The position numbers were made by a program, and so were the translations under genes. A DNA stretch of 64,000 nucleotides. Source: Methanolobus sp. GTDB taxonomy: Archaea; Halobacteriota; Methanosarcinia; Methanosarcinales; Methanosarcinaceae. The DNA lies in the NCBI RefSeq assembly GCF_030682845.1, contig NZ_JAUXNK010000031.1, positions 22,018 to 86,017 on the forward strand. Direction: 5' to 3'. Positions 1 to 64,000 of the stretch are shown here, piece by piece (position 1 is the stretch's first letter; each line of letters begins with the position of its first letter). A model generated the notes under the pieces. That model saw only the letters and a program-made list of their open reading frames with translations, was not told the DNA's origin and did not search any database.

Positions 1-2072
1 ATCTTTTCGGCGAGCTTGACAAGTTTATCCTTTTCGGAGGCTGCAAATGAAAGACCCGAACGCTGCTGCTTCGAACCTCCCACCATAGCACCGCTCTTCT
101 CGACCATATCACCCTCAAGGGTCACCATCCTCAGGCCACCCATAAGACGACGGGCGTTGGTCATGGTGTCAACGATAAGAGTATCCCTGAAAACGTACCA
201 GAAAGCGGACTCGAACCTGGAGTCAAAATCAATGAGATCTATCGCATACCCTACAACCCCCTGCCGGTCAGACAGGTCCTTATATGGTCGGCGTGGCTCC
301 ATTTTGTTCAAAGGCAGAAATGTTGCCCTGCCACCCTGCCTCTGCTTAAGATAATCAATTGCTCTTGCCGCATCTTCGTCATTCTCTACAACCACGGACT
401 GCATCTTTCCGCCTGCCGCTATCTCAAGAGCAGTGGAATATTTATGGTCCACACTCCCAAGCTCTGCAATAGTGCCATATATCCCAGGAAGTCCATGGTG
501 CTTCTTTTCGTTCATGACCATCTCGACAGCCTTGGAATAATTGCTGTGATCTTCGGCACCCCTGACACGCACCTCAATTCGGGCGTAATCCTTCTCATAG
601 TTACGCAGCTCAGCCTCAAGATCTTTTATGACGCTCTGTATCTGGGAGCGGTTACGTTCAAGGTCATCAATATCCTTGGTGAGAGAGTCTATTTTCTCAT
701 TCAGTTTTTCAATATCATATTTTACTGAAAGCGTGTCACTTTCAGAGGATTGGGATTTTGACTGCGCATCCTCTATCTCGCTTTCGATGTCTCGCACTTC
801 AGCGGATTTCCTTCTGAGAGAGTCCAGCAGGCGGTCCTCATTGCGCATCAGCTCGTTCTTCTCGTTCTTTGCTGTTTCCAGCTGGGACCTGAGCGCGGAT
901 ATCTCATCCCTGGTCTGCGCGAACCTGGCATCCACATCCGCGATCTTGCTCTGCAGTATCATCCGCTGTGTCCGGCGGTCCGACATCTCTGCCAGGATGC
1001 CTTCCTTGCGCTCGGACTCTTCAGATACCCTGGAATCAAGCACCTCAAGCTTGCCTTTGATCTCATCGATCTCGACAAATGTCTTCCTTCGCCGGGCCTC
1101 GATATCCTCAACCTCGTTATCTGCAAGCTCGATGCTGTCCCTGCATCGGGACATTTCACCCCTTATCCCTTCAATATCCTTCTTAATCTGGATCTGCTCA
1201 TCCTCTCCGGTCTTCTGTATGGAGGATGTCAGCTCCTCTAAAGCCCTTTCAAGCTCTTCCACCCTGCTTTGTCTTTCTGCAAGCGAGGTTGCCAGTTTCT
1301 CAAGCACATCTTCCTTCGCTTCAATATCAGCAGTCACTGAACCCAGTTCCGTCTTTGCATCCTTGAGCTTGGCAAGTAACACAAAGCCCTCGAACTTCAT
1401 CTTCTCTGCTTTTAGGGACTGGTACTTAAGAGCCTGGTCACGCTCCTCTTTAAGTTTCTCAAGCTGCTGGCCAACTTCTCCTATGATGATGTCGACACGC
1501 TCGACCCTTTCGCGCACGATCTCAAGTTCATTCAAAGCCCTCTCTTTCTTGCTGTCGAATTCTGCCACGCCTGCGATTTCGTCAATGATCTTGCGTCTTT
1601 CAACAGGAGTCATGTTGATAATACGGGTAACATCACCCTGCATTACAACATTGTAGCCTTCCGGGGTGACTCCCGCCTTTGCAAGGTGAGTGTGTATGTC
1701 AGTAAGGCTAACTGCCTTGCCGTTGAAATAGAAATAGCTGTAGTAACCACTATCTGTCTCGCGTATCTTCCGCGTAATGGATACTTCATCACTTGCGACC
1801 GGCATCTTGTGGTCCGAGTTATCGAACTTGATAGTGACCTGAGCGAAGTCCGGTCTCTTTGCGCTCTCGCCGTTATAGATAAGGTCTGTGAGCTTCTCAG
1901 CCCTCATTGTCCTTGAGCTTGAGAGGCCCAGCACAAAAAGAATACCATCTATTATGTTGGACTTACCACTACCATTGGGCCCGGATATGGTGGTAAAACC
2001 TTCGTAGAAAGGGATCTTGACCTTTTTACCGAAGGACTTGAAGTTTATAAACTCAATTTCCTTAATATGCAC
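1..2072 (-). CDS. smc: Chromosome segregation ATPase SMC (C-terminal part outside window)
   Basis: Structural maintenance of chromosomes protein, which compacts and helps segregate the chromosome as a dimer with kleisin partners. About 690 codons are present and the frame runs off the window start, so the C-terminal coiled coil and head are missing. The N-terminus reads as an ABC head with Walker A GPNGSGKSN near residue 32. A long coiled coil follows from about residue 165 to 500, and then the start of the hinge (GIYGTIAEL, GGKMQSVVVEN). I chose a GTG start at 2072 because AAGGGG lies just upstream and translation begins HIKEIEFINFKSFG, typical of SMC N-termini. The gene lies 25 bp downstream of a coiled-coil protein, probably in one transcript. 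Family assignment is very secure. Confidence 0.95.
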   Translation of the reverse strand, partial: MHIKEIEFINFKSFGKKVKIPFYEGFTTISGPNGSGKSNIIDGILFVLGLSSSRTMRAEKLTDLIYNGESAKRPDFAQVTIKFDNSDHKMPVASDEVSITRKIRETDSGYYSYFYFNGKAVSLTDIHTHLAKAGVTPEGYNVVMQGDVTRIINMTPVERRKIIDEIAGVAEFDSKKERALNELEIVRERVERVDIIIGEVGQQLEKLKEERDQALKYQSLKAEKMKFEGFVLLAKLKDAKTELGSVTADIEAKEDVLEKLATSLAERQSRVEELERALEELTSSIQKTGEDEQIQIKKDIEGIRGEMSRCRDSIELADNEVEDIEARRRKTFVEIDEIKGKLEVLDSRVSEESERKEGILAEMSDRRTQRMILQSKIADVDARFAQTRDEISALRSQLETAKNEKNELMRNEDRLLDSLRRKSAEVRDIESEIEDAQSKSQSSESDTLSVKYDIEKLNEKIDSLTKDIDDLERNRSQIQSVIKDLEAELRNYEKDYARIEVRVRGAEDHSNYSKAVEMVMNEKKHHGLPGIYGTIAELGSVDHKYSTALEIAAGGKMQSVVVENDEDAARAIDYLKQRQGGRATFLPLNKMEPRRPYKDLSDRQGVVGYAIDLIDFDSRFESAFWYVFRDTLIVDTMTNARRLMGGLRMVTLEGDMVEKSGAMVGGSKQQRSGLSFAASEKDKLVKLAEK

Positions 2073-2097
2073 GTGATTCCCCTTTCATTACAAAGGA

Positions 2098-2916
2098 TTA
2101 TTTCCTGCGGGTAACAGTTATCACTGCATCTTCATTATCGCGGGATTCGACCGTCTCGTAATCTGTCTCAGTCTGCTTGCGCCTGGCCTTGTTCTCGTCT
2201 TCTGCGACAATATAATCACAGGAATTATGTGGCTCCGGGAGGGTTTTACGCATTTTCCTCTCATCATCGGTTTCTGCGACAATATACTCTGAACGGGACG
2301 GCGGTCTCTGCGGAGGCTTTGCTTCAACCTGCGGAGCTGCTTCCCTTATATTAAGACGCACATTGGCAGGCCTGCCGACAGCGTTGAAGGAATCATTGCG
2401 GGACTGTTCTGTGGACCTGACAGAAACATTGGCCCTGTTTGCAGGAATCGCTGGTTGCGGCGGAACAAATTGCCTGACAGGAGCTGTTATAATGGGAGTG
2501 GCTGAAGGAGGAGAGGCTCGGGCTCGTGGAGGCTCGGGCTCGTTTTCAGGCTCAGGTCTGTATAACCTGGGCTCCATTTTCTCGACTGACTTCTCAACTG
2601 CCTTTTCAACAGCCACTTGCGGTTTGGACTCCTCTTTTTTCTGCTGCCGGGAAACAGAGATCTCACTCAGGGAGCGAATCATGGATTTCTGGTCGAGCAG
2701 TTCATCCATTACACCATTGAGGTTGCTGGCAAGCGACTGGATCTTGTGTTCAAGGTTGACGATCCGGTTATTAACATCAAAATCACTCTTCAGATCACTG
2801 CGTATTTCCCGCAGAATCGAATCTCTTAGCGTGTTTTTAATATCCTCGAGTTCCGCTTCCTTTTCCTTCAACTGGCGTTCAAGCCTCTCAACGATAAAGT
2901 CTCTGTTGTCATTCAT
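2098..2916 (-). CDS. Unknown coiled-coil protein encoded directly upstream of smc
   Basis: A 272-residue soluble protein of unknown function. Residues 1-100 are strongly heptad-like and charged (RLERQLKEKEAELEDIK and onward), predicting a coiled coil. Residues about 110-200 are rich in Pro, Ala and Glu and look disordered. The C-terminal 70 residues hold two copies of a short motif, EYIVAETDDERKMRK and DYIVAEDENKARRK. The stop is 25 bp before the smc start on the same strand, so the two are probably cotranscribed. It is not ScpA or ScpB by any motif I can see. A role with SMC is inferred from position only. Confidence 0.75.
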   Translation of the reverse strand: MNDNRDFIVERLERQLKEKEAELEDIKNTLRDSILREIRSDLKSDFDVNNRIVNLEHKIQSLASNLNGVMDELLDQKSMIRSLSEISVSRQQKKEESKPQVAVEKAVEKSVEKMEPRLYRPEPENEPEPPRARASPPSATPIITAPVRQFVPPQPAIPANRANVSVRSTEQSRNDSFNAVGRPANVRLNIREAAPQVEAKPPQRPPSRSEYIVAETDDERKMRKTLPEPHNSCDYIVAEDENKARRKQTETDYETVESRDNEDAVITVTRRK

Positions 2917-3050
2917 GCAAAGCCTCGCAAAACCATTCGGTCCCTCATGTGTTTCAAAAATCCTGATATATTATATGGACAAAAGTATAATATAACTTAT
3001 GGTTGCTTTTTTTAATATAATTCTTAAATAAGCCTTTTTTGCAGCAGGAA

Positions 3051-5711
3051 TCATTTTGCAATGATCGCCGAACTATTAGTCACAGGGTCTTTCTCCACAG
3101 CAAATACATGGTCCGCAGAATCTATCAGTGACTCATCATGCGATACTACAAGGATCTGACCCACACCGATGTCGCGCATCATGTCTATCAGTTTGATCAA
3201 CTGGTTAACATGCCCTTTATCCAGGAAAACTGTAGGTTCGTCCATGATCAGAGGAGGAAGTCCGGCCTGTTTTCCGGCTACGCCAAGCGAAAGCAGGCGA
3301 TATATAGCGCACCTTAGTACAAGGTTGAACAAAGCCCGCTCCCCACCGCTCAGGAGTCTGGGTTCAAGGGAAGTTCCGTCCTTCTCGAACACAGTAAGGT
3401 TGTAGTCCGCGTCAAGCCTTACATGGGAGTAAGCGTTATTAGTGTACATGAAAGTGAATATCTCATTAATGAAAGTGTCCAAGGCCCCGATATTGTTGGA
3501 GCGCAACTGAGATCTGATGCGCATATACATCGCCTCGAGCTCTTGCGCATCCGCATAGATAGCATTGAGATAATCCACCTTGTTATTGAGCTGGTCAAGA
3601 ACAAGTCTCAGGCTTTCGAAGCGCTTAAGCTCACTTTCAAGCATTCCCGCCTGCTTTGTGATCTCTTCCCGCTCCGCTTGCAGCCTGACGATCTCAGATT
3701 TTATGACTCCGAAGGCTTCATCATAGTCCCTGAACAGGGATTCAAGTCTAGATATATCAAAGCCGCCCACCTTGCCGCTTATCTCACGAAGGGACTCATT
3801 CTTTTCAGCAACCTGACCATCAAAAATAACGATCACCTCTCTGAAATTCGTGATCTTAGCTTCCATCTGTGCAATATCGGTTTTCATCCTGTCTGCTTCA
3901 ACGAGGTCCGTGCGAACCTTCCGGGCGGCCTCAAGGAGTTTCAGGCACGCAGAATGTTCTTTCTCAGCTACTTCCAGTTCCTGCTTCAATAGCCGGAGTT
4001 TGTCCTGTAATCCCCTTACAGACTCCTCTATAAGGGACCTCCGTGAAGAGAGTTCCTCTTTCTTCTTATCATGATCAAGAAGCAGGGATTGGTATTCCAG
4101 AGCCAGCTTTTCAAGACTACGTATGTTCTCTTCGGAGGACTTTACTTCCCTGACTGTGACCTCAATTTCATTTCTGTGAACCCTGGCCTCTCTTACGCGC
4201 CCCAGCTTAGAATCCAGAGCCTCCTGTTTTTTCTTCAATACAGCTAATTCTGCCTGGAGTTCCTTCGCTTTCTGGGAGTCCGAAGCTGTCGCCTCCTCAA
4301 TGCATGAACCCTTAAGATCCTGCATGCACGTGGGGCACTTCCCTTCGCTGAGGAGCTGAGCAGACTTTTTTATTCGCTCCTGTATTTCCGTAAACTTTGC
4401 CGAAAGCTCTTTTTCCTTGCCATGCAGGCTTTTTTGCTGGTCGGTCACAAGATCGAAGATCTCCTCGATGTTCTCCAGCTTTTCCAGCGTCAGTCCAAGA
4501 GGCTCAAGGTTTGAGATAACAGAAACCTTCTTTTCCTCAAGCTGTGCTATTTTGGTGCGCGATGCCTCAATATCTGACTGTATACCTGTAAGCTTTTCCT
4601 TGCTCTGGGAAACAGACTTTTCCAGCTCATGGACATGTTTTTGGTTTTCTGCCAGCGAGTCAGCAAAGGTCGTTTGTTCTTTTTCAAGTACTGCCTTGTT
4701 TTTGCTTATATTGCTTATCCTGTCCCTCAATGAGCGCTCACTGGTGTCTATTCCTGATATCGTCCTTTCTATGTCCGAATCATCAAGGTTGAATTCAGAA
4801 CAAACCTCCCGAATCCTCTTTCGTAGCTCCTCCTGACCGACTCTTGAGGAAGCGATACTCTTCTCCATGGACCCTATCTGGACATACGCCCGGTTCTTCT
4901 TCTCATCAAGTTCTTTTATCTGGGACTGGACAGAAACCTTTTTGTCTGCTAATTCCCTGAATTCGGCAATCTTTTTTGAAGTCTCGTCTTTCAATGACAG
5001 CGCACGGTCCTTCTTATCATTAAGAGAGGAGATCTCCCTTTCAAGATTCCCGGAGCGTGTGCGCAGTTCTGCAAGTTTTTCAACAGGCTTTGAGTCTTCT
5101 ATATGCCTGGCGGCTGCATCCACTTCCTTGATGCGGCGTTCCGTATCCTTCTGGTGGCGGCCAACACCTATGCGTGCACTTGACGCCCGCTCACGATACT
5201 CTTCCAGTTTCCCAAGCTGCAGGAGATCGTCTATCATCTTCTGCCTGTCCTTTGGCTTGGAGTTTATCAGCACATCGATTTCACCCTGCCTGATATAGAC
5301 GCAATTCCGGTAGGCCTCTTCATCCATGTTGAGCAGTGAACGTATAGCATCATATGTACGTGTAGGCTGGTCGAAAAGAATCTCAGAATCTCTTCTGAGA
5401 ATAGCACCCGTATTGGAAGCACGTCCCTTTTCAGGATCATTCCTGAAGAATTGCTCTACTGAATAATCATGGCCGTTCTGTTCGAAATCCAGCATTATGG
5501 AAGCTTTTGTAGCACCTTTTCGGATGATATCCGAAATGACAAAATCCTTATCAAGGGTCTTGCTTCCGAAAAGACAGGTAAAGCACGCCTCAAGCAAGCT
5601 GGATTTCCCACTCCCGTTGACTCCTGAGACTACGGTCACACCATCCTGGAAAGAGATGTCCAGCTGCTTATAGCTTCTTATGTTCTCTATCTGCAGTCTT
5701 TTTATTCTCAT
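3051..5711 (-). CDS. rad50: DNA double-strand break repair ATPase Rad50
   Basis: Rad50 forms a complex with the Mre11 nuclease that tethers and processes DNA double-strand ends. The 886 residues match the usual archaeal length. Walker A GVNGSGKSS is near residue 30, long coiled coils flank a zinc hook CPTC near residue 458, the ABC signature LLSGGERALFNL is near residue 783, and Walker B LIMDEPTVFLD near 820. The start overlaps the mre11 stop by 4 bp, so the genes are translationally coupled. No HerA or NurA gene is next to this pair here, unlike in many archaea. Confidence 0.97.
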   Translation of the reverse strand: MRIKRLQIENIRSYKQLDISFQDGVTVVSGVNGSGKSSLLEACFTCLFGSKTLDKDFVISDIIRKGATKASIMLDFEQNGHDYSVEQFFRNDPEKGRASNTGAILRRDSEILFDQPTRTYDAIRSLLNMDEEAYRNCVYIRQGEIDVLINSKPKDRQKMIDDLLQLGKLEEYRERASSARIGVGRHQKDTERRIKEVDAAARHIEDSKPVEKLAELRTRSGNLEREISSLNDKKDRALSLKDETSKKIAEFRELADKKVSVQSQIKELDEKKNRAYVQIGSMEKSIASSRVGQEELRKRIREVCSEFNLDDSDIERTISGIDTSERSLRDRISNISKNKAVLEKEQTTFADSLAENQKHVHELEKSVSQSKEKLTGIQSDIEASRTKIAQLEEKKVSVISNLEPLGLTLEKLENIEEIFDLVTDQQKSLHGKEKELSAKFTEIQERIKKSAQLLSEGKCPTCMQDLKGSCIEEATASDSQKAKELQAELAVLKKKQEALDSKLGRVREARVHRNEIEVTVREVKSSEENIRSLEKLALEYQSLLLDHDKKKEELSSRRSLIEESVRGLQDKLRLLKQELEVAEKEHSACLKLLEAARKVRTDLVEADRMKTDIAQMEAKITNFREVIVIFDGQVAEKNESLREISGKVGGFDISRLESLFRDYDEAFGVIKSEIVRLQAEREEITKQAGMLESELKRFESLRLVLDQLNNKVDYLNAIYADAQELEAMYMRIRSQLRSNNIGALDTFINEIFTFMYTNNAYSHVRLDADYNLTVFEKDGTSLEPRLLSGGERALFNLVLRCAIYRLLSLGVAGKQAGLPPLIMDEPTVFLDKGHVNQLIKLIDMMRDIGVGQILVVSHDESLIDSADHVFAVEKDPVTNSSAIIAK

Positions 5712-7300
5712 AAGTAGTCACCAAGGTTGTACTGCCGTGGTTTGGGAGCAGCTTTATGCTCCTTATGAGAAGGTGTTTCCGGTCCTTTTTCCTGAGCAAC
5801 GACCTCATGAGCCTTCTCTAAGGGAGGGGCTTCACCTTCAGAGAATATATACTGCCGGACATTTACATCGTGTTTCTGTTCAGCGTGACCTTCAGTTACC
5901 TCGGACATTTCAGTTGTTTCAGTTGATTCGGTTGATTCAATTGATTCGGGCACTTCGGTTAATTCCGTTACTTCATCTACAGCGGAAACATCTTCTTTTG
6001 CCGTAACACCCTGGTCAAAGTTCTGCTCAAAGTTATCTGCTGCAACAGCCTCAAACTTCTCATCCGTTGTGACCACTATAAACTCATGAGAAGTTTCATG
6101 AGAGACTCCCTGCAGGGAAGGTTCGACAGACTCGCCCTCAGGCAATGCCACAACTGCAGGAACCTCGACCCTGTTTGTGAAATCCATCCTGTCGAGCAAT
6201 TCACCAAGTCTGTCTTCGACTTCAGCGTCAACCCTGCTCTTTACGAGCACAGGGTCCCTGATTATCTCGTCGAGCATGATGCCACCCTGTGTAAGATTCA
6301 TCTTCCCCAGTTCCTCTTTAACCGCCTCATCGGGATCTGTAAAAGAAAAAGACATATATACGTCCGGGAAAATGTCACCGGCCCTGAGGTCCCTTATAGC
6401 AGGGACAAGGGCCTTGCGGGAAAACAGGAATTCCTCTATCTCACTGAACTTGATCTTTATCTCAGGATCTCCCGAGATATTCACAAATACTATCTTGTCC
6501 TCGACATCACGCTCTTTGATAGCAGAGAATATTTCCTCGTAAGCCTGTGAGCCTTTGCTGAGCTTGACAGGTATGAATACAAAATCCCTGGTAGGTATTA
6601 CCCTCTTGCTTATATCGACCCCATCATCGCCTGCAGTGACGATATTATAGGAGCGGGGCTCAAGTTCGGATGCACCGTTGCGCTCGGTGCTGCCACAATA
6701 GGTAACCCAGGTCTCTCCTACCCTGATTATTTCATGCTTGTGATTATCACCAAGGAGCACGGCATGCACATCAAAAGGAATGGAATGCAGGACTTCCTGC
6801 ACATCCCAATCACCAAAAGCAAAGGGTTTCATCATCTGATGCATTACAAGCAGATTATATTCTGCATCATCCTCATTATTGAAAACTGAATAATCGAACA
6901 GAGGAATCCGGGATTTGGGTACATGGTCAATCCCATATACAGCTACGCTGCCCAGCCTGTAAGGTGTGGCCCCAAGGCGTATGACAAGCCCCATGCTTTC
7001 ATAAAGGTCAAGCCACTGTGTGCTTTGCTTGCTCTCATGGTTACCCACAACTGCAAGCAATGGAACCTGAGCATCCCTGAGCCTTGAGAAAAGTTTCATC
7101 GTCTCCAGAATATCATCAAGAGTCGGATTCCTTGAGTCGAAAAGATCACCTGCATGTACAACAGCATCGGCTTTCATTGAAATGGCATCATCGATCACCT
7201 TTGCAAAAGCATCGAGAAAATCCTGCCTGCGTACTTCGCTGTGGTACTGCCGGTAACCTAAGTGTGTATCCCCTGTGTGGATTATCTTTGTTTCATCCAT
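5708..7300 (-). CDS. mre11: DNA double-strand break repair nuclease Mre11
   Basis: Manganese-dependent 3'-5' exonuclease and endonuclease acting with Rad50 in end resection. Phosphoesterase motifs are in order: GDTHLG near residue 10, HAGDLFDS near 48, GNHE near 85, HQMMKPF near 155 and GDNHKHE near 180. At 530 residues it is longer than most archaeal homologues. The extra part, roughly residues 360-520, is acidic and low-complexity, rich in Thr, Glu, Ser and Val, and ends RQYNLGDYL. A related RQYIFSEG lies upstream in the tail. The catalytic half looks intact. Divergent from the pilin cluster that starts at 7447. Confidence 0.96.
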   Translation of the reverse strand: MDETKIIHTGDTHLGYRQYHSEVRRQDFLDAFAKVIDDAISMKADAVVHAGDLFDSRNPTLDDILETMKLFSRLRDAQVPLLAVVGNHESKQSTQWLDLYESMGLVIRLGATPYRLGSVAVYGIDHVPKSRIPLFDYSVFNNEDDAEYNLLVMHQMMKPFAFGDWDVQEVLHSIPFDVHAVLLGDNHKHEIIRVGETWVTYCGSTERNGASELEPRSYNIVTAGDDGVDISKRVIPTRDFVFIPVKLSKGSQAYEEIFSAIKERDVEDKIVFVNISGDPEIKIKFSEIEEFLFSRKALVPAIRDLRAGDIFPDVYMSFSFTDPDEAVKEELGKMNLTQGGIMLDEIIRDPVLVKSRVDAEVEDRLGELLDRMDFTNRVEVPAVVALPEGESVEPSLQGVSHETSHEFIVVTTDEKFEAVAADNFEQNFDQGVTAKEDVSAVDEVTELTEVPESIESTESTETTEMSEVTEGHAEQKHDVNVRQYIFSEGEAPPLEKAHEVVAQEKGPETPSHKEHKAAPKPRQYNLGDYL

Positions 7301-7446
7301 CTTGGGATATGATACGCATTACCCGTTTTTAAGATTGCCTATTAAAGGCATTGTTGCTGTCATCAAAATGAGATACAGTCGCTCGAGGAGAATGTACAAA
7401 TAAGACCTGTAATATAATATTAGTTACTATAATACTAGAGGTATTT

Positions 7447-7917
7447 ATGGACAGTAAGGGACAGATGACTATCGACTATCTGATAAGCATTATAATATTT
7501 TTGCTTGCAATGGTCTTCGTGTTCAGTTATACATCCGGGATATTCACACCGTTCCAATCCAACTCAGACGAAGTCACATTGATAGCGGACAGAGTATCCA
7601 TAGCTATCGTTGAAAAGAGAATGAGCGCCGGGGATGAGGCTGTTCCTAATCTGGTCAACAAAACAAAGATTAATGATTTTTTTGCAGATCTTAATAATGA
7701 CACAAACTACCAGTCTATTATTGATTCCCTCGGGATGAACGGCAGCTATCTGCGGTATGACCTGAACGTCACTGCAGAGAACAGCAGTAGTATCATTTCT
7801 GCAGGAAAACCGATTCCTCCCCAGATCAACGTAGGGCAGACACGGAGGATAGTCCTGTGCAAAGATGAGAATTCAGAGAGGACAGAGATGGTAATTCTGT
7901 CATTCAGGGTGTGGTGA
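7447..7917 (+). CDS. Pilin-like protein, module 1 gene A (DUF7287-like)
   Basis: First gene of a six-gene pilin-like set. The 156-residue protein starts with a class III signal: SKGQMTIDYLI, with likely cleavage between G5 and Q6, followed by a hydrophobic stretch to about residue 29 that would form the pilin helix core. The conserved block FTPFQSNSDEVTLIADRV follows directly. The rest is a small extracytoplasmic domain with several N-glycosylation sequons (NKT, NDT, NGS, NVT). About half of its residues match its counterpart at 12200-12667. It resembles haloarchaeal proteins I know as DUF7287; that name is from memory. An AT-rich TATA-like stretch lies at about 7411-7421. Function unknown beyond pilin-type export. 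Confidence 0.82.
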   Translation: MDSKGQMTIDYLISIIIFLLAMVFVFSYTSGIFTPFQSNSDEVTLIADRVSIAIVEKRMSAGDEAVPNLVNKTKINDFFADLNNDTNYQSIIDSLGMNGSYLRYDLNVTAENSSSIISAGKPIPPQINVGQTRRIVLCKDENSERTEMVILSFRVW

Positions 7918-7918
7918 C

Positions 7919-8533
7919 ATGAGAAGAAATGTACCGCACAAACTTGAAAGAGGCGAACATGCTCAGATGCATACCCTTGAAGCGATCATTGCATCGCTCA
8001 TCATGGTCGCAATTATCATATTCACTGTGCAGGCAACTTCCCTTACCCCTCTCACATCCTCCACAGCTAATGCCCACATAGAGGCCCAACTCCAGGCAAT
8101 GGGGCAGGATATGCTCAATGCCCTTTCATATTCAGCTTATGGTCAGAACTCGAATCTGACAAATGATGTCCTGAAATGGGATGGTGAGCAGTATGTCTGG
8201 AACGGGACAACATACAGGACAGTTAGGAATCCAGGTTACGAGCTTCAGGACAGTTCACTTGCCCATACGCTCGAATTCATCGCAGTCAAAAGAGGGATTG
8301 CACATAATGTTCATTTCAGCTGGGTGGATGAAGAAGGCGTCACAATGTCCCGAAGATACATCTATAACGGGGATCCTTCGAATAACGCTGTGGTGATATC
8401 AAAGAGAGTGCATTTATCAGATTTTGACGTCGGTAACACAACTGAATTTGCGGCACGCAGCGGAATCCCGGATGCGGATCCGACAGATTTCTACAATATC
8501 GTGAATGTAAAAATGACGCTCTGGAGAATGTAG
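7919..8533 (+). CDS. Pilin-like protein, module 1 gene B (DUF7288-like)
   Basis: Second gene of module 1, starting 1 bp after gene A stops. In the 204-residue protein a short charged N-terminus precedes AQMHTLEAIIA and a hydrophobic segment at about residues 22-40, then the highly conserved TSLTPLTSSTANAHIEAQL. A likely prepilin-peptidase cut is between A15 and Q16, with Ala rather than Gly at the -1 position. The C-terminal domain is extracytoplasmic and ends TLWRM, as does its paralogue at 12670-13290. Similar proteins occur in haloarchaea (DUF7288 from memory). Confidence 0.82.
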   Translation: MRRNVPHKLERGEHAQMHTLEAIIASLIMVAIIIFTVQATSLTPLTSSTANAHIEAQLQAMGQDMLNALSYSAYGQNSNLTNDVLKWDGEQYVWNGTTYRTVRNPGYELQDSSLAHTLEFIAVKRGIAHNVHFSWVDEEGVTMSRRYIYNGDPSNNAVVISKRVHLSDFDVGNTTEFAARSGIPDADPTDFYNIVNVKMTLWRM

Positions 8534-8540
8534 TGATCGC

Positions 8541-9398
8541 ATGAGAAAATTAGATGATTCCGCTCAGTTGTTATTGATAGCAGGTTTTGCCATAGGAGTA
8601 GGCATAGTTGTAATTACAGTCATGCTAAGCAATGTGATATATGCCAGCAACATGGCATCGGAATCAAGCATTGATACTTCCCGCTACGATATTGCCAACG
8701 CGATCCAGACAACCACTGAAGCATATCAGGACGCTTACAGGTACTCCATATTGGATGAGGATAACATCACCCGTTATGAAGAATATATTGACTCCTACTC
8801 CAGGAAAGCCTCACAGAACTATGCAACAGCAGGCTTTACTTTCCACCTGCAAGACCATGGCTTCTCAGAACCTTACTTCACCCACAACGGGCTTGCAGAG
8901 GGGAAGGACAACTGGACCCTTGTGAGCAACGTAAACATGACTGAATCATTCTTTATTACGCCAAACACATCCACCATGGGAAATGAATCCAATCCTCTTG
9001 TAATCGAAGCCTTCAATCATAGCGGAAGTAGCCTATGGTCAATCGGAATGTACAATTCAAGCGGGAAGGTAAACATAACTGTAATAGACGGTTCATTCGC
9101 ACCTCGGTACAAACCAGATATAGGAGCTAATCCAGAAGTCAACATAACAGGTAATCGGATCAATAATGAAACCTTCGAGTTCAATTATTCTGCTTCCACA
9201 ACAGGCCAGGATTATTCAATAAATATCTACAACGGAAGCAATACCATTGGAATCTACACAATATCCGGCAATACTTCATCCGGTCAGCCCTTCATGCTTG
9301 CAAGATACGAAGTTGCGAACCCAACCCTGAGGATGGCTTCCAGCCAGATGAGTATTAACCGGTCGGTGCCAATTCCCCTTCCGGGGGGGATGTCATGA
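8541..9398 (+). CDS. Pilin-like protein, module 1 gene C (DUF7261-like)
   Basis: Third gene of module 1, 7 bp after gene B. The 285-residue protein starts MRKLDDSAQLLLIAGFAIG: a short charged head, A-Q at the possible processing site, and a hydrophobic helix to about residue 33. The region after VIYASNMASES is a large, sequon-rich surface domain (NMT, NTS, NHS, NSS, NIT). It overlaps gene D by 4 bp. Its paralogue is at 13313-14137 with the same N-terminal signature. Resembles DUF7261 of haloarchaea, from memory. Confidence 0.8.
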   Translation: MRKLDDSAQLLLIAGFAIGVGIVVITVMLSNVIYASNMASESSIDTSRYDIANAIQTTTEAYQDAYRYSILDEDNITRYEEYIDSYSRKASQNYATAGFTFHLQDHGFSEPYFTHNGLAEGKDNWTLVSNVNMTESFFITPNTSTMGNESNPLVIEAFNHSGSSLWSIGMYNSSGKVNITVIDGSFAPRYKPDIGANPEVNITGNRINNETFEFNYSASTTGQDYSINIYNGSNTIGIYTISGNTSSGQPFMLARYEVANPTLRMASSQMSINRSVPIPLPGGMS

Positions 9399-9868
9399 GA
9401 GATCTGGCAGGAGATGAGAATGCAGTATCTATCTCAATTGGGTTCATACTTACCTTCTCCATAACAGTTCTTGTGATGGTAATTGCTCTGACATCATTTT
9501 ATTCACTGATGGGACAGGCTGAGCAGACCGTGATGCGCGACGAGTTCGAAATACATGGAAGCGATATTGCGGTCCGTATAACATCTCTGGATACGACAGT
9601 TGGTATAGCAAAAGATGCAGGTTCCGATATTGGAAGGATCAGTTACAGACTATCTCTTCCTGACAAGATAGCAGGGAAGGAGTATTCCATCGAGTTCTCA
9701 AACAGTACAAATGAAATAACTTTCATGTCTGAGGAAAGAGCTGAGACAAGGGTCAAAGTACCCTATTCCACCGAAGATACCAATGTTACTCCAACTATTC
9801 TTTACAGTTCGAAAGGCGAATACCTGATGGTTTACAACCCGATCACCAATACAATAGATATATCCTGA
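9395..9868 (+). CDS. Pilin-like protein, module 1 gene D (DUF7266-like)
   Basis: Fourth gene of module 1, overlapping gene C by ATGA. The 157-residue protein has the archaeal pilin-type start DENAVSISIGFILTFSI with a hydrophobic segment at about residues 10-32. Then comes the conserved block AEQTVMRDEFEIHGSDIAVRI, which is almost the same in the paralogue at 14134-14631. The remainder is a small beta-rich domain. The AVSxxxG motif is typical of archaeal type IV pilin N-termini. Confidence 0.82.
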   Translation: MRDLAGDENAVSISIGFILTFSITVLVMVIALTSFYSLMGQAEQTVMRDEFEIHGSDIAVRITSLDTTVGIAKDAGSDIGRISYRLSLPDKIAGKEYSIEFSNSTNEITFMSEERAETRVKVPYSTEDTNVTPTILYSSKGEYLMVYNPITNTIDIS

Positions 9869-9880
9869 GAGTGAGTGCAC

Positions 9881-10669
9881 ATGGACAGCAGGAAAAAGGC
9901 ACGAAAAAATATTGTTGCATCCGATGATGCTGTTTCAGAAGTACTTGGTTTCAGTATCACTCTTGGAGTGATGGTTCTGTCGCTCGCTGTTATAGGCGTT
10001 GCAGGATATCCCATGCTTGAAAACATGCAGGAGAGAGGACATCTTCTGAACATAGAGCAAAGTTTCTCTGTGCTGCAGCCCAACATTAACAAAGTGGCAT
10101 TCGGAAAAGCACCCTCTCAGTCAGTAGAGCTTAAAATGTACGGGAGCAGCATCTCAGTTACAGGAACCAGTTACATGAATTTGAGCATGCAGGTATGGAA
10201 TAGTACCAATTCGAGTTATGATACCCCTTCCCTTGAAAGACAGATGAGGACGATAGAGAATCAATATAGTGAAAATACCGTAGCCTATGAGAACACAGGC
10301 ACCTGGGTCAGGTACCCGCAAGGAAGTTCCATAGCGATCTCAAAACCGGATTTCGCGTATCATGACAACGTATTACTTATTCCCATGGTAACCATTTCAG
10401 GCACAAAAAGCATTTCCGGTTCAGGGCTGACCCGTGTTGTTTCCCAGGGAGGGCAAATATCGGTTTCAGTATATGAAAATGTATCCAGGGTCGACATTAC
10501 CATTAAAAGCGATTATTACGAGGGCTGGGAAAGGTACCTGAATGAAACGCTGGGAATGGATATCAAGTACACAGATCCTGCAAACAGCACCATATCTGCA
10601 AGCCGGGATTATAATCCCGGCATAGATGTGCTTGTGACAGTATCTCCAATGAGTGTAACTATTGAGTAG
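9881..10669 (+). CDS. Pilin-like protein, module 1 gene E (DUF7289-like)
   Basis: Fifth gene of module 1, about 262 residues from an ATG at 9881; a GTG two codons earlier is also possible. The N-terminus reads ASDDAVSEVLGFSITLG, a pilin signature, and a hydrophobic segment ends near residue 48. Next comes LNIEQSFSVLQPNINKV and the motif GKAPSQSVELKMYGSSISVTG, shared with its counterpart at 14647-15417. Distantly similar to gene F in the same module, suggesting an older duplication inside the set. Several N-glycosylation sequons are present. Confidence 0.82.
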   Translation: MDSRKKARKNIVASDDAVSEVLGFSITLGVMVLSLAVIGVAGYPMLENMQERGHLLNIEQSFSVLQPNINKVAFGKAPSQSVELKMYGSSISVTGTSYMNLSMQVWNSTNSSYDTPSLERQMRTIENQYSENTVAYENTGTWVRYPQGSSIAISKPDFAYHDNVLLIPMVTISGTKSISGSGLTRVVSQGGQISVSVYENVSRVDITIKSDYYEGWERYLNETLGMDIKYTDPANSTISASRDYNPGIDVLVTVSPMSVTIE

Positions 10670-10680
10670 TAGGTGCGATT

Positions 10681-12120
10681 ATGGTCAAAAAATTTATTAT
10701 TTCTGAAAAAGCTGTGTCTGCTGTTGTAGGAGTGATGATAATCCTTGCACTCACTATTACGTCTACAAGCGTCATCCTTCTGTATTCAACCCCCACCATG
10801 AGAAATATGGGGGATATGGCCAACGCCCAGAGAGCTGAACAGGCATTTACGGTTTTTGACTCCAGGGTTAGCAAGGTGGCACTGGGAGAATCACCCAGCC
10901 AGACCACATCGTTCTCAATAATGGACGGTAGTGTCAGCGTCAATGGGGATGCAAGTGCCTATCAGAACAGCCAGATGGTAGTGGTGTGCACCCAGCTCAG
11001 CGGGGAATCATGGTATACTACTTTTAACAATAACAGGTTCAAATGGAACAGCTGGGAGCCTCATGTAGCCCAGCCAAACATGACTGTGTTCCGTTCACCT
11101 ATGGGAAGCATTACCTATACCCAGGGAGATCGCATCATCGGCTATGAAGGTGGCGGCGTATGGTCAAAATACCCCACCGGAAAGGCCGTCATGATATCCC
11201 CGCCGGAATTCCATTACAATGGAGAAACGCTCACCCTGCCCATAATGAAAATAGAAGGAAACGAGGTTTTCAGCGGAAGGACGGATGTTGCAGTGACCGT
11301 GAGCTCCGATAATATGCCTGTAGTACTCTATCCTGATCCAAGCAGTATAAAGAAAGTTAATCCGCTCAGCTCGGATAAAGTGCTCATCTACATAAAGAGC
11401 GAATTCTACACAGCCTGGGCCGATTATGCTAATTCCCTTACTTATGCCAGTGCAACAACAGATGACGCAAACCAGACTGCCATCGTGGAACTGGAGGTGA
11501 TGCCGGCAATGGGAAAAGATCAGCTTAAGCAGGTGTTCAAGATTGGTGCCCTTAACCAGACAAATCCTGCACCAATGTATAATTTCACGTTCAATCTGGA
11601 AGCAAAAGCAAGCCAAGGGCTTAATCCAAGCAATTATCAGATAACTGCTTCGTCCGGCACAAAGACCCTGACGTACACCCTTGCTAAAAAAGGTGGTGCA
11701 AACCAACTTGAGCTTGGACTGATCTATAAAGATACAGCCACAGGTGGAGGTACTGAAACATGGGTAGGAACAACAGTATTCTCTGTCAGTGGTTCAAAAG
11801 AAGACCAGTCTGCAAACGTTGACTTGCTGAGCACCTCTTTCAACATGAAATATGATTCAAATACAGGTGACTTTTCTTGGCCTGATTTGGATATAACAAA
11901 AAGTAACCCAAACAGCACCCAATCATTGCACACTGTATCTCAGCATTATATGAAACTTCTCACAATGGATGGTTCAGTAATATTCAATATCCAATCACCC
12001 GGGAAGTCAGATCCTGTGGACTATTCAGAATCAACACTGACACTCCTATATGATGGGGCGCCGGGAAGCATCACTTACCTGCATGTGAGCAGGAACGATC
12101 TTGCAGTTACACTCAGTTGA
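10681..12120 (+). CDS. Large pilin-like protein, module 1 gene F (DUF7289-like)
   Basis: Last and largest gene of module 1, preceded by TAGGTG as ribosome-binding site. The N-terminus of the 479-residue protein is SEKAVSAVVGVMIILAL with a hydrophobic helix to about residue 34. Conserved blocks include RAEQAFTVFDSRVSKVALG, AYEGGGVWSKYPTG-like and PPEFHYNGETLTLPIMK. The C-terminal half is a long surface domain. The protein is far larger than an ordinary pilin subunit, so a tip or minor pilin role is plausible but unproven. Its counterpart is at 15434-16903. A hairpin follows the stop codon. Confidence 0.8.
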   Translation: MVKKFIISEKAVSAVVGVMIILALTITSTSVILLYSTPTMRNMGDMANAQRAEQAFTVFDSRVSKVALGESPSQTTSFSIMDGSVSVNGDASAYQNSQMVVVCTQLSGESWYTTFNNNRFKWNSWEPHVAQPNMTVFRSPMGSITYTQGDRIIGYEGGGVWSKYPTGKAVMISPPEFHYNGETLTLPIMKIEGNEVFSGRTDVAVTVSSDNMPVVLYPDPSSIKKVNPLSSDKVLIYIKSEFYTAWADYANSLTYASATTDDANQTAIVELEVMPAMGKDQLKQVFKIGALNQTNPAPMYNFTFNLEAKASQGLNPSNYQITASSGTKTLTYTLAKKGGANQLELGLIYKDTATGGGTETWVGTTVFSVSGSKEDQSANVDLLSTSFNMKYDSNTGDFSWPDLDITKSNPNSTQSLHTVSQHYMKLLTMDGSVIFNIQSPGKSDPVDYSESTLTLLYDGAPGSITYLHVSRNDLAVTLS

Positions 12121-12122
12121 TC

Positions 12123-12166
12123 CTATGTAAGGGGAGTTATCCTCTTACATAGAGTAATTATCTTTT
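12123..12166 (+). terminator. Hairpin terminator between the two pilin modules
   Basis: CTATGTAAG (12123-12131) pairs with CTTACATAG (12144-12152), with additional inner pairing GGA/TCC. A T-rich run follows at about 12162. It lies directly after the module 1 stop and before a TATA-like stretch (about 12165-12190) that would serve module 2, so the two modules are probably separate transcripts. Confidence 0.65.
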
Positions 12167-12199
12167 TATATAATAAAGTATATATTTATAGAGAGGATT

Positions 12200-12667
12200 A
12201 TGGATAACAGTGGCCAGATGCATATGGATTACCTGATAGGGATTGCAATATTCCTTGTCAGTATCACTTTTGTTTTCTCCTACACAGCCGGGTTATTCAC
12301 CCCGTTCCAGTCAAACTCAGATGAAGTCACCCTTATAGCCGACAGGGTCGCAACAAACATCGTTGAGCAAAATATGAGTGTAGGCAGACCCGGGGCAACT
12401 AATCTTCTGAATGACACAAAAGTAAATGACTTTTTTAATTACACTGACAGCAATTACCAAAATACTCTTGACATGCTGGGGATGAATGGAACTTACCTTC
12501 GGTATAATCTCAATATTACGCTTGAAGATAATACAGGAATAACAAAACTAACAGGAGAGTCCCTGCCCTCTCAGGGAAACATAGGACAGACCATAAGAGT
12601 TGTGCAGCTCAGAAATGAAACAACAGGGAACATTTCCCAGGCAATTTTAGCCGTGAGAGTGTGGTAA
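12200..12667 (+). CDS. Pilin-like protein, module 2 gene A' (DUF7287-like)
   Basis: First gene of the second six-gene set. The 155-residue protein begins MDNSGQMHMDYLIGIAIF with likely cleavage after G5 and a hydrophobic stretch to about residue 29. It shares an almost unchanged FTPFQSNSDEVTLIADRV block with gene A at 7447-7917, while the C-terminal domain has diverged, leaving about half of residues identical overall. It has its own AT-rich promoter region and a GAGAGG ribosome-binding site. It ends VRVW, as gene A ends FRVW. Confidence 0.82.
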   Translation: MDNSGQMHMDYLIGIAIFLVSITFVFSYTAGLFTPFQSNSDEVTLIADRVATNIVEQNMSVGRPGATNLLNDTKVNDFFNYTDSNYQNTLDMLGMNGTYLRYNLNITLEDNTGITKLTGESLPSQGNIGQTIRVVQLRNETTGNISQAILAVRVW

Positions 12668-12669
12668 GC

Positions 12670-13290
12670 ATGGAGAAAAAGAAAGGACAGACATCTCTAA
12701 AGTCGAGTTCATCCGCACAGTTACACACACTTGAAGCCTTAATGGCACTGTTACTTGTTATTGGCGTGATCATTTATACTGTCCAGGCAACATCCCTGAC
12801 CCCGCTCACATCCTCAACTGCAAATGCGCATATTGAGTCCCAGTTGCAGATACTCGGACAGGACATGCTTAGTACACTTGACTACGCCGAATACGGGCAG
12901 GATTCGCCCCTTAAAACAGACATATTGAGCTGGAATGGTAAGTACTACACATGGGACTCAAACCAATATAGATCGACTTCCGGAGATAATCTTAGTAACA
13001 GTTCAACCGCAAATATTCTGAAATCTGTTGCAATTGGGAGAGGAATAGCACATAATGTGGAGTTTGCATGGATAGAAGAAGGTGGCACCATGCGAACTAT
13101 GCCATATATATACAACGGTGAGCCCTCGGATAACGCTGTAGTAATTACCAAAAGAGTATTGCTGTCAGACTCTGATTTTCCTGATAAGGACCCAACCTCC
13201 TTCAGAAAAAGTAGCGGTATTCTGGATGCCGATCAAAGTACGGATTTCTATAACCTTATCGATGTGAAACTGACTCTATGGCGCATGTAA
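12670..13290 (+). CDS. Pilin-like protein, module 2 gene B' (DUF7288-like)
   Basis: Second gene of module 2, about 206 residues from ATG 12670, 2 bp after gene A' ends; an in-frame GTG at 12661 would overlap it. The signature SAQLHTLEALMALLLVIG is followed by TSLTPLTSSTANAHIESQL, almost identical to gene B. The conserved middle block FAWIEEGGTMRTMPYIYNGEPS and the ending TLWRM also match. Interestingly the N-terminus also carries KKGQTSL, a second possible class III-like site ahead of the hydrophobic segment. Confidence 0.8.
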   Translation: MEKKKGQTSLKSSSSAQLHTLEALMALLLVIGVIIYTVQATSLTPLTSSTANAHIESQLQILGQDMLSTLDYAEYGQDSPLKTDILSWNGKYYTWDSNQYRSTSGDNLSNSSTANILKSVAIGRGIAHNVEFAWIEEGGTMRTMPYIYNGEPSDNAVVITKRVLLSDSDFPDKDPTSFRKSSGILDADQSTDFYNLIDVKLTLWRM

Positions 13291-13312
13291 AACAAAATGG
13301 CAAGTGGTTGAT

Positions 13313-14137
13313 ATGAGAAAATGGAACGACTCTGCACAGATGATATTGATTGCCGGTTTTGCCATAGGGATAGGCATCGTAGTCCTTACAGTTATGCTGA
13401 ATAACATAATCTATGCAAGTAATACTGCTTCAGAGGCAAATATCGAGACTAATGTTTTTGATTTTTCCAATACAGTAAGAGTGACAACTCAGGCTTACGA
13501 AAAGGCCTATTGCAATGGTTCTATTAACAACGCATACATCTCCAACTATAGCCAGCAAATGGCAAAGAGCTATGCACTCTCAGGGTTCATATACACCCTG
13601 GATAATGATCCCTTGCAAGAACCTTATCTAACAGAGAATGGACTCAGCAGCGGAAATCCTGAATGGGTTGTTGTCGATAGGATTAACCAGACAGATCACT
13701 TTGAGTTGGTGATAAACACTTCTTCACTGGGAAACGAATCAAGCTGCTTTGCAATAGAAGCATTTAACCAGTCTGGTATGTTCTGGTCAGTCAGGGTCTT
13801 CAACTCCAGCGGCGCATTTTATGCTAATGTTACAAATAGTACAGACATACTGAGAACTGAGAACATTGGTGCCGGCAGCCCATCATTGAATATATATAAT
13901 AATACGCCTTTTGATTTTCATTTTAACACCCTGACAGCAGGTGAACAATACCGGATCAGATATGTAAATGGTAACCAGGCAAGTGGTACTTTCGCAATAT
14001 CAGGCAACCTCACTAACGGTCAGCCTTTTGAAATTAGAAGATACCATGTGCTCAATACCACGATGTCACTTAACAAGAACGGACATCTGGAAATGAATGT
14101 GACGATACCTGTTACATTGCCACGGGGGCATATATGA
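13313..14137 (+). CDS. Pilin-like protein, module 2 gene C' (DUF7261-like)
   Basis: Third gene of module 2, about 274 residues from ATG 13313 (a GTG at 13304 is the alternative). It starts MRKWNDSAQMILIAGFAIG, nearly the same as gene C, with a hydrophobic helix to about residue 33 and then IIYASNTASEAN. The large surface domain carries many sequons (NGS, NYS, NQT, NTS, NSS, NVT). It overlaps gene D' by 4 bp, the same arrangement as C/D in module 1. Confidence 0.8.
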   Translation: MRKWNDSAQMILIAGFAIGIGIVVLTVMLNNIIYASNTASEANIETNVFDFSNTVRVTTQAYEKAYCNGSINNAYISNYSQQMAKSYALSGFIYTLDNDPLQEPYLTENGLSSGNPEWVVVDRINQTDHFELVINTSSLGNESSCFAIEAFNQSGMFWSVRVFNSSGAFYANVTNSTDILRTENIGAGSPSLNIYNNTPFDFHFNTLTAGEQYRIRYVNGNQASGTFAISGNLTNGQPFEIRRYHVLNTTMSLNKNGHLEMNVTIPVTLPRGHI

Positions 14138-14631
14138 ACAGAAAAATTGCCACCATGAAATTTACCCGTGACGAGAGGGCAGTATCCCTTTCTGTGGGAT
14201 TCATGCTTACACTTGCTATAACACTCATAACCACAATGGTTCTGATCAGTTCCTTTTATACCATGATGGACAGGGCAGAGCATACTGTAATGCGTGATGA
14301 GTTCGAGATACATGGTAATGACATCTCGCTACAGATATCAAATATCGACACTGCTATCCAGATTACCAACAATGCCGGGGGAAGAGTGGAAAGCATCACT
14401 TATCAGCTGATACTCCCGGACACTATAGCAAACAAACAGTATTCTGTGGAGTTCTCCGGCCATCCTGGAACCAAAGAGATCATCTTTGAATCCGAAGGAA
14501 GAGAGGAGACTAAAGTGAAAGTGGCATATACAACTAATGCTGTCAACGTCACACCCACAAAACTGTATAGCGGCTCAAATGACTTCGTTTTACATTACAA
14601 TGCCACCTCAAATATGCTGGAGATACATTGA
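14134..14631 (+). CDS. Pilin-like protein, module 2 gene D' (DUF7266-like)
   Basis: Fourth gene of module 2, overlapping gene C' by ATGA. The 165-residue protein reads TRDERAVSLSVGFMLTLAI, then a hydrophobic helix, then AEHTVMRDEFEIHGNDISLQI, matching gene D. It has a few more N-terminal residues than D. The extracytoplasmic part contains the shared pattern KQYSVEFSG...EIIFESEGREETKVKV. Confidence 0.82.
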   Translation: MNRKIATMKFTRDERAVSLSVGFMLTLAITLITTMVLISSFYTMMDRAEHTVMRDEFEIHGNDISLQISNIDTAIQITNNAGGRVESITYQLILPDTIANKQYSVEFSGHPGTKEIIFESEGREETKVKVAYTTNAVNVTPTKLYSGSNDFVLHYNATSNMLEIH

Positions 14632-14646
14632 ACCGGAGAGGAGCTA

Positions 14647-15417
14647 ATGAAAAAGATATTTACAAGGTCTGAAGATGCAGTTTCCGAAATGGTGGACTTT
14701 AGCATCATCTTGAGCATAATGCTCCTTGCCACCGGGATAATAGTAGTTGCAGGAGCCCCTCTTCTGGAGAACACTCAGAATATGCAACATACGGAAAACA
14801 TCAGGCAGGGTTTCGAGGTACTTGCCCTTAACCTGAACAAAGTGGTACAGGGAAAGGCTCCATCCCAATCCGTGGAAATGAAGATGTACGGTGGGTCCCT
14901 GTCTGTCACCGGGGAAAGCTATATGGATATTGACTTGAAGGTTTGGAACTCATCTGCAAATGCTTTTGAAACTCAGTCTCCCGGAGGTAAGATGAGGATG
15001 GTAGAGAATAATTTCCAGGATACAACTATTTCTTATGAGAACACCGGCGTGTGGACAAAGTATAGTACTGGTCAGTCACTGATGGTTTCTGAACCACGTT
15101 TTACCTATGCGAATAATGTCCTGGTCATACCTATTGCTAAGATCGGTGGTAGCACTTCTATATCTGGTTCCGGACTTGTCAGAGTTACTGCTGACAGCGG
15201 AAGAAAGACTGTAGAGGCTTATGAAAATGTATCCCAAGTGAATATAACAGTAACAAGCGAATACTTCGAAGCATGGGGAAGATACCTGAACGAAAGTCTT
15301 CTAATGCCCATAGTTATGGTGGATGCTGATAATAAAACTATAAATCTTAGCAAGGATTATCTTACTAATATTGATGTGTATGTAGCCAGTTCACCCATGA
15401 CAGTTACAATCAATTAA
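14647..15417 (+). CDS. Pilin-like protein, module 2 gene E' (DUF7289-like)
   Basis: Fifth gene of module 2, preceded by GGAGAGGAG. The 256-residue N-terminus is RSEDAVSEMVDFSIILSI, with a hydrophobic helix to about residue 36. Shared blocks with gene E are LNLNKVVQGKAPSQSVEMK, MYGGSLSVTGESYM, YENTGVWTKYSTG and the ending MTVTIN. The usual Gly of the AVSxxxG motif is Asp here (AVSEMVD), a small departure from the pilin signature. Confidence 0.82.
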   Translation: MKKIFTRSEDAVSEMVDFSIILSIMLLATGIIVVAGAPLLENTQNMQHTENIRQGFEVLALNLNKVVQGKAPSQSVEMKMYGGSLSVTGESYMDIDLKVWNSSANAFETQSPGGKMRMVENNFQDTTISYENTGVWTKYSTGQSLMVSEPRFTYANNVLVIPIAKIGGSTSISGSGLVRVTADSGRKTVEAYENVSQVNITVTSEYFEAWGRYLNESLLMPIVMVDADNKTINLSKDYLTNIDVYVASSPMTVTIN

Positions 15418-15433
15418 AAAGGGAGTGGGAACT

Positions 15434-16903
15434 TTGAAAACTATGTTGAAAAATGAAACTGCGGTTTCATCCGTGATCGGAATCTCAATAATACTTCTAA
15501 TTAGCCTGTTATCAATTGGCCTGATGCTTCTTTATACTGCGCCTTTGATAAGTGAAACACAGGATATTGCTAAAGCCCAGAAAGTAGAACAAGCGTTTAC
15601 GGTCTTTGACTCAAGGACAAGTAAATCATCACTTGGAGAGTCTCCTCTCCAGGCAACCGCACTTTCCCTTATGGGAGAAAACATTATCGTGCATGGAAGG
15701 ATGGATTCATACAATGAGAGCAGAATCATGATAATAGCTCTGTCTTCTAATTCCTCATGGTATGATAGTTTTTATCCCAACCGAGGAGCATGGGGTGCAT
15801 GGGAAAAATATGAGAATCAAGAGCATGATTTTGCAGGATTCAACGCCTCAATGGGAAAAGTAAGATACTATTCCGGAAACAGAGTTATCGCTTATGAGGG
15901 AGGAGGAGTCTGGTCCAGATATCCTGAAGGAGGAACAATAATGGTATCACCACCCGAGTTCCACTATAATGGCGAAACGTTAACTCTCCCAATTATGAAA
16001 GTGGTTGGTAACGACTCTATTGGAGGAAGTTCGAATGTGAACATCAATGTTAAATCTTCCAACACGCCTGTGGTCCTTTATCCAAACACCACGAGGAATA
16101 CCAATTTCACCAACCCCCTTAACTGTGATAAAATTCTAATCTATATTAACAGTGAATTTTATGACGGATGGGCCGAGTACGCCGAAACACTTACTTCCAC
16201 TCATGCGATTCTGGATCACAAAAATAAGACAGCAATTATTGAAATGGATACAAAGCCTCCCATGGGAACATTTCCATTGAAACATTCGTTCAAGATAGGC
16301 AAACTGAACCAATCAAACCCCGAACCCATCTACAACTTCTCTTTCTCTTTTGAGGCTGTTACAGGTGATGCATCCAACTTCAATTCTGTGGAAACATACG
16401 TTACTGCTACTGCAGGAACAAAGACCCTTAATTACGAGATAAAGAAAACCACTATAGAGTTCATAGAATATTCAGACTCTGCTGTTGGCACGAATAGGGA
16501 GAGATGGGTCAGTACTGGTAGCCCTAACAGTACTTTTGTAATCTATGATGATCCCACTAACAAGAAGAAAGCAAACAGTACTTTCGACCTTGTCAGTGAT
16601 ACTTATCCACTGAAATATCATAACAAGTACGGGGCAGAATTCTCATGGGATGAGGTCAGCCCAACAACAATGACTCCAAACCTGACCATTGCAAATGGTG
16701 ATGTGCAGTCATTAAATAATATCACCCAGCACTACATGAAACTTTTATCACAGGAGGGCGTCATGACTTGTACATGGGAGCAAAAAAAGAATAAAAAGAT
16801 CAATGAGGGCGCTTCAACCTATACTTTGATCTATGACGGAGGGGAGGGATACCTCACCTACCTGCACATCACAAGCAACGAGCTTGAGGTAACCCTTGAT
16901 TGA
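15434..16903 (+). CDS. Large pilin-like protein, module 2 gene F' (DUF7289-like)
   Basis: Last gene of module 2, about 489 residues. I prefer a TTG start at 15434 because GGGAGTGGG lies 5 bp upstream; GTG 15425 sits inside that site and ATG 15443 is further away. The N-terminus NETAVSSVIGISIILLI is a pilin signature. QKVEQAFTVFDSRTSKSSLG, VIAYEGGGVWSRYPEGG and PPEFHYNGETLTLPIMK match gene F. The C-terminal domain carries dense Asn-X-Ser/Thr sequons. Followed by a hairpin. Confidence 0.8.
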   Translation: MKTMLKNETAVSSVIGISIILLISLLSIGLMLLYTAPLISETQDIAKAQKVEQAFTVFDSRTSKSSLGESPLQATALSLMGENIIVHGRMDSYNESRIMIIALSSNSSWYDSFYPNRGAWGAWEKYENQEHDFAGFNASMGKVRYYSGNRVIAYEGGGVWSRYPEGGTIMVSPPEFHYNGETLTLPIMKVVGNDSIGGSSNVNINVKSSNTPVVLYPNTTRNTNFTNPLNCDKILIYINSEFYDGWAEYAETLTSTHAILDHKNKTAIIEMDTKPPMGTFPLKHSFKIGKLNQSNPEPIYNFSFSFEAVTGDASNFNSVETYVTATAGTKTLNYEIKKTTIEFIEYSDSAVGTNRERWVSTGSPNSTFVIYDDPTNKKKANSTFDLVSDTYPLKYHNKYGAEFSWDEVSPTTMTPNLTIANGDVQSLNNITQHYMKLLSQEGVMTCTWEQKKNKKINEGASTYTLIYDGGEGYLTYLHITSNELEVTLD

Positions 16904-16914
16904 ACAATAGACAG

Positions 16915-16933
16915 AGGGTTTCACAGAAACCCT
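16915..16933 (+). terminator. Hairpin after pilin module 2
   Basis: AGGGTTTC pairs perfectly with GAAACCCT across a 3-base loop, 11 bp after the stop of gene F'. It has no long T-run, so termination is a guess from its position between the pilin set and the cyclophilin gene. Confidence 0.5.
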
Positions 16934-16975
16934 TAAATCAATCACTTGCCTTACCGATTACAAAAGGTGAAACTT

Positions 16976-17407
16976 ATGAAGAAAGCAATCATTGAAACCG
17001 AGAAAGGCAACATTGTACTGGAATTGTTCGAGAAGGATGCACCAAAGACCGTAGAGAACTTTGAGAAACTGATAAGCAAAGGATTCTATGACGGGCTCAG
17101 TTTCCACAGGGTCTTGCCCAACTTCGTGATTCAGGGAGGATGCCCTAAGGGCAATGGGACAGGAGGACCGGGTTACAGCATCAAGTGCGAAACAAAAGGC
17201 AATCCACGCAAGCACGGCAAGGGTGCGCTCTCAATGGCACACGCCGGCAAGGACACCGGCGGCAGCCAGTTCTTCATCACTCACTCCCCACAGCCACACC
17301 TTGACGGCATACACACCGTCTTTGGCCAGGTCATCGAAGGCATGGATGTCGTGAACAAGATTAAGCCAAAAGACGTGATGAAGAAAGTCACTGTAGTTGA
17401 AGAATAA
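16976..17407 (+). CDS. Cyclophilin-type peptidyl-prolyl cis-trans isomerase
   Basis: Cytoplasmic PPIase that speeds proline isomerisation during protein folding. The 143 residues cover the compact cyclophilin core: [13 protein letters not shown] near residue 35, [33 protein letters not shown] near 90 and HTVFGQV near 107. The catalytic Arg and the QFFIT strand are present. No signal peptide. The ATG at 16976 has AAAGGTGA upstream, which rules out the longer frame open from 16946. Single gene with a hairpin on each side. Confidence 0.95.
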
Positions 17408-17417
17408 CTCTTTTTGA

Positions 17418-17446
17418 AGCAGCTGTGATGCTGCTACGTTCTTTTT
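17418..17446 (+). terminator. Hairpin terminator after the cyclophilin gene
   Basis: AGCAGC (17418-17423) pairs with GCTGCT (17430-17435) across a 6-base loop, followed by a five-T run from about 17441. Position just after the cyclophilin stop fits a terminator. Confidence 0.65.
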
Positions 17447-17563
17447 CCAGTTATGGTTTAATTTTATCTTCTTTAATTATATTCTTATATTTGGCAAACT
17501 TTCTTTTTTTATATTAAGGCATACTCCTTAACTTAACAGAGGGAATCATGTGTTAGAAAAATA

Positions 17564-17571
17564 TTTATAAT
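17564..17571 (+). promoter_or_regulatory. TATA box of the modABC operon
   Basis: TTTATAAT in an A-rich context, about 25 bp upstream of the ModE-type palindrome. Archaeal transcription usually starts about 25 bp downstream of the TATA centre, which places the start near 17592, inside the palindrome. Confidence 0.6.
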
Positions 17572-17588
17572 AAAAAGCGGAAGTTATG

Positions 17589-17612
17589 CGTTATGTATAA
17601 CAGAACATAACG
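17589..17612 (+). promoter_or_regulatory. ModE-type molybdate operator upstream of modA
   Basis: A perfect inverted repeat: CGTTATGT (17589-17596), an 8-bp spacer, and ACATAACG (17605-17612). Size and arm sequences closely match the bacterial ModE box as I remember it (CGTTATaT-N8-aTATAACG type). It should overlap the transcription start, so binding of a ModE-like protein with molybdate or tungstate would repress modABC. No modE gene is in the window, so the regulator would act from elsewhere. Confidence 0.75.
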
Positions 17613-17664
17613 GAGATAGACCGAATCCACCGTTGTTCTGGCCAATAAAAAGAAGGATATTAAC

Positions 17665-18465
17665 ATGGAATTAAACAAAAAACATATTATGGCAATAGCA
17701 GTCATATTGACGATCGTGCTTTTTGCAAGCGGATGCACGGGCAAGGATTCCGAACAGTCACAAGTTACAACTATAACAGTGTCTGCTTCCGCAGTACTTA
17801 CAGAAGTTTTCACAGATATCGAGAACGAGTTTGAAACTGACAATCCTGAAATAGACGTCATAATGAACTTTGGTAACGTCGGTTCTCTGAGAATGCAGAT
17901 AGAAGGAGGAGCACCTATTGATGTATACGCTCCAGCAGATTCGAATCACATGGACATTCTGGCCTCCAAAGGGTTAATTTACAACGATTCACGGCAAGAT
18001 TTTGCAGGAAACTCCCTGGTGCTAATAGTTCCAAAAGGCAACGTGCTCAACCTTACACGTATAGAGGACCTGACTAAGCCGGAAGTGAAGAGGATAGCAC
18101 TCAGCGACACAGAAGCTTCAGCGGTGGGCAGGTATGCAAAACAAACACTGGTCGAAGAAGGGATTTGGAACGGAGTGCAAAATAAATTGTTAACTGGTGA
18201 CACGGTGAAGAATTCCCTCGTTTATGTGGAGCGTGGAGAAGCAGATGCGGGATTTGTGTTCATGACTGACGTATCCTCTGCAAAACCGGGATCAATTGAA
18301 GTGATAACTTCCGTTCCTGTGAGCACCCCCATCACCTACCCCATAGCTGTAATCTCATCCACCAGTCACCGTGAAGAATCCCAGCTCTTTGTTGATTTCG
18401 TCACAGGAGAAAGAGGTAAATCCATACTGGAACAATATGGTTTCAGTATTCCTAATAACGGATAA
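17665..18465 (+). CDS. modA: Molybdate ABC transporter, substrate-binding lipoprotein ModA
   Basis: Extracytoplasmic binding protein that delivers molybdate or tungstate to ModBC. The 266 residues start with a hydrophobic signal and a lipobox ASGC at about residues 19-22, so it is probably lipid-anchored. The mature part reads TVSASAVLTEVF near residue 35, GNVGSLRMQIEGGAPIDVYA near 75, and YPIAVISS near 225. This is the ModA type rather than the WtpA type common in methanogens. It is 6 bp upstream of modB. Molybdate or tungstate specificity cannot be read from the sequence. Confidence 0.93.
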   Translation: MELNKKHIMAIAVILTIVLFASGCTGKDSEQSQVTTITVSASAVLTEVFTDIENEFETDNPEIDVIMNFGNVGSLRMQIEGGAPIDVYAPADSNHMDILASKGLIYNDSRQDFAGNSLVLIVPKGNVLNLTRIEDLTKPEVKRIALSDTEASAVGRYAKQTLVEEGIWNGVQNKLLTGDTVKNSLVYVERGEADAGFVFMTDVSSAKPGSIEVITSVPVSTPITYPIAVISSTSHREESQLFVDFVTGERGKSILEQYGFSIPNNG

Positions 18466-18471
18466 ACTCGA

Positions 18472-19140
18472 ATGCTTGAACAGGTATGGTTCCCCCTTGT
18501 AATAACACTTAAGATAGCGGCGATATCCACTCTCATAGTGGCAATACTGGGCACCATCATATCTTACATCCTGGCCAGAAGGGAATTCATGGGCAAGTGG
18601 CTGGTCGATGTGCTGGTCACACTCCCTATGGTACTCCCCCCCACAGTGACCGGCTACCTTCTCATCGTGCTCCTGGGAAAGAACGGGATCTTTGGGAAGG
18701 TCCTTTTCGACCTGACAGGTATTAGTTTACTGTTCACCTGGCAAGTGGCAGTCATAGCTGCATTTGTCGTATCCCTGCCCCTCATGGTCAAGACCACCAC
18801 AGCAGCCATCGAAGCCGTGGACAGGGATTTCGAATATGCCGCATTCACCTTGGGGAGAAAGGAACTTGAGACCGCACTTTTCATAACGCTCCCTCTTGCT
18901 AAAAAGGGGATACTTGCAGGTATAGTCCTGAGCTTTGCAAGGGCAGTGGGAGAATTCGGTGCGACCCTGATGGTCGCAGGGAACATTCCAGGAAGAACGA
19001 ACACAATGGCCATCTCCATTTACAGCGCCTTCCAGGGGGGCAACAATGAGCTTGCCAACATGCTGGTGATCATACTTGTGACCGTATCCCTGCTCTCCAT
19101 GGCTATAACTGCAAGACTTGTCAACCGCTGGAAGATATGA
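18472..19140 (+). CDS. modB: Molybdate ABC transporter permease ModB
   Basis: Integral membrane permease of the molybdate importer. The 222 residues have about five or six hydrophobic segments. The ABC-coupling (EAA) loop AAFTLGRKELETALFITLPL is near residues 123-142, and RAVGEFGATLMVAGNIPG follows, a hallmark of ModB. Six bp separate it from modA and 7 bp from the chosen modC start. Confidence 0.95.
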   Translation: MLEQVWFPLVITLKIAAISTLIVAILGTIISYILARREFMGKWLVDVLVTLPMVLPPTVTGYLLIVLLGKNGIFGKVLFDLTGISLLFTWQVAVIAAFVVSLPLMVKTTTAAIEAVDRDFEYAAFTLGRKELETALFITLPLAKKGILAGIVLSFARAVGEFGATLMVAGNIPGRTNTMAISIYSAFQGGNNELANMLVIILVTVSLLSMAITARLVNRWKI

Positions 19141-19147
19141 GGTTAGA

Positions 19148-20269
19148 ATGGGCATCAAAGTGGATTTCAGAAAACGTCATTACATGAAAAAAAGTGATAA
19201 AAAGAAAGGTATAGACCCTGTTTTCATGCTTGATGCCAAATTCGAGGCAGGAAATGAGCTGGTGGTCCTTTTCGGACGATCAGGCTCCGGGAAGACCACG
19301 GCATTGCAGTGCATATCAGGACTGCTGGAACCCAATGGTGGCAAGATAATCGTTAACGACAAGGTATACTTTGACTGCCATAAAAGGATCGACCTGCCGG
19401 TGCAGCAGCGCAGCCTCGGATACGTGTTCCAGAACTATGCCCTTTTTCCGCACATGGATGTGAAAAAGAACATTGCCTACGGACTAAAAGGATTCAGTGA
19501 AGAGGAAAAAGGGAGAAGGGTCGGAGAAATGCTACGGTTGCTCCATATCGAAGGCCTTGAGGATAATTATCCTTCCCAGCTCTCAGGGGGACAGAAACAG
19601 AGAGTGGCACTGGCCCGCGCACTTGCACCAAAGCCGGAAATACTGCTGCTTGATGAACCTTTTTCGGCGCTTGATGCTGTCGTGCGCATGAAATTGAGAG
19701 AGATGATAAGGAGAATACAGAAAGAACTTGGCATCCCAATACTGTTCATCACTCACAATCCGGTGGAAGCTTTCACCATGGCTGACAGGATGGTTATCTT
19801 CCATAACGGGCAGGTCCAGCAAACAGGTACTCCCGAGGAGGTGTTCTATCATCCTCAGAACACTCATGTGGCTGAACTGGTAGGCATGACCAACATATTT
19901 GAAGATGCTATTGTGGGAGACGAAGATACTGCTACAGGTACTGTCCTGCTCCGCAAGGATGAACTGCAGGTAAGCGCGATGCAGCAGAAGCTGAAGGCGG
20001 GCAGGAATGTCTCATGGGGTATCCGCCCTGAGAACATCCATATCCTATCAGAAGAAGACGAAAAAGATGTAGAGGAAGAGAATGTATTCAGCGTATCGGT
20101 AAAGAGCATTGTTAATAAGGGCGCAAGCAAGCTTATTTACATTGATATCGGGCATCATCAAAACCTTCTCATAGCTGAAACATCCAATCAGGCTTTTGAG
20201 AAATTGCATCTTGAAGCAGGAGATGCCTGCAAAGTGAAACTGGATAAACGGAAGATTGCGGTATTTTAG
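19148..20269 (+). CDS. modC: Molybdate ABC transporter ATPase ModC
   Basis: Cytoplasmic ATPase that powers ModB. It has about 373 residues from ATG 19148; the open frame extends back into modB but AGGTTAG favours this start. Walker A GRSGSGKTT is near residue 39, signature LSGGQKQRVALARA near 143, Walker B LLLDEPFSALD near 165 and the switch His in FITHNP near 200. The C-terminal 120 residues are a TOBE/Mop-like regulatory domain that in this family binds oxyanion. Last gene of modABC. Confidence 0.94.
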   Translation: MGIKVDFRKRHYMKKSDKKKGIDPVFMLDAKFEAGNELVVLFGRSGSGKTTALQCISGLLEPNGGKIIVNDKVYFDCHKRIDLPVQQRSLGYVFQNYALFPHMDVKKNIAYGLKGFSEEEKGRRVGEMLRLLHIEGLEDNYPSQLSGGQKQRVALARALAPKPEILLLDEPFSALDAVVRMKLREMIRRIQKELGIPILFITHNPVEAFTMADRMVIFHNGQVQQTGTPEEVFYHPQNTHVAELVGMTNIFEDAIVGDEDTATGTVLLRKDELQVSAMQQKLKAGRNVSWGIRPENIHILSEEDEKDVEEENVFSVSVKSIVNKGASKLIYIDIGHHQNLLIAETSNQAFEKLHLEAGDACKVKLDKRKIAVF

Positions 20270-20365
20270 GGTATAAGAGCCTTCATCTTAAATGTGGTCC
20301 ATGCATAGGGCTCAAAGGGCACCTTCCATCAGGCTTTTAAGATAGTATTTCATTTTTCACATATA

Positions 20366-21679
20366 ATGAAATTTCTGGAGAATCTTTTCAGGAAAAAACC
20401 AAAAGGTGCCCCTCAGGACACTTTCAGGCTGGAATTTGAAAGACTACCGGAATTGGTCCGGACAGAATCAAAAAAAGAATTGGACGATATCGGACCAGTT
20501 ATCAGGGCGAAGTATACCGAGATAGAGACATCACTGGAAGAGCTCAGGGATATCAAAGAGAGCCTCCTTCGGGCAGAACCGATAGAAAATGCAAACAAGA
20601 GAATGGAAAAACTTGGGGATTCTAATCGGGACAATGTAGCCCATAACCTTGACCTGATCATTGAAAAGATAGTTCCTCCCAAGAGCAATGACCCCAGGGA
20701 TGCCATCGACCTTTACACGGATTCAAGGTCGGTCATGAAAACAGTCGTTGATAATACCCGCAGGAGCCAGATGTATATCAAAGCCCTTTATCCCCAGGAA
20801 TTCGTGAGGATAAAACATGGCCTTACAGAACTTGAAAGCCGGTTTGGTGAGCTTCATACAATCTTAAAGGCTGAGAAGGAAAAAATGGATGCCTTAGAGA
20901 GGCTTCCCGGTGAGATAGATAACATTAGCCAGACAGAAAGGGATATGCTACAAACCCGGGAGAATATCCGCAGCCTTGAGTCAAAGCATGAAACTGCAAG
21001 TGAAAAGCTCTCTGCCTCTGTTGCGGCACTGGATGCACTTGAAAGAAGCAGTGAGTTTGAGAGGGCAAAAATACTCGAGGAAGAGATCCATGCTCTCAAA
21101 GTGAAGATATCAGCCATCGATTCAGATCTAGAACGGCTGTTCACTCCCCTGTCAAAAGCAATCTCCAGGATGGAGAAGCAGGATAAGAACGAGATTCATG
21201 TCCTGTCAGCAGAGAACCGTACAGTCCTTGCAGCCATAAAGGATAAACCAGGTTCGCTCACAAAAAGTGAGCTTGACCCTTTCCTTGATGAACTGGCAGC
21301 ACGGGTGAAGAACAAAGATCTGGGACTGAAAGAACAGATGTATGATAAGATACTCGGACAGGTCAGCAAGCTAAAAGACCCGGCAACGATATCATATCTT
21401 CGTGACATAAAAGAAGGATACTCTTCCAGAATGAAAGAACTGAGAGCTGAGCTGGGGCAAATACAGGTTTACCATGACAGGGAACGTATGGAGAATGACA
21501 GGATAAGGTACATGAACATGATGAGTTCAATAGAAGAGGAGCTGGCTAAGGAGAAAATGCACCTGGAAAGCCTGGCAGAGCAGCAGGAGAGGTCAAAAGC
21601 GGAATTACGCCAAAGACTCATACATGTTTTTGGGGATAATATAGAGGTTATCTACCATGATCAACATACACATACGTAA
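20366..21679 (+). CDS. Unknown coiled-coil protein upstream of PEP synthase
   Basis: A 437-residue soluble protein without a recognisable enzyme domain. It starts MKFLENLFRKKPKG, a basic hydrophobic head that could contact membrane or nucleic acid. Residues about 30-180 are helical with ENANKRMEKLGDSNRDNVAHNL. Residues about 180-300 and 370-430 are strongly heptad-like coiled coil. The stop is 13 bp before ppsA, suggesting cotranscription. No signal peptide or membrane segment. Function unknown. Confidence 0.8.
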   Translation: MKFLENLFRKKPKGAPQDTFRLEFERLPELVRTESKKELDDIGPVIRAKYTEIETSLEELRDIKESLLRAEPIENANKRMEKLGDSNRDNVAHNLDLIIEKIVPPKSNDPRDAIDLYTDSRSVMKTVVDNTRRSQMYIKALYPQEFVRIKHGLTELESRFGELHTILKAEKEKMDALERLPGEIDNISQTERDMLQTRENIRSLESKHETASEKLSASVAALDALERSSEFERAKILEEEIHALKVKISAIDSDLERLFTPLSKAISRMEKQDKNEIHVLSAENRTVLAAIKDKPGSLTKSELDPFLDELAARVKNKDLGLKEQMYDKILGQVSKLKDPATISYLRDIKEGYSSRMKELRAELGQIQVYHDRERMENDRIRYMNMMSSIEEELAKEKMHLESLAEQQERSKAELRQRLIHVFGDNIEVIYHDQHTHT

Positions 21680-21692
21680 GAGGGGTTAGGCA

Positions 21693-24107
21693 ATGGAAAA
21701 TAACAGATATATCCGATGGTTTGAAGAGGTAACTATAGAAGATGTTCCTTCAGTCGGAGGCAAGAATGCCTCTATAGGGGAAATGTACAGGGAACTGACA
21801 GGTAAAGGCATTAAAGTACCTAACGGCTTTGCGATTACGGCGGACGCCTACTGGCATGTTCTCGAATCTGCGGACGCTCTTGAGGAGCTAAAGCAGACCC
21901 TTGAAGGGCTGGACACCGAAGATGTACGCGACCTTGCAATAAGAGGGAAAAAGGCAAGGAATATTATCCTCAATGCGGATATGCCTGATGATCTGTGGAG
22001 TGAGATAAAAGAGGCATATGATGAACTGAGTGAACAGTACGGTCCTGATGCCGATGTAGCAGTGCGTAGCTCGGCAACCGCGGAGGACCTTCCCAATGCT
22101 TCATTTGCGGGCCAGCAGGAAACATATCTGAACATACATGGGTACCATTCCCTGAAAGATGCATGTATCAGGTGTTTTGCCTCGCTTTTCACTGACAGGG
22201 CCATTTCCTATCGTGTCAATAATAATTTTGACCATTTCAAGGTTGGGCTGTCCATCGGAGTGATGAAGATGGTGCGCTCGGACCTTGCCTCCAGCGGAGT
22301 TATGTTCACCATCGATACTGATAGCGGATTTGAGGAAGTCGTGTTCATAACTGCTGCCTATGGGCTTGGGGAGAATATTGTGCAGGGACTTGTCAACCCT
22401 GACGAGTTCTATGTGTTCAAGCCCACACTGAAAAAAGGCTATAAGTCAATTATCGACAAGAAACTGGGCGAAAAAGAGATCAAGATGATATACGGGCGTG
22501 GTGATTCCCGTATACTCACCCGCAATGTGGAAGTTCCGGAAGCGGACCGGAAAAGTTTCTGCATCAACGATGAGGAGATACTCCTTCTAGCTCAGTACGC
22601 AGTAACCATTGAGGATCATTATTCCAGGAAGAACGGGAAGAAGGTCCCGATGGACATTGAATGGGCGAAGGATGGCGAAACCGGAGAGCTGTTCATTGTA
22701 CAGGCAAGGCCTGAGACCGTGCAGTCCCAGAAAAAGAAGGACATCCTTGAAACCTACTATCTTGATCAGAAGTCTTCAGTTATTGTTACAGGCAGAAGCA
22801 TCGGCCGCAAGATAGCAGCAGGCAGAGTGCATGTGATCCCTGATGTTTCAAGGCTCCCTTCATTTAAACCCGGAGAGGTGCTTGTGGCAGATACCACAAC
22901 ACCCGACTGGGAGCCGATAATGAAGAAAGCTGCCGCAATCATTACAAATAAGGGCGGAAGGACCTGCCATGCAGCTATTGTCAGCCGTGAACTGGGCATA
23001 CCGGCTGTGGTGGGTGCCGCAGGTGCAACTGAAAAGTTAAAGACAGGCATGGAAGTCACTGCAAGTTGCGCTGAAGGTGATGTCGGGAGAGTCTATGAGG
23101 GCATGCTCGATTTCCATACTGAGAGCCTTGACCTGAAGGATCTGGAGAACACAAGGACAGAGGTAATGATGAACCTCGGAAACCCTGAAGAAGCTTTTTC
23201 CCTGTCCATGATTCCCAATAGCGGTATTGGTCTTGCAAGGCTTGAGTTCATTATCTCAAGTTACATACAGGTGCACCCTATGGCGCTGGTGCATCCGGAA
23301 AGAGTTGCTGATGCAAACGATGCTGAGGAAATAGAGAGACTCACAAAAGGTTACAGCAGCAAAGAGGACTATTTTGTCGAAAAGCTCTCCTTTGGGGTCG
23401 GCACCATTGCAGCTGCATTCTATCCCAAGCCTGTGGTCGTGCGTATGAGCGATTTCAAATCAAACGAGTACGCGAGCCTGCTGGGAGGCAGGTACTTTGA
23501 GATAGAGGAAAGCAATCCAATGCTGGGATTCCGTGGTGCTTCACGCTATTACGATGAGCGCTACAGGGAAGGCTTCGCACTTGAGTGCAGGGCGATGAAA
23601 AGAGTTCGGGAAGAACTGGGGCTTACAAATCTGATCCTTATGATACCTTTCTGCAGACGTGTTGACGAGGCGGGGAAAGTGCTTGCAGAAATGAAAAAAC
23701 ACGGGCTTGAAAGAGGAAAGAATGGCCTGCAGGTGTACGTGATGTGCGAGATACCTAGCAACGTGCTCCTGATAGATGAGTTCAGCAAATACTTTGATGG
23801 TTTTTCGATAGGTTCCAATGACCTCACCCAGCTAACCCTTGGAGTGGACAGGGATTCAGAGATACTTGCAGAATCCTTTGATGAAAGGGATGAGGCGGTC
23901 AAGAGAATAGTGTCCATGGCCATACAGGGAGCAAAGCGCAACGGCAAGCATAGCGGGCTATGCGGGCAGGCACCCAGCGATTTCCCGGAATTTGCGGAAT
24001 TCCTTGTAAGAGAGGGCATTGATTCGATTTCCCTTAATCCCGATTCCGTGATGCAGATAGTGCCCAGGATACTTCAGACAGAAAAAGATATGGAAAAGCA
24101 GGGATGA
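21693..24107 (+). CDS. ppsA: Phosphoenolpyruvate synthase (pyruvate, water dikinase)
   Basis: Converts pyruvate, ATP and water to PEP, AMP and phosphate, the first step of gluconeogenesis in methanogens that make pyruvate from acetyl-CoA. The 804 residues cover three domains. The N-terminal ATP-binding part has GGKNASIGEM near 18 and SSATAEDLPNASFAGQQET near 127. The swivelling domain has GGRTCHAAIVSRE with the phosphorylated His near 425. The C-terminal PEP/pyruvate barrel ends with GLCGQAPSD near 755. Start has AGGGGTTAGG upstream. Confidence 0.96.
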   Translation: MENNRYIRWFEEVTIEDVPSVGGKNASIGEMYRELTGKGIKVPNGFAITADAYWHVLESADALEELKQTLEGLDTEDVRDLAIRGKKARNIILNADMPDDLWSEIKEAYDELSEQYGPDADVAVRSSATAEDLPNASFAGQQETYLNIHGYHSLKDACIRCFASLFTDRAISYRVNNNFDHFKVGLSIGVMKMVRSDLASSGVMFTIDTDSGFEEVVFITAAYGLGENIVQGLVNPDEFYVFKPTLKKGYKSIIDKKLGEKEIKMIYGRGDSRILTRNVEVPEADRKSFCINDEEILLLAQYAVTIEDHYSRKNGKKVPMDIEWAKDGETGELFIVQARPETVQSQKKKDILETYYLDQKSSVIVTGRSIGRKIAAGRVHVIPDVSRLPSFKPGEVLVADTTTPDWEPIMKKAAAIITNKGGRTCHAAIVSRELGIPAVVGAAGATEKLKTGMEVTASCAEGDVGRVYEGMLDFHTESLDLKDLENTRTEVMMNLGNPEEAFSLSMIPNSGIGLARLEFIISSYIQVHPMALVHPERVADANDAEEIERLTKGYSSKEDYFVEKLSFGVGTIAAAFYPKPVVVRMSDFKSNEYASLLGGRYFEIEESNPMLGFRGASRYYDERYREGFALECRAMKRVREELGLTNLILMIPFCRRVDEAGKVLAEMKKHGLERGKNGLQVYVMCEIPSNVLLIDEFSKYFDGFSIGSNDLTQLTLGVDRDSEILAESFDERDEAVKRIVSMAIQGAKRNGKHSGLCGQAPSDFPEFAEFLVREGIDSISLNPDSVMQIVPRILQTEKDMEKQG

Positions 24108-24366
24108 ACTAAGCTCTGCTCTTTGTATTGATAGATTCGCTACATATTGTTTATATGTCCCATGATTCAAAACACTTATATGCGCTCAAATAATAAGTGA
24201 ATAATAGAATCGTCTCTGAATGTATACTGGCGATCAGCAGTGGGAGATAGACTGCGGGTGAATGGAGCTGAAGCTATATACATGAGCAGGAAGTTCCTTG
24301 AAGAACGCAGTTCATTTTCCCGATTTATGGAAACATTGGAGCATTGAACATCAGAAGAGGGAGAAG

Positions 24367-24975
24367 ATGGGGAAGAAACAATATACATTACCAGACCTGC
24401 CCTATGGTTACGCAGACCTGGAGCCATTCATGTCCGAAGAACAGCTAAGGACACATCACGATAAGCATCACAGCACTTATGTCAAAAATGCTAACTCGAT
24501 CATTGAGAATGTGGAGAAAGCAATTAAAGATGGTACTGATTACAACGTCAAGACCACAGCGAAATCACTGGCCTTCAACCTTGGAGGACATGTCCTGCAC
24601 AGCTATTTCTGGCCGAGCATGGGGCCCTCGGATAAAGTTAGCAAGGAGCCTGTGGGTGAGATTGCCGACCAGATAAAAAGTGATTTTGGAAGTTATGACC
24701 GTTTCAAGAAGGACTTCACACAGGCAGCATCAACCGTGGAAGGTTCTGGCTGGGCAGTACTGACATACTGCAATGACATTGAAAAGCTTGCAATAATGCA
24801 GGTAGAGAAGCACAATGACGTTGTTTTTCCGGAGTATCCCATTCTTATGCCGCTGGATGCATGGGAGCATGCATTCTATATAGACTACAGGAACGAGAAG
24901 GCGAAATTCTTCGATGCGTTCTGGAATATCGTAAACTGGGAAGAAATTGATAATAGATTCAAGGCATTAAAATAA
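24367..24975 (+). CDS. Superoxide dismutase, Fe/Mn family
   Basis: Removes superoxide; in strict anaerobes it protects against oxygen exposure. It has 202 residues from ATG 24367, which follows AGAGGGAGA; the frame is open upstream to 24298 but the extension is not family-like. Metal ligands are visible: the first His in THHDKHHSTYV (near 30), His in GHVLHSYFW (near 79), and Asp and His in DAWEHAFYIDY (near 163-167). I cannot decide iron or manganese. A TATA-like TTTATATG near 24150 suggests a long untranslated leader. Confidence 0.95.
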   Translation: MGKKQYTLPDLPYGYADLEPFMSEEQLRTHHDKHHSTYVKNANSIIENVEKAIKDGTDYNVKTTAKSLAFNLGGHVLHSYFWPSMGPSDKVSKEPVGEIADQIKSDFGSYDRFKKDFTQAASTVEGSGWAVLTYCNDIEKLAIMQVEKHNDVVFPEYPILMPLDAWEHAFYIDYRNEKAKFFDAFWNIVNWEEIDNRFKALK

Positions 24976-24991
24976 TGCCTTCCTCTTTTTT
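24961..24991 (+). terminator. Terminator of the superoxide dismutase gene
   Basis: AAGGCATT (24961-24968) pairs with AATGCCTT (24974-24981) over a 5-base loop, then CCTC and a six-T run. The stem includes the stop codon, so the last codons double as terminator arm. Confidence 0.75.
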
Positions 24992-25020
24992 AGATAGAAA
25001 CTGGACTTGGATCACGTTTT

Positions 25021-25345
25021 TTATCTTTGCCTGGTGGGGATTGCAAAGGTGAAAGTGCTTCCTTTTCCTGGGACGCTTTTGACACATACCCTTCCATCAT
25101 GTATTTCTACGAATTTCTTTACCAGTACCAGGCCAAGGCCGGTTCCCTCATATTCCCGGTTTGTATCAGGATCCAGTTGTTTAAACGGTTTGAATAGTTC
25201 CTTTTGCTGCAGGTCGGATATCCCGATACCATTATCCTTCACGCTGACAGATATCTCATTTGCATTGCAATTCAAGATTACTTCGACACTGCCGTATCCA
25301 TCTTACCGGTTTCCTTGTATTGTATTAAAGGGATACTCATTGGAC
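25021..25345 (-). pseudogene. Histidine kinase relic (ATPase domain only)
   Basis: The in-frame part, 25021-25275, reads as the C-terminal half of a sensor histidine kinase ATPase: VKDNGIGIS (N/G1 box), LFKPFKQLD (F box), EGTGLGLVLVKKFVE (G2 box) and GKGSTFTFAIP. Just upstream an N-box-like stretch (NPLIQYKETGK-like) is in another frame and followed by stops. There is no DHp domain, His box or sensor domain. It is therefore a decayed fragment, not a working kinase. It sits between superoxide dismutase and tRNA-Arg. Confidence 0.75.
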
Positions 25346-25430
25346 CTTGAAATAATATGTAAACAAAGAATGAGGCATTAGAAAGGATTTACAAATAAGA
25401 ACGTGAAGATCACTGTTAAAAAATAGAAAG

Positions 25431-25505
25431 CGATCCCGAAGGGATTCGAACCCTCGACCCTCGGGTTAGAAGCCCGATGCTATATCCTGGCTAAGCCACG
25501 GGACC
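25431..25505 (-). tRNA. tRNA-Arg (TCT anticodon)
   Basis: Reading the minus strand, acceptor arms GGTCCCG and CGGGATC pair with one G-T wobble. The anticodon stem TCGGG/CCCGA holds loop CTTCTAA with anticodon TCT, and the T arm contains GGTTCGAATCC. The discriminator base is G and CCA is not encoded. No intron. Confidence 0.93.
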
Positions 25506-25664
25506 ACTTTAGATGCTCAGAGGTACGAAATAGGCGTTTATGCATAAAAGTCTTTTGTATAAAACAGGAAAGTGCATAAATATCTGAACAGGTAATTCGA
25601 TGCGCGAATAGAAATATATAATAGTTTAGCATCAAATCTACCATTAATTTAATGAGGCTTTATA

Positions 25665-26543
25665 ATGAGCGAACTACTGATCTATTGTAATGGCGAGTAT
25701 GTCCCAAAATCGAAGGCTACGACATCGGTTTATGACCATGGCTTCCTTTATGGGGACGGCGTCTTTGAAGGTATAAGAGCATACAACGGACGTGTTTTTA
25801 AGTTACGCGAGCATGTCGACAGGCTCTATGACTCTGCAACGGCCATAGCCCTGAAGATCCCCATGACCAAGGAAGAAATGGAGGAAGCAATCCTTGAAAC
25901 TCTCAGGAAGAACAATCTCAGGGATGCTTATATCAGACCTATCGTTTCAAGAGGTAACGGCGACCTTGGACTTGATCCCAGGAAATGTCCAAAGCCCAAT
26001 GTATTCATCATCAGCCAGGAATGGGGTGCAATGTATGGTGATCTCTATGAGACCGGACTTACAGGAGTCACTGTCGCGGTCAGAAGGAACGCTGCAGATG
26101 CGCTTTCACCAAACATCAAATCACTCAACTACCTCAACAACATCCTTGCCAAGATAGAAGCCAACGAAAAAGGCGGCGATGAGGCGATCTTCTTTGACAG
26201 CAACGGCTATCTTTCAGAAGGTTCGGGTGACAATATATTCATCATAAAGAACGGAAAGGTCTATACCCCTCCGACAGTCAATAACCTGAGAGGCATTACT
26301 AGAGCGACTGCCATCGAGCTGCTTGAAGAGATGGGCACTATGGTCCATGTTGAGAATCTGGGCATGTTCGACCTCTATACGGCTGATGAGATATTCGTCA
26401 CCGGCACAGCTGCAGAAGCCGCTCCTCTTGTCAAGGTCGACGGGCGCGCGATAGGCGACGGAAAACCAGGACCCATCACAAAGAAAATGGTAGAGGCCTT
26501 CAAGCACATCACCCAGAATACAGGCACTCCAATATTCAAATGA
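25665..26543 (+). CDS. ilvE: Branched-chain amino acid aminotransferase
   Basis: PLP-dependent class IV transaminase that makes Val, Leu and Ile from their 2-oxo acids. The 292 residues match the family. Signature parts are [20 protein letters not shown] near 22-41, the PLP lysine in [19 protein letters not shown] near 150, [13 protein letters not shown] near 186 and [10 protein letters not shown] near 245. Stand-alone gene followed by a clear terminator. Confidence 0.95.
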
Positions 26544-26550
26544 GCCGCTC

Positions 26551-26581
26551 TGGAAGGATTATCCCTTCCATGTACTTTTTT
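26551..26581 (+). terminator. Terminator of ilvE
   Basis: TGGAAGG (26551-26557) pairs with CCTTCCA (26564-26570), followed by a six-T run ending at 26581. Confidence 0.72.
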
Positions 26582-26730
26582 AGAACTATGTCAGGCATCA
26601 CCTGATTATATACTATAAGAATTATATACAAATACGAGAATAATATCCTGCTGATAACACACTGGTTTTGTCAGCAAGATAGCCCGTTAATGTGTATTAT
26701 GTATTATAGAACCTGACAGAGGGATAACAA

Positions 26731-26979
26731 ATGGAAATAACAGGAGAGAAAGGCAAAGTAGTAATGGAGAACCTGAAATATCTGAACGATTCGGTAATGG
26801 CCATATTACTGCTTATGCCTGTGACCCTTTTGATAGTCTTTGAAGCTCTTGATGACAATCCTACCTTGAAACTGCTCTCCATTCCCACGTGGGCTGTGTA
26901 CCTTTTGGGGCTCTGGTATGTTACTTCAAGGATATTCAGACTTAACAAAACGCTTATAGCATATCTTGAAGAAAAGTAA
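26731..26979 (+). CDS. Small two-helix membrane protein
   Basis: An 82-residue protein of unknown function. Two hydrophobic segments lie at about residues 20-41 (NDSVMAILLLMPVTLLIVFE) and 49-66 (LLSIPTWAVYLLGLWYV), with a basic, amphipathic C-terminus. GAGGG lies upstream of the ATG. It ends 6 bp before the MoeA-like gene, so the pair is likely cotranscribed. A role with molybdenum cofactor work is only suggested by position. Confidence 0.72.
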   Translation: MEITGEKGKVVMENLKYLNDSVMAILLLMPVTLLIVFEALDDNPTLKLLSIPTWAVYLLGLWYVTSRIFRLNKTLIAYLEEK

Positions 26980-26985
26980 GAGCAC

Positions 26986-28902
26986 ATGGAACGTAAGGAA
27001 TTCAGAGAGCTAACCCCTGTGGAAGATGCAAGAAAACTGGTAAGCCGCATAAAAGTACTTCCTGGAATCGAATATATAAATGTCGGCAATGCTGTCGGGC
27101 GCATTCTGGCTGAAGATGTGCTCTCAGGTGTTGATGTGCCTGCATTTAACCGCTCTGTGAAGGATGGTTACGCCCTGCGCGCCAAGGACACTTACAAAGC
27201 AACAGAGCCGGAACCTGTCGCCCTCAGACTGACAGCATCCATACCTGCAGGCTGTGCTGACAGGTTCTTTGTTAATGACGGGGAAACCATAGAAATCTCA
27301 ACGGGTGCGCCCATCCCGGAAGGTGCTGATGCGGTCATAATGGTGGAGCAGACGAAACAGACAGAAGATACTGTACTAATCTATCAGCCGGTGCACATCG
27401 CAGAGAACATCATGCGCGCGGGTTCGGATATAATGAAAGGAGAGCGTGTGCTCAGGAAGAATACCCGCATCGGTTCAAGGGAGATAGGAGTGCTGGCATC
27501 CATCGGCAAAATGGAAGTTCCTGTAAAGAAGCTTATCGTGGGCATTATTTCAACTGGTGACGAGCTTATCGAACCGGGAGAGGAGCTAAAGCCAGGAAAG
27601 ATATTTGATGCAAATTCCTATGCCATAGCCGCAAATGTAGAAGAATGCGGCGCAATACCCAGAATGTACGGCATTGTCCCGGATGAAGGTAAATTGATGG
27701 AAGAAGCACTTGACAGGGCGATAAATGAATGCAACATTGTCCTGACCTCTGGCAGTACTTCAGCCGGAATCGGCGATATCATGTATAGGATCATAGAGGA
27801 TAAGGGAGAAACACTTACTCATGGCATTGCCATCAAACCCGGGAAGCCGGTCGTCATCGGGATGATCAATGGGGTTCCCACAATCGGGCTGCCCGGGAAT
27901 CCGACCTCGGCACTCAGCATATTCAACGAGTTCGTGGCACCGATCATATATAATTCGCTTGGTGTCGCGCCGTCGTTTAAGACAAAGGTAGCGGCGGTAA
28001 TGGGAACAGGCATCCGCTCAGGAGGGCGCGAGGAGTTGTTCCCTGTGGGAGTGGTACGTGGCAGGGCATATCCTGCGGATAAGACCTCAGGTGCCATTAC
28101 AACCCTTGCAGATGCTGACGGCATTATCGAGATAAAGGCGCAGACAGAGTACATAGAGGCAGGCAGTCCGGTAGAGGTCACAATGTTCGGTAATGCCAGA
28201 AGCCCGGACCTTATGTTTGTTGGCGGGCAGTGCCCTGGTGTGGATCTGCTTGAGGACATGACCGGAAAAATGATCAGGACGCTAAACATGGGATCCAGCG
28301 CAGGGTTCACCGCAATTGCAGGGGGCACCACTGATATTGCAGGCGTCAACATGCCTGGTGCAGAAGGAGAGTATAACCTTCCGGTCATTATGAAAATGGG
28401 CCTTACCCGCGTTGTGCTTGTCAAAGGATACAGGCGCGAACTCGGACTTATCTTCCGCCCCGGGAAGGGGGTGGCAGAACTTGGGGATTTGCCCGGCCTG
28501 CGCCTGATCAACAGGAACCGGGGCTCAGGGACAAGGGCTATACTGGACATGGAGATAGGAAGGCTGGCGGCACAGAAGGGCATTTCCAGGGCGGAACTTA
28601 CAAAAACCATTGAAGGCTACAACTCCGGATCAAAGACACATCGTTCTGTATGCGATGCGATAAAGGACGAAAGAGCAGATGTGGGGTTTGGCCTGAAGGC
28701 TGCGGCTGAGGAAGCAGGGCTTGCATTCATTCCTGTGACGGAAGATGAGTTCGATTTTGTGATACGCAAAGATGTAATGGATACCCCGGAGATCAAATCG
28801 TTCCTTTCAGTATTGAGCTCGCATGAATTCTCAGAGAGACTTCCTGCAGGATTACGTACCTATGAGAGAACCGGTGAGACCATATCGCTGCCTGAAATGT
28901 AA
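26986..28902 (+). CDS. MoeA-like molybdopterin molybdotransferase fused to a PBP-like domain
   Basis: MoeA-type proteins insert molybdate or tungstate into adenylylated molybdopterin. The 638 residues are two parts. Residues 1-405 are MoeA: VPAFNRSVKDGYALRA near 46, GAPIPEGADAVIMVEQT near 106, ISTGDELIEPGE near 187 and the MoCF stretch LTSGSTSAGIGD near 252. Residues about 410-638 are a LysR-substrate-binding/PBP-like domain with GSSAGFTAIAGGTTDIAG, NRNRGSGTRAILD and HRSVCDAIKDERADVGFG. This fusion occurs in other archaea; the extra domain may sense or hold an oxyanion or cofactor, which is inference. Confidence 0.88.
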   Translation: MERKEFRELTPVEDARKLVSRIKVLPGIEYINVGNAVGRILAEDVLSGVDVPAFNRSVKDGYALRAKDTYKATEPEPVALRLTASIPAGCADRFFVNDGETIEISTGAPIPEGADAVIMVEQTKQTEDTVLIYQPVHIAENIMRAGSDIMKGERVLRKNTRIGSREIGVLASIGKMEVPVKKLIVGIISTGDELIEPGEELKPGKIFDANSYAIAANVEECGAIPRMYGIVPDEGKLMEEALDRAINECNIVLTSGSTSAGIGDIMYRIIEDKGETLTHGIAIKPGKPVVIGMINGVPTIGLPGNPTSALSIFNEFVAPIIYNSLGVAPSFKTKVAAVMGTGIRSGGREELFPVGVVRGRAYPADKTSGAITTLADADGIIEIKAQTEYIEAGSPVEVTMFGNARSPDLMFVGGQCPGVDLLEDMTGKMIRTLNMGSSAGFTAIAGGTTDIAGVNMPGAEGEYNLPVIMKMGLTRVVLVKGYRRELGLIFRPGKGVAELGDLPGLRLINRNRGSGTRAILDMEIGRLAAQKGISRAELTKTIEGYNSGSKTHRSVCDAIKDERADVGFGLKAAAEEAGLAFIPVTEDEFDFVIRKDVMDTPEIKSFLSVLSSHEFSERLPAGLRTYERTGETISLPEM

Positions 28903-28970
28903 CGATTGTATGGGAGAATTGGGATTTATCGGGAAATCTTTTTTAGTTTAGCACGGTATTGTAGGTGCAA

Positions 28971-30062
28971 ATGAGCATAAACGAAGAAATAACATCAGTA
29001 GAAGAAGAAATCAGGAAAACGCCATACAATAAGGCTACTTCCTTCCATATCGGTAGGCTTAAGGCCAAACTTGCCCGTCTGCGCGACGAGGTAATCAAAA
29101 GGGCATCCAGCAAATCAGGAGGAGAAGGATACTCCGTCAGAAAGTCAGGCGACGCCACCGTTACCCTTGTAGGTTTCCCTTCAGTTGGTAAATCCACGCT
29201 GCTGAACAAGCTCACCGGCGCCAATTCAATGGTGGGCGCCTATGACTTCACTACACTTGACGTCATCCCCGGTGTGCTTGAATACAAGAACGCGACGATC
29301 CAGATACTGGACGTGCCGGGGCTTGTAAAAGGTGCCGCAAGCGGGCGCGGGCGCGGCAAGGAAGTTATTGCGGTGGTAAGGAACTGCGACCTTGTGGTGT
29401 TCCTGATGGATGTGTATCATCCTCAGCACTACCAGGTGCTCACCCAGGAGCTTTACGATGCCGGCATACGCCTCAACCAGAAGCATCCGGACGTAGTTAT
29501 CAAAAGACAGGACCGTGGAGGTGTGACCATCAGCAGCACCGTTGACCTGGAAATGCCTGATGAGCTCATCAAAACCATCCTTGGAGAATATAAGATCCAT
29601 AACGCCCATGTGCTGGTGAGAGAAAGTATCAACGTAGACCAGCTCATTGACGTGATCATGGAAAACAGGGTGTATGTACCAGCTGTCGCCGTGATAAATA
29701 AAGTGGATATGGCAGATGAATACGTACTGAACAAATGCAAGAAGGAATTCCCTGATGCAACCTACATATCTGCAGATAAGGAAAAGAACCTGCAGGAAGT
29801 AAGGGATGTCATCTACGATGCCCTGGACTTCATACGAATATACCTGAAACCCCAGGGAGAGCCCGCAGACCTCGAGGAGCCTCTAATAGTCCGCAGCGGT
29901 ACGACCATCGGGGATATCTGTGACCGATTGCACCGTGATTTCAGGAGAAAGTTCAGGTATGCCCTTATATGGGGCACTTCCGCAAAACATCCAGGCCAGA
30001 GAGCAGGCCTTGACCACGTCCTGCACGACAAGGATCTTCTTACCCTGATAATAGCAAAGTGA
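28971..30062 (+). CDS. DRG-family GTP-binding protein
   Basis: Obg/DRG-type GTPase, probably linked to translation, as in eukaryotic DRG1/2. The roughly 363 residues have an N-terminal helical region, G1 GFPSVGKSTLL near 68, a switch region, G3 DVPGLVKGA near 115, G4 NKVD near 243 and a C-terminal TGS domain (about 290-363). I prefer ATG 28971; GTG 28965 is two codons earlier. Upstream TTTTTTAGTTTAGC is AT-rich. Ends 56 bp before tRNA-Gln. Confidence 0.93.
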   Translation: MSINEEITSVEEEIRKTPYNKATSFHIGRLKAKLARLRDEVIKRASSKSGGEGYSVRKSGDATVTLVGFPSVGKSTLLNKLTGANSMVGAYDFTTLDVIPGVLEYKNATIQILDVPGLVKGAASGRGRGKEVIAVVRNCDLVVFLMDVYHPQHYQVLTQELYDAGIRLNQKHPDVVIKRQDRGGVTISSTVDLEMPDELIKTILGEYKIHNAHVLVRESINVDQLIDVIMENRVYVPAVAVINKVDMADEYVLNKCKKEFPDATYISADKEKNLQEVRDVIYDALDFIRIYLKPQGEPADLEEPLIVRSGTTIGDICDRLHRDFRRKFRYALIWGTSAKHPGQRAGLDHVLHDKDLLTLIIAK

Positions 30063-30118
30063 GCATAGTTTTGCATAACAAATAAGTACCATTATGCATT
30101 TATTGTGCTGATCAACGT

Positions 30119-30191
30119 AGTCCTGTAGGGTAGTGGTCAATCCTTTCGGCCTTTGGAGCCGAAGACCGTGGTTCGAATCCGCGCAGGACTA
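30119..30191 (+). tRNA. tRNA-Gln (TTG anticodon)
   Basis: Acceptor arms AGTCCTG and CAGGACT pair fully. Anticodon stem TCGGC/GCCGA encloses CTTTGGA with anticodon TTG. The T arm holds GGTTCGAATCC and the discriminator is A. CCA is not encoded and there is no intron. Confidence 0.93.
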
Positions 30192-30916
30192 CTAATATAT
30201 TTTACATATTTCTAGTTTTTGAATGTAATTTTGCTTCATGTGTCATCGGTTAAGAAGAGAATTGAACTTATCGTTTTAATTTAGTTAACAGTTGGTAAAA
30301 ATTCGAACCTTTAATAGACAGGAACATGGTATTGATTTCATGAAAAGTGACCATAATTTACGTCAGATATATGGTATAAAATCGATAGCATACAGGCAAA
30401 AAAATCTCTTTAACCGATGACCAATGGAATCCTCCTCAAAAGCGACAGATATCCTTTTCAAGAGCCCAGGCCTTGAAGGCAATTCATTGTCTGCAATCTT
30501 CAGATAACATTCCATGAATAAAGGTTTGGACATAACAATCCCTTTTATCGCGAGCTTATTTAACCAGATCTGATGGCAACTATTCAGTCCTGCTGGCTCC
30601 CACAAATACCCTTAATTAACAGATGTTTTCAATCACAGAGGATCATCGATAAGTGATTTTTGTAATCAGATACGGGTCCGGATGTTGTCCTTGCAGGCAA
30701 GGGCATATTTACCCTGTGGAACTGTACATCCAACTAAGGCTATTTGACCTCACCCTCTTATCATGCATATACTCCGACCCAATGCATCCTCTTTTACTTA
30801 AAGGCTATTGATGACAATCTCGGGTTTTACACAAGCTACATCCCTGATAGCAAAAAAGATAAAACTATCCAGAACATAAAATAAGGTACTAATTATTAAA
30901 ACCTGGGTATGAAAAT
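30192..30916 (+). other. Gene-poor stretch without a confident gene
   Basis: About 725 bp between tRNA-Gln and the next gene. The longest frame is 80 codons on the minus strand (30363-30605), with a part reading ECYLKIADNELPSRPGLLKRI that faintly recalls an ACT domain, but it has no family-length match and no clear start. A-rich sequence ahead of 30917 can serve as promoter. It may be a decayed gene. Confidence 0.4.
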
Positions 30917-31891
30917 ATGAAAATCCAAATATTTGCTATTCTTATCCTCCTGTCATTCTCACTCGGCTGCGTTTCAACAGAGAATGTTCTTGCTGAAGCG
31001 CCTTCAGAGAATATTGTTAAACCGAATGCTTCAGAATACATTCAGGTCGATGAGGACACAGAGGATATCCCGATAGATGAGACCAAGGAGGAACATCCAA
31101 ACACATCTCCATCTTCCAATGAAACTATAAGGGTAGGAGCTTTTAACGTCCAGGTATTCGGAACGACAAAAGCTTCAAAGCCTGAAGTAATGGCAGTCCT
31201 GGCAAACATAATCAGGACCTACGATATAATAGCCATCCAGGAGATCCGTGACAGCTCACAGACCGCCCTTCCAAAGCTTCTGGACCAGGTCAACTCCGAC
31301 GGCTCGCAATATCAATACGTTGTAAGTGAAAGGCTTGGCAGGACCACAAGCAAAGAGCAATATGCCTACGTGTACAACAGTAATACCGTGCAACTCACAG
31401 GAGATCCGCATACCTACCCCGAACCCGAGGGCACAGATCCTTTCCACAGGCAGCCATATATCGCAACTTTCAAGGCAGTTGATGGGAACTATGACGCTGT
31501 CCTCATCGTGATCCACACGGACCCGGATGAGGCCACCGAGGAAATAAATGCTCTGGCTGATGTACTGAACTACACTCAAATACTCTACCCTGACGAAGGT
31601 GACTTCATTCTCATGGGAGATCTCAACGCCGATGGTTCCTACTTTAAAAAAGGCTCTACGTCAACTCTCGATGGATACTACTGGCTCATCGATAACAGCC
31701 AGGACACCACCACCAAATCCACAAATTATACATATGACAGGATCATCCTCACGGATACCTCTGACCTGTATGGCCAGTATGGTGTGCACAGGTTTGACCT
31801 GGAATACAATTTGACGGAAGAGCAGACAGTGGCAGTGTCAGATCACTATCCCGTGTTTGCTGAGTTTTTAGTGAATGAGGATAAGGATTAA
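30917..31891 (+). CDS. Secreted DNase I-like endonuclease/phosphatase lipoprotein
   Basis: Member of the endonuclease/exonuclease/phosphatase (EEP) superfamily. The 324 residues begin with a signal peptide and lipobox SLGC at about residues 15-18, then an acidic Ser/Glu-rich linker to about 70. The fold follows: VGAFNVQVFG near 77, catalytic IAIQEIRD near 107, VIHTDPDEA near 200, MGDLNADG near 235 and SDHYPVFAEF near 312. It is presumably anchored outside the membrane, so extracellular DNA or phosphoesters are possible substrates. The common catalytic His is in VIHTDP. A terminator overlaps the stop codon. Confidence 0.85.
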   Translation: MKIQIFAILILLSFSLGCVSTENVLAEAPSENIVKPNASEYIQVDEDTEDIPIDETKEEHPNTSPSSNETIRVGAFNVQVFGTTKASKPEVMAVLANIIRTYDIIAIQEIRDSSQTALPKLLDQVNSDGSQYQYVVSERLGRTTSKEQYAYVYNSNTVQLTGDPHTYPEPEGTDPFHRQPYIATFKAVDGNYDAVLIVIHTDPDEATEEINALADVLNYTQILYPDEGDFILMGDLNADGSYFKKGSTSTLDGYYWLIDNSQDTTTKSTNYTYDRIILTDTSDLYGQYGVHRFDLEYNLTEEQTVAVSDHYPVFAEFLVNEDKD

Positions 31892-31919
31892 GTGGAGTTC
31901 TCTGGACTCCGCTGCTTTT
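31891..31919 (+). terminator. Terminator of the DNase I-like gene
   Basis: AGTGGAGT (31891-31898) pairs with ACTCCGCT (31906-31913), with one G-T wobble, over a 7-base loop, then GCTTTT. Confidence 0.65.
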
Positions 31920-32069
31920 CAAGCTCATAGGATACAAGGTACTTTGACTTTACAAAGTAGCTACTAATCCAATACCTCAGAATACGATTCCTGCAATCAC
32001 AATAGCAAACATCATTGTGGCATATATAGAAGTGCGGCTTTAGTTGAGGATGGGCAACTTCCCATATAA

Positions 32070-32573
32070 TTACAACTCTCCCTTTAATTCCTCACTATCC
32101 CTGCATTTGCAAAAGTCGCACAAGGCCAGCTCAACACCTGACTGTTTGTTCCTGACAGGACAATAATACTCACCTCCCTGAGATGTGATCATCAGCCCGC
32201 CGGGGAAGATCATCCCTGGAGGATGTATCGTCCGTTTTGCGACAAGCGCAAGATAGGGAATGACCACAGCCACAAAACGGAGGAATGCTCTTTGCCGGGG
32301 GTTACTTTTATTGTTCTGCTGGCTTATCCTTGTAAGCAGGTCCCTATGCTCTTCGTCGTCTACAGGCTCGGCCTTATCTGATGTTTTGCAGGTCCTGAGC
32401 TCCTGGAAAGCCTCGTACAGGTAAGTGAAATAATCAGAGGAATAGGCTTTCCTGTACTTCTCGGGCAGGTCCTGCACGCTGTCAACGACTGCGGCTCGGG
32501 CAAGGCAGATATCCTCGTTCGATATTTTCCGGGCTTCTTTTTGCAGGGCATTCAGTAGGTCTGTGGAATCCAT
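32070..32573 (-). CDS. DUF2115 (UPF0305) family protein
   Basis: A 167-residue soluble protein of unknown function resembling the methanogen family DUF2115. The N-terminal 90 residues are helical. The C-terminal part, PPGMIFPGGLMI...YYCPVRNKQ...LCDFCKCRD, has four cysteines spaced as a possible metal site (C-X..-CDFCKC). No signal peptide. Family assignment is from memory of the CPVK(D/N)KQ and FCxC pattern. Confidence 0.7.
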   Translation of the reverse strand: MDSTDLLNALQKEARKISNEDICLARAAVVDSVQDLPEKYRKAYSSDYFTYLYEAFQELRTCKTSDKAEPVDDEEHRDLLTRISQQNNKSNPRQRAFLRFVAVVIPYLALVAKRTIHPPGMIFPGGLMITSQGGEYYCPVRNKQSGVELALCDFCKCRDSEELKGEL

Positions 32574-32670
32574 TTCAACGAATGTATTTCCTTAATTATA
32601 GATATACCTTAAAGACATGAGTGAAAATCCATCTTTTACCACCCGTATTTAGTCATCCTTTTGGAACCTA

Positions 32671-33270
32671 TCACTTATATGCGACAGCTGCGGCTCTGCA
32701 GTGAGACGCCACAAAGGCAGATACAGGACCATACATGTCCTGTGTGCAAAAGATGATGCTCTTCACACCATATCCACCCCGGAGCTCGATGGTATGATAT
32801 TTTGGATGGAACATGACCTTGCGGACATTATTCCACCTGAGAACCTGATCCTGCCTGCCCGCCGCCATCATGCCTGCACCTGCGGCAGTGGGATTGCGGC
32901 TCAGCAGTCCCATGACGATAAGCAAGACATTAGCCACGCGGTTCCGGGACTTCTGTGCTTTCCTGGTTAATATCCTGACACCTTTCTCATCTACGGAGTA
33001 TGATAGCATGTACCTGTTCCCATAGTAGATGGAAATGAAGAAACCTGTCAGCAGGAAAAGCAGAAAGACCATGAAAAGGAAATATCCGAATCCGGAAGTA
33101 TTGGTGTCATCAGTAAGAAGGGAACCATCCATCAATGAAGGGAACAAAATTAGGAACACGATCATACCCGTGAACAAAAAAGCAACAGCCAAGGCCCTCA
33201 CAACTTCAAGCATGATGAAACGGTTTGTGAGAATACTGACATCGATATCCCATTCAATGCTGTTTTTCAT
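32671..33270 (-). CDS. Unknown two-helix membrane protein
   Basis: A 199-residue protein with two hydrophobic segments, about residues 23-47 and 63-83, then a soluble C-terminal region of about 115 residues with a Gly/Ala-rich loop (NPTAAGAGMMAAGR). The C-terminal beta-strand pattern (VLRWNNVRKVMFHPKYHTIELRGG) recalls PH-like domains of small bacterial membrane proteins, a weak resemblance. Divergent from the gene at 33426, sharing an intergenic region with four short repeats. Confidence 0.65.
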   Translation of the reverse strand: MKNSIEWDIDVSILTNRFIMLEVVRALAVAFLFTGMIVFLILFPSLMDGSLLTDDTNTSGFGYFLFMVFLLFLLTGFFISIYYGNRYMLSYSVDEKGVRILTRKAQKSRNRVANVLLIVMGLLSRNPTAAGAGMMAAGRQDQVLRWNNVRKVMFHPKYHTIELRGGYGVKSIIFCTQDMYGPVSAFVASHCRAAAVAYK

Positions 33271-33330
33271 GATCAGGCTATGTTAAGAAAACATTAAATC
33301 GTTTCCTGTTAAATTATGATTGGTAATGAG

Positions 33331-33376
33331 ATATCAATATAGATATCAATAAGTGATGTCAATGAATAATATCAAT
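33331..33376. repeat. Four ATATCAAT direct repeats, candidate operator array
   Basis: ATATCAAT occurs at 33331-33338, 33343-33350 and 33369-33376, with ATGTCAAT at 33356-33363. Start-to-start spacing is 12, 13 and 13 bp. The array lies between divergent genes starting at 33270 and 33426, where a regulator of either could bind. An inverted ATTGAT follows near 33388. Confidence 0.6.
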
Positions 33377-33425
33377 GAACGAGAAGTATTGATGAGGCTA
33401 TAGGTAATAGTTACAGGTGGTAATA

Positions 33426-33782
33426 ATGCAGGAAGATATACAGGTAAATGACGTGAAGGGGTTCCAGCCAAGGTCGGTCCGTTATGCAAAACAGATGGAT
33501 GAGGCTTTTGGGGAAGGTCTTGCCGGATTCTATAATGCGGTCTGGGCAGACAGGGAAGGAGGGCTTTCAAAGAAGGACAAACATCTCCTGGTATTTGCAA
33601 TCGCCTGCTCTAACCTTAAGACAGAGAGTGCCGTCAAGATACTCCAGAGGCTCAAGAAGTTCGGGGCGACTGCCGAGGAGATCAAGGACGCGATGATGAT
33701 AGCGGCATGGACCGGAGGCATCCAGAACTTCACGGACGTATCACCGGACATGCTCAGGGAAATGGAAAGGCTGGGATTCTGA
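33426..33782 (+). CDS. Carboxymuconolactone decarboxylase-like (AhpD-fold) protein
   Basis: A small all-helical AhpD-like protein of about 118 residues. The core reads LSKKDKHLLVFAIACSNLK and LKKFGATAEEIKDAMMIAAWTGG, family-typical. Only one cysteine is in the usual active-site position, so the CxxC pair needed for thiol peroxidase activity is missing; catalytic role unclear. ATG 33426 has GGTGG upstream. It sits downstream of the repeat array at 33331. Confidence 0.82.
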   Translation: MQEDIQVNDVKGFQPRSVRYAKQMDEAFGEGLAGFYNAVWADREGGLSKKDKHLLVFAIACSNLKTESAVKILQRLKKFGATAEEIKDAMMIAAWTGGIQNFTDVSPDMLREMERLGF

Positions 33783-33805
33783 GCCAGCCGCTTTTTCAGG
33801 CAGGG

Positions 33806-34087
33806 TCATATTATCAGGCCGAGAATATACCTTCCGAAGAGATATATCTGCAATAACAGTATCAGAGGCATCCCAATCTTAAATGTCATGTGACGTGTCT
33901 TATGGCGGAAGTACTGCATTCCGGCAATCGATCCGATGCTTCCTCCAATGATAGCCCATAGGAAGAGAGTCTTCTCCGGTATCCTGCTGCCACGTTTTTT
34001 GGCTTTTTTCTTGTCTTTGCCCATCAGGTGAAAGGCAGCAATGTTCACAGCCATAAGGTAAAGGAGAACTAACACTGAGATATCCAT
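33806..34087 (-). CDS. DUF1294 family membrane protein
   Basis: A 93-residue membrane protein. Three hydrophobic segments lie at about residues 4-21, 40-56 and 72-90. The conserved loop RIPEKTLFLWAIIGGSIGS and the motif RHKTRHMTFKIGMP are typical of DUF1294. Function unknown. Convergent with the gene at 33426. Confidence 0.88.
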   Translation of the reverse strand: MDISVLVLLYLMAVNIAAFHLMGKDKKKAKKRGSRIPEKTLFLWAIIGGSIGSIAGMQYFRHKTRHMTFKIGMPLILLLQIYLFGRYILGLII

Positions 34088-34291
34088 GACCTTAGATTTA
34101 TAACATTGTTTTTAAATTTTTCCGGTTAAGGTTTTACATGCCATTTAAGCAACTGTGATTAACAGTCACAGCCATCAATATAGAAACCCGCTCAGCAGGC
34201 AATACTTTTATTAATCAGAGACATCACCATTAAATTGAGATACTATAGTATCATTAGTAAGATAGCAATATTCAAATGGTAGGTGGCACTC

Positions 34292-34705
34292 ATGAAAAGT
34301 AAATGGTTATTGTTTATTATATTGATCGCACTTGTGATGGGATCCGGGTGCGCGGATGATCAGACAGAAGCAGATGACATGACGGAAGGACAGGCACAGA
34401 CACCGGCAGACGAACAGGAGGTCAGCGAAGCACCTGTGTCAGCTGTTGAATCCGCGAAATATATGGCAAGTATGGAGTTTTATGGCTTCGTACCCCCAGA
34501 GGTGGAGATAAACAGGGGAGACGCGATCACCTGGAGAAATAACAACAAGCAAAAAGTATATACATTTATCAGTGACGACGGGCTCTTCGATGATCAGGAG
34601 ATAAAGTACGGAAACACATTCCACCACATCTTTGAGAGCAGCGGGACATACACATTCAGCATCGCAGACACTCCTGATATGACCATGACCGTAAATGTAA
34701 GATGA
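34292..34705 (+). CDS. Cupredoxin-like lipoprotein lacking clear copper ligands
   Basis: A 137-residue lipoprotein from ATG 34292 with TAGGTGG upstream. Signal peptide and lipobox MGSGC at about residues 16-20, then an acidic linker to about 55. The domain reads FYGFVPPEVEINRGDAITWRNNN, KYGNTFHHIFESSGTYTFSI and MTMTVNVR, a plastocyanin-like beta sandwich. The family usually has HT in the first loop and CxxHxxM near the end; here the corresponding stretches are KVYTF and TFSIADTPDM, with no Cys or His. Copper binding is therefore doubtful. Confidence 0.78.
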   Translation: MKSKWLLFIILIALVMGSGCADDQTEADDMTEGQAQTPADEQEVSEAPVSAVESAKYMASMEFYGFVPPEVEINRGDAITWRNNNKQKVYTFISDDGLFDDQEIKYGNTFHHIFESSGTYTFSIADTPDMTMTVNVR

Positions 34706-34736
34706 AAGTTGATAGTATCTGTTTTAAACATACTTA

Positions 34737-34758
34737 GAGGCCATTCTTAGATGGCCTC
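34737..34758. terminator. Hairpin between convergent genes
   Basis: GAGGCCAT (34737-34744) pairs perfectly with ATGGCCTC (34751-34758) over a 6-base loop. Placed between converging genes ending at 34705 and 34790; it could end both. Confidence 0.6.
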
Positions 34759-34789
34759 GATAATTACATGATCTAATTTCAATCTTCTT

Positions 34790-35188
34790 TCAATTCTCTT
34801 TTTTGAAATCAAGGGATATGGAGTTCATGCAGAACCTTTCGCCTGTGGGCGCAGGACCATCATCGAACACATGACCCAGATGGCTTCCACACCTGCTGCA
34901 AAGCACTTCTATCCTCTTCATAAAATAGCTGTTGTCCTCATGCCGTACAATGCGGTCCTCAGAAATAGGTCTTGTGAAACTTGGCCATCCCGTGCCGGAG
35001 TCATACTTTGATTCCGAACTGAAAAGTTCCTGTTTGCATGCAGCACACAGATAAGTGCCCTTTTCCTTGGAATTGTAATACTTGCCTGTAAATGCTGGTT
35101 CAGTGCCTTTTTGCCTCAAAACCAGATACTTGTCCTTGGAAAGTATCTGTTTCCACTCATCTTCTGATCTCTTGATTGTTTCTGGCAT
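34790..35188 (-). CDS. msrB: Peptide methionine-R-sulfoxide reductase MsrB
   Basis: Reduces methionine-R-sulfoxide in damaged proteins. The 132 residues include zinc-site pairs CAAC near 48 and CSRC near 97, GTGWPSF near 67, HLGHVFDDGP near 103 and the catalytic Cys in RFCMNSISLDF near 120. No signal peptide, so cytoplasmic. Single gene, start marked by AAGGGG-like sequence upstream. Confidence 0.95.
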   Translation of the reverse strand: MPETIKRSEDEWKQILSKDKYLVLRQKGTEPAFTGKYYNSKEKGTYLCAACKQELFSSESKYDSGTGWPSFTRPISEDRIVRHEDNSYFMKRIEVLCSRCGSHLGHVFDDGPAPTGERFCMNSISLDFKKEN

Positions 35189-35435
35189 ATCCTAACCCCT
35201 TCATTAGTTCGAACTACCGGGAGCGGCATTGGAAACATTTCAACCGGACTCCCCTTTCAGGCTGGAAAGAAAATTCTCAGCCATTGAAAGTGGCGGATAT
35301 AGAGATAAATAAATAACGATAACATTAGTTTAATAATTAGATAAGTATAAATATTAGTACAAAGCAATAAATATTGAGAAAACAAAATCTCATTGATAGT
35401 TTTAAGCTCCAGTCAGGATAGAATGCCAGGGGGGT

Positions 35436-35768
35436 ATTAATACCGAATGGATTGCATACTATGAAGAGAACAGGAAGCAAGCATTGTCCCTGATTGGGAA
35501 CATGCCGCTTTCCACACGATACAGGAGAGAACTTGACCTGTGGATCAACCATTATCTGGACCCTTTTGTCCTTAACAGGGCAGTAGCATCAAGAAAGCGG
35601 GATTCTGCAGATCCGTTTGCCCTGATCCGCACGGAAGCCGAAAAAGACCTTGAATTCACCGTGCTCAACGCCACAGGAAGGGACAGGAGCGGAGGAGACA
35701 TACTCCTTATGGAAAGTAATCTTTTATTGCAGTTCAATATGCTGCTATCACACATCAAAACATCCTGA
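35436..35768 (+). CDS. Small unknown protein, start codon uncertain
   Basis: The frame is open from 35406 to the stop at 35768, but the only standard start codon before the conserved-looking core is TTG 35484. The upstream codons give INTEWIAYYEENRKQA, which looks like genuine protein. GGGGGG directly precedes ATT 35436, so a rare ATT start is possible; otherwise TTG 35484 gives 94 residues. The core RYRRELDLWINHYLDPFVL and ASRKRDSADPFALIRTEAEKDL is helical and charged. Function unknown. Confidence 0.55.
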   Translation: MNTEWIAYYEENRKQALSLIGNMPLSTRYRRELDLWINHYLDPFVLNRAVASRKRDSADPFALIRTEAEKDLEFTVLNATGRDRSGGDILLMESNLLLQFNMLLSHIKTS

Positions 35769-35934
35769 TAGCTCCGGGGGAAGTTGTTCTCTTACACTTC
35801 CCTTTGAAGATTTATTCAGGTTTGATAGGACCACAAACGTGAATCTATAGTCTGACACGGATATTGGAGCTGTTTTTTAATCCAACGCCTCCAAAAACAA
35901 CGCATTTATGAACCTTCAGGACTATTTTATTTAC

Positions 35935-37482
35935 ATGTCTCAAGTCAGAAAACCCCTTTTGCTCATGATACTTGACGGGTGGGGTTATACACAAGAAACA
36001 ATAGGAAACGCAGTGCTTGCCGCCAGGACACCGGTGCTTGACGGCCTTATAGACAAATATCCTTCATGTCTTCTGGAGGCTGCGGGAGAGTCTGTCGGCC
36101 TGCCCATGGGACAGATGGGGAATTCAGAGGTCGGGCATCTGAATATCGGTGCAGGGAGGACCATATACCAGGATTTTACCAGGATCAATAAGTCCATAGA
36201 AGATGGTGACTTTTCCAGGAACCCCATATTTCTTCAGGCCATCGCTAATGTAAAAAAGAACAGTTCTTCACTTCATATAATGGGGTTGTTCTCCTACGGT
36301 GGTGTCCACAGCCACATGTATCATATGAGAGCCCTGATCGAGCTGGCAAAAAAAGAAGGGCTTGAAAATGTATACATACACGCCTTCCTTGACGGCAGAG
36401 ACGTGCCACCCAGGGCTGCCCTGGAAGATATGAAAGGCCATAAGGAGTTCTGCCGCTCCATCGGATTTGGCAAAGTAGCCACAGTAATGGGCAGATACTA
36501 TGCAATGGATCGCGATAAAAGGTGGCAGCGAACACAACTTGCTTACGATGCACTCACTTTCGGAGAGGGCCTTCTCGCAAGAGATCCCGTGTCTGCCATA
36601 GAAATGGCTTATGATAGGGGGGAGAACGACGAATTCGTCAAACCCACAGTAATAATCGATGAGCAGGGCATACCTGTAGCAACTGTGAAGGAGGGGGACT
36701 CGCTGGTGTTCTTCAACTTCAGGCCGGACAGGGCCCGCCAGCTGACATATGCACTCGTGAATGAGAACTTTGAAGGATTTGAAAGGAAGGCGCATCCTCA
36801 TGTATTCTTTGTATGTATGACCGAGTATGACGAGACACTTGACGTTCCCATTGCCTTCCCGCCTGAGAATATAGAGAACACCCTTGGAGAAGTCCTGAGC
36901 AGGGCAAACTTAAAACAGCTACGCATTGCCGAAACCGAGAAATATGCCCATGTAACCTTTTTCTTCAACGGTGGTGTGGAAAAACTGAATGATGGCGAAG
37001 AGAGATGCCTCATACCGTCTCCCAGGATAGCAACCTACGACCTCAAGCCAGAGATGAGCGCCTATGAGGTCACCGAAGAACTCGTGAAGAGAATAAGATC
37101 CGGGAAATATGACGTCATCATCCTCAACTTTGCCAATATGGACATGGTCGGCCACTCGGGTACATTTGATGTGACTGTGAAAGCTGTAGAGGCTATTGAT
37201 GACTGCGTCGGCAGAGTGATCGGTGCGCTGGTGAGTGAAGGAGGAGCTGCGTTCATCACAGCGGATCATGGCAATGCAGAGAAAATGACAGATTACATTA
37301 CAGGAAAACCGCATACTGCACATACATCCAACCCTGTGAGGTGCATACTTGTCAACGGAGGCGAAGGCATCACACTCAAACCCGGAAAACTCGCAGACAT
37401 TGCACCTTCCATGCTGGAACTACTTGGCATCAGCAAGCCGGATGAAATGACAGGAATTTCCCTGCTTGTAAGGAATAGATAA
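35935..37482 (+). CDS. gpmI: 2,3-bisphosphoglycerate-independent phosphoglycerate mutase
   Basis: Interconverts 3- and 2-phosphoglycerate in gluconeogenesis, using two metal ions. The 515 residues have the bacterial GpmI layout. Examples are [11 protein letters not shown] near 10, [19 protein letters not shown] near 61 with the catalytic Ser, [10 protein letters not shown] near 150, [12 protein letters not shown] near 262, MDMVGHSG near 402 and TADHGNAE near 445. ATG 35935 is preferred; ATG 35908 would add nine unconserved residues. Converges on fen. Confidence 0.95.
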
Positions 37483-37495
37483 ATTCAATAAAAAA

Positions 37496-38512
37496 TCAGA
37501 ACCAGCTGTCAAGTGTCTTCTGGCCTCCACCGGAAGACGCCTCCAGTTTTTCTAAAGCCTTGCTGACCCTCTCACGGGAAAAATCATGCTCATCACATAG
37601 TAATTCCAATACAGAATCTGTTTTTGGTTTTTTCCAGTTGAGCCCATAATCCTTTGTAACCGGGGGGTTCATAAAAAAATCTTTTATGATATCCAGGTCA
37701 GGGATCTCATTACCCATTGAACTAAGGATCTTTTCGATACTCCCATGCTCCTTAACGAGCTTTAGAGCCTTCCTGGGACCTATGTTCGCAAGCCCCTGAT
37801 TGTAATCCGTGCCTACACAAAGAGCAATATCTATCAGCTGCTCACGGGTTACACCCATCCCGGCAAGAGTTTCTTCCAGTTCCATAACCTCGGGTTTCAC
37901 ATCCACATAGAGGTTCTTTTTTGGCAATTTCCTCTTCCCGGATACCGTCAGGTTCCTGACAACGCGTGGGGCGCCGAAAAGTAAAGAGTCATAATCCTGC
38001 GATCCTGCGTAATCAGCATCTCCTTTGATTACCATATAAGCCGCCTGGGCTTCACCCTCCGATGGAGCATCCACAAATGGGATACCCATGGCATTCAGCA
38101 ATTTCCTGGAATCTTCGACAATTGTCGCATCTATCCGTGAAGAAGCCTGAGCGTATTTGTATGCCTCCTCAGCAAGTCCCTCTTCCTGTGCCTGCTCCCA
38201 TTTCATTTGTGCATTTTCACGGGCCTGCACGCGCTTTTCGATTGTAGGGGACTTCATCTGAGGAGGCTTACCGTCAAAAACAAACACCGGCCTTATCCCT
38301 GCTTCCATAAGGCTTGACATCCTGTAAAGAAGCCCTGAGAGATGGGAGGTGATATTGCCCTTTGAATCCTTCAAGGGAGTGCCATCCTTCTGGCGTATAA
38401 TGCTGAGAAACTGATAAAGGGTGTTATAGGCGTCTATGGCAATTACCTTAGAGGAAAAATCTGACAGCTCTACTGATTTCTTTTTCAGAAGGTCCCCTAG
38501 ATCAACACCCAT
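37496..38512 (-). CDS. fen: Flap endonuclease 1
   Basis: Removes 5' flaps during Okazaki fragment maturation and base excision repair. The 338 residues match archaeal FEN1. N-terminal MGVDLGDLL, nuclease residues in [12 protein letters not shown] near 25-36 and FVFDGKPP near 78, [13 protein letters not shown] near 146, [10 protein letters not shown] near 168, the helix-turn-helix [17 protein letters not shown] near 235, and a C-terminal PCNA-binding box QKTLDSWF are all present. Confidence 0.96.
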
Positions 38513-38555
38513 TGTATTGCCTGCCTAACCTGCTTACTTCACTGGCTGAAACTAT

Positions 38556-38843
38556 TTATTCCAGCCTGACATCGATGACGGAATCATCATTAGCGTCTAT
38601 TTTCCCCACTCTTAGGATGTTTCCCGCCCAATCGATAAGATTTGTTTTTGTAATCTGTACCTGATGAATATCATTGTTGACCTTATTTTTGTGTATTATA
38701 AGGAGATTGCGTCCTGCATCTTCGTTCTTACCCAGTTTTGAGACGATATTCTTTATCAGTTGCTCAAACTCAGAGTATATAAGAACCTCAGAACATTTCC
38801 CAGCTTTCTTTATAATACCTACCGGTTCTAAATTAATGCGCAT
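38556..38843 (-). CDS. Unknown 95-residue protein upstream of fen
   Basis: A small soluble protein with mixed strands and helices and no family I recognise. It starts MRINLEPVGIIKKAGKCSEV and ends DANDDSVIDVRLE. It contains one cysteine and no signal peptide or zinc motif. It ends 43 bp before fen on the same strand and could share its transcript. A perfect palindrome lies in its promoter region at 38886-38901. Confidence 0.65.
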   Translation of the reverse strand: MRINLEPVGIIKKAGKCSEVLIYSEFEQLIKNIVSKLGKNEDAGRNLLIIHKNKVNNDIHQVQITKTNLIDWAGNILRVGKIDANDDSVIDVRLE

Positions 38844-38885
38844 ATACGCACCCCTATGTTAGAATGAAAAACTATCGAATCTTAG

Positions 38886-38901
38886 TACGTCATTCGACGT
38901 A
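38886..38901. promoter_or_regulatory. Palindrome next to a TATA box, candidate operator
   Basis: TACGTC (38886-38891) and GACGTA (38896-38901) form a perfect inverted repeat with a 4-base spacer. On the minus strand it follows CCATATATAC, a TATA-like element, directly upstream of the gene at 38556-38843. That location fits a repressor site. Confidence 0.45.
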
Positions 38902-38963
38902 TATATGGTTTTCGGATTTGTATTTAGGACTGGTAGAAAATAGTTATAACGAATTCATTCGAT

Positions 38964-39287
38964 TTATCTGTAACGGGTTCTGTCCATAGAAGCAGCCACC
39001 TCGTCTATCCTGACAAGCACTTCACCAACTCGCTTATCGAGATTGCCTTCAACGCTCTGGATATTTATCCTCAGTGAGCGCTCTTTTGCTTCCAGCATAT
39101 TATCAATCTTTCTCAGGCGCATATCCACGGAAAGGATCATTGCGGCTAAAGCTCCCACCATTACCATGGCAGACAGCACAATTAAGGCATTTGCGGGGCT
39201 GTACTGGAATCTTCCAAGCCATTCGTAGGTAAGAACAAATGCAGATACTACCATTACTATTGAGAATATTATATCCCGGCTTTCCAT
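38964..39287 (-). CDS. Small membrane-anchored coiled-coil protein
   Basis: A 107-residue protein of unknown function. Two hydrophobic segments, about residues 7-24 and 32-52, are followed by a charged helical tail (LRKIDNMLEAKERSLRINIQ) that reads as coiled coil. Probably anchored in the membrane with the tail in the cytoplasm. Divergent from the presenilin-like gene at 39442. Confidence 0.65.
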   Translation of the reverse strand: MESRDIIFSIVMVVSAFVLTYEWLGRFQYSPANALIVLSAMVMVGALAAMILSVDMRLRKIDNMLEAKERSLRINIQSVEGNLDKRVGEVLVRIDEVAASMDRTRYR

Positions 39288-39441
39288 TGCGTTCCCTCTT
39301 GCGTTATATGCGCATCCCTTGTATTTATATCATTTGTTTTTAATAAAGAGTGGCATAGCATTAAATAGTGCATATACATCTAACATATTCAATAGAAATA
39401 TAAAGATTTATATTTACTAATAAATAACGGGAGTTAAGATA

Positions 39442-40365
39442 TTGAGTTCAGAAAACAAGAGTATTCAGGAATATGTGCCTATGCTTGTAATGGCAGGTAT
39501 CATATTGGTGGTACAGGTAATTGCCTTACTGCTTGCAGCACCCATGGCAGCTAACGACATGAGAGCTTTTGAAGATCCGGATTCAGCCGCAAACAGCATA
39601 TTATATATTATTTTCGTGCTTGCCTTCACCTTTGTCCTGTTGATGGCTATCAAAAGGAATATGAAATGGATCATTCAGCTGACAATCCTGCTGGCTGTGG
39701 GAGCTACGATGTATTATGTATTCTTTGCCCTGCTCTCAATTGCAAATATATCCTCTCTGACAAACAATGTCATTTCCATTACTGTCGCAGCTGTTCTCAC
39801 TATCCTGCTCTACAAGTTCCCCGAGTGGTATGTCATTAATATCATCGGACTCATAATCGGTGCCGGAGCAAGTGCCATATTCGGCATATCCCTTTCGATA
39901 CTTCCTGTAGTGGTATTGCTGGCACTGCTGGCGATATACGATGCAATCGCCGTCTACAAGACCAAACATATGATAGACCTTGCAGAAGGCGTGATGGACC
40001 TGCGGCTACCCATACTATTCGTTATACCAAAACACTTGAAGTATTCATTTATCCAAGATTCATTCAAAAAGGAAGAAGGCCAGAAGAGAGAGGCTTTCTT
40101 TATGGGCCTGGGGGATGCAATAATGCCAACCATACTGGTCGTTTCTGCAAATGTTTTCCTTGTAGAAAAATATGGAATAGAGCTTTTAGCCGGTTTCATC
40201 ACAATTCCTGCAATTGCAGCAATGGTTGGAACCATAATAGGATTCATAGCCCTGAGTATTCTGGTAATGAAAGGAAAACCACAGGCAGGACTTCCGTTCC
40301 TCAACGGCGGAGTCATCCTGGGTTATATAGCAGGTGTCCTTATAAGCGGAACACCACTATATTGA
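39442..40365 (+). CDS. Presenilin-like intramembrane aspartyl protease
   Basis: Archaeal presenilin/signal peptide peptidase homologue that cuts within membrane helices. The 307 residues form about nine hydrophobic segments. Catalytic aspartates are in AIYDAIAVYKTKHM near 173 and GLGDAIMPT near 226. The usual PAL motif appears as GLPFLNGG near 287, with Pro and Leu kept but the first residue changed from Ala to Leu order. TTG start at 39442 is supported by GGGAG about 9 bp upstream. Confidence 0.88.
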   Translation: MSSENKSIQEYVPMLVMAGIILVVQVIALLLAAPMAANDMRAFEDPDSAANSILYIIFVLAFTFVLLMAIKRNMKWIIQLTILLAVGATMYYVFFALLSIANISSLTNNVISITVAAVLTILLYKFPEWYVINIIGLIIGAGASAIFGISLSILPVVVLLALLAIYDAIAVYKTKHMIDLAEGVMDLRLPILFVIPKHLKYSFIQDSFKKEEGQKREAFFMGLGDAIMPTILVVSANVFLVEKYGIELLAGFITIPAIAAMVGTIIGFIALSILVMKGKPQAGLPFLNGGVILGYIAGVLISGTPLY

Positions 40366-40385
40366 AGCTTCCTGTATCGAAGAGG

Positions 40386-40856
40386 TTAGTCCTCTTCAGG
40401 AAGCTGAGAAACGATACTGCAGACAGAACAGTTACCCTCCCTGCCAGCCGTTTCAGTCTTGATGCTGTTAAGCTGGGAATCCAGGGAGCGCGTACCTTCT
40501 GCAAGTACCGCTGCGCTGGAAATGGTGGCTGCTATAAGCGTAGCACTGAACATCTCCTCTTTTGAGATTCCCAGACGCTTGGCGACCCTCACATGTGTCC
40601 TGAGACAATACTCGCACCGTAGTGCAGAAGCCACCGCTATGCTTATAAGTTCAACTGTTTTGGGATCTATGAAATCCATCTGGCGCATGACACTGTTCTC
40701 ATAGATCATCCTTGAAATGAATAAGCTTGGCATATCTTTCATGAAGTTGATGATATAGGGAATCTCACCATAGCGCTCTTCCACATCCTCAAGCAGTTCC
40801 GCAACAGCTTCTTCCGGCTCCTGGTCCAGGATCTTTTTGATCTTTTCAATTTCCAT
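40386..40856 (-). CDS. AhpD-like carboxymuconolactone decarboxylase family protein
   Basis: An all-helical AhpD-like protein, 156 residues, with a redox-type CEYCLRTH motif near residue 80, so thiol-peroxidase or disulfide chemistry is possible. The helix GISKEEMFSATLIAATISSAAVL follows. The C-terminal tail carries a second pair, NCSVCSIV, which is not part of the standard family. Located just beyond the end of the mmp operon, with a 38-bp gap to mmp7's stop, but upstream of it in transcription order. Confidence 0.85.
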   Translation of the reverse strand: MEIEKIKKILDQEPEEAVAELLEDVEERYGEIPYIINFMKDMPSLFISRMIYENSVMRQMDFIDPKTVELISIAVASALRCEYCLRTHVRVAKRLGISKEEMFSATLIAATISSAAVLAEGTRSLDSQLNSIKTETAGREGNCSVCSIVSQLPEED

Positions 40857-40893
40857 GCTATAACCCCGATGAATCGGATACCTGCGGATTCAC

Positions 40894-41829
40894 CTAGATG
40901 GCAAAACCGACCTCTGATTCACGTTTGATCTTGATCAGTATATAATTCTTCATTTTGGATGGGAGCACCCGTGCGAGCTCTATAAGGCGGGTCCCTTCAT
41001 CAAATTGAAGGTCTTCGACCTTCTTATGGAACTCAGCATAGGGAAGTTTTACGCGCAGACCATCCAGTTGCAGAGTCACCGGTGCTGGTGTAAGCACCTG
41101 TTCTATCTGAGGGATCTGTTCATATATCTCTTTCATGACACGCGGAGGAAGCACCGAGAGAGGGTCCTTTGACATATCCTCCCTCATGAGGCCAACGACT
41201 TCGGCAACTTTATGGTTCATTATATCCAGAGAGCTCAGCTCTTCAGATTTTCGCAGGCGATGGGCCACCCTGCCGATATTCCCTACATAGACATCAGCGT
41301 TTGGGACATCTTCTGTCCTGAGGTCCGGACCTCCGGTTGCAATAATAGGTATATCTATTCCTTCAAATAGCTTGGGTTTTTTATTTTTGATACAATCTGC
41401 AAATGTCCCGAAAGAGAAAAGAGCGATATCATGTTCGTTGATAAGCCGTCGTTCATAATCAGCAGAAAGTGCAACTCTCCTTCCCATTCCTCTGGCCAGT
41501 CCTATCATATTGGTATTTGCCCCGTCCCTGCGCAGATGCTCAGCAACGTCGCAGGCCGAGTGGGGGAGATGATGGGCAGCAAGTGTGGGCGAAACCACAG
41601 CTATTTCAGTACCTGTAAGAGGCGCACTGGTCAGCTTGCCAAGTAATTTCGTGCCCAGCTCCTCAATAAGAGGAACATCTTTTTTCGGGATCAGCATTAT
41701 TAGCGTGACTTCCGTAGCTGCGGGAATCTTCTGGATAAGGTATCCTCCCAGGTCTTCAAGGAGTTCGGTGATAAGTGTATGCTTATGAATGCCGCCTTCG
41801 TAGATATATGGTTCAAGCACAGCCGCCAT
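40894..41829 (-). CDS. mmp7: Methanogenesis marker protein 7
   Basis: Found only in methanogens and relatives; published work places Mmp7 in the protein complex that activates methyl-coenzyme M reductase. About 311 residues from ATG 41829. N-terminal YIYEGGIHKHTLITELLEDLGG is the family hallmark. Later parts include ATGGPDLRTEDVPNADVYVGNIGRVAHRLR. The start overlaps the mmp17 stop by one base (TAATG), so this start is preferred to the open frame back to 41880. Last gene of the cluster. Confidence 0.9.
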   Translation of the reverse strand: MAAVLEPYIYEGGIHKHTLITELLEDLGGYLIQKIPAATEVTLIMLIPKKDVPLIEELGTKLLGKLTSAPLTGTEIAVVSPTLAAHHLPHSACDVAEHLRRDGANTNMIGLARGMGRRVALSADYERRLINEHDIALFSFGTFADCIKNKKPKLFEGIDIPIIATGGPDLRTEDVPNADVYVGNIGRVAHRLRKSEELSSLDIMNHKVAEVVGLMREDMSKDPLSVLPPRVMKEIYEQIPQIEQVLTPAPVTLQLDGLRVKLPYAEFHKKVEDLQFDEGTRLIELARVLPSKMKNYILIKIKRESEVGFAI

Positions 41830-42428
41830 TATTGCTCCTCCTGCAGTTCGGCAAGCATCTGGTGAGCCTGCTGTATCCATGCCGGTTTTAAAGTGTCTTC
41901 GCTTGCTACAAAAATAAAACTGTTCTCTTTCATGGCATGATACCGGACCCTGAAGCCTTCAGGGGTCGACCTGATAGCCATTTCGATGAGCCTGGACTGC
42001 AGGCCCTCTTTCGGGTCAGCTATAAGCATAGATCCAAGGGATACAATCTCCTTTTCCGGATCGTGGTCCTGGCGTATTATAAGTGTATTCCTTTCAGGCT
42101 GCAGTACCTGGCCACGCCCATATCTGGCCCATAGTTTCTCCAGAAGCTTAGGAAGGTACTTCTCTTCCCTTATGGAGATCTTGACCTCTTTGCGCTCCAT
42201 GACCCCATATCCCAGGCTGGCAACATCCACAAGCCTGACAGGAGGCTGGCTGCCTCTCAAAAGGATAGCCATCTGGAACAGAGAATCTTCCGGCCTGAGA
42301 ACGATCCTTATCCGCCCTATGGCTCCTCCCAGCATAAGTTCGGAGATGACATCAGCTACAATGCTCCTGTAAGCTTCAGCTTCCGCAGGAACAGCTGACT
42401 CTACAACGAAGGTCTCAAGAGCGTCCAT
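41829..42428 (-). CDS. mmp17: Methanogenesis marker protein 17
   Basis: Component of the methyl-coenzyme M reductase activation complex in published work. About 199 residues from ATG 42428, which has GGAGTGA 6 bp upstream; it starts MDALETFVVESAVPAEAEAY, fitting the family. Middle part VDVASLGYGVMERKEVKISIRE. Four bp after mmp15 and touching mmp7, so translational coupling is likely. Confidence 0.88.
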   Translation of the reverse strand: MDALETFVVESAVPAEAEAYRSIVADVISELMLGGAIGRIRIVLRPEDSLFQMAILLRGSQPPVRLVDVASLGYGVMERKEVKISIREEKYLPKLLEKLWARYGRGQVLQPERNTLIIRQDHDPEKEIVSLGSMLIADPKEGLQSRLIEMAIRSTPEGFRVRYHAMKENSFIFVASEDTLKPAWIQQAHQMLAELQEEQ

Positions 42429-42432
42429 AAGG

Positions 42433-43674
42433 TCACTCCTCCACGAACCCAGAGGCCAGGAGAGCACTTCCCACAGCACCTATCATATGGGAATTGGGGG
42501 GGACAAGTACTTCGATCTTGAGAAGTTCACTGAGCGCCTTGGGCACACCTTCAATGAGAGATGAACCACCCACGAGGATAAGAGGCTCCTTCACATCGAC
42601 TTCCTGCAATTGCTGCTCGAATATCTGCTCGACCACACTATGACAGGCAGCTGCTGCGACGTCTTCAGGAGTGGCACCTTTTGCAAGGGAATTTACCAGT
42701 GACTGGATACCGAAAACGATACAGTAGCTGTTCATGTCCACTTTATTCTGCATACCTTTCACCGCCAGAGCACCAAGTTCGGTGATATCCACGCCAAGCC
42801 TTTTGGCAGTCATATCCAGAAAACGTCCGGATGCTCCGGCACAAATACCCCCCATTGTGAACATGCCGGGTATGCCGTCATCAACGGATATGGCCTTGTT
42901 GTCCATACCCCCGATGTCTATAACAGTGGCAGGGCCTTTCTGCTTATTGGCAAGATAGACAGCACCCTTTGAATTAACTGTGATCTCTTCCTGCACAAGC
43001 TGGGCATTGAAATGTTCACCCACAAGAAAACGACCATATCCCGTGGTCCCTATTGCCTGGATGTCTTCCCGCCTGACACCTGCCTGCTCAAGTGCTTTAT
43101 CAAAAGCCTCTGTTGCACTTTCAATAACCTTGATCGTAGGCACCCATCCGGTACCGAGTATCTTGTCATCTTTCATTACAACAGCCTTGGTGGTGGTGGA
43201 ACCTGAGTCTATGCCTGCGGTAAGGCCGGTCTGGTGCTCCCTTGCAAGCAGATGCTTCCTTCTTGCGATCGTGGTCAGTGCTTCCATACGGGTCATGAGG
43301 GTTGCTGCCGTTGTGCGCTCCGTAAACGAATAACTGATAACAGGAATGTCTGAATGTTTGTGGATATAGCGCCTCAGCTCATTCCTTACAATAGCAGCCT
43401 CTGCGCATCTGAAACATGAAGTAATGAATACTCCGTCAACGTCTGTTATCCCTTCAACAACAGCTTTTGCCCTTGCCATCATGAGTCTCAGATCAGGGCT
43501 GGCTGCCTCTATACCAAAATCCCTGCCGATCGTATCCAGGGAAGAAACATCTATCTCCGGAAATACCAGCTTGGCATCAACGGATTTTGCCACAGATTCA
43601 AGTTCTTTATGCACACCCGCATATTCCGAGCCGCATGATACCAGAGCTACTTTTACAACGGATTTGTCACTCAT
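42433..43674 (-). CDS. mmp15: Methanogenesis marker protein 15 (BadF-type ATPase)
   Basis: ATPase of the BadF/BcrA-type activase superfamily, which uses ATP to drive low-potential electron transfer. The 413 residues have an N-terminal extension of about 145 residues with cysteines ([16 protein letters not shown]). The actin-like core follows: [13 protein letters not shown] near 153, GTTGYGRF near 207, [13 protein letters not shown] near 258 and [13 protein letters not shown] near 275. The Cys in the last motif could be an Fe-S ligand as in related activases. Starts overlapping mmp5's stop by 4 bp. Confidence 0.9.
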
Positions 43675-44138
43675 GCTTTATCTTCCTCTTCATCCCCGGG
43701 CAGGGATTTCAGGAACTCTGCGATCTTGTACACGAATCCCTTAGCCTCCTCATCGTTGCCTTCACGCGGATAGTCCACTTCCAGGATAGGCATTTCACGC
43801 TGCCTGATGAGGTATTTTGTCAGTTCGTTGGTACGCGCACAGCCCATGCATCCAAATGCCATCGGGGAGTCGTTGACAATGATGCCTGCCTGGGCCTCTT
43901 CTATCATAGGACCCACAATTGCCATCCTTCCCCTTACACCAGCCGGTACTTCCACTGCTGCATACTTCAAGCCCATCTTAGGCTCTTCCGGGGTTATATT
44001 CAATGGGGGTGAATCCACGCTGACAGTTGAGATCTTTTCCTTGATCTTCTCCATCATAGCAATGGGTTTGTGGCCGAACCTCTCAACCAGGTCGGAAAGG
44101 ATCAGGCTGTTTGTCGGGTATATGATGACTTTAACCAT
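43671..44138 (-). CDS. mmp5: Methanogenesis marker protein 5
   Basis: A 155-residue methanogen-specific protein of unknown biochemical role. It begins [22 protein letters not shown] and contains [15 protein letters not shown] near residue 97, a CxxC pair that might bind metal. No signal peptide. 9 bp after mmp6 and overlapping mmp15 by 4 bp, in keeping with one operon. Confidence 0.88.
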
Positions 44139-44147
44139 AATATTGCC

Positions 44148-44585
44148 TCATAATTCGGATTTGATCATATCTTCCAGTTTATCCACGTCAAGCTTCTTCT
44201 TTGACCCTATTTCTTTAAGAGGTGCTTTCCGGTCATATGCATCAAGTGCTTTTCCGATAGTGGGCAGCATCTGCACCTCATGCCTCAGGTAATGGAACCC
44301 GGGCCTTGGGCCTCCTCCACGGGATGAACGGCATCTTCTCTCATCTCCCGGCAGGAAACCTCTCTCTTTTACGAAAATATGATTCCTGTCAAGGTCCACT
44401 ACCTCCCTGACAACCCTGTTCACAGCATCCCTGGGGCCTGTGACCATGGTCCCGAAACACGTTTCCTTGATCACTATATTGGTATCTGACTGATATATCC
44501 TCATTGCAGCATCTATAGGCAGGACACTGTCAGAGCTTATAACCACGATCTTGGTCAGCGTATCGTTCTGCCCCTGGGACATCAT
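44148..44585 (-). CDS. mmp6: Methanogenesis marker protein 6
   Basis: A 145-residue methanogen-specific protein. Family features are KIVVISSDSVLPIDAAMRIY, TCFGTMVTGPRDAVNRVV and the Arg/Gly-rich ERGFLPGDERRCRSSRGGG near 75-93. Starts overlapping the mmp3 stop by 4 bp; a second in-frame ATG follows at 44582. Role unknown, placement implies reductase maturation. Confidence 0.88.
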   Translation of the reverse strand: MMSQGQNDTLTKIVVISSDSVLPIDAAMRIYQSDTNIVIKETCFGTMVTGPRDAVNRVVREVVDLDRNHIFVKERGFLPGDERRCRSSRGGGPRPGFHYLRHEVQMLPTIGKALDAYDRKAPLKEIGSKKKLDVDKLEDMIKSEL

Positions 44586-46144
44586 AAATCCTCCGTGCTG
44601 CTCTCTATAATATACATGATATCGTCATCCTTGAAATTCCTGAGCTTTTCCGTCTCGATCACCCTTCCGATAATATTGGTGCTGGCGAACTTTTCGCCTG
44701 TAGGCCCGAAAAGGTCATTATCTTCCAGCTTGACACCCACCATGCCGGCCCTTTTAGCAGCCTGGTTGGTGACACCAATCTCCCCTGCTGCCACTTTCAC
44801 ACCGGGTGTGTTCTCAGGCAGGATCTCCTTGTACTTATCAGCCTCTTTCTCTACGGCCTTAAATATATAGGTGTTATCATAGGTCATAAGAACAGCCAGG
44901 GCACCCACAGGCTTATATTGCATTCCGGTAGCATGCCTGAAGAATTCAAGTGTCTTTGGCACAAGGTCATTATACAGTTTGACACGAACAAGATGTTCAG
45001 GATCAACACCCTTCAGTGTCACCCTGGCCTCCTTTAAAATGCCTATTGTTGTTGCAGGGTCCTGGGTCACAATAAAGCCATCATCTCCCATATAACCCTC
45101 CCTGACAACTTCCACACCCACAAGCTCCATCTCTTTTTCGGCTTCCTCATAGCTCATTCCAAGCAGCATGATAGGATGAGGAACGCTTTCTACCATGATC
45201 TTCTGGCCTTCCTGTGCCATCTTGGCAAGCTCCAGACCCCTGACCACGTGACCAACCACCGAGTGCATGATGGTCGATGTCCTGTCGTCAGTGGCAATGA
45301 ACAGCTTACCTGCCCCGTACCCCACAGTCCTTACAAATACAGAACCTGCGGAACGGGATTCGAAATTCTCATAGGTGACAAGTTCACCCTGGAACCTGTT
45401 ATCCGAGATATAGGATGAAGAAACGGCGTCTATGTGGAAAGTACCATCGCGCGTTACAGCAAACAGGTGTTCTGCACCTTCAGGGGCTTCTGCATCGATC
45501 TCTATCTCCAGGTATGTGAATATCCTGGAACCATTTTCCAGCCGTGTGGAAAGGTCTGTGGTACATATATGTTCTCCGGCCTCTGCAGACTCAGTGACAG
45601 GTTCAATATCCAGTATCCTGTCGTTCTTAGTCAGGTCAGGAAGTACGTGTTTCCCGCTTATCACTTTTGCAAAAGTCCCTTCCTCAGGAGCTCCATATTC
45701 GGCAGAGTGCTTATCCTTGACTAATATCAAATGGGTGTTTGCAGGATCTAAACCCCCGGCAAACATCAGCTCAAATCTTTTATGGTCCGCGTTTCCCCTG
45801 ACCGGAACTATCTCGGAGGCAAAAGACCCAAAAGCAACCGCATCCCTGCTTATCCAGCGGACAGGCATGTTACTGTACTCTGCATAATGGGACATCCATA
45901 TTTTTCGAGAAGGTGAGGGTGTATCCTGGAGTTCGATCCGGAACTCGCCCTTTGAGGTCCTGACAGTATATCTGGAAACATCTGCAACTTCCTCGCCAGC
46001 CCTCTCTATGAAGATACCTATCGCTGTACCTTTCCTGTAAGGGGCGTTTGACAACCTGATAGCATCCTCAAGGACCGAACCTTCAGGCAATTCGATCTCA
46101 TTCCCATTGATTTCTACCTTTATTTTACTGCTCGTGCCAAACAC
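44582..46144 (-). CDS. mmp3: Methanogenesis marker protein 3 (UPF0288)
   Basis: Methanogen-specific protein, reported in the methyl-coenzyme M reductase activating complex. The 520 residues begin with a small ubiquitin/MoaD-like stretch, KVEINGNEIELPEGSVLEDA. The middle contains VGHVVRGLELAKMAQEGQKI and PNPANTHL-like loops; the end is LRNFKDDDIMYIIESS. It follows atwA after a 50-bp gap and overlaps mmp6. Confidence 0.88.
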   Translation of the reverse strand: MFGTSSKIKVEINGNEIELPEGSVLEDAIRLSNAPYRKGTAIGIFIERAGEEVADVSRYTVRTSKGEFRIELQDTPSPSRKIWMSHYAEYSNMPVRWISRDAVAFGSFASEIVPVRGNADHKRFELMFAGGLDPANTHLILVKDKHSAEYGAPEEGTFAKVISGKHVLPDLTKNDRILDIEPVTESAEAGEHICTTDLSTRLENGSRIFTYLEIEIDAEAPEGAEHLFAVTRDGTFHIDAVSSSYISDNRFQGELVTYENFESRSAGSVFVRTVGYGAGKLFIATDDRTSTIMHSVVGHVVRGLELAKMAQEGQKIMVESVPHPIMLLGMSYEEAEKEMELVGVEVVREGYMGDDGFIVTQDPATTIGILKEARVTLKGVDPEHLVRVKLYNDLVPKTLEFFRHATGMQYKPVGALAVLMTYDNTYIFKAVEKEADKYKEILPENTPGVKVAAGEIGVTNQAAKRAGMVGVKLEDNDLFGPTGEKFASTNIIGRVIETEKLRNFKDDDIMYIIESSTEDL

Positions 46145-46194
46145 CTCTTTTTAATGGCAAAATCGCCAGTTAACCCGGAGCATCCGGGATGCAG

Positions 46195-47808
46195 TTATGA
46201 GCCTGCTGCTGCTTCCATGCGTTCTTTATCAGTGAGTTTTGAGAGAACTGCTGCAGGTGCACCAATATCAACGATCTTCCCGTTCCTCATAAGAGCAACA
46301 CGGTCACATATCTCCTCAAGGAAATCCATATCATGTGAAACGATAACAAAAGTGTCACCCATTTTTTCGCGTGCCTTGAGAATGGATTTGGTGACCTCCT
46401 TCTTTGTTATGGGGTCCATCGTACCTGTAGGCTCATCCATTACTATTATCACAGGCTCCTTCATAAGGATCTGCGCAAGCGCAATCCTGTGCCTTTCTCC
46501 TTCACTAACCTCATCTGACATCTTTGATAATATAGATTTTGCCTTTTCCTCAGTAAAACCAGTAGATATCAGAGTGTTAATAGCTTTCCGTACTGCAAGC
46601 TCGTAGGGCAGGTCGATGCCTATGGACTCTGTAAGGTTGTCGATAATGGTCCTGTGGTTATACAACCCGTACTCCTGATGGAGGATACCCATATATTTCA
46701 CTGCACGACCCCTGCATTCCGGACCCGGCTTCTTCATATCCACCCATTCGTCACCGACCCTTACATGCACTTCACCACTGGTTGGCTGCACTATTCCCAT
46801 CAGTATCTCAGATGTCGTGGTCTTACCTGCTCCGCTGGTCCCTGCGAGACCAAATATCTCCCCTTCCTTTACTTCAAAAGAAACACCATTTACAGCGTAG
46901 ACAACTCCCCTGCTCACAGAGATGTACTTCTTGACCAGATTGTCGACCTTGATAAGAGTGTCACCTATCTCAATATCGGATTTTTTCTCTACTGCACACA
47001 CAAGTTTCATGAATTCATTTGCAATAATTGCAGGAGAGCCCTCACTTACGATCGCCCCATCCTCAAGCACAATAGCCTTGTCAGCCAGCTCCTCTATAAC
47101 ATCGCACCAGTGGGAAGTTATCACCATGGTCATCTTGTAGTCCTTGACAGCCTTGTCGATCACATCGTGTACGACCTTTGCAGTCCGGGGATCCAGGGTG
47201 CCCGTAGGTTCATCCGCTATGAGCAGCATGGGGTCCCTGACGAGCTGACGTGCAAGGACAACTCTCTGTTTCTCGCCGCCGCTCAGGTCGCGTGCAACAT
47301 GCATCATGCGATGGGAAAGTTCCACTTTTTCCAGCAGGTCCACTGCCTTGCCCATGGCATCCTCAGTACTGACACCGATCTCTGTCAGAGAGTTTACCAC
47401 ATTGGCAATAACCATATCATCACCATAAAGCGCAAATGTGCGCTGAAGCATGATAGCTATTCTTCTGGTGATATCCCTTCTGCCAGGGTCATGGAGTGAG
47501 AGCTTAACAAAATCAGCTTCAAAGGACTTTAAAGTATCATCACATTCCGGGCACTTCATTCCTGTCTTGCTCGGAGGTTCTATGTGCCCGCACTTCTCAC
47601 ATCGCGCAAGATGATAGATGACCTGCCCGCTTATGCCTTCATATTCTTCCACACCACGCAAAACATGCATCAATACGGTCTTGCCCGAGCCGCTCCTTCC
47701 AAGGATGCCCAGAACCTCTCCTTCATTGATAGTCAGGTTAATGTTCTTTAAAACTTTGACACCGTCAAATTCCAGTGAAAGGTTTTTGACTTCTATAAAC
47801 ACTGCCAT
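46195..47808 (-). CDS. atwA: Methyl-coenzyme M reductase activation ATPase, component A2
   Basis: Double ABC ATPase needed for ATP-dependent reductive activation of methyl-coenzyme M reductase. About 537 residues. First ABC half: GRSGSGKTVLMH near 38, a zinc-type insert CEKCGHIEP...CPECDD near 70-95, LSGGEKQRVVLARQ near 180, and LIADEPTGTLDP. Second half: GTSGAGKTTTSE near 325, SEGERHRIALAQIL near 440 and IVMDEPTGTMDP. ATG 47808 has GGAGGAAATC upstream and gives MAVFIEVKNLSLEF, so the longer frame to 47835 is not used. Confidence 0.95.
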   Translation of the reverse strand: MAVFIEVKNLSLEFDGVKVLKNINLTINEGEVLGILGRSGSGKTVLMHVLRGVEEYEGISGQVIYHLARCEKCGHIEPPSKTGMKCPECDDTLKSFEADFVKLSLHDPGRRDITRRIAIMLQRTFALYGDDMVIANVVNSLTEIGVSTEDAMGKAVDLLEKVELSHRMMHVARDLSGGEKQRVVLARQLVRDPMLLIADEPTGTLDPRTAKVVHDVIDKAVKDYKMTMVITSHWCDVIEELADKAIVLEDGAIVSEGSPAIIANEFMKLVCAVEKKSDIEIGDTLIKVDNLVKKYISVSRGVVYAVNGVSFEVKEGEIFGLAGTSGAGKTTTSEILMGIVQPTSGEVHVRVGDEWVDMKKPGPECRGRAVKYMGILHQEYGLYNHRTIIDNLTESIGIDLPYELAVRKAINTLISTGFTEEKAKSILSKMSDEVSEGERHRIALAQILMKEPVIIVMDEPTGTMDPITKKEVTKSILKAREKMGDTFVIVSHDMDFLEEICDRVALMRNGKIVDIGAPAAVLSKLTDKERMEAAAGS

Positions 47809-47894
47809 ATGATTTCCTCCGCCTACTGGATGCATGGGCGTTATTATCCATTAATATGTTTCTATGCATACATATGCAAATTACTTAACGGTTT

Positions 47895-47907
47895 TGCAGA
47901 TTCTGCA
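47895..47907. promoter_or_regulatory. Short palindrome upstream of atwA
   Basis: TGCAGA and TCTGCA form a perfect inverted repeat around one T, flanked by TTTT/CAAAA that extend the symmetry. It is about 90 bp upstream of atwA, just upstream of an AT-rich stretch (CATATGTATGCAT) that may be the TATA region. A regulator site is possible. Confidence 0.35.
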
Positions 47908-48093
47908 CAAAACTAACACCAATGTATCTTACATCCCATACAAACGATCTGACAACATTCTAATGAGTTTTTTATAAATAAGTTATACTTGGATTATTAA
48001 ACTCAGTACATAAACATGACGCATCGGCTTTGCGCTGTTAACTTCCGAAAAATTGAGCTTTGTCACCCTAACATCTCAAGGATTTCTGCACAT

Positions 48094-48900
48094 TTACGAC
48101 AATACCTGCCTTACAATATCCTTTACATCAGATATATTGTCAATAATCCTGTCTGCCGCATCCTGCAAAACCTGCGGCCTCTTATCACCCTGCTGGGTAG
48201 TCATTATCCCGATGTCTGCCGCCCTTAGTGCAAGTATGTCGTTCATGCCGTCCCCGACCATTATCACTGTGCCATAACTATTGCGGAGTTCAAGGACTAT
48301 CCTTTCCTTCTCCCTGGGTGAAGCAACGCCAAACACATCCTTCATAGGGATGCCCACAGATAATGCAAGTTTTTTCAGGTTATGATAGCCGTCACCTGAA
48401 GCGATAAATACATCAGCGCCCATTCTCTTCAGCTCGGTTATTGTTGCCGGTGTCTTGGAATACATCCTTCCGCCCGTACTAAGCACATAAGGCACTGTGC
48501 TTTCCTCCGTATCGACGATGATACCTGCGGCAAGATAGAACACATCCGGACAGCGGCCCCTTACGATAGATATAACATCCCTTATGTCACCAACACAGAC
48601 ACTGCTCTTTTGTATCACCCCGTAAGCCTCATCCAGCCCTATGGGACTGCTTGAACAACTGATCTCGATGCTGATGCCGTATTTCCCCAGGAATTCGTGG
48701 AATGTCATCTGGGGGCAGGATAGTATCGTGCTCTCAAGGTCACCGTTCATTATCACAAGAGCCCTGCGAGGTTTCTGAGCCACCAGAAGTGTGGTCTGGA
48801 TATTATCGAGTACAACACCTGTGGCTGATTCCTTAGCCACACGGTACATACGAAGCAAGGTCCCAGCACTGTCAAAAACCACAGCTACACGTTTTTGCAT
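48094..48900 (-). CDS. HAD-superfamily phosphatase resembling soluble P-type ATPase
   Basis: Haloacid dehalogenase-type hydrolase of about 268 residues. Motif I is VVFDSAGTLL near residue 10, similar to P-type ATPase DKTGT but with Ala where an acid or Thr is usual two residues after the nucleophile. Motif II VFIASGDGYHNL is near 175 and the P-type-like GDGMNDILALRAADIGIM is near 218. No membrane helices. The start is uncertain: ATG 48900 or 48924; ATG 48978 would lie upstream of the predicted transcription start. It sits next to the atwA cluster, separately promoted. Confidence 0.8.
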   Translation of the reverse strand: MQKRVAVVFDSAGTLLRMYRVAKESATGVVLDNIQTTLLVAQKPRRALVIMNGDLESTILSCPQMTFHEFLGKYGISIEISCSSSPIGLDEAYGVIQKSSVCVGDIRDVISIVRGRCPDVFYLAAGIIVDTEESTVPYVLSTGGRMYSKTPATITELKRMGADVFIASGDGYHNLKKLALSVGIPMKDVFGVASPREKERIVLELRNSYGTVIMVGDGMNDILALRAADIGIMTTQQGDKRPQVLQDAADRIIDNISDVKDIVRQVLS

Positions 48901-49019
48901 AGAAGATGCTTTGCACTGAAACATAATTATCTTTACGCCGCAAGAAGGAGGGTCTGCATTACTGTGGATATGCTTCATTAGTTATAATTACATAGAACCA
49001 TTAATACCTGTAGATACCA

Positions 49020-49727
49020 ATGCCAGCTAATAAAAGAAGAAGAGTCCTGTTTGCCATACTGGCCCTGTTACTAATTGCAGCGCTCTTTTCGCCTTCCGAA
49101 AAAGTGTATCCTTTGTTGAACCCCGATCCATGGGAGAACATTCCCATCACTGTATATATAGATGACAGGAATGTGCCGGCGCACTACAGTCCCAGTTACA
49201 GGGTCCAGGTCGAGAGAGCCCTTGAATACTGGAGCAGCGGGGGAAACGGGAAACTTGGATATACCCCGGAGTTCGAGATAGTCGAAGAGGATAATGCAGA
49301 CATTCTCATCATGTGGGTGGAGAACCTGCAAAAGGATGCGGGAGTTCCTGAAGGTGTCGCGGGCTTTGCCAGGCCTTATGAGGTCAACGGCAGGTACGAG
49401 CGTGTTGAGATAGTGCTGGAAGTAGGCAATTACCAGGGATACTCATGGAGGCAGTACGGAGACGCCAACATGCGGGAAATAGCAAAGCATGAGATAGGCC
49501 ATGCTCTGGGTCTTGGACACAGTAACGACAGGAAGGATATCATGTTCCCGACATATGACCAGAAGGATGACATTAACCCCCTGCTCGTACAGAAGACCCT
49601 GCCCCTGATCATCGCGGGTATATTACTTAGCTTGGCGCTTGTGTTCTACCACGGGGGCGGATGGCTTCATTCCAGAAAGAAAAGGGAAAAACTGGAGGAA
49701 GAGATATTGGGCAGGAAGGAGAAATGA
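49020..49727 (+). CDS. Matrixin-like (M10) zinc metalloprotease with two membrane anchors
   Basis: A 235-residue protein. An N-terminal hydrophobic helix (about residues 9-23) acts as signal anchor. The domain reads ITVYIDDRNVPAHYSP, an ADILIMWV strand, then the zinc motif HEIGHALGLGHSN near 157 and the Met-turn-like IMFPTYDQ. A second hydrophobic segment, about 193-212, precedes a basic tail. The catalytic part should face outside. It overlaps the next gene by ATGA. Confidence 0.86.
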   Translation: MPANKRRRVLFAILALLLIAALFSPSEKVYPLLNPDPWENIPITVYIDDRNVPAHYSPSYRVQVERALEYWSSGGNGKLGYTPEFEIVEEDNADILIMWVENLQKDAGVPEGVAGFARPYEVNGRYERVEIVLEVGNYQGYSWRQYGDANMREIAKHEIGHALGLGHSNDRKDIMFPTYDQKDDINPLLVQKTLPLIIAGILLSLALVFYHGGGWLHSRKKREKLEEEILGRKEK

Positions 49728-50107
49728 AACACAACACTGTCTTCCAGGATATACTGCGATATCTCAGCGGGGAAAATGTGGATTTCTCCTGTTATGATCT
49801 TGACATCTTCAACCTTACGGAGTTCCAGCAAAAAGTGCTCACGGAGACCAGGAAGATTCCCTACGGTCAAACCATCACATACGCCGAGCTTGCCTGTCGC
49901 ATAGGAAAAGAAGGAGCGTCAAGAGCTGTAGGAAGCGCGCTTGCAAAAAACCCATATCCTATAGTCATACCATGCCACAGGGTAGTCTCATCATCGGGTA
50001 TCGGCGGCTTTTGCGCAGAGACCTGCGGTGAGAAAGTAGAGCTTAAAAGGAAGATGCTGGAAATGGAATCAAAAGCAGTGTCAGAAGATTCCAAAAGCCA
50101 AGAGTAG
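49724..50107 (+). CDS. ogt: Methylated-DNA--protein-cysteine methyltransferase
   Basis: Repairs O6-alkylguanine by transferring the alkyl group to its own Cys. About 127 residues from ATG 49724 with AAGGAGA upstream; it overlaps the protease stop. The C-terminal domain is intact: VLTETRKIPYGQTITYAELA, RAVGSALAKNP and the active-site PCHRVV near 85. Only the C-terminal domain plus a short N-terminal part are present, a short form of the family. Confidence 0.92.
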   Translation: MKHNTVFQDILRYLSGENVDFSCYDLDIFNLTEFQQKVLTETRKIPYGQTITYAELACRIGKEGASRAVGSALAKNPYPIVIPCHRVVSSSGIGGFCAETCGEKVELKRKMLEMESKAVSEDSKSQE

Positions 50108-50151
50108 GATACAAGATATCCATGCGTTATCAATGGGTTTAAGGGATGAAC

Positions 50152-51885
50152 ATGTTCGGATGGACCGGAAGGACAGTAATCATAGACCTTGAGAGTAACT
50201 CGGTCACTGAATCGAGGACAATAAAAAAGGATGCAGAACAGTTCATTGGAGGGCGTGGCCTGGGATGCCGGCTCATGGCGGACCTGGCTGACCCTGGGAT
50301 AGAACCACTGAGCCCGGGAAATCCACTTATCTTCAGCACCGGGCCGCTGACAGGAACCTCTGCGCCTATGTCAGGACACTTCAGTATAACAACAAAGTCA
50401 CCCCTGACAGGGACAATATCTGACTCCAATGCAGGAGGTCATCTCGGGGCGGAGATGAAGTTCGCAGGTGTGGATTCCCTGATAGTGCTGGGAAAAGCTG
50501 CAGAACCGGCCTATATTCGAATAGAGGATGAGGATGTTGAGATACTGCCAGCTGGCCACCTGTGGGGAAAAAGTACCGCTGAAACAGTATCCATTCTTGA
50601 GTTTCAGGGAAAGGTGGCATGTATAGGTAAAGCAGGAGAAAGGCTGGTCGCGCTTGCAAACATAGTGAGTGGTGGCTATCCTTCCGGGCGCGGCGGGCAC
50701 GGGGCTGTGGCCGGGTCAAAGAACCTCAAGGCGGTTGTTGTGAAGGGAAGCAACATTCCGGAGATAGCAGAGCCAGAAGCCTTTGGAAAAGCAGTGGAGA
50801 AGGTCAACAGGCTGCTGATCGCAAATCCACCGGCATCAAAAGGCCTTGCCAATTACGGAACAGCAGTCTTTGCTGACCTGTTAGGCCACATGGGAATACT
50901 GCCTGCGGACAATTTCAGGAAGAAGGGGTCCCATGAAGCGGACAAGATCTCGGGCGAGTTCATCATGGACAATTACCGAACCGAAAAAGAGCCATGTTAT
51001 GCCTGCCCTGTCGGGTGCAGGAGGGATTTTGATAATGGCTCTTCTGTGCCGGACTATGATTCACTCTGGGCATTTGGACCGAATATAGGCAATACTGATC
51101 TGGATACTATCACTTTGCTCAACAGAATGTGTGTCGACTATGGCATGGATCCCATTTCATGTGGATCTGCCCTTGCGGCATACATGGAGCTGCACTCCCT
51201 CAGGCTTGGAAAAGAGGAACTTCTTGCACTGGTCAGGGATATCGGGGAAGGGAGAAGCGAACTTTCTGCAGGTTCATACTTATATATGTGCTCAAAAGGA
51301 ACGCCGCAGAATAGTATGAGCGTCAAGGGGCTTGACCTCCCGGGATATGATCCCCGGGAAATGGCAGGGATGGCACTTGCCTATGCGACATCCAACCGGG
51401 GAGGATGTCATCTGAGTGCATTCATGGCGGCACCGGAGATAATGGGAAAGCCGGTGGCTCTCAACAGGCTTAAGTTTGACGGCAAGGCAGCTCTTGTCCA
51501 GTATTTCCAGAACCTTGCGGCAGTGATCGACTCGCTTGTTATCTGCCCTTATGCAGCTTTTGCGATGGGAGAGGTGGAACTTGCTTCCCTCCTCAGCACT
51601 GCAACCGGAAAGTCCTATACTGCCGAGGAACTGCTGCGAGCGGGAGAGCGCATATACAATCTGGAGAGAATGTACAATATCAAGACCGGATTTTCAAGAA
51701 AAGATGATACATTGCCTGAAAGATTCTTCGGGGAGGATGGCATTGACAGGGAGCTGTTCGGAAATACCCTGACCGATTATTATCATTTCAGAGGCTGGGA
51801 TGAGATAGGAGTGCCTTCAATGGAAAAATTACAGGAACTGGGCCTTTGGGAAGAAAAAGCAGGGGAGGATTCCAGGGAAGGATAG
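50152..51885 (+). CDS. Aldehyde:ferredoxin oxidoreductase family (tungsten type)
   Basis: Oxidises aldehydes with ferredoxin, using a tungsten or molybdenum bis-pterin cofactor and a 4Fe-4S cluster. About 577 residues. It begins MFGWTGRTVIIDLES and has GGRGLGCRLM near 35, GPLTGTSAPMSGHF near 67, the cluster Cys set CYACPVGC near 283-290 and the fourth candidate Cys in VICPYAAF near 465. ATG 50152 fits the ribosome-binding site AAGGGA better than ATG 50146. The true aldehyde substrate is unknown. The window's modABC and MoeA genes could supply the metal. Confidence 0.92.
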   Translation: MFGWTGRTVIIDLESNSVTESRTIKKDAEQFIGGRGLGCRLMADLADPGIEPLSPGNPLIFSTGPLTGTSAPMSGHFSITTKSPLTGTISDSNAGGHLGAEMKFAGVDSLIVLGKAAEPAYIRIEDEDVEILPAGHLWGKSTAETVSILEFQGKVACIGKAGERLVALANIVSGGYPSGRGGHGAVAGSKNLKAVVVKGSNIPEIAEPEAFGKAVEKVNRLLIANPPASKGLANYGTAVFADLLGHMGILPADNFRKKGSHEADKISGEFIMDNYRTEKEPCYACPVGCRRDFDNGSSVPDYDSLWAFGPNIGNTDLDTITLLNRMCVDYGMDPISCGSALAAYMELHSLRLGKEELLALVRDIGEGRSELSAGSYLYMCSKGTPQNSMSVKGLDLPGYDPREMAGMALAYATSNRGGCHLSAFMAAPEIMGKPVALNRLKFDGKAALVQYFQNLAAVIDSLVICPYAAFAMGEVELASLLSTATGKSYTAEELLRAGERIYNLERMYNIKTGFSRKDDTLPERFFGEDGIDRELFGNTLTDYYHFRGWDEIGVPSMEKLQELGLWEEKAGEDSREG

Positions 51886-52078
51886 TTACCAAAGTCCTGC
51901 ATGCAAAGAGTCCGGACTGCATTGAACAAATTGATTTATATAGTTAAATGCGTTAGTAATGCCTGCTATAAAGTATTTCCGGTTCTTGTGGGATATATAA
52001 GTTAAATTGATATATGGAACAGGGAATTACACCCCACGAATTTCGATCATAATCTAACTTTCCAATGGAGAATCATAA

Positions 52079-52462
52079 ATGAAAGTACAAGTTGAAGTTA
52101 AGGAACTCAAAGAAGGGAAATATGTCATAGTCGATGATGAACCCTGCGTTATCAAGAGCATATCCAAGTCGAAACCCGGAAAACACGGTTCTGCGAAAGC
52201 CAGGATCGATGTCATCGGACTCTTCGACAACCAGAAGAGATCAATTGTGGGACCAGTCTCAGACAAGGCATACGTTCCCATAGTAGAGAGGAAGACAGCA
52301 CAGGTACTTTCCGTTGGCGGGGACATTGTCCAGCTGATGGATATGGGTGACTTCTCAACATTCGAACTGAGTGTGCCTGAGGAGCACAAGGACAGGGTCA
52401 AGGAAGGAGAAGAGATCACCTACCTCACAGCCATGGGCAAGATGAGGATCGACCTTAGGTAA
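52079..52462 (+). CDS. Translation factor aIF5A (hypusine-containing)
   Basis: Archaeal homologue of eIF5A, which helps ribosomes through difficult peptide bonds. The 127 residues contain the hypusine loop SKSKPGKHGSAKARID near residues 31-46, with the modified Lys being that in PGKHG. The N-terminal SH3-like and C-terminal OB parts are complete. It is 24 bp upstream of agmatinase. Modification by deoxyhypusine synthase needs a polyamine, linking the two genes. Confidence 0.96.
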   Translation: MKVQVEVKELKEGKYVIVDDEPCVIKSISKSKPGKHGSAKARIDVIGLFDNQKRSIVGPVSDKAYVPIVERKTAQVLSVGGDIVQLMDMGDFSTFELSVPEEHKDRVKEGEEITYLTAMGKMRIDLR

Positions 52463-52486
52463 AGGTCACTTTAATCTTACTCTGAT

Positions 52487-53356
52487 ATGTTCCATAAACC
52501 TGAGATGATGGATGCCCTGTCAGACTATGGTTCTGCCAGGTACGTTATATTCGGTGTGCCTTTTGACGGGACATCATCGTACAGGTCAGGAAGCCGATGG
52601 GCGCCGGACGCCATGAGGCAGGCATCTGCAAATTTTGAAACGTATAACGCTTACTTTGACGTGGATTACGAGGATTTGCAGATACATGATGCAGGCAACC
52701 TCGAACACTACACAACAGTAGAGCAGACACTTGAAGAGCTTGCTCTTGCAGTCGGGCCCATTGTTGCAGACGGAAAGATCCCTATTATGCTTGGAGGAGA
52801 GCATTCGCTTACTCTTCCCTGCGTGAAAGCCTGTGCAAAACAGGCAGGTGATGACTTTGGCGTTGTGGTACTGGATGCCCACTTTGACCTGCGTCCGGAG
52901 TACGGCGGTGTCAAATACAATCATGCATGTGTATCAAGACACATCCTGGATGAGATCACCGATAACTACGTGACGATCGGGGTACGCAGCGGGCCAAAGG
53001 AAGAATGGGTGTTTGCAAAAGATAATGATATCAGGCACTATACTCCTGACGATGTGCGCGAGAAAGGTATCAGGAAGGTACTTGCAGAGGTTACCGACTA
53101 CCTGGGCTGCTCGCAGATATACCTCTCCCTGGATATGGATGCCCTCGACCCTGCATACGCGCCTGGCCTCGGTACACCTGAACCCTTTGGTCTTAGCGAC
53201 ATTGAGGTCCGTGAAGTGATACACAGGCTTGCACCTCTGAGCGTGGGCTTTGATATCATGGAAATAGCGCCGGAATATGACAACGGGCAAAGCGCGCTGC
53301 TTGGCACGAAACTGCTGAGGGAATTCATCGCGGCACATGCTGCAAGTGAGAGATAG
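52487..53356 (+). CDS. speB: Agmatinase
   Basis: Hydrolyses agmatine to putrescine and urea in polyamine synthesis. The 289 residues have the ureohydrolase metal sites GGEHSLTLP near 104, DAHFDLRPEYG near 130, and SLDMDALDPAYAPG near 213. The C-terminal EIAPEYDNGQ is also family-typical. The gene directly follows aIF5A and they likely share a transcript. No signal peptide. Confidence 0.95.
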   Translation: MFHKPEMMDALSDYGSARYVIFGVPFDGTSSYRSGSRWAPDAMRQASANFETYNAYFDVDYEDLQIHDAGNLEHYTTVEQTLEELALAVGPIVADGKIPIMLGGEHSLTLPCVKACAKQAGDDFGVVVLDAHFDLRPEYGGVKYNHACVSRHILDEITDNYVTIGVRSGPKEEWVFAKDNDIRHYTPDDVREKGIRKVLAEVTDYLGCSQIYLSLDMDALDPAYAPGLGTPEPFGLSDIEVREVIHRLAPLSVGFDIMEIAPEYDNGQSALLGTKLLREFIAAHAASER

Positions 53357-53478
53357 GACAGGATCATTGCTTTTCAGGATCATGGGTTACTTGGCCCAAA
53401 GTATCCTTTTTTGAGAGAAACTTGGATCGGAGACAGAGTTAATTATTTACGCACTCCAGACAATGGATAATTGAGATC

Positions 53479-54138
53479 ATGAGCGAAGAAGTTGAAGTAG
53501 AAGTAGTATGCCCTTCATGTTCCCCTAAGATAGAGGTGCCGCACGACTTATTGAAGTCGGGCCAGAACATGATAGTGCGCTGCCAGGAATGCGGTACCGT
53601 ACACCCCGCAACCATAGAGAGAGCAAAGGACGTCACTGTGAAGGTAATAGTCAGCAAGGGGCAGGAGTCCCTCAGCTGCATTAACAAGATGACGACAGAG
53701 GATATCGTAGAAGTGGACGACGAGATCATAGTCGACGATGAGGAAGGCGATGAAGTATATCCGATCATCGTAACGGCCATTGATACGACGCAGAAGAGAG
53801 TCAATACCGCAAATGCCGGAGATATCACGACCATCTGGGGAAGAGCCATTGACGAGGTTATCGTCAAGATATCCGTACACCAGGGCAAACGCACCGAAGC
53901 ACTGCAAAAAAGAGTCAACGGCGGACACCAATTCACTATAGGACAAACCGACACTGTCGGCGGCCTGGACTTTGAGATAACGAAGATCCGGAAAAGGGAC
54001 GGGACCTTCTTATCCGGCAGGGGCGGAACTGTGGAGGCAAAGCACGTCAAAAGGATATTTGCTGACGAGATCAAGCGAAAAGGATGGGCAGAAGGCAGGA
54101 CTGCGTGGAGTATGCGCGGAAGAGGTCGCAGCTGGTAA
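53479..54138 (+). CDS. Zinc-finger protein, HVO_0476-like family
   Basis: A 219-residue archaeal protein resembling the HVO_0476 family. An N-terminal zinc ribbon uses CPSC near residue 12 and CQEC near 35. The middle is acidic ([16 protein letters not shown] near 77). The C-terminal domain contains [20 protein letters not shown] and a basic tail [10 protein letters not shown]. Probably nucleic-acid or ribosome linked, by inference. It overlaps the broken pcm gene by 55 bp. Confidence 0.8.
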
Positions 54139-54700
54139 ATTCCCTCAGCAAGATGGGAATCAGAGAAGAGATACTCAATACAATAAACAAAGTACTAAGG
54201 CATCTTTTCGTACCGGAGGTTCACATTGATAGTGCATATGTGGACACTCCGTTGCCCATTGGCCACGGACAGACGATATCTGCGCCGCACATGGTCGCTT
54301 TCATGTGTAACCTGCTTGAACTGGACAAAGGCCGGAAGGTGCTGGAGATAGGCACAGGCTCGGGGTATAACGCAGCAGTCATGGCTGAACTTGTGGAAAC
54401 CTGAAGAAAACAGTATATGATAATGTAGAGCTTATCCGGCGGGATGGCTCTCCTGGATATGAACAGGAAGCACCTTATGACAGGATATGTGTGACAGCCT
54501 GCGCTCCTGCCCTGCCGCAAGCCCTTATGGGACAGCTCAAAGCCGGCGGATTGATAGTAATACCTGAGGGAGAGGCTTACCAGCGCCTGTACCTTTACAG
54601 AAAATGGGAGGAAGGCAAGGTCGTCAAGGAAGATTGGGGAGGAGTGTTCTTCGTGCCGCTAATTGGCGAGCACGGCTTCAGGTTCGTCACGCAACCCTGA
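54084..54700 (+). pseudogene. pcm: Broken protein-L-isoaspartate O-methyltransferase
   Basis: PCMT repairs isoaspartyl residues in aged proteins. The first part, 54084-54404, reads [33 protein letters not shown] and motif [18 protein letters not shown], then stops. The second part continues in another frame from CTG 54401: KKTVYDNVELIRRDGS, DRICVTACAPALPQALM and GGVFFVPLIGEHGF. Compared with the usual protein, about 20 residues after motif I (including the Glu that binds SAM ribose) are missing, and the two parts are frame-shifted. So an internal deletion has probably inactivated it. A GTG at 54105 could be the original start. Confidence 0.82.
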
Positions 54701-54909
54701 GTCAATTTGAGATATGCAGGGTAAACCACAAGAACATCAAATCAGAGTTTTTATTTAAGGGTCTGCTCTTTTTTCATTCAGAATGATGCTTTTTCGAAAT
54801 ATTATTATCCCCCTTACAAACACTTCTAAATAGAACATTGTTTTTAATAAGAAATTGTTTCCGGACACATCCATATTTAGTCCTCTATCAGATATTCCGG
54901 GGAGATAGC

Positions 54910-57900
54910 ATGCTAACAGGCAAGGTTTCAGACAAAAACAGTTCATGGGAATTCTGGATCGATCGTGGCGGAACTTTTACGGACATTGTTGCAAAGTCGC
55001 CGGAAGGAAAAATACTTACCCGGAAACTGCTCTCCGAAAATCCGGAACACTATGAGGATGCAGCCATACAGGGAATTCGCGGGATACTGGGACTCAGGCC
55101 TGAGGACACCTTATCAGGGGAGAATATCTCGTCCGTAAAAATGGGCACGACCGTGGGGACCAATGCCCTTCTGGAACGTAAAGGTGAACCCACGGCCCTT
55201 GTCACGACAGAGGGATTCAGGGACGCATTGCGTATAGCCTACCAGAACCGCCCTGATATCTTTGCACTGGAGATCAAGCGACCGGAATTGCTCTACAACA
55301 ACGTCGTGGAAGTTAAGGGACGCTACACTGCCCGGGGAGAAGAACTGGCGCCCCTTGATATCCGTAAAGCGCGGGAAGAGCTTGAAAAGCTATATGCCAG
55401 TGGTATCAGGTCTCTTGCCATAGTATTGATGCATGCCTACCGTTACCCTGACCACGAATTGCAGCTCCGGAAAATCGCAGAGGAAATAGGGTTCCCTCAC
55501 ATATCGCTTTCCCATGGGGTCAGCCCCCTGATGAAATTCGTGAGCAGCGGGGAAACAACAGTGGTAGACGCCTACCTGTCCCCTGTTTTGAGAAGATATA
55601 TTGACAGGATGGCTGCAACACTGGAAGATGCAGGCAACAAGACGCGCCTGATGTTCATGCAGTCCGGGGGCGGCCTTACGGATGCCCGGCATTTCAGGGG
55701 CAGGGACTGTATCCTTTCCGGTCCTGCAGGCGGTATTGTCGGGGCTGTCCGGACATCGGAAATGGCAGGCTTCAGGAATATCATCACTTTCGATATGGGA
55801 GGGACATCCACTGATGTTGCACACTACAGCGGCGAATACGAAAGGAGCTTTGAGACAGAAGTTGCCGGAGTGCACCTGCGCTCCCCCATGCTTCACATAC
55901 ATACTGTTGCAGCAGGAGGCGGGTCCATACTACACTTCGACTCCGGCAGGTTCCGCGTGGGTCCTGACTCTGCAGGTTCGGATCCCGGCCCCGCATGTTA
56001 CCGAAAAGGTGGGCCGCTGACTGTCACGGACTGCAACCTCATTCTTGGCAGGATACAGCCGGAGCACTTCCCCCGCGTTTTCGGCCCGGGAGCCAACCTG
56101 CCACTTGACAAAGGAATTGTTATCCGGAAGTTCAGGGAACTTGCCGCTGAGGTCGCTTCCTTCACAGGCGAGGACTATCCTGCAGAAAAAGTCGCAGAGG
56201 GCTTCCTGAAAATTGCTGTTGAGAACATGGCAAATGCCATCAAGAAAATCTCAATCCAGCGTGGTTACGACATCAAGGATTACACCCTGTGCTGCTTCGG
56301 GGGAGCAGGGGCCCAGCATGCGTGCAGGGTGGCCGATTCACTCGGACTGAGAAAGGTCTTCATCCATCCCCTCGCGGGAGTGCTCTCTGCATACGGTATG
56401 GGACTTGCAGACCAGAGAATTCTCAAAGAGCATGCTGTTGAGCAGGTATTGAATGAAGAACTGCTCTTGAGCTTGAGTACTGAGTTTTCCAGGATGGAGG
56501 CAGAAGGGAAGGAAGAGACGCTAAGACAAGGGGCAATGGAGGAGAAAATTACAGTACAGCACAAAGTGCATGTGAAGTACATAGGAACAAATACGCCCCT
56601 GATAGTCGATTCCGCGGATTGGGGTAGCATTCGGACCGCGTTTGGCCAGGAGCACAAAAAACGTTTTGGATTCCTTATGGAAGACAAGGATATGGTTATG
56701 GAAGCAATCTCGGTCGAGATCATAAGTCGCGGGGAAAAGATGCAGGAAAATGAGATGTCTTTCTTTGAGAATGACCAGGATGAGTCAGCATCCTATACTC
56801 GTATGTACACGTATGATCAGTTCCATGAAACCCCAGTCATAAGACGCGAGAGTCTTAAACCGGAAACAGAGATCTTTGGCCCTGCCATCATAGCGGAAGA
56901 GAACACAACAATTGTCATCGAGCCCGGCTGGAAGGCAAGACTTACACCCACGAACTGCCTGGTACTTACAAAAGTGCAGCAGTCTCCCGGGATGCAGGAC
57001 ACCGGCACCAAATCAGACCCTGTGATGCTTGAGATATTCAATAATCGTTTCATGTCCATTGCAGAGCAGATGGGCTACACCCTTCAGAATACCGCCTACT
57101 CGGTCAACATCAAAGAAAGGCTGGACTTCTCTTGTGCAGTATTTGACGGAAAGGGGAACCTTGTGGCCAATGCGCCCCATATCCCCGTGCACCTGGGCTC
57201 CATGGGAGAGAGCGTCAGATCGGTGATGGAGCAATTTAAGGACATGCAGGCGGGCAATGTATTTATGGTCAACTCCCCCTACCGGGGTGGAACGCATCTG
57301 CCGGACATTACGGTTATAACCCCGGTCTTTATCGGGAACATGATAGCATTTTATGTGGCTTCAAGAGGCCATCATGCTGATGTTGGAGGAATAAGTCCCG
57401 CTTCAATGCCTCCCGGCAGCAGGCATATCGATGAGGAGGGTGCCATGACCGGCGGAACCCGGATCGTTGAGAAGGGACGATTTATGGAGGAGGATGTGAA
57501 GCAATGGCTGCTGCGCGGGCGGTATCCTGCACGTAATCCCTACCAGAATATTGCAGACCTGCGTGCACAGGTGGCTGCTAACGAGAAGGGCGTGGCGGAG
57601 CTGAGAAAGCTGGTGGAACACTTTTCCCTTGAAACTGTGGAAGCATACATGGCCCATGTACAGGACAATGCCGAGGAAGCCGTGAGGAGAGTAATCACAT
57701 CCCTCACAGATGGGAAATCGGTGCAGGTCTTTGACGACGGCAGTGAGATCAAGGTTAAGGTGAGCATAGACCGGGAAAGGAGGAGGGCATATGTTGACTT
57801 TACCGGAACTTCGCCCCAGCATCCGGGAAACCTCAACGCGCCTGTAGCTGTGTGCAGGGCTGCTGTGCTCTATGTGTTCAGGGCACTTGTGCAGGAAGAC

Positions 57901-58557
57901 ATACCTCTGAATGAGGGTTGCCTCAGACCACTGGAAATTATGATACCTGAAGGTTGCATGCTCAATCCATCATATCCTGCGGCAGTGGTTGCCGGGAATG
58001 TGGAAACTTCCCAGGCTATAGTCGATGCGCTCTTTATGGCATTGGGTGTGATGGCAGGCTCCCAAGGCACTATGAACAATTTTACCTTCGGGAATGCAGA
58101 ATTCCAGTACTACGAGACCATCTGCGGCGGTTCGGGTGCAGGAAATGGTTTTGGCGGGACCGATGCAGTGCATACCCATATGACCAACTCCAGGATCACC
58201 GACCCGGAGGTGCTGGAATGGCGCTTTCCGGTGCTTCTGGAGGAGTTTTCCATAAGGCAGGGGAGCGGCGGGAGAGGTGAATATACCGGAGGATGCGGCG
58301 CCACCAGAAAGATACGGTTTCTGGAGCCTATGAAAGCCGCCATACTTTCAGGCCACAGGAGGGTACCACCTTCCGGTCTTAATGGTGGAGAGGATGGAAA
58401 AGTCGGGCGTAACTATATCGTTAAAAAGGATGGAGTACTTCTTGAACTTGGGGAAAAGGCGGAATGTACGGTAAATGCAGGAGATGTATTTGTTATTGAG
58501 ACTCCGGGAGGGGGAGGGTTTGGAAAGATCAAAAAAGATCCGGAAAGAAAACCATAA
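54910..58557 (+). CDS. 5-oxoprolinase, fused A and B subunits
   Basis: ATP-dependent opening of 5-oxoproline to glutamate, part of the hydantoinase/oxoprolinase family. About 1215 residues from ATG 54910, which has GGGGAGAT upstream. The HyuA part (residues 1-695) shows [19 protein letters not shown] near 17, [18 protein letters not shown] near 77, [19 protein letters not shown] near 293 and [16 protein letters not shown] near 462. The HyuB part starts near 704 ([15 protein letters not shown]) and includes [10 protein letters not shown] near 795. In most archaea these are two genes; the fused, full-length form is like bacterial and eukaryotic OPLAH, suggesting gene transfer. Confidence 0.92.
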
Positions 58558-58641
58558 AAGAGATTTGAAAGAAAATCTTAAGTAATGCTGTTTGTTAATC
58601 TACTATGTGAATCGTGAACAAAGCAAAATTATGCTAATAAT

Positions 58642-59100
58642 ATGAACTCTGATACAAATTTGAAAGAAGTCAGCATCAAGGGCGTCTTCATGATAAATAT
58701 CCTGGGTAGCTCGGTCCCTTCGGTCATGCTGGAGGATAAAGAGGGCCACCTTATGCCGATACATATAGGTAACTCCGAGGCGATTTCAATTAACTCGGCA
58801 CTTCGGAAGGAAACGATGCCAAGACCTATGACCCATGATCTCATGATCGCCATGCTGGAGAGACTGGACTCAAAGATCGAGAGTGTGCTTATCGATGAGA
58901 AGATCGATAATATCTACTATGGGCGGCTCAAGATCATCAGAGACGGGGCAGATATGGAGTTCGATGCCCGGCCAAGTGACTGCATCGCGATGGCCCTCAG
59001 GCACAACGCGCCGATCTTTATCAATGAAGAGCTCTTCATGAGCGATTCCATCAATAAGGAGAATTTCCTGGATTCCGGGGCTGGCACTGGTATCGATTAA
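58642..59100 (+). CDS. Bifunctional nuclease (BFN/DUF151) domain protein
   Basis: A 152-residue protein of the BFN family. Core pattern: PSVMLEDKEGHLMPIHIGNSEA near 26, RPMTHDLMIAMLERLDSKIE near 59 and DARPSDCIAMALRHNAPIF near 107. Plant and bacterial relatives have been called bifunctional nucleases; activity here is unproven. No signal peptide. Stand-alone gene after the 5-oxoprolinase. Confidence 0.9.
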   Translation: MNSDTNLKEVSIKGVFMINILGSSVPSVMLEDKEGHLMPIHIGNSEAISINSALRKETMPRPMTHDLMIAMLERLDSKIESVLIDEKIDNIYYGRLKIIRDGADMEFDARPSDCIAMALRHNAPIFINEELFMSDSINKENFLDSGAGTGID

Positions 59101-59168
59101 ACTGTATTCGCAGCAGACATGTATTTGTGATAATCATAAATACGATGAATTGTAGAAATATTAATACT

Positions 59169-59873
59169 ATGCCACCGCTTTTTTACAGCCCTTTCAAAGT
59201 TGCTTTCACAATTGTCCTTACGCTGTTTCTTGCCATAGCCGTATCCATACTCTTTTTCGGTCTTGCAAGTACTGCTTTTGCCAGGATAGGCTTCTCATGG
59301 AGGGACGCCTTCATCCTGCTCTTCTTTTCCCTTATCGGAAGCAATATCAATATCCCACTGCGGACCATCGAGTCTGAGGTATCTGTTGAGGAACAGCGCC
59401 ATGCAAGGATGTTCGGCGTCTCCTACAGGGTGCCCTTCAGAGATACATTCAGGACAAAAACAACGCTTGCCGTGAACGTGGGAGGCGCACTCATCCCCGC
59501 CGTGGTATCCATTTACCTGTTGAGCCTGTTCCCCGAAGCGCTGATCTACTGCATCTATGCCACTATCATAGTGGCCGCCGTAACTAAACTGGTCGCGCGT
59601 CCCGTCAGGGGCGTAGGGATCGTGTCCCCCGCACTGGTACCTCCCATTGCGGCCGCACTTGCCTCCACCCTTATAGTCTACGTGACCCAGCTAAACCACG
59701 ACCTGCTTTTCATAACCGCCTACATCAGCGGCACCATGGGCACCCTCATCGGCGCCGACCTGCTCAACCTCCGGGAAATAACCAAGATAGGGGCGCCGGT
59801 CGCCAGTATCGGCGGGGCGGGCACGTTCGACGGGGTGTTCCTTGCGGGAGTTATTGCGGTGCTGTTGGTTTGA
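59169..59873 (+). CDS. DUF1614 family membrane protein
   Basis: An integral membrane protein of about 234 residues with at least six hydrophobic segments. DUF1614 features: GSNINIPL near 57, the loop RMFGVSYRVPF-like region, NVGGALIPAVVSIYL near 104, and GTMGTLIGADLLNL and IGGAGTFDGVFLAG near 190-225. ATG 59169 is chosen; the transcript may be nearly leaderless as CATAAATAC lies about 30 bp upstream. Function unknown. Confidence 0.88.
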   Translation: MPPLFYSPFKVAFTIVLTLFLAIAVSILFFGLASTAFARIGFSWRDAFILLFFSLIGSNINIPLRTIESEVSVEEQRHARMFGVSYRVPFRDTFRTKTTLAVNVGGALIPAVVSIYLLSLFPEALIYCIYATIIVAAVTKLVARPVRGVGIVSPALVPPIAAALASTLIVYVTQLNHDLLFITAYISGTMGTLIGADLLNLREITKIGAPVASIGGAGTFDGVFLAGVIAVLLV

Positions 59874-60053
59874 AAGGAAAGAAGATTTTTAAGATAACTA
59901 AAAAGAAGGGATTTCTGCAGACAAGCATTTCAGAGAAATAATTTAAACGACAAGTATTAAATAAAAAATCAATGTGTTCTTATCTAAATATACCATTTGC
60001 CAGGCTTACTGGCAGACACGAATAACACACAGCAGTGGAAAGGACAAATCATA

Positions 60054-60875
<822 letters not shown>

Positions 60876-60889
60876 CGGGGAGTGATATT

Positions 60890-61177
60890 GTGGAGATAGC
60901 AGAGTTCCAGCAATTGATGTCCGACCTCTACGCACACAACGACAGGAAGCGCGGGCCTGCCGCAACCATGCTCTGGCTGGTCGAGGAAGTCGGCGAGCTT
61001 GCCGAGGCCGTGCGCAGGGACGACAGGGAAAATCTAAGGGAAGAGCTTGCGGACTGCTTTGCCTGGGTGGGCGCCCTGGCAAATCTCTATGGGGTCGACC
61101 TTGAAGAGGCTTTCCTTGAGAAATATCCTAATAAATGCCCCACATGCGTGCAAAAACCGTGCATCTGCACTGACTAA
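60890..61177 (+). CDS. MazG-like nucleotide pyrophosphohydrolase
   Basis: A 95-residue MazG-type NTP pyrophosphatase. The helical core reads GPAATMLWLVEEVGELAEAVRRDD near 24 and EELADCFAWVGALANLYGVDL near 52, containing the acidic metal-binding residues EExxE and ExxD. The C-terminal CPTCVQKPCICTD forms a four-Cys metal-like tail. GTG start at 60890 follows GGGGAG. Adjacent to hisF, in which MazG-type (HisE-like) enzymes have a histidine-pathway analogue; that link is inference. Confidence 0.88.
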   Translation: MEIAEFQQLMSDLYAHNDRKRGPAATMLWLVEEVGELAEAVRRDDRENLREELADCFAWVGALANLYGVDLEEAFLEKYPNKCPTCVQKPCICTD

Positions 61178-61210
61178 TTTTTTGACACCGCATTGATCCG
61201 ATGAGCAAAC

Positions 61211-61929
61211 ATGATCAGAGAACTGCCTGAATGGTACTACGACGAATTCATCCAGACAGGCACTGATTACTCCGATAAGGAGGAAATTCACAGATATGAC
61301 CGGAAGATGCAAAAGATCCGGAACATAAAAGATGAAGCTGAGACAATGCGCAGGCTCATTGACCTTCGACCGGAGGACAGGATACTGGAAATTGGATGCG
61401 GGACCGGAGAATTTTCAATTGAGCTTTCAAGACATTGTAAAGAGGTCATTGCCATAGATATTTCAGATGGAATGCTTGAATTTGCCCGGGAAAAAGCAAA
61501 GTCGGGACACAGGAAAAATATCAGATTCATCAAAGGGGGTTTCCTGACATTCGAGCCTGGTGATGAGCCATTTGATGCAGTTGTGACCCAGCTGGCATTG
61601 CATCACCTTCCTGATTTCTGGAAACTTATTGCACTGAAACGTATCAATTCAATGCTTAAAGCAAGTGGCAGGTTCTATCTCAGAGATTCAGAGATGTAAT
61701 TTATTCGTCAGAAATTAGTGATTTTGACCCTTTTTTCTCAAAACTGCTGCAAAGCATCCCTGAAGAGGTAAAAGATGAAATGACCCATGAATATATTCTA
61801 CATATAAAGGAGGAATTCTCAACCTTTGACTGGGTGATTGAAGAGCTCATCGAAAAAGCAAGTTTCAGGATAGAAGAGGCTTTTTATGATAATGGGTTTA
61901 TAGCAACCTACCTGTGTATAAAAAAGTGA
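61211..61929 (+). pseudogene. SAM-dependent methyltransferase broken by an 8-bp tandem duplication
   Basis: The first 162 codons (61211-61699) show a class I methyltransferase: ILEIGCGTGEFSIELS near 58, VIAIDISDGMLEFAREKAK and DAVVTQLALHHLPDFWK. The frame then ends at 61699. An exact duplication of TCAGAGAT (61680-61687 and 61688-61695) causes this: removing one copy joins FYLRDV to an open frame ending at 61929, with IYSSEISDFDPFFSKLL and IEEAFYDNGFIATYLCIKK. The rest of the gene is intact, so the event is recent, reversible by slippage, or a sequencing error. Confidence 0.9.
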
Positions 61930-62116
61930 GATTTAGCTCTGCAATATGAATTAAAGCTTTTTGTCACATTTATCCCCCAAAGAGTATATAAGCAAAAAAT
62001 CATTTAATAGCCTGAAATTGAGAAAACGGAGAAGATATACTCTCCTGAACAATTGGCAGGTCATCTTTTATAGCACTGCAAGACATATTTGTAATCATAA
62101 CTCACGGGGGTTAGTT

Positions 62117-62575
62117 ATGAGTAAATTAAAACCAGGAGAAGTAATCGAAGATTTCACGCTGTATGACCAGAACCTCAACGAGGTACATCTGCACGACCTT
62201 GAAGGCAAAAAGATATTACTCGCCTTCCATCCGCTGGCCTGGACCAGGGGGTGCGCGAAGCACATGAAACTGCTTGAGGATAACTACGGAAAATTCCAGG
62301 CCGCAAACGCAGTAGCTCTTGGGATCAGTATTGATTCTGTGCATTCCAAGAAAGCCTGGGCCAGGGAACTTGGAATTGAGGATACCCTTTTCCTGGCAGA
62401 CTTTTGGCCGCATGGCAAAGTGGCAAAGATGTACGGAATGTTTAATGAGGACATGGGAGTATCCGAGCGGGCCAGTATTGTGATCGATGAGAATCTTAAA
62501 GTAAAACTTATAAAGGTTTATGAGACCCGCTCACTCCCGGATATTGAGGAGATATTTAATGCAATGGGAAAGTGA
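62117..62575 (+). CDS. Peroxiredoxin (AhpC/TSA family)
   Basis: Thiol peroxidase of about 152 residues from ATG 62117, preceded by GGGGGTTAG; an open frame back to 61961 is not protein-like. The thioredoxin fold begins GEVIEDFTLYDQNLNEV. The peroxidatic Cys is in HPLAWTRGCAKHMKLL near 48, where TxxC is kept but the usual Thr-Val around it differs. GISIDSVHSKKAWARELG near 75 follows. A TATA-like AGTATATAAG lies near 61983. Confidence 0.88.
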   Translation: MSKLKPGEVIEDFTLYDQNLNEVHLHDLEGKKILLAFHPLAWTRGCAKHMKLLEDNYGKFQAANAVALGISIDSVHSKKAWARELGIEDTLFLADFWPHGKVAKMYGMFNEDMGVSERASIVIDENLKVKLIKVYETRSLPDIEEIFNAMGK

Positions 62576-62676
62576 AGTAAATTTATTGACTTTTCATGAA
62601 CTTATTTCTGTAGGAGCAATAAATATTTCATAAAGTTTAAATAGTATCCCTGCTCTCGTACTGTGGAGGAACATCC

Positions 62677-63648
62677 ATGAAAAAGAGAGATAGAGGAATA
62701 CGTTTTATTCTTATTTTACTTCTCATCGCATCTGTTGCTGTTTCCAGCGGATGCTTAAAAGACTTTGAAGAACAGAGCAATTACGGAATAACGGATATTG
62801 AGATCTCCGCAGACAGTGTCAAAAGTTCCTACGCTGACCTGAACGTGACAGCTTATATAGAAAACAGGGGCGGAAATCGCAAAGGGAATACAACCCTGAT
62901 ATTTAAAGTATTCAGCGAGCAGACAGGACTGCTTGAGCTGACTCAGGAAACGAAAGTCGACACCATAGGGAAAGACAGCATAAAAGCTGTGAGCCAGTCT
63001 ATCAGGCTTCCTAAAGAAGGCAGTTACAGGCTGGTACTGACGCTATATGAGGAAGAGCAGAAAAAAGCCGATTCTAGGATAACTATCCGCGACCTCTCCG
63101 GCATGCCCACCGACCTTCAGGATGTTGGCATCCAGATCAATGGAATGGATTTCATGGTGAAAAACGTCACATCCGGAAGAGTTCTCATTGAGAATGATAT
63201 CTACCTGAAAAATGAGGGAACAAGAACCACAAACGACTACAGGGTTCTTGTCAAGGCAAGGGAAATCGATGCCCGCCTCGTTGCAGACAAGAAATGGACA
63301 TCTACCGGCAGGATAGAGCCTGAAGCAACATCTATCAGGGCCGTCAGCCTCACAGTTCCTGACGGTTACAACTACGTAGTTGAGGTAAGCGTATGGGACG
63401 GGGACACCATAGTCAAAACAGGCGAGGACTATGTGCAGCTGAACCCTCAGAAAGTGATCAGCAAGCAGCAAGCGGTCCAGACAAAAACTATCCAGACAAG
63501 TGATTTCCTAATAGAGGAAAGCTTCGAGGATACCTATCCAATGGATTATGGCACACCACAAGAAGAAAGTCCCGGTTTCGGATCGCTGATGGCACTAATT
63601 TCCTTATTATCCGCATTGGTCATGATAAGGAGGGGAAAACATGAGTGA
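62677..63648 (+). CDS. Surface lipoprotein with PGF-CTERM-like anchor
   Basis: A 323-residue exported protein. It has a signal peptide and a lipobox SSGC at about residues 24-27, then two beta-rich domains: ITDIEISADSVKSSYADLNVTAYIENRGG near 39-67, and GIQINGMDFMVKNVTSGRVLIEND near 150. Near residue 298 comes ESPGFGSLMALISLL, then a hydrophobic helix and RRGKHE, the pattern of archaeosortase-type PGF-CTERM. A protein with both a lipobox and a sorting tail would be anchored at both ends. Function unknown; resembles DUF7490-type surface proteins, weakly. Confidence 0.8.
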   Translation: MKKRDRGIRFILILLLIASVAVSSGCLKDFEEQSNYGITDIEISADSVKSSYADLNVTAYIENRGGNRKGNTTLIFKVFSEQTGLLELTQETKVDTIGKDSIKAVSQSIRLPKEGSYRLVLTLYEEEQKKADSRITIRDLSGMPTDLQDVGIQINGMDFMVKNVTSGRVLIENDIYLKNEGTRTTNDYRVLVKAREIDARLVADKKWTSTGRIEPEATSIRAVSLTVPDGYNYVVEVSVWDGDTIVKTGEDYVQLNPQKVISKQQAVQTKTIQTSDFLIEESFEDTYPMDYGTPQEESPGFGSLMALISLLSALVMIRRGKHE

Positions 63649-63880
63649 AGAGAGTGCAAAAATGGTAGAGGAAAATAATACTTTTGGCATACCTGCCGTT
63701 CAGGAGAGAAAAATGAACAATGGACACACTGCGAGAACAATAAATGAGGATAAGAAGAAAGCCATGCCTGAAGAATACTTCAGGTGGGGAATCTTTGGCA
63801 TAACAGTGCTACTGCTCTTCATGGCAGCAATAGAGTTCTATTTCTCCATGCAGGAAGCGATAAGAACCTGGTTTGAATAA
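63641..63880 (+). CDS. Small single-helix membrane protein
   Basis: A 79-residue protein overlapping the lipoprotein gene by 8 bp, so the two are translationally coupled. The N-terminal 45 residues are polar; a hydrophobic segment GIFGITVLLLFMAAIEFYF lies at about 50-68, then a short C-terminus. No signal peptide. Function unknown, perhaps a partner of the lipoprotein. Confidence 0.68.
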   Translation: MSEESAKMVEENNTFGIPAVQERKMNNGHTARTINEDKKKAMPEEYFRWGIFGITVLLLFMAAIEFYFSMQEAIRTWFE

Positions 63881-63884
63881 AGTT

Positions 63885-63926
63885 ACGATGCGCATTCCCC
63901 CGTCTTCAGACGGGGGTTAGCATCGT
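63885..63926. terminator. Strong two-part hairpin at the end of the lipoprotein pair
   Basis: Outer arms ACGATGC (63885-63891) and GCATCGT (63920-63926) and inner arms CCCCCGTC (63897-63904) and GACGGGGG (63909-63916) form a long stem with a TTCA loop. It comes 5 bp after the last stop. It may be a terminator or the palindromic end of an IS200/IS605-type element lying outside the window; the sequence cannot decide. Confidence 0.55.
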
Positions 63927-64000
63927 CCCTGCAAAGGCATTACTCCAGTAACCAATATTAATAAAAAAAGCATACACATATCAAACAAAAAAGAAGGATC

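What the first reader, a model, noticed from the sequence alone, without database searches (positions are those of the whole stretch)
7447..16903. Tandem copy of a six-gene secreted pilin-like module without visible assembly machinery
Two sets of six small proteins follow each other in identical order (A to F). Each set has the same overlaps (C/D by ATGA) and the same conserved N-terminal blocks. Three subunits carry AQ- or GQ-type processing sites and three carry AVSxxxG sites. Identity between copies is only about half, so this is an old duplication, not an assembly error. Two separate promoters and a hairpin suggest two versions made under different conditions. No ATPase, platform protein or peptidase is present, so assembly must rely on genes elsewhere. 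Individual proteins look like known haloarchaeal DUFs, but a paired six-subunit set is not something I know described.
Basis: partly seen in the sequence, partly recalled or inferred. Interest (0 to 1): 0.72.

Follow-up and report, generated by a model that had tools for sequence, protein, structure and literature searches.

The report
Swappable pilus-subunit sets in Methanolobus
This methanogen carries, side by side, two half-identical versions of a six-gene set for predicted surface-pilus subunits; its relatives carry other mixtures of such sets at the same spot, so the cells likely change pilus parts while keeping one shared, distantly encoded assembly motor.

Summary
Window 7447-16903 contains two intact A-F modules in the same order, 44-57% identical gene by gene, with the same ATGA overlap at C/D. 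The genes belong to Pfam families of unknown function (DUF7287, 7288, 7261-like, 7266, 7289, 7289+7308) with pilin-type N-termini; F1 is modelled with a 59-residue N-terminal helix and a lectin-like C-terminal domain. The duplication is ancient: copies 1 and 2 form separate, fully supported clades across Methanolobus. The window is one state of a variable pilin island between mre11/rad50 and a peptidyl-prolyl isomerase gene: 26 of 27 Methanolobus genomes carry two or more modules, drawn from three types. Module trees conflict strongly with motor and border-gene trees, so module alleles were likely replaced or exchanged. The missing machinery is most likely the ATPase/TadC pair on contig C9: it is the best own match for 13 of 14 ATPases lying near such modules elsewhere, and it tracks the module family across 60 genomes. 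Unexpectedly, in four related genera the operon begins with a large archaellum ArlCDE-like gene; in Methanolobus that gene remains at the apparent empty original site. Function, expression and partners are untested.

The parts
7447..7917 (+). A1: pilin-like subunit, DUF7287, GQ-type N-terminus
   Evidence: Pfam PF23958 115.5 bits, cut-off 27
7919..8533 (+). B1: pilin-like subunit, DUF7288, AQ-type
   Evidence: PF23959 159.7 bits; AF2 pLDDT 82.7, N-terminal helix 13-40
8541..9398 (+). C1: pilin-like subunit, DUF7261-like N-terminus, AQ-type
   Evidence: PF23922 21.5 bits, below its cut-off of 27
9395..9868 (+). D1: pilin-like subunit, DUF7266, AVSxxxG
   Evidence: PF23928 42.8 bits; ATGA overlap with C1
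9875..10669 (+). E1: pilin-like subunit, DUF7289, AVSxxxG
   Evidence: PF23960 96.8 bits
10681..12120 (+). F1: large modular pilin-like subunit, DUF7289 + DUF7308, AVSxxxG, modelled lectin-like C-terminal domain
12123..12152 (.). hairpin between the two modules, possible terminator of module 1
   Evidence: 13-nt arms, fold z -3.5
12163..12174 (+). TATA-like box of module 2
   Evidence: TTTTTATATAAT; strong TATA-like boxes precede A in 19 of 20 second copies examined
7410..7419 (+). weaker AT-rich, TATA-like stretch before module 1
   Evidence: sequence; by inspection it does not match the strong pattern used
12200..12667 (+). A2: DUF7287
   Evidence: 127.4 bits
12670..13290 (+). B2: DUF7288
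   Evidence: 149 bits
13313..14137 (+). C2: DUF7261-like
   Evidence: 19.4 bits, below cut-off; 43.6% identical to C1
14134..14631 (+). D2: DUF7266
   Evidence: 43.9 bits; ATGA overlap with C2
14647..15417 (+). E2: paralog of E1; AVSxxxD instead of AVSxxxG
   Evidence: 52.3% identical to E1; copy-2 clade in the E tree; not scanned against Pfam
15425..16903 (+). F2: paralog of F1, modular pilin type
   Evidence: 45.8% identical to F1; copy-2 clade in the F tree; not scanned against Pfam
5708..7300 (-). mre11 (with rad50 at 3051-5711): left border of the island; gene names read from sequence
   Evidence: homologs found in the island stretches of 25 of 27 Methanolobus genomes
16979..17407 (+). 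peptidyl-prolyl isomerase gene: right border of the island; name read from sequence
   Evidence: homologs in the stretches of 13 of 27 genomes, and of G016 and G026 in longer stretches

Best explanation
The locus holds two divergent, intact copies of one six-gene pilin-like module that likely supply alternative sets of type IV pilus subunits to one shared assembly motor encoded elsewhere, predicted to be the ATPase/TadC pair on contig C9. Shown: two complete modules; a duplication older than the Methanolobus radiation; a variable island with three module types beside fixed border genes; strong phylogenetic conflict of the modules with both motor and border genes; one full-strength C9-type TadC in each of 27 Methanolobus genomes whatever their number of modules; co-occurrence of module family and motor. 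Inferred: a prepilin peptidase (one gene, contig C82) trims the GQ/AQ/AVS leaders, and the six proteins join through their N-terminal helices. They would form either the tip and initiating complex of a PilA-type pilus or a mixed filament, with F (pilin body plus lectin-like domain) as the adhesive subunit. Type III modules, which lack F, come with a giant vWA/Ig-domain protein that could replace it. An ArlCDE-like cytosolic protein (contig C4), which opens the operon in four related genera, likely helps position or regulate this motor. Replacement of modules would change what the cell binds, or what recognises it, without changing the motor.
Confidence: 0.68

Rival explanations
1. Each module builds its own complete filament, so the cell makes two separate heteropolymeric pili, possibly with separate motors chosen among its several ATPases, rather than alternative parts for one pilus.
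For: Each module has its own promoter-like region in most genomes. Besides the C9, archaellum and PIN-type ones, the own genome has four further T2SSE-type ATPases to choose from. Both modules are kept together in 19 of 27 genomes.
Against: One C9-type TadC per Methanolobus genome whatever the number of modules; Tad107 and ATP105 do not track the module; no classical PilA-type pilin was recognised inside the module, while one lies at the old site on C4.
Confidence: 0.3
2. The modules form a short pseudopilus for secretion or DNA uptake, not surface pili.
For: Six pilin-like proteins of graded size without an evident major pilin recall type II secretion pseudopilins (recalled); no surface structure has been shown.
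Against: F carries a modelled lectin-like domain and type III modules come with giant vWA/Ig-like proteins, which point to adhesion.
Confidence: 0.12
3. Tree conflict comes from several ancient module copies lost differentially, not from exchange between species (a rival to that part of the explanation only).
For: G014 carries two type II modules; few pairs show modules more similar than the rest of the genome.
Against: Conflict is massive in both copies (AU p at most 3e-4, log-likelihood differences 1009-2930) while motor and border genes differ far less (63-167); F of copy 1 in G003 and G022 falls with copy-2 F, a sign of recombination; G022 copy 1 is 75% identical to G003 copy 1 although their motor genes are 73% and border genes 56% identical.
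Confidence: 0.25
4. The second module is a relic kept without function.
For: 8 of 27 genomes lack it; F2 is broken into two frames in G008.
Against: All six genes are intact in the window and a complete second A-F set was recovered in most carriers; order is kept and a strong TATA-like box precedes 19 of 20 second copies.
Confidence: 0.05

Closest known systems
PilB4-type pilin sets of euryarchaeal clade 2 type IV pili (Makarova et al. 2016, PMC4858521)
   Same: A set of several distinct pilins beside an ATPase and TadC, as in the Halobaculum plasmid; the paper proposes that ATPase/TadC modules and pilin sets evolve apart and that one minor pilin is duplication-prone (sections 11-12 read).
   Different: Here the set is away from its motor, doubled in tandem, replaceable by other module types at one island, and linked in sister genera to an ArlCDE-like gene, which the passages that I saw mention only for archaella.
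Myxococcus xanthus minor pilin/PilY1 clusters 1-3 (PMC7541494, passages read)
   Same: Several complete alternative sets of minor pilins plus an adhesin serve a single pilus machine; two of the three are each sufficient.
   Different: Bacterial families FimU/PilV/PilW/PilX/PilY1; no Pfam match to them here.
Archaellum with ArlCDE (PMC8978795 and PMC9087265, passages read)
   Same: Four module-linked homologs carry Arch_fla_DE (96-98 bits), three of them a FlaC-like match below cut-off.
   Different: The genes lie apart from the arl operon, are 446-1056 aa long, and stand outside the archaellar FlaD/E group (UFBoot 100), beside pilin modules.
VARTIG hypervariable islands of Thermococcales (PMC8416519, abstract and outline read)
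   Same: Variable surface-protein islands with recombination between genes of different species.
   Different: Centred on an Ig-domain protein of another family, not on pilin modules as far as the abstract tells.
PilB-C cross-use in Haloferax volcanii (PMC6491452, passages read)
   Different: Different paralogs and pilins.

Membership tests
PilB4-type pilin set of euryarchaeal clade 2 type IV pili | Pilin-type N-terminus: short charged leader, GQ/AQ or AVS site, hydrophobic helix | tested here: met
   Sequence of all 12 proteins; modelled long helix in F1, shorter helix in B1. Cleavage itself not tested.
PilB4-type pilin set of euryarchaeal clade 2 type IV pili | Same protein families as a set next to a haloarchaeal PilB/PilC-type pair | tested here: met
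   A, B, D, E, F over Pfam cut-offs; same families in order in the Halobaculum plasmid. C is below the DUF7261 cut-off. That this plasmid set is of the PilB4 type is my inference.
PilB4-type pilin set of euryarchaeal clade 2 type IV pili | ATPase and TadC encoded in cis | tested here: not met
   None in the window's island; the best partner is on C9.
PilB4-type pilin set of euryarchaeal clade 2 type IV pili | Partner ATPase belongs to clade 2 | tested here: inconclusive
   ATP104 has PilB3_N over cut-off (39.4 against 27) and PilB3_C below it (22.2 against 27); no ATPase clade tree was built.
PilB4-type pilin set of euryarchaeal clade 2 type IV pili | Own major pilin arCOG03926 and minor pilin arCOG02911 | not tested
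   arCOG assignments were not available; that F or E equals arCOG02911 is a guess from size and duplication.
Archaellum | arlF, G, H, I, J operon next to archaellins | tested here: not met
   Absent from the island; the archaellum operon is on C79 (gene names read from sequence and order).
Archaellum cytosolic ring protein ArlCDE (the C4 gene only) | Arch_fla_DE domain | tested here: met
   Four module-linked homologs 96-98 bits, cut-off 21; the C4 protein scores 490 bits against a profile that included it and is listed with PF04659.
Archaellum cytosolic ring protein ArlCDE (the C4 gene only) | Encoded in the archaellum operon and linked to CheF | tested here: not met
   The C4 locus shows no arl genes; CheF family not found in the own genome.
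Minor pilin/PilY1 priming cluster (Myxococcus type) | FimU/PilV/PilW/PilX/PilY1 families | tested here: not met
   No such Pfam match for the ten proteins scanned; it may still work like one.

The most novel reading that the evidence does not exclude
A type IV pilus with an archaellum-type switch ring: one motor (C9 ATPase/TadC) plus an ArlCDE-like cytosolic ring (C4) drives whichever pilin cassette sits in a hypervariable island, so Methanolobus exchanges the whole subunit-and-adhesin set of a regulated, perhaps rotating or retracting, pilus, likely under pressure from viruses or changing attachment partners.
Probability: 0.22. Interest if true: 0.8.

Novelty: new variant of a known kind. Interest (0 to 1): 0.58.

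Why it matters
It turns twelve hypothetical proteins into a testable system: one motor, interchangeable pilin cassettes, and alternative adhesive subunits (lectin-like F or giant vWA/Ig protein). The apparent relocation from a defined old site, with the cassette missing there but its neighbours left in place, and the strong conflict between cassette and motor trees give concrete material on modular pilus evolution in archaea. The ArlCDE-like gene at the head of a pilin operon bears on an open question in archaellum evolution: where ArlCDE was recruited from (PMC9087265 passages call its source unknown) and whether it serves archaella alone. [quoted passage not shown] this gene makes such a link testable, although CheF was not found in this genome.
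Full report
Observation. The window (G000:C38:22018-86017) carries two sets of six genes at 7447-12120 and 12200-16903, all intact and in the same order and strand. Gene-by-gene identity is 44-57%. Pfam places A in DUF7287, B in DUF7288, D in DUF7266, E in DUF7289 and F in DUF7289+DUF7308, all over the curated cut-offs; C matches DUF7261 only below cut-off (E2 and F2 were not among the ten proteins scanned, but are paralogs). The hairpin is real. A strong TATA-like box lies 70-15 nt before A in 33 of 43 Methanolobus modules examined (copy 1: 14 of 23, copy 2: 19 of 20) but before 1 of 217 B-F genes, consistent with one transcript per module; by inspection the window's first copy is among those without the strong box.

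Age and spread. The genome belongs with Methanolobus (named relatives). A whole-genome search for DUF7287 in 60 genomes (the window's own among them) found it in 47. I fetched the regions and mapped the genes. Of 27 Methanolobus genomes including the window (G014 is only about 70% complete and several are fragmented), 26 carry module I at least in part, 19 module II and 15 a third, five-gene type III (long A of about 320 aa, B, C, D, E, no F). Twelve have II without III (the window among them), 8 have III without II, 7 have both; only G007 has a single module (III). In all 15 genomes with type III a giant protein of one family is at the island or on a contig piece of it; one scanned whole has vWA and Ig-like domains over cut-off and PA14 below it, and a cut-off piece of another has vWA. 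Homologs of mre11 lie in the fetched stretches of 25 of 27 genomes and of the peptidyl-prolyl isomerase in 13 of 27, plus G016 and G026. The near relatives G026 and G016 (97% and 92% identical motor) have I+III+giant and no II.

Phylogeny. In a concatenated A-F tree of 57 modules (24 first, 20 second copies, 13 outgroup), first copies and second copies form two clades, both UFBoot 100; the single-copy outgroup is held together at 77. A-E trees separate the copies one by one, 96-100; the F tree does so for all 18 second copies, while first-copy F of G003 and G022 falls with copy 2. So the duplication predates the genus radiation, with some recombination since. The G067 tandem pair is an independent duplication.

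Exchange. Module trees conflict with the motor tree and the border-gene tree by 1009-2930 log-likelihood units (AU p at most 3e-4). Motor and border trees also reject each other formally (p 2e-6 and 0.005), but by only 63-167 units, and they share 9 well-supported splits with 2 in conflict. Rank correlations of pairwise identity: motor and border 0.90, motor and copy 1 0.67, motor and copy 2 0.18, copy 1 and copy 2 0.35. G005 and G022 are 91-92% identical in motor and border genes but 59% in copy 1, whereas G022 copy 1 is 75% identical to that of G003, whose motor and border genes are 73% and 56% identical to those of G022. Few pairs (1 of 190, 2 of 91) have modules more alike than both references, so the data fit replacement among old divergent alleles or by unsampled donors better than recent swaps between sampled species. 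Differential loss of ancient copies is not excluded.

The missing motor. The own genome has seven T2SSE matches: by gene context and sequence an archaellum ATPase, a PIN-domain ATPase and five others. In a Halobaculum plasmid the order is ATPase, TadC, A, B, C, D, E, with F convergent, and other phylum loci look alike. Among 41 such loci (L120-L160) an ATPase is in the stretch in 14; ATP104 of contig C9 is the best own match in 13, while L142, beside a type III-like module, narrowly prefers ATP107 (458 to 453 bits). TadC104 orthologs (500 bits or more) occur in 45 of 47 DUF7287-positive and 1 of 13 negative genomes. In the family outside the genus it is 5 of 5 against 0 of 5. Each of the 27 Methanolobus genomes has one match of 1150 bits or more. 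A Tad107 match of over 540 bits occurs in module-less G027 and G036, and none at E 1e-120 in module-bearing G028, G029 and G031; ATP105 is found in 19 of 27 Methanolobus genomes and otherwise only in G058. ATPases 103, 106, 108 and 109 were not profiled. One prepilin peptidase gene lies on C82.

The old site and an archaellum relative. In G028-G031 the A-F operon is directly preceded by a 698-1056 aa gene ending in an Arch_fla_DE domain (96-98 bits, cut-off 21), with a FlaC-like stretch below cut-off in three, and followed by a convergent small membrane protein (in G028 after a second F). On contig C4 of the window's genome the homolog (922 aa) is followed by the homologous membrane protein with no module between. 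Seven proteins of that C4 stretch match G030 in the same order: by name read from sequence, an AI-2E-type membrane protein, thrS, acylphosphatase, ArlCDE-like, the membrane protein, a PilA-like pilin and a XerC-like protein. In G030 the module sits between the ArlCDE-like gene and the membrane protein. A few other genes of the two stretches differ. So C4 is the apparent empty original site, from which the module would have moved to the mre11 island. In G128 a type III module and a giant protein lie between the same two neighbours; in G033 only a 46-bit remnant with two stops remains beside the module. The ArlCDE-like gene scores 190 bits or more in 24 of 27 Methanolobus genomes (not in G003 and G018; in pieces in G014), in 4 of 5 other module-bearing family members and in 0 of 5 module-less ones. 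It is separate from the archaellar FlaD/E, which lies in the arl operon. In a tree of 27 rows the archaellar group stands apart with UFBoot 100; branching among the module-linked proteins is unresolved and the root unknown. CheF was not found.

Mechanism. The most economical reading is a Myxococcus-like arrangement, in which several complete subunit sets serve one machine (PMC7541494, passages read). It is also in line with the reported use of different pilin sets by PilB3-C3 in Haloferax (PMC6491452, passages read). Whether the sets form a tip complex or the filament itself is open.

Verdict. A confirmed and better-understood observation; a new variant of euryarchaeal type IV pili with cassette-like pilin sets, and a surprising association with an ArlCDE-like protein that deserves a bench test.

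Noticed in passing
L197:10050-13599 (G000:C4): Apparent empty original site of the module: ArlCDE-like gene followed by the convergent membrane protein that flanks the module in other genera.
   Followed up: yes
L205:4289-6943 (G031): A second, 884-aa ArlCDE-like gene in a Methanosalsum genome, away from the pilin module, with a 421-aa FlaD/E relative nearby.
   Followed up: partly
L213:5212-12254 (G045): A FlaD/E relative within 4 kb of the C9-type ATPase ortholog; in the tree it stands next to the pilin-linked proteins, outside the archaellar group (UFBoot 92 for its join).
   Followed up: partly
L105:9031-10035 (G000:C80): A protein with an archaeal pilin-like N-terminus on what looks like a phosphate-binding protein, on the contig of ATPase 105, which also holds phage-like genes (read from sequence only).
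   Followed up: no
G031:C1:486752-488832: The C9-type TadC ortholog of this Methanosalsum genome is split into two matches, with a stop.
   Followed up: no
L058:15863-17381 (G008): F of the second module is broken into two open frames.
   Followed up: no
L070:3436-4314 (G016): A 292-aa protein with a signal-like start and an SdrD-like stretch (recalled likeness) between the giant protein and the type III module.
   Followed up: no
L104:13589-16093 (G000:C9): An 834-aa PKD/Ig-domain protein close to the C9 motor genes.
   Followed up: no
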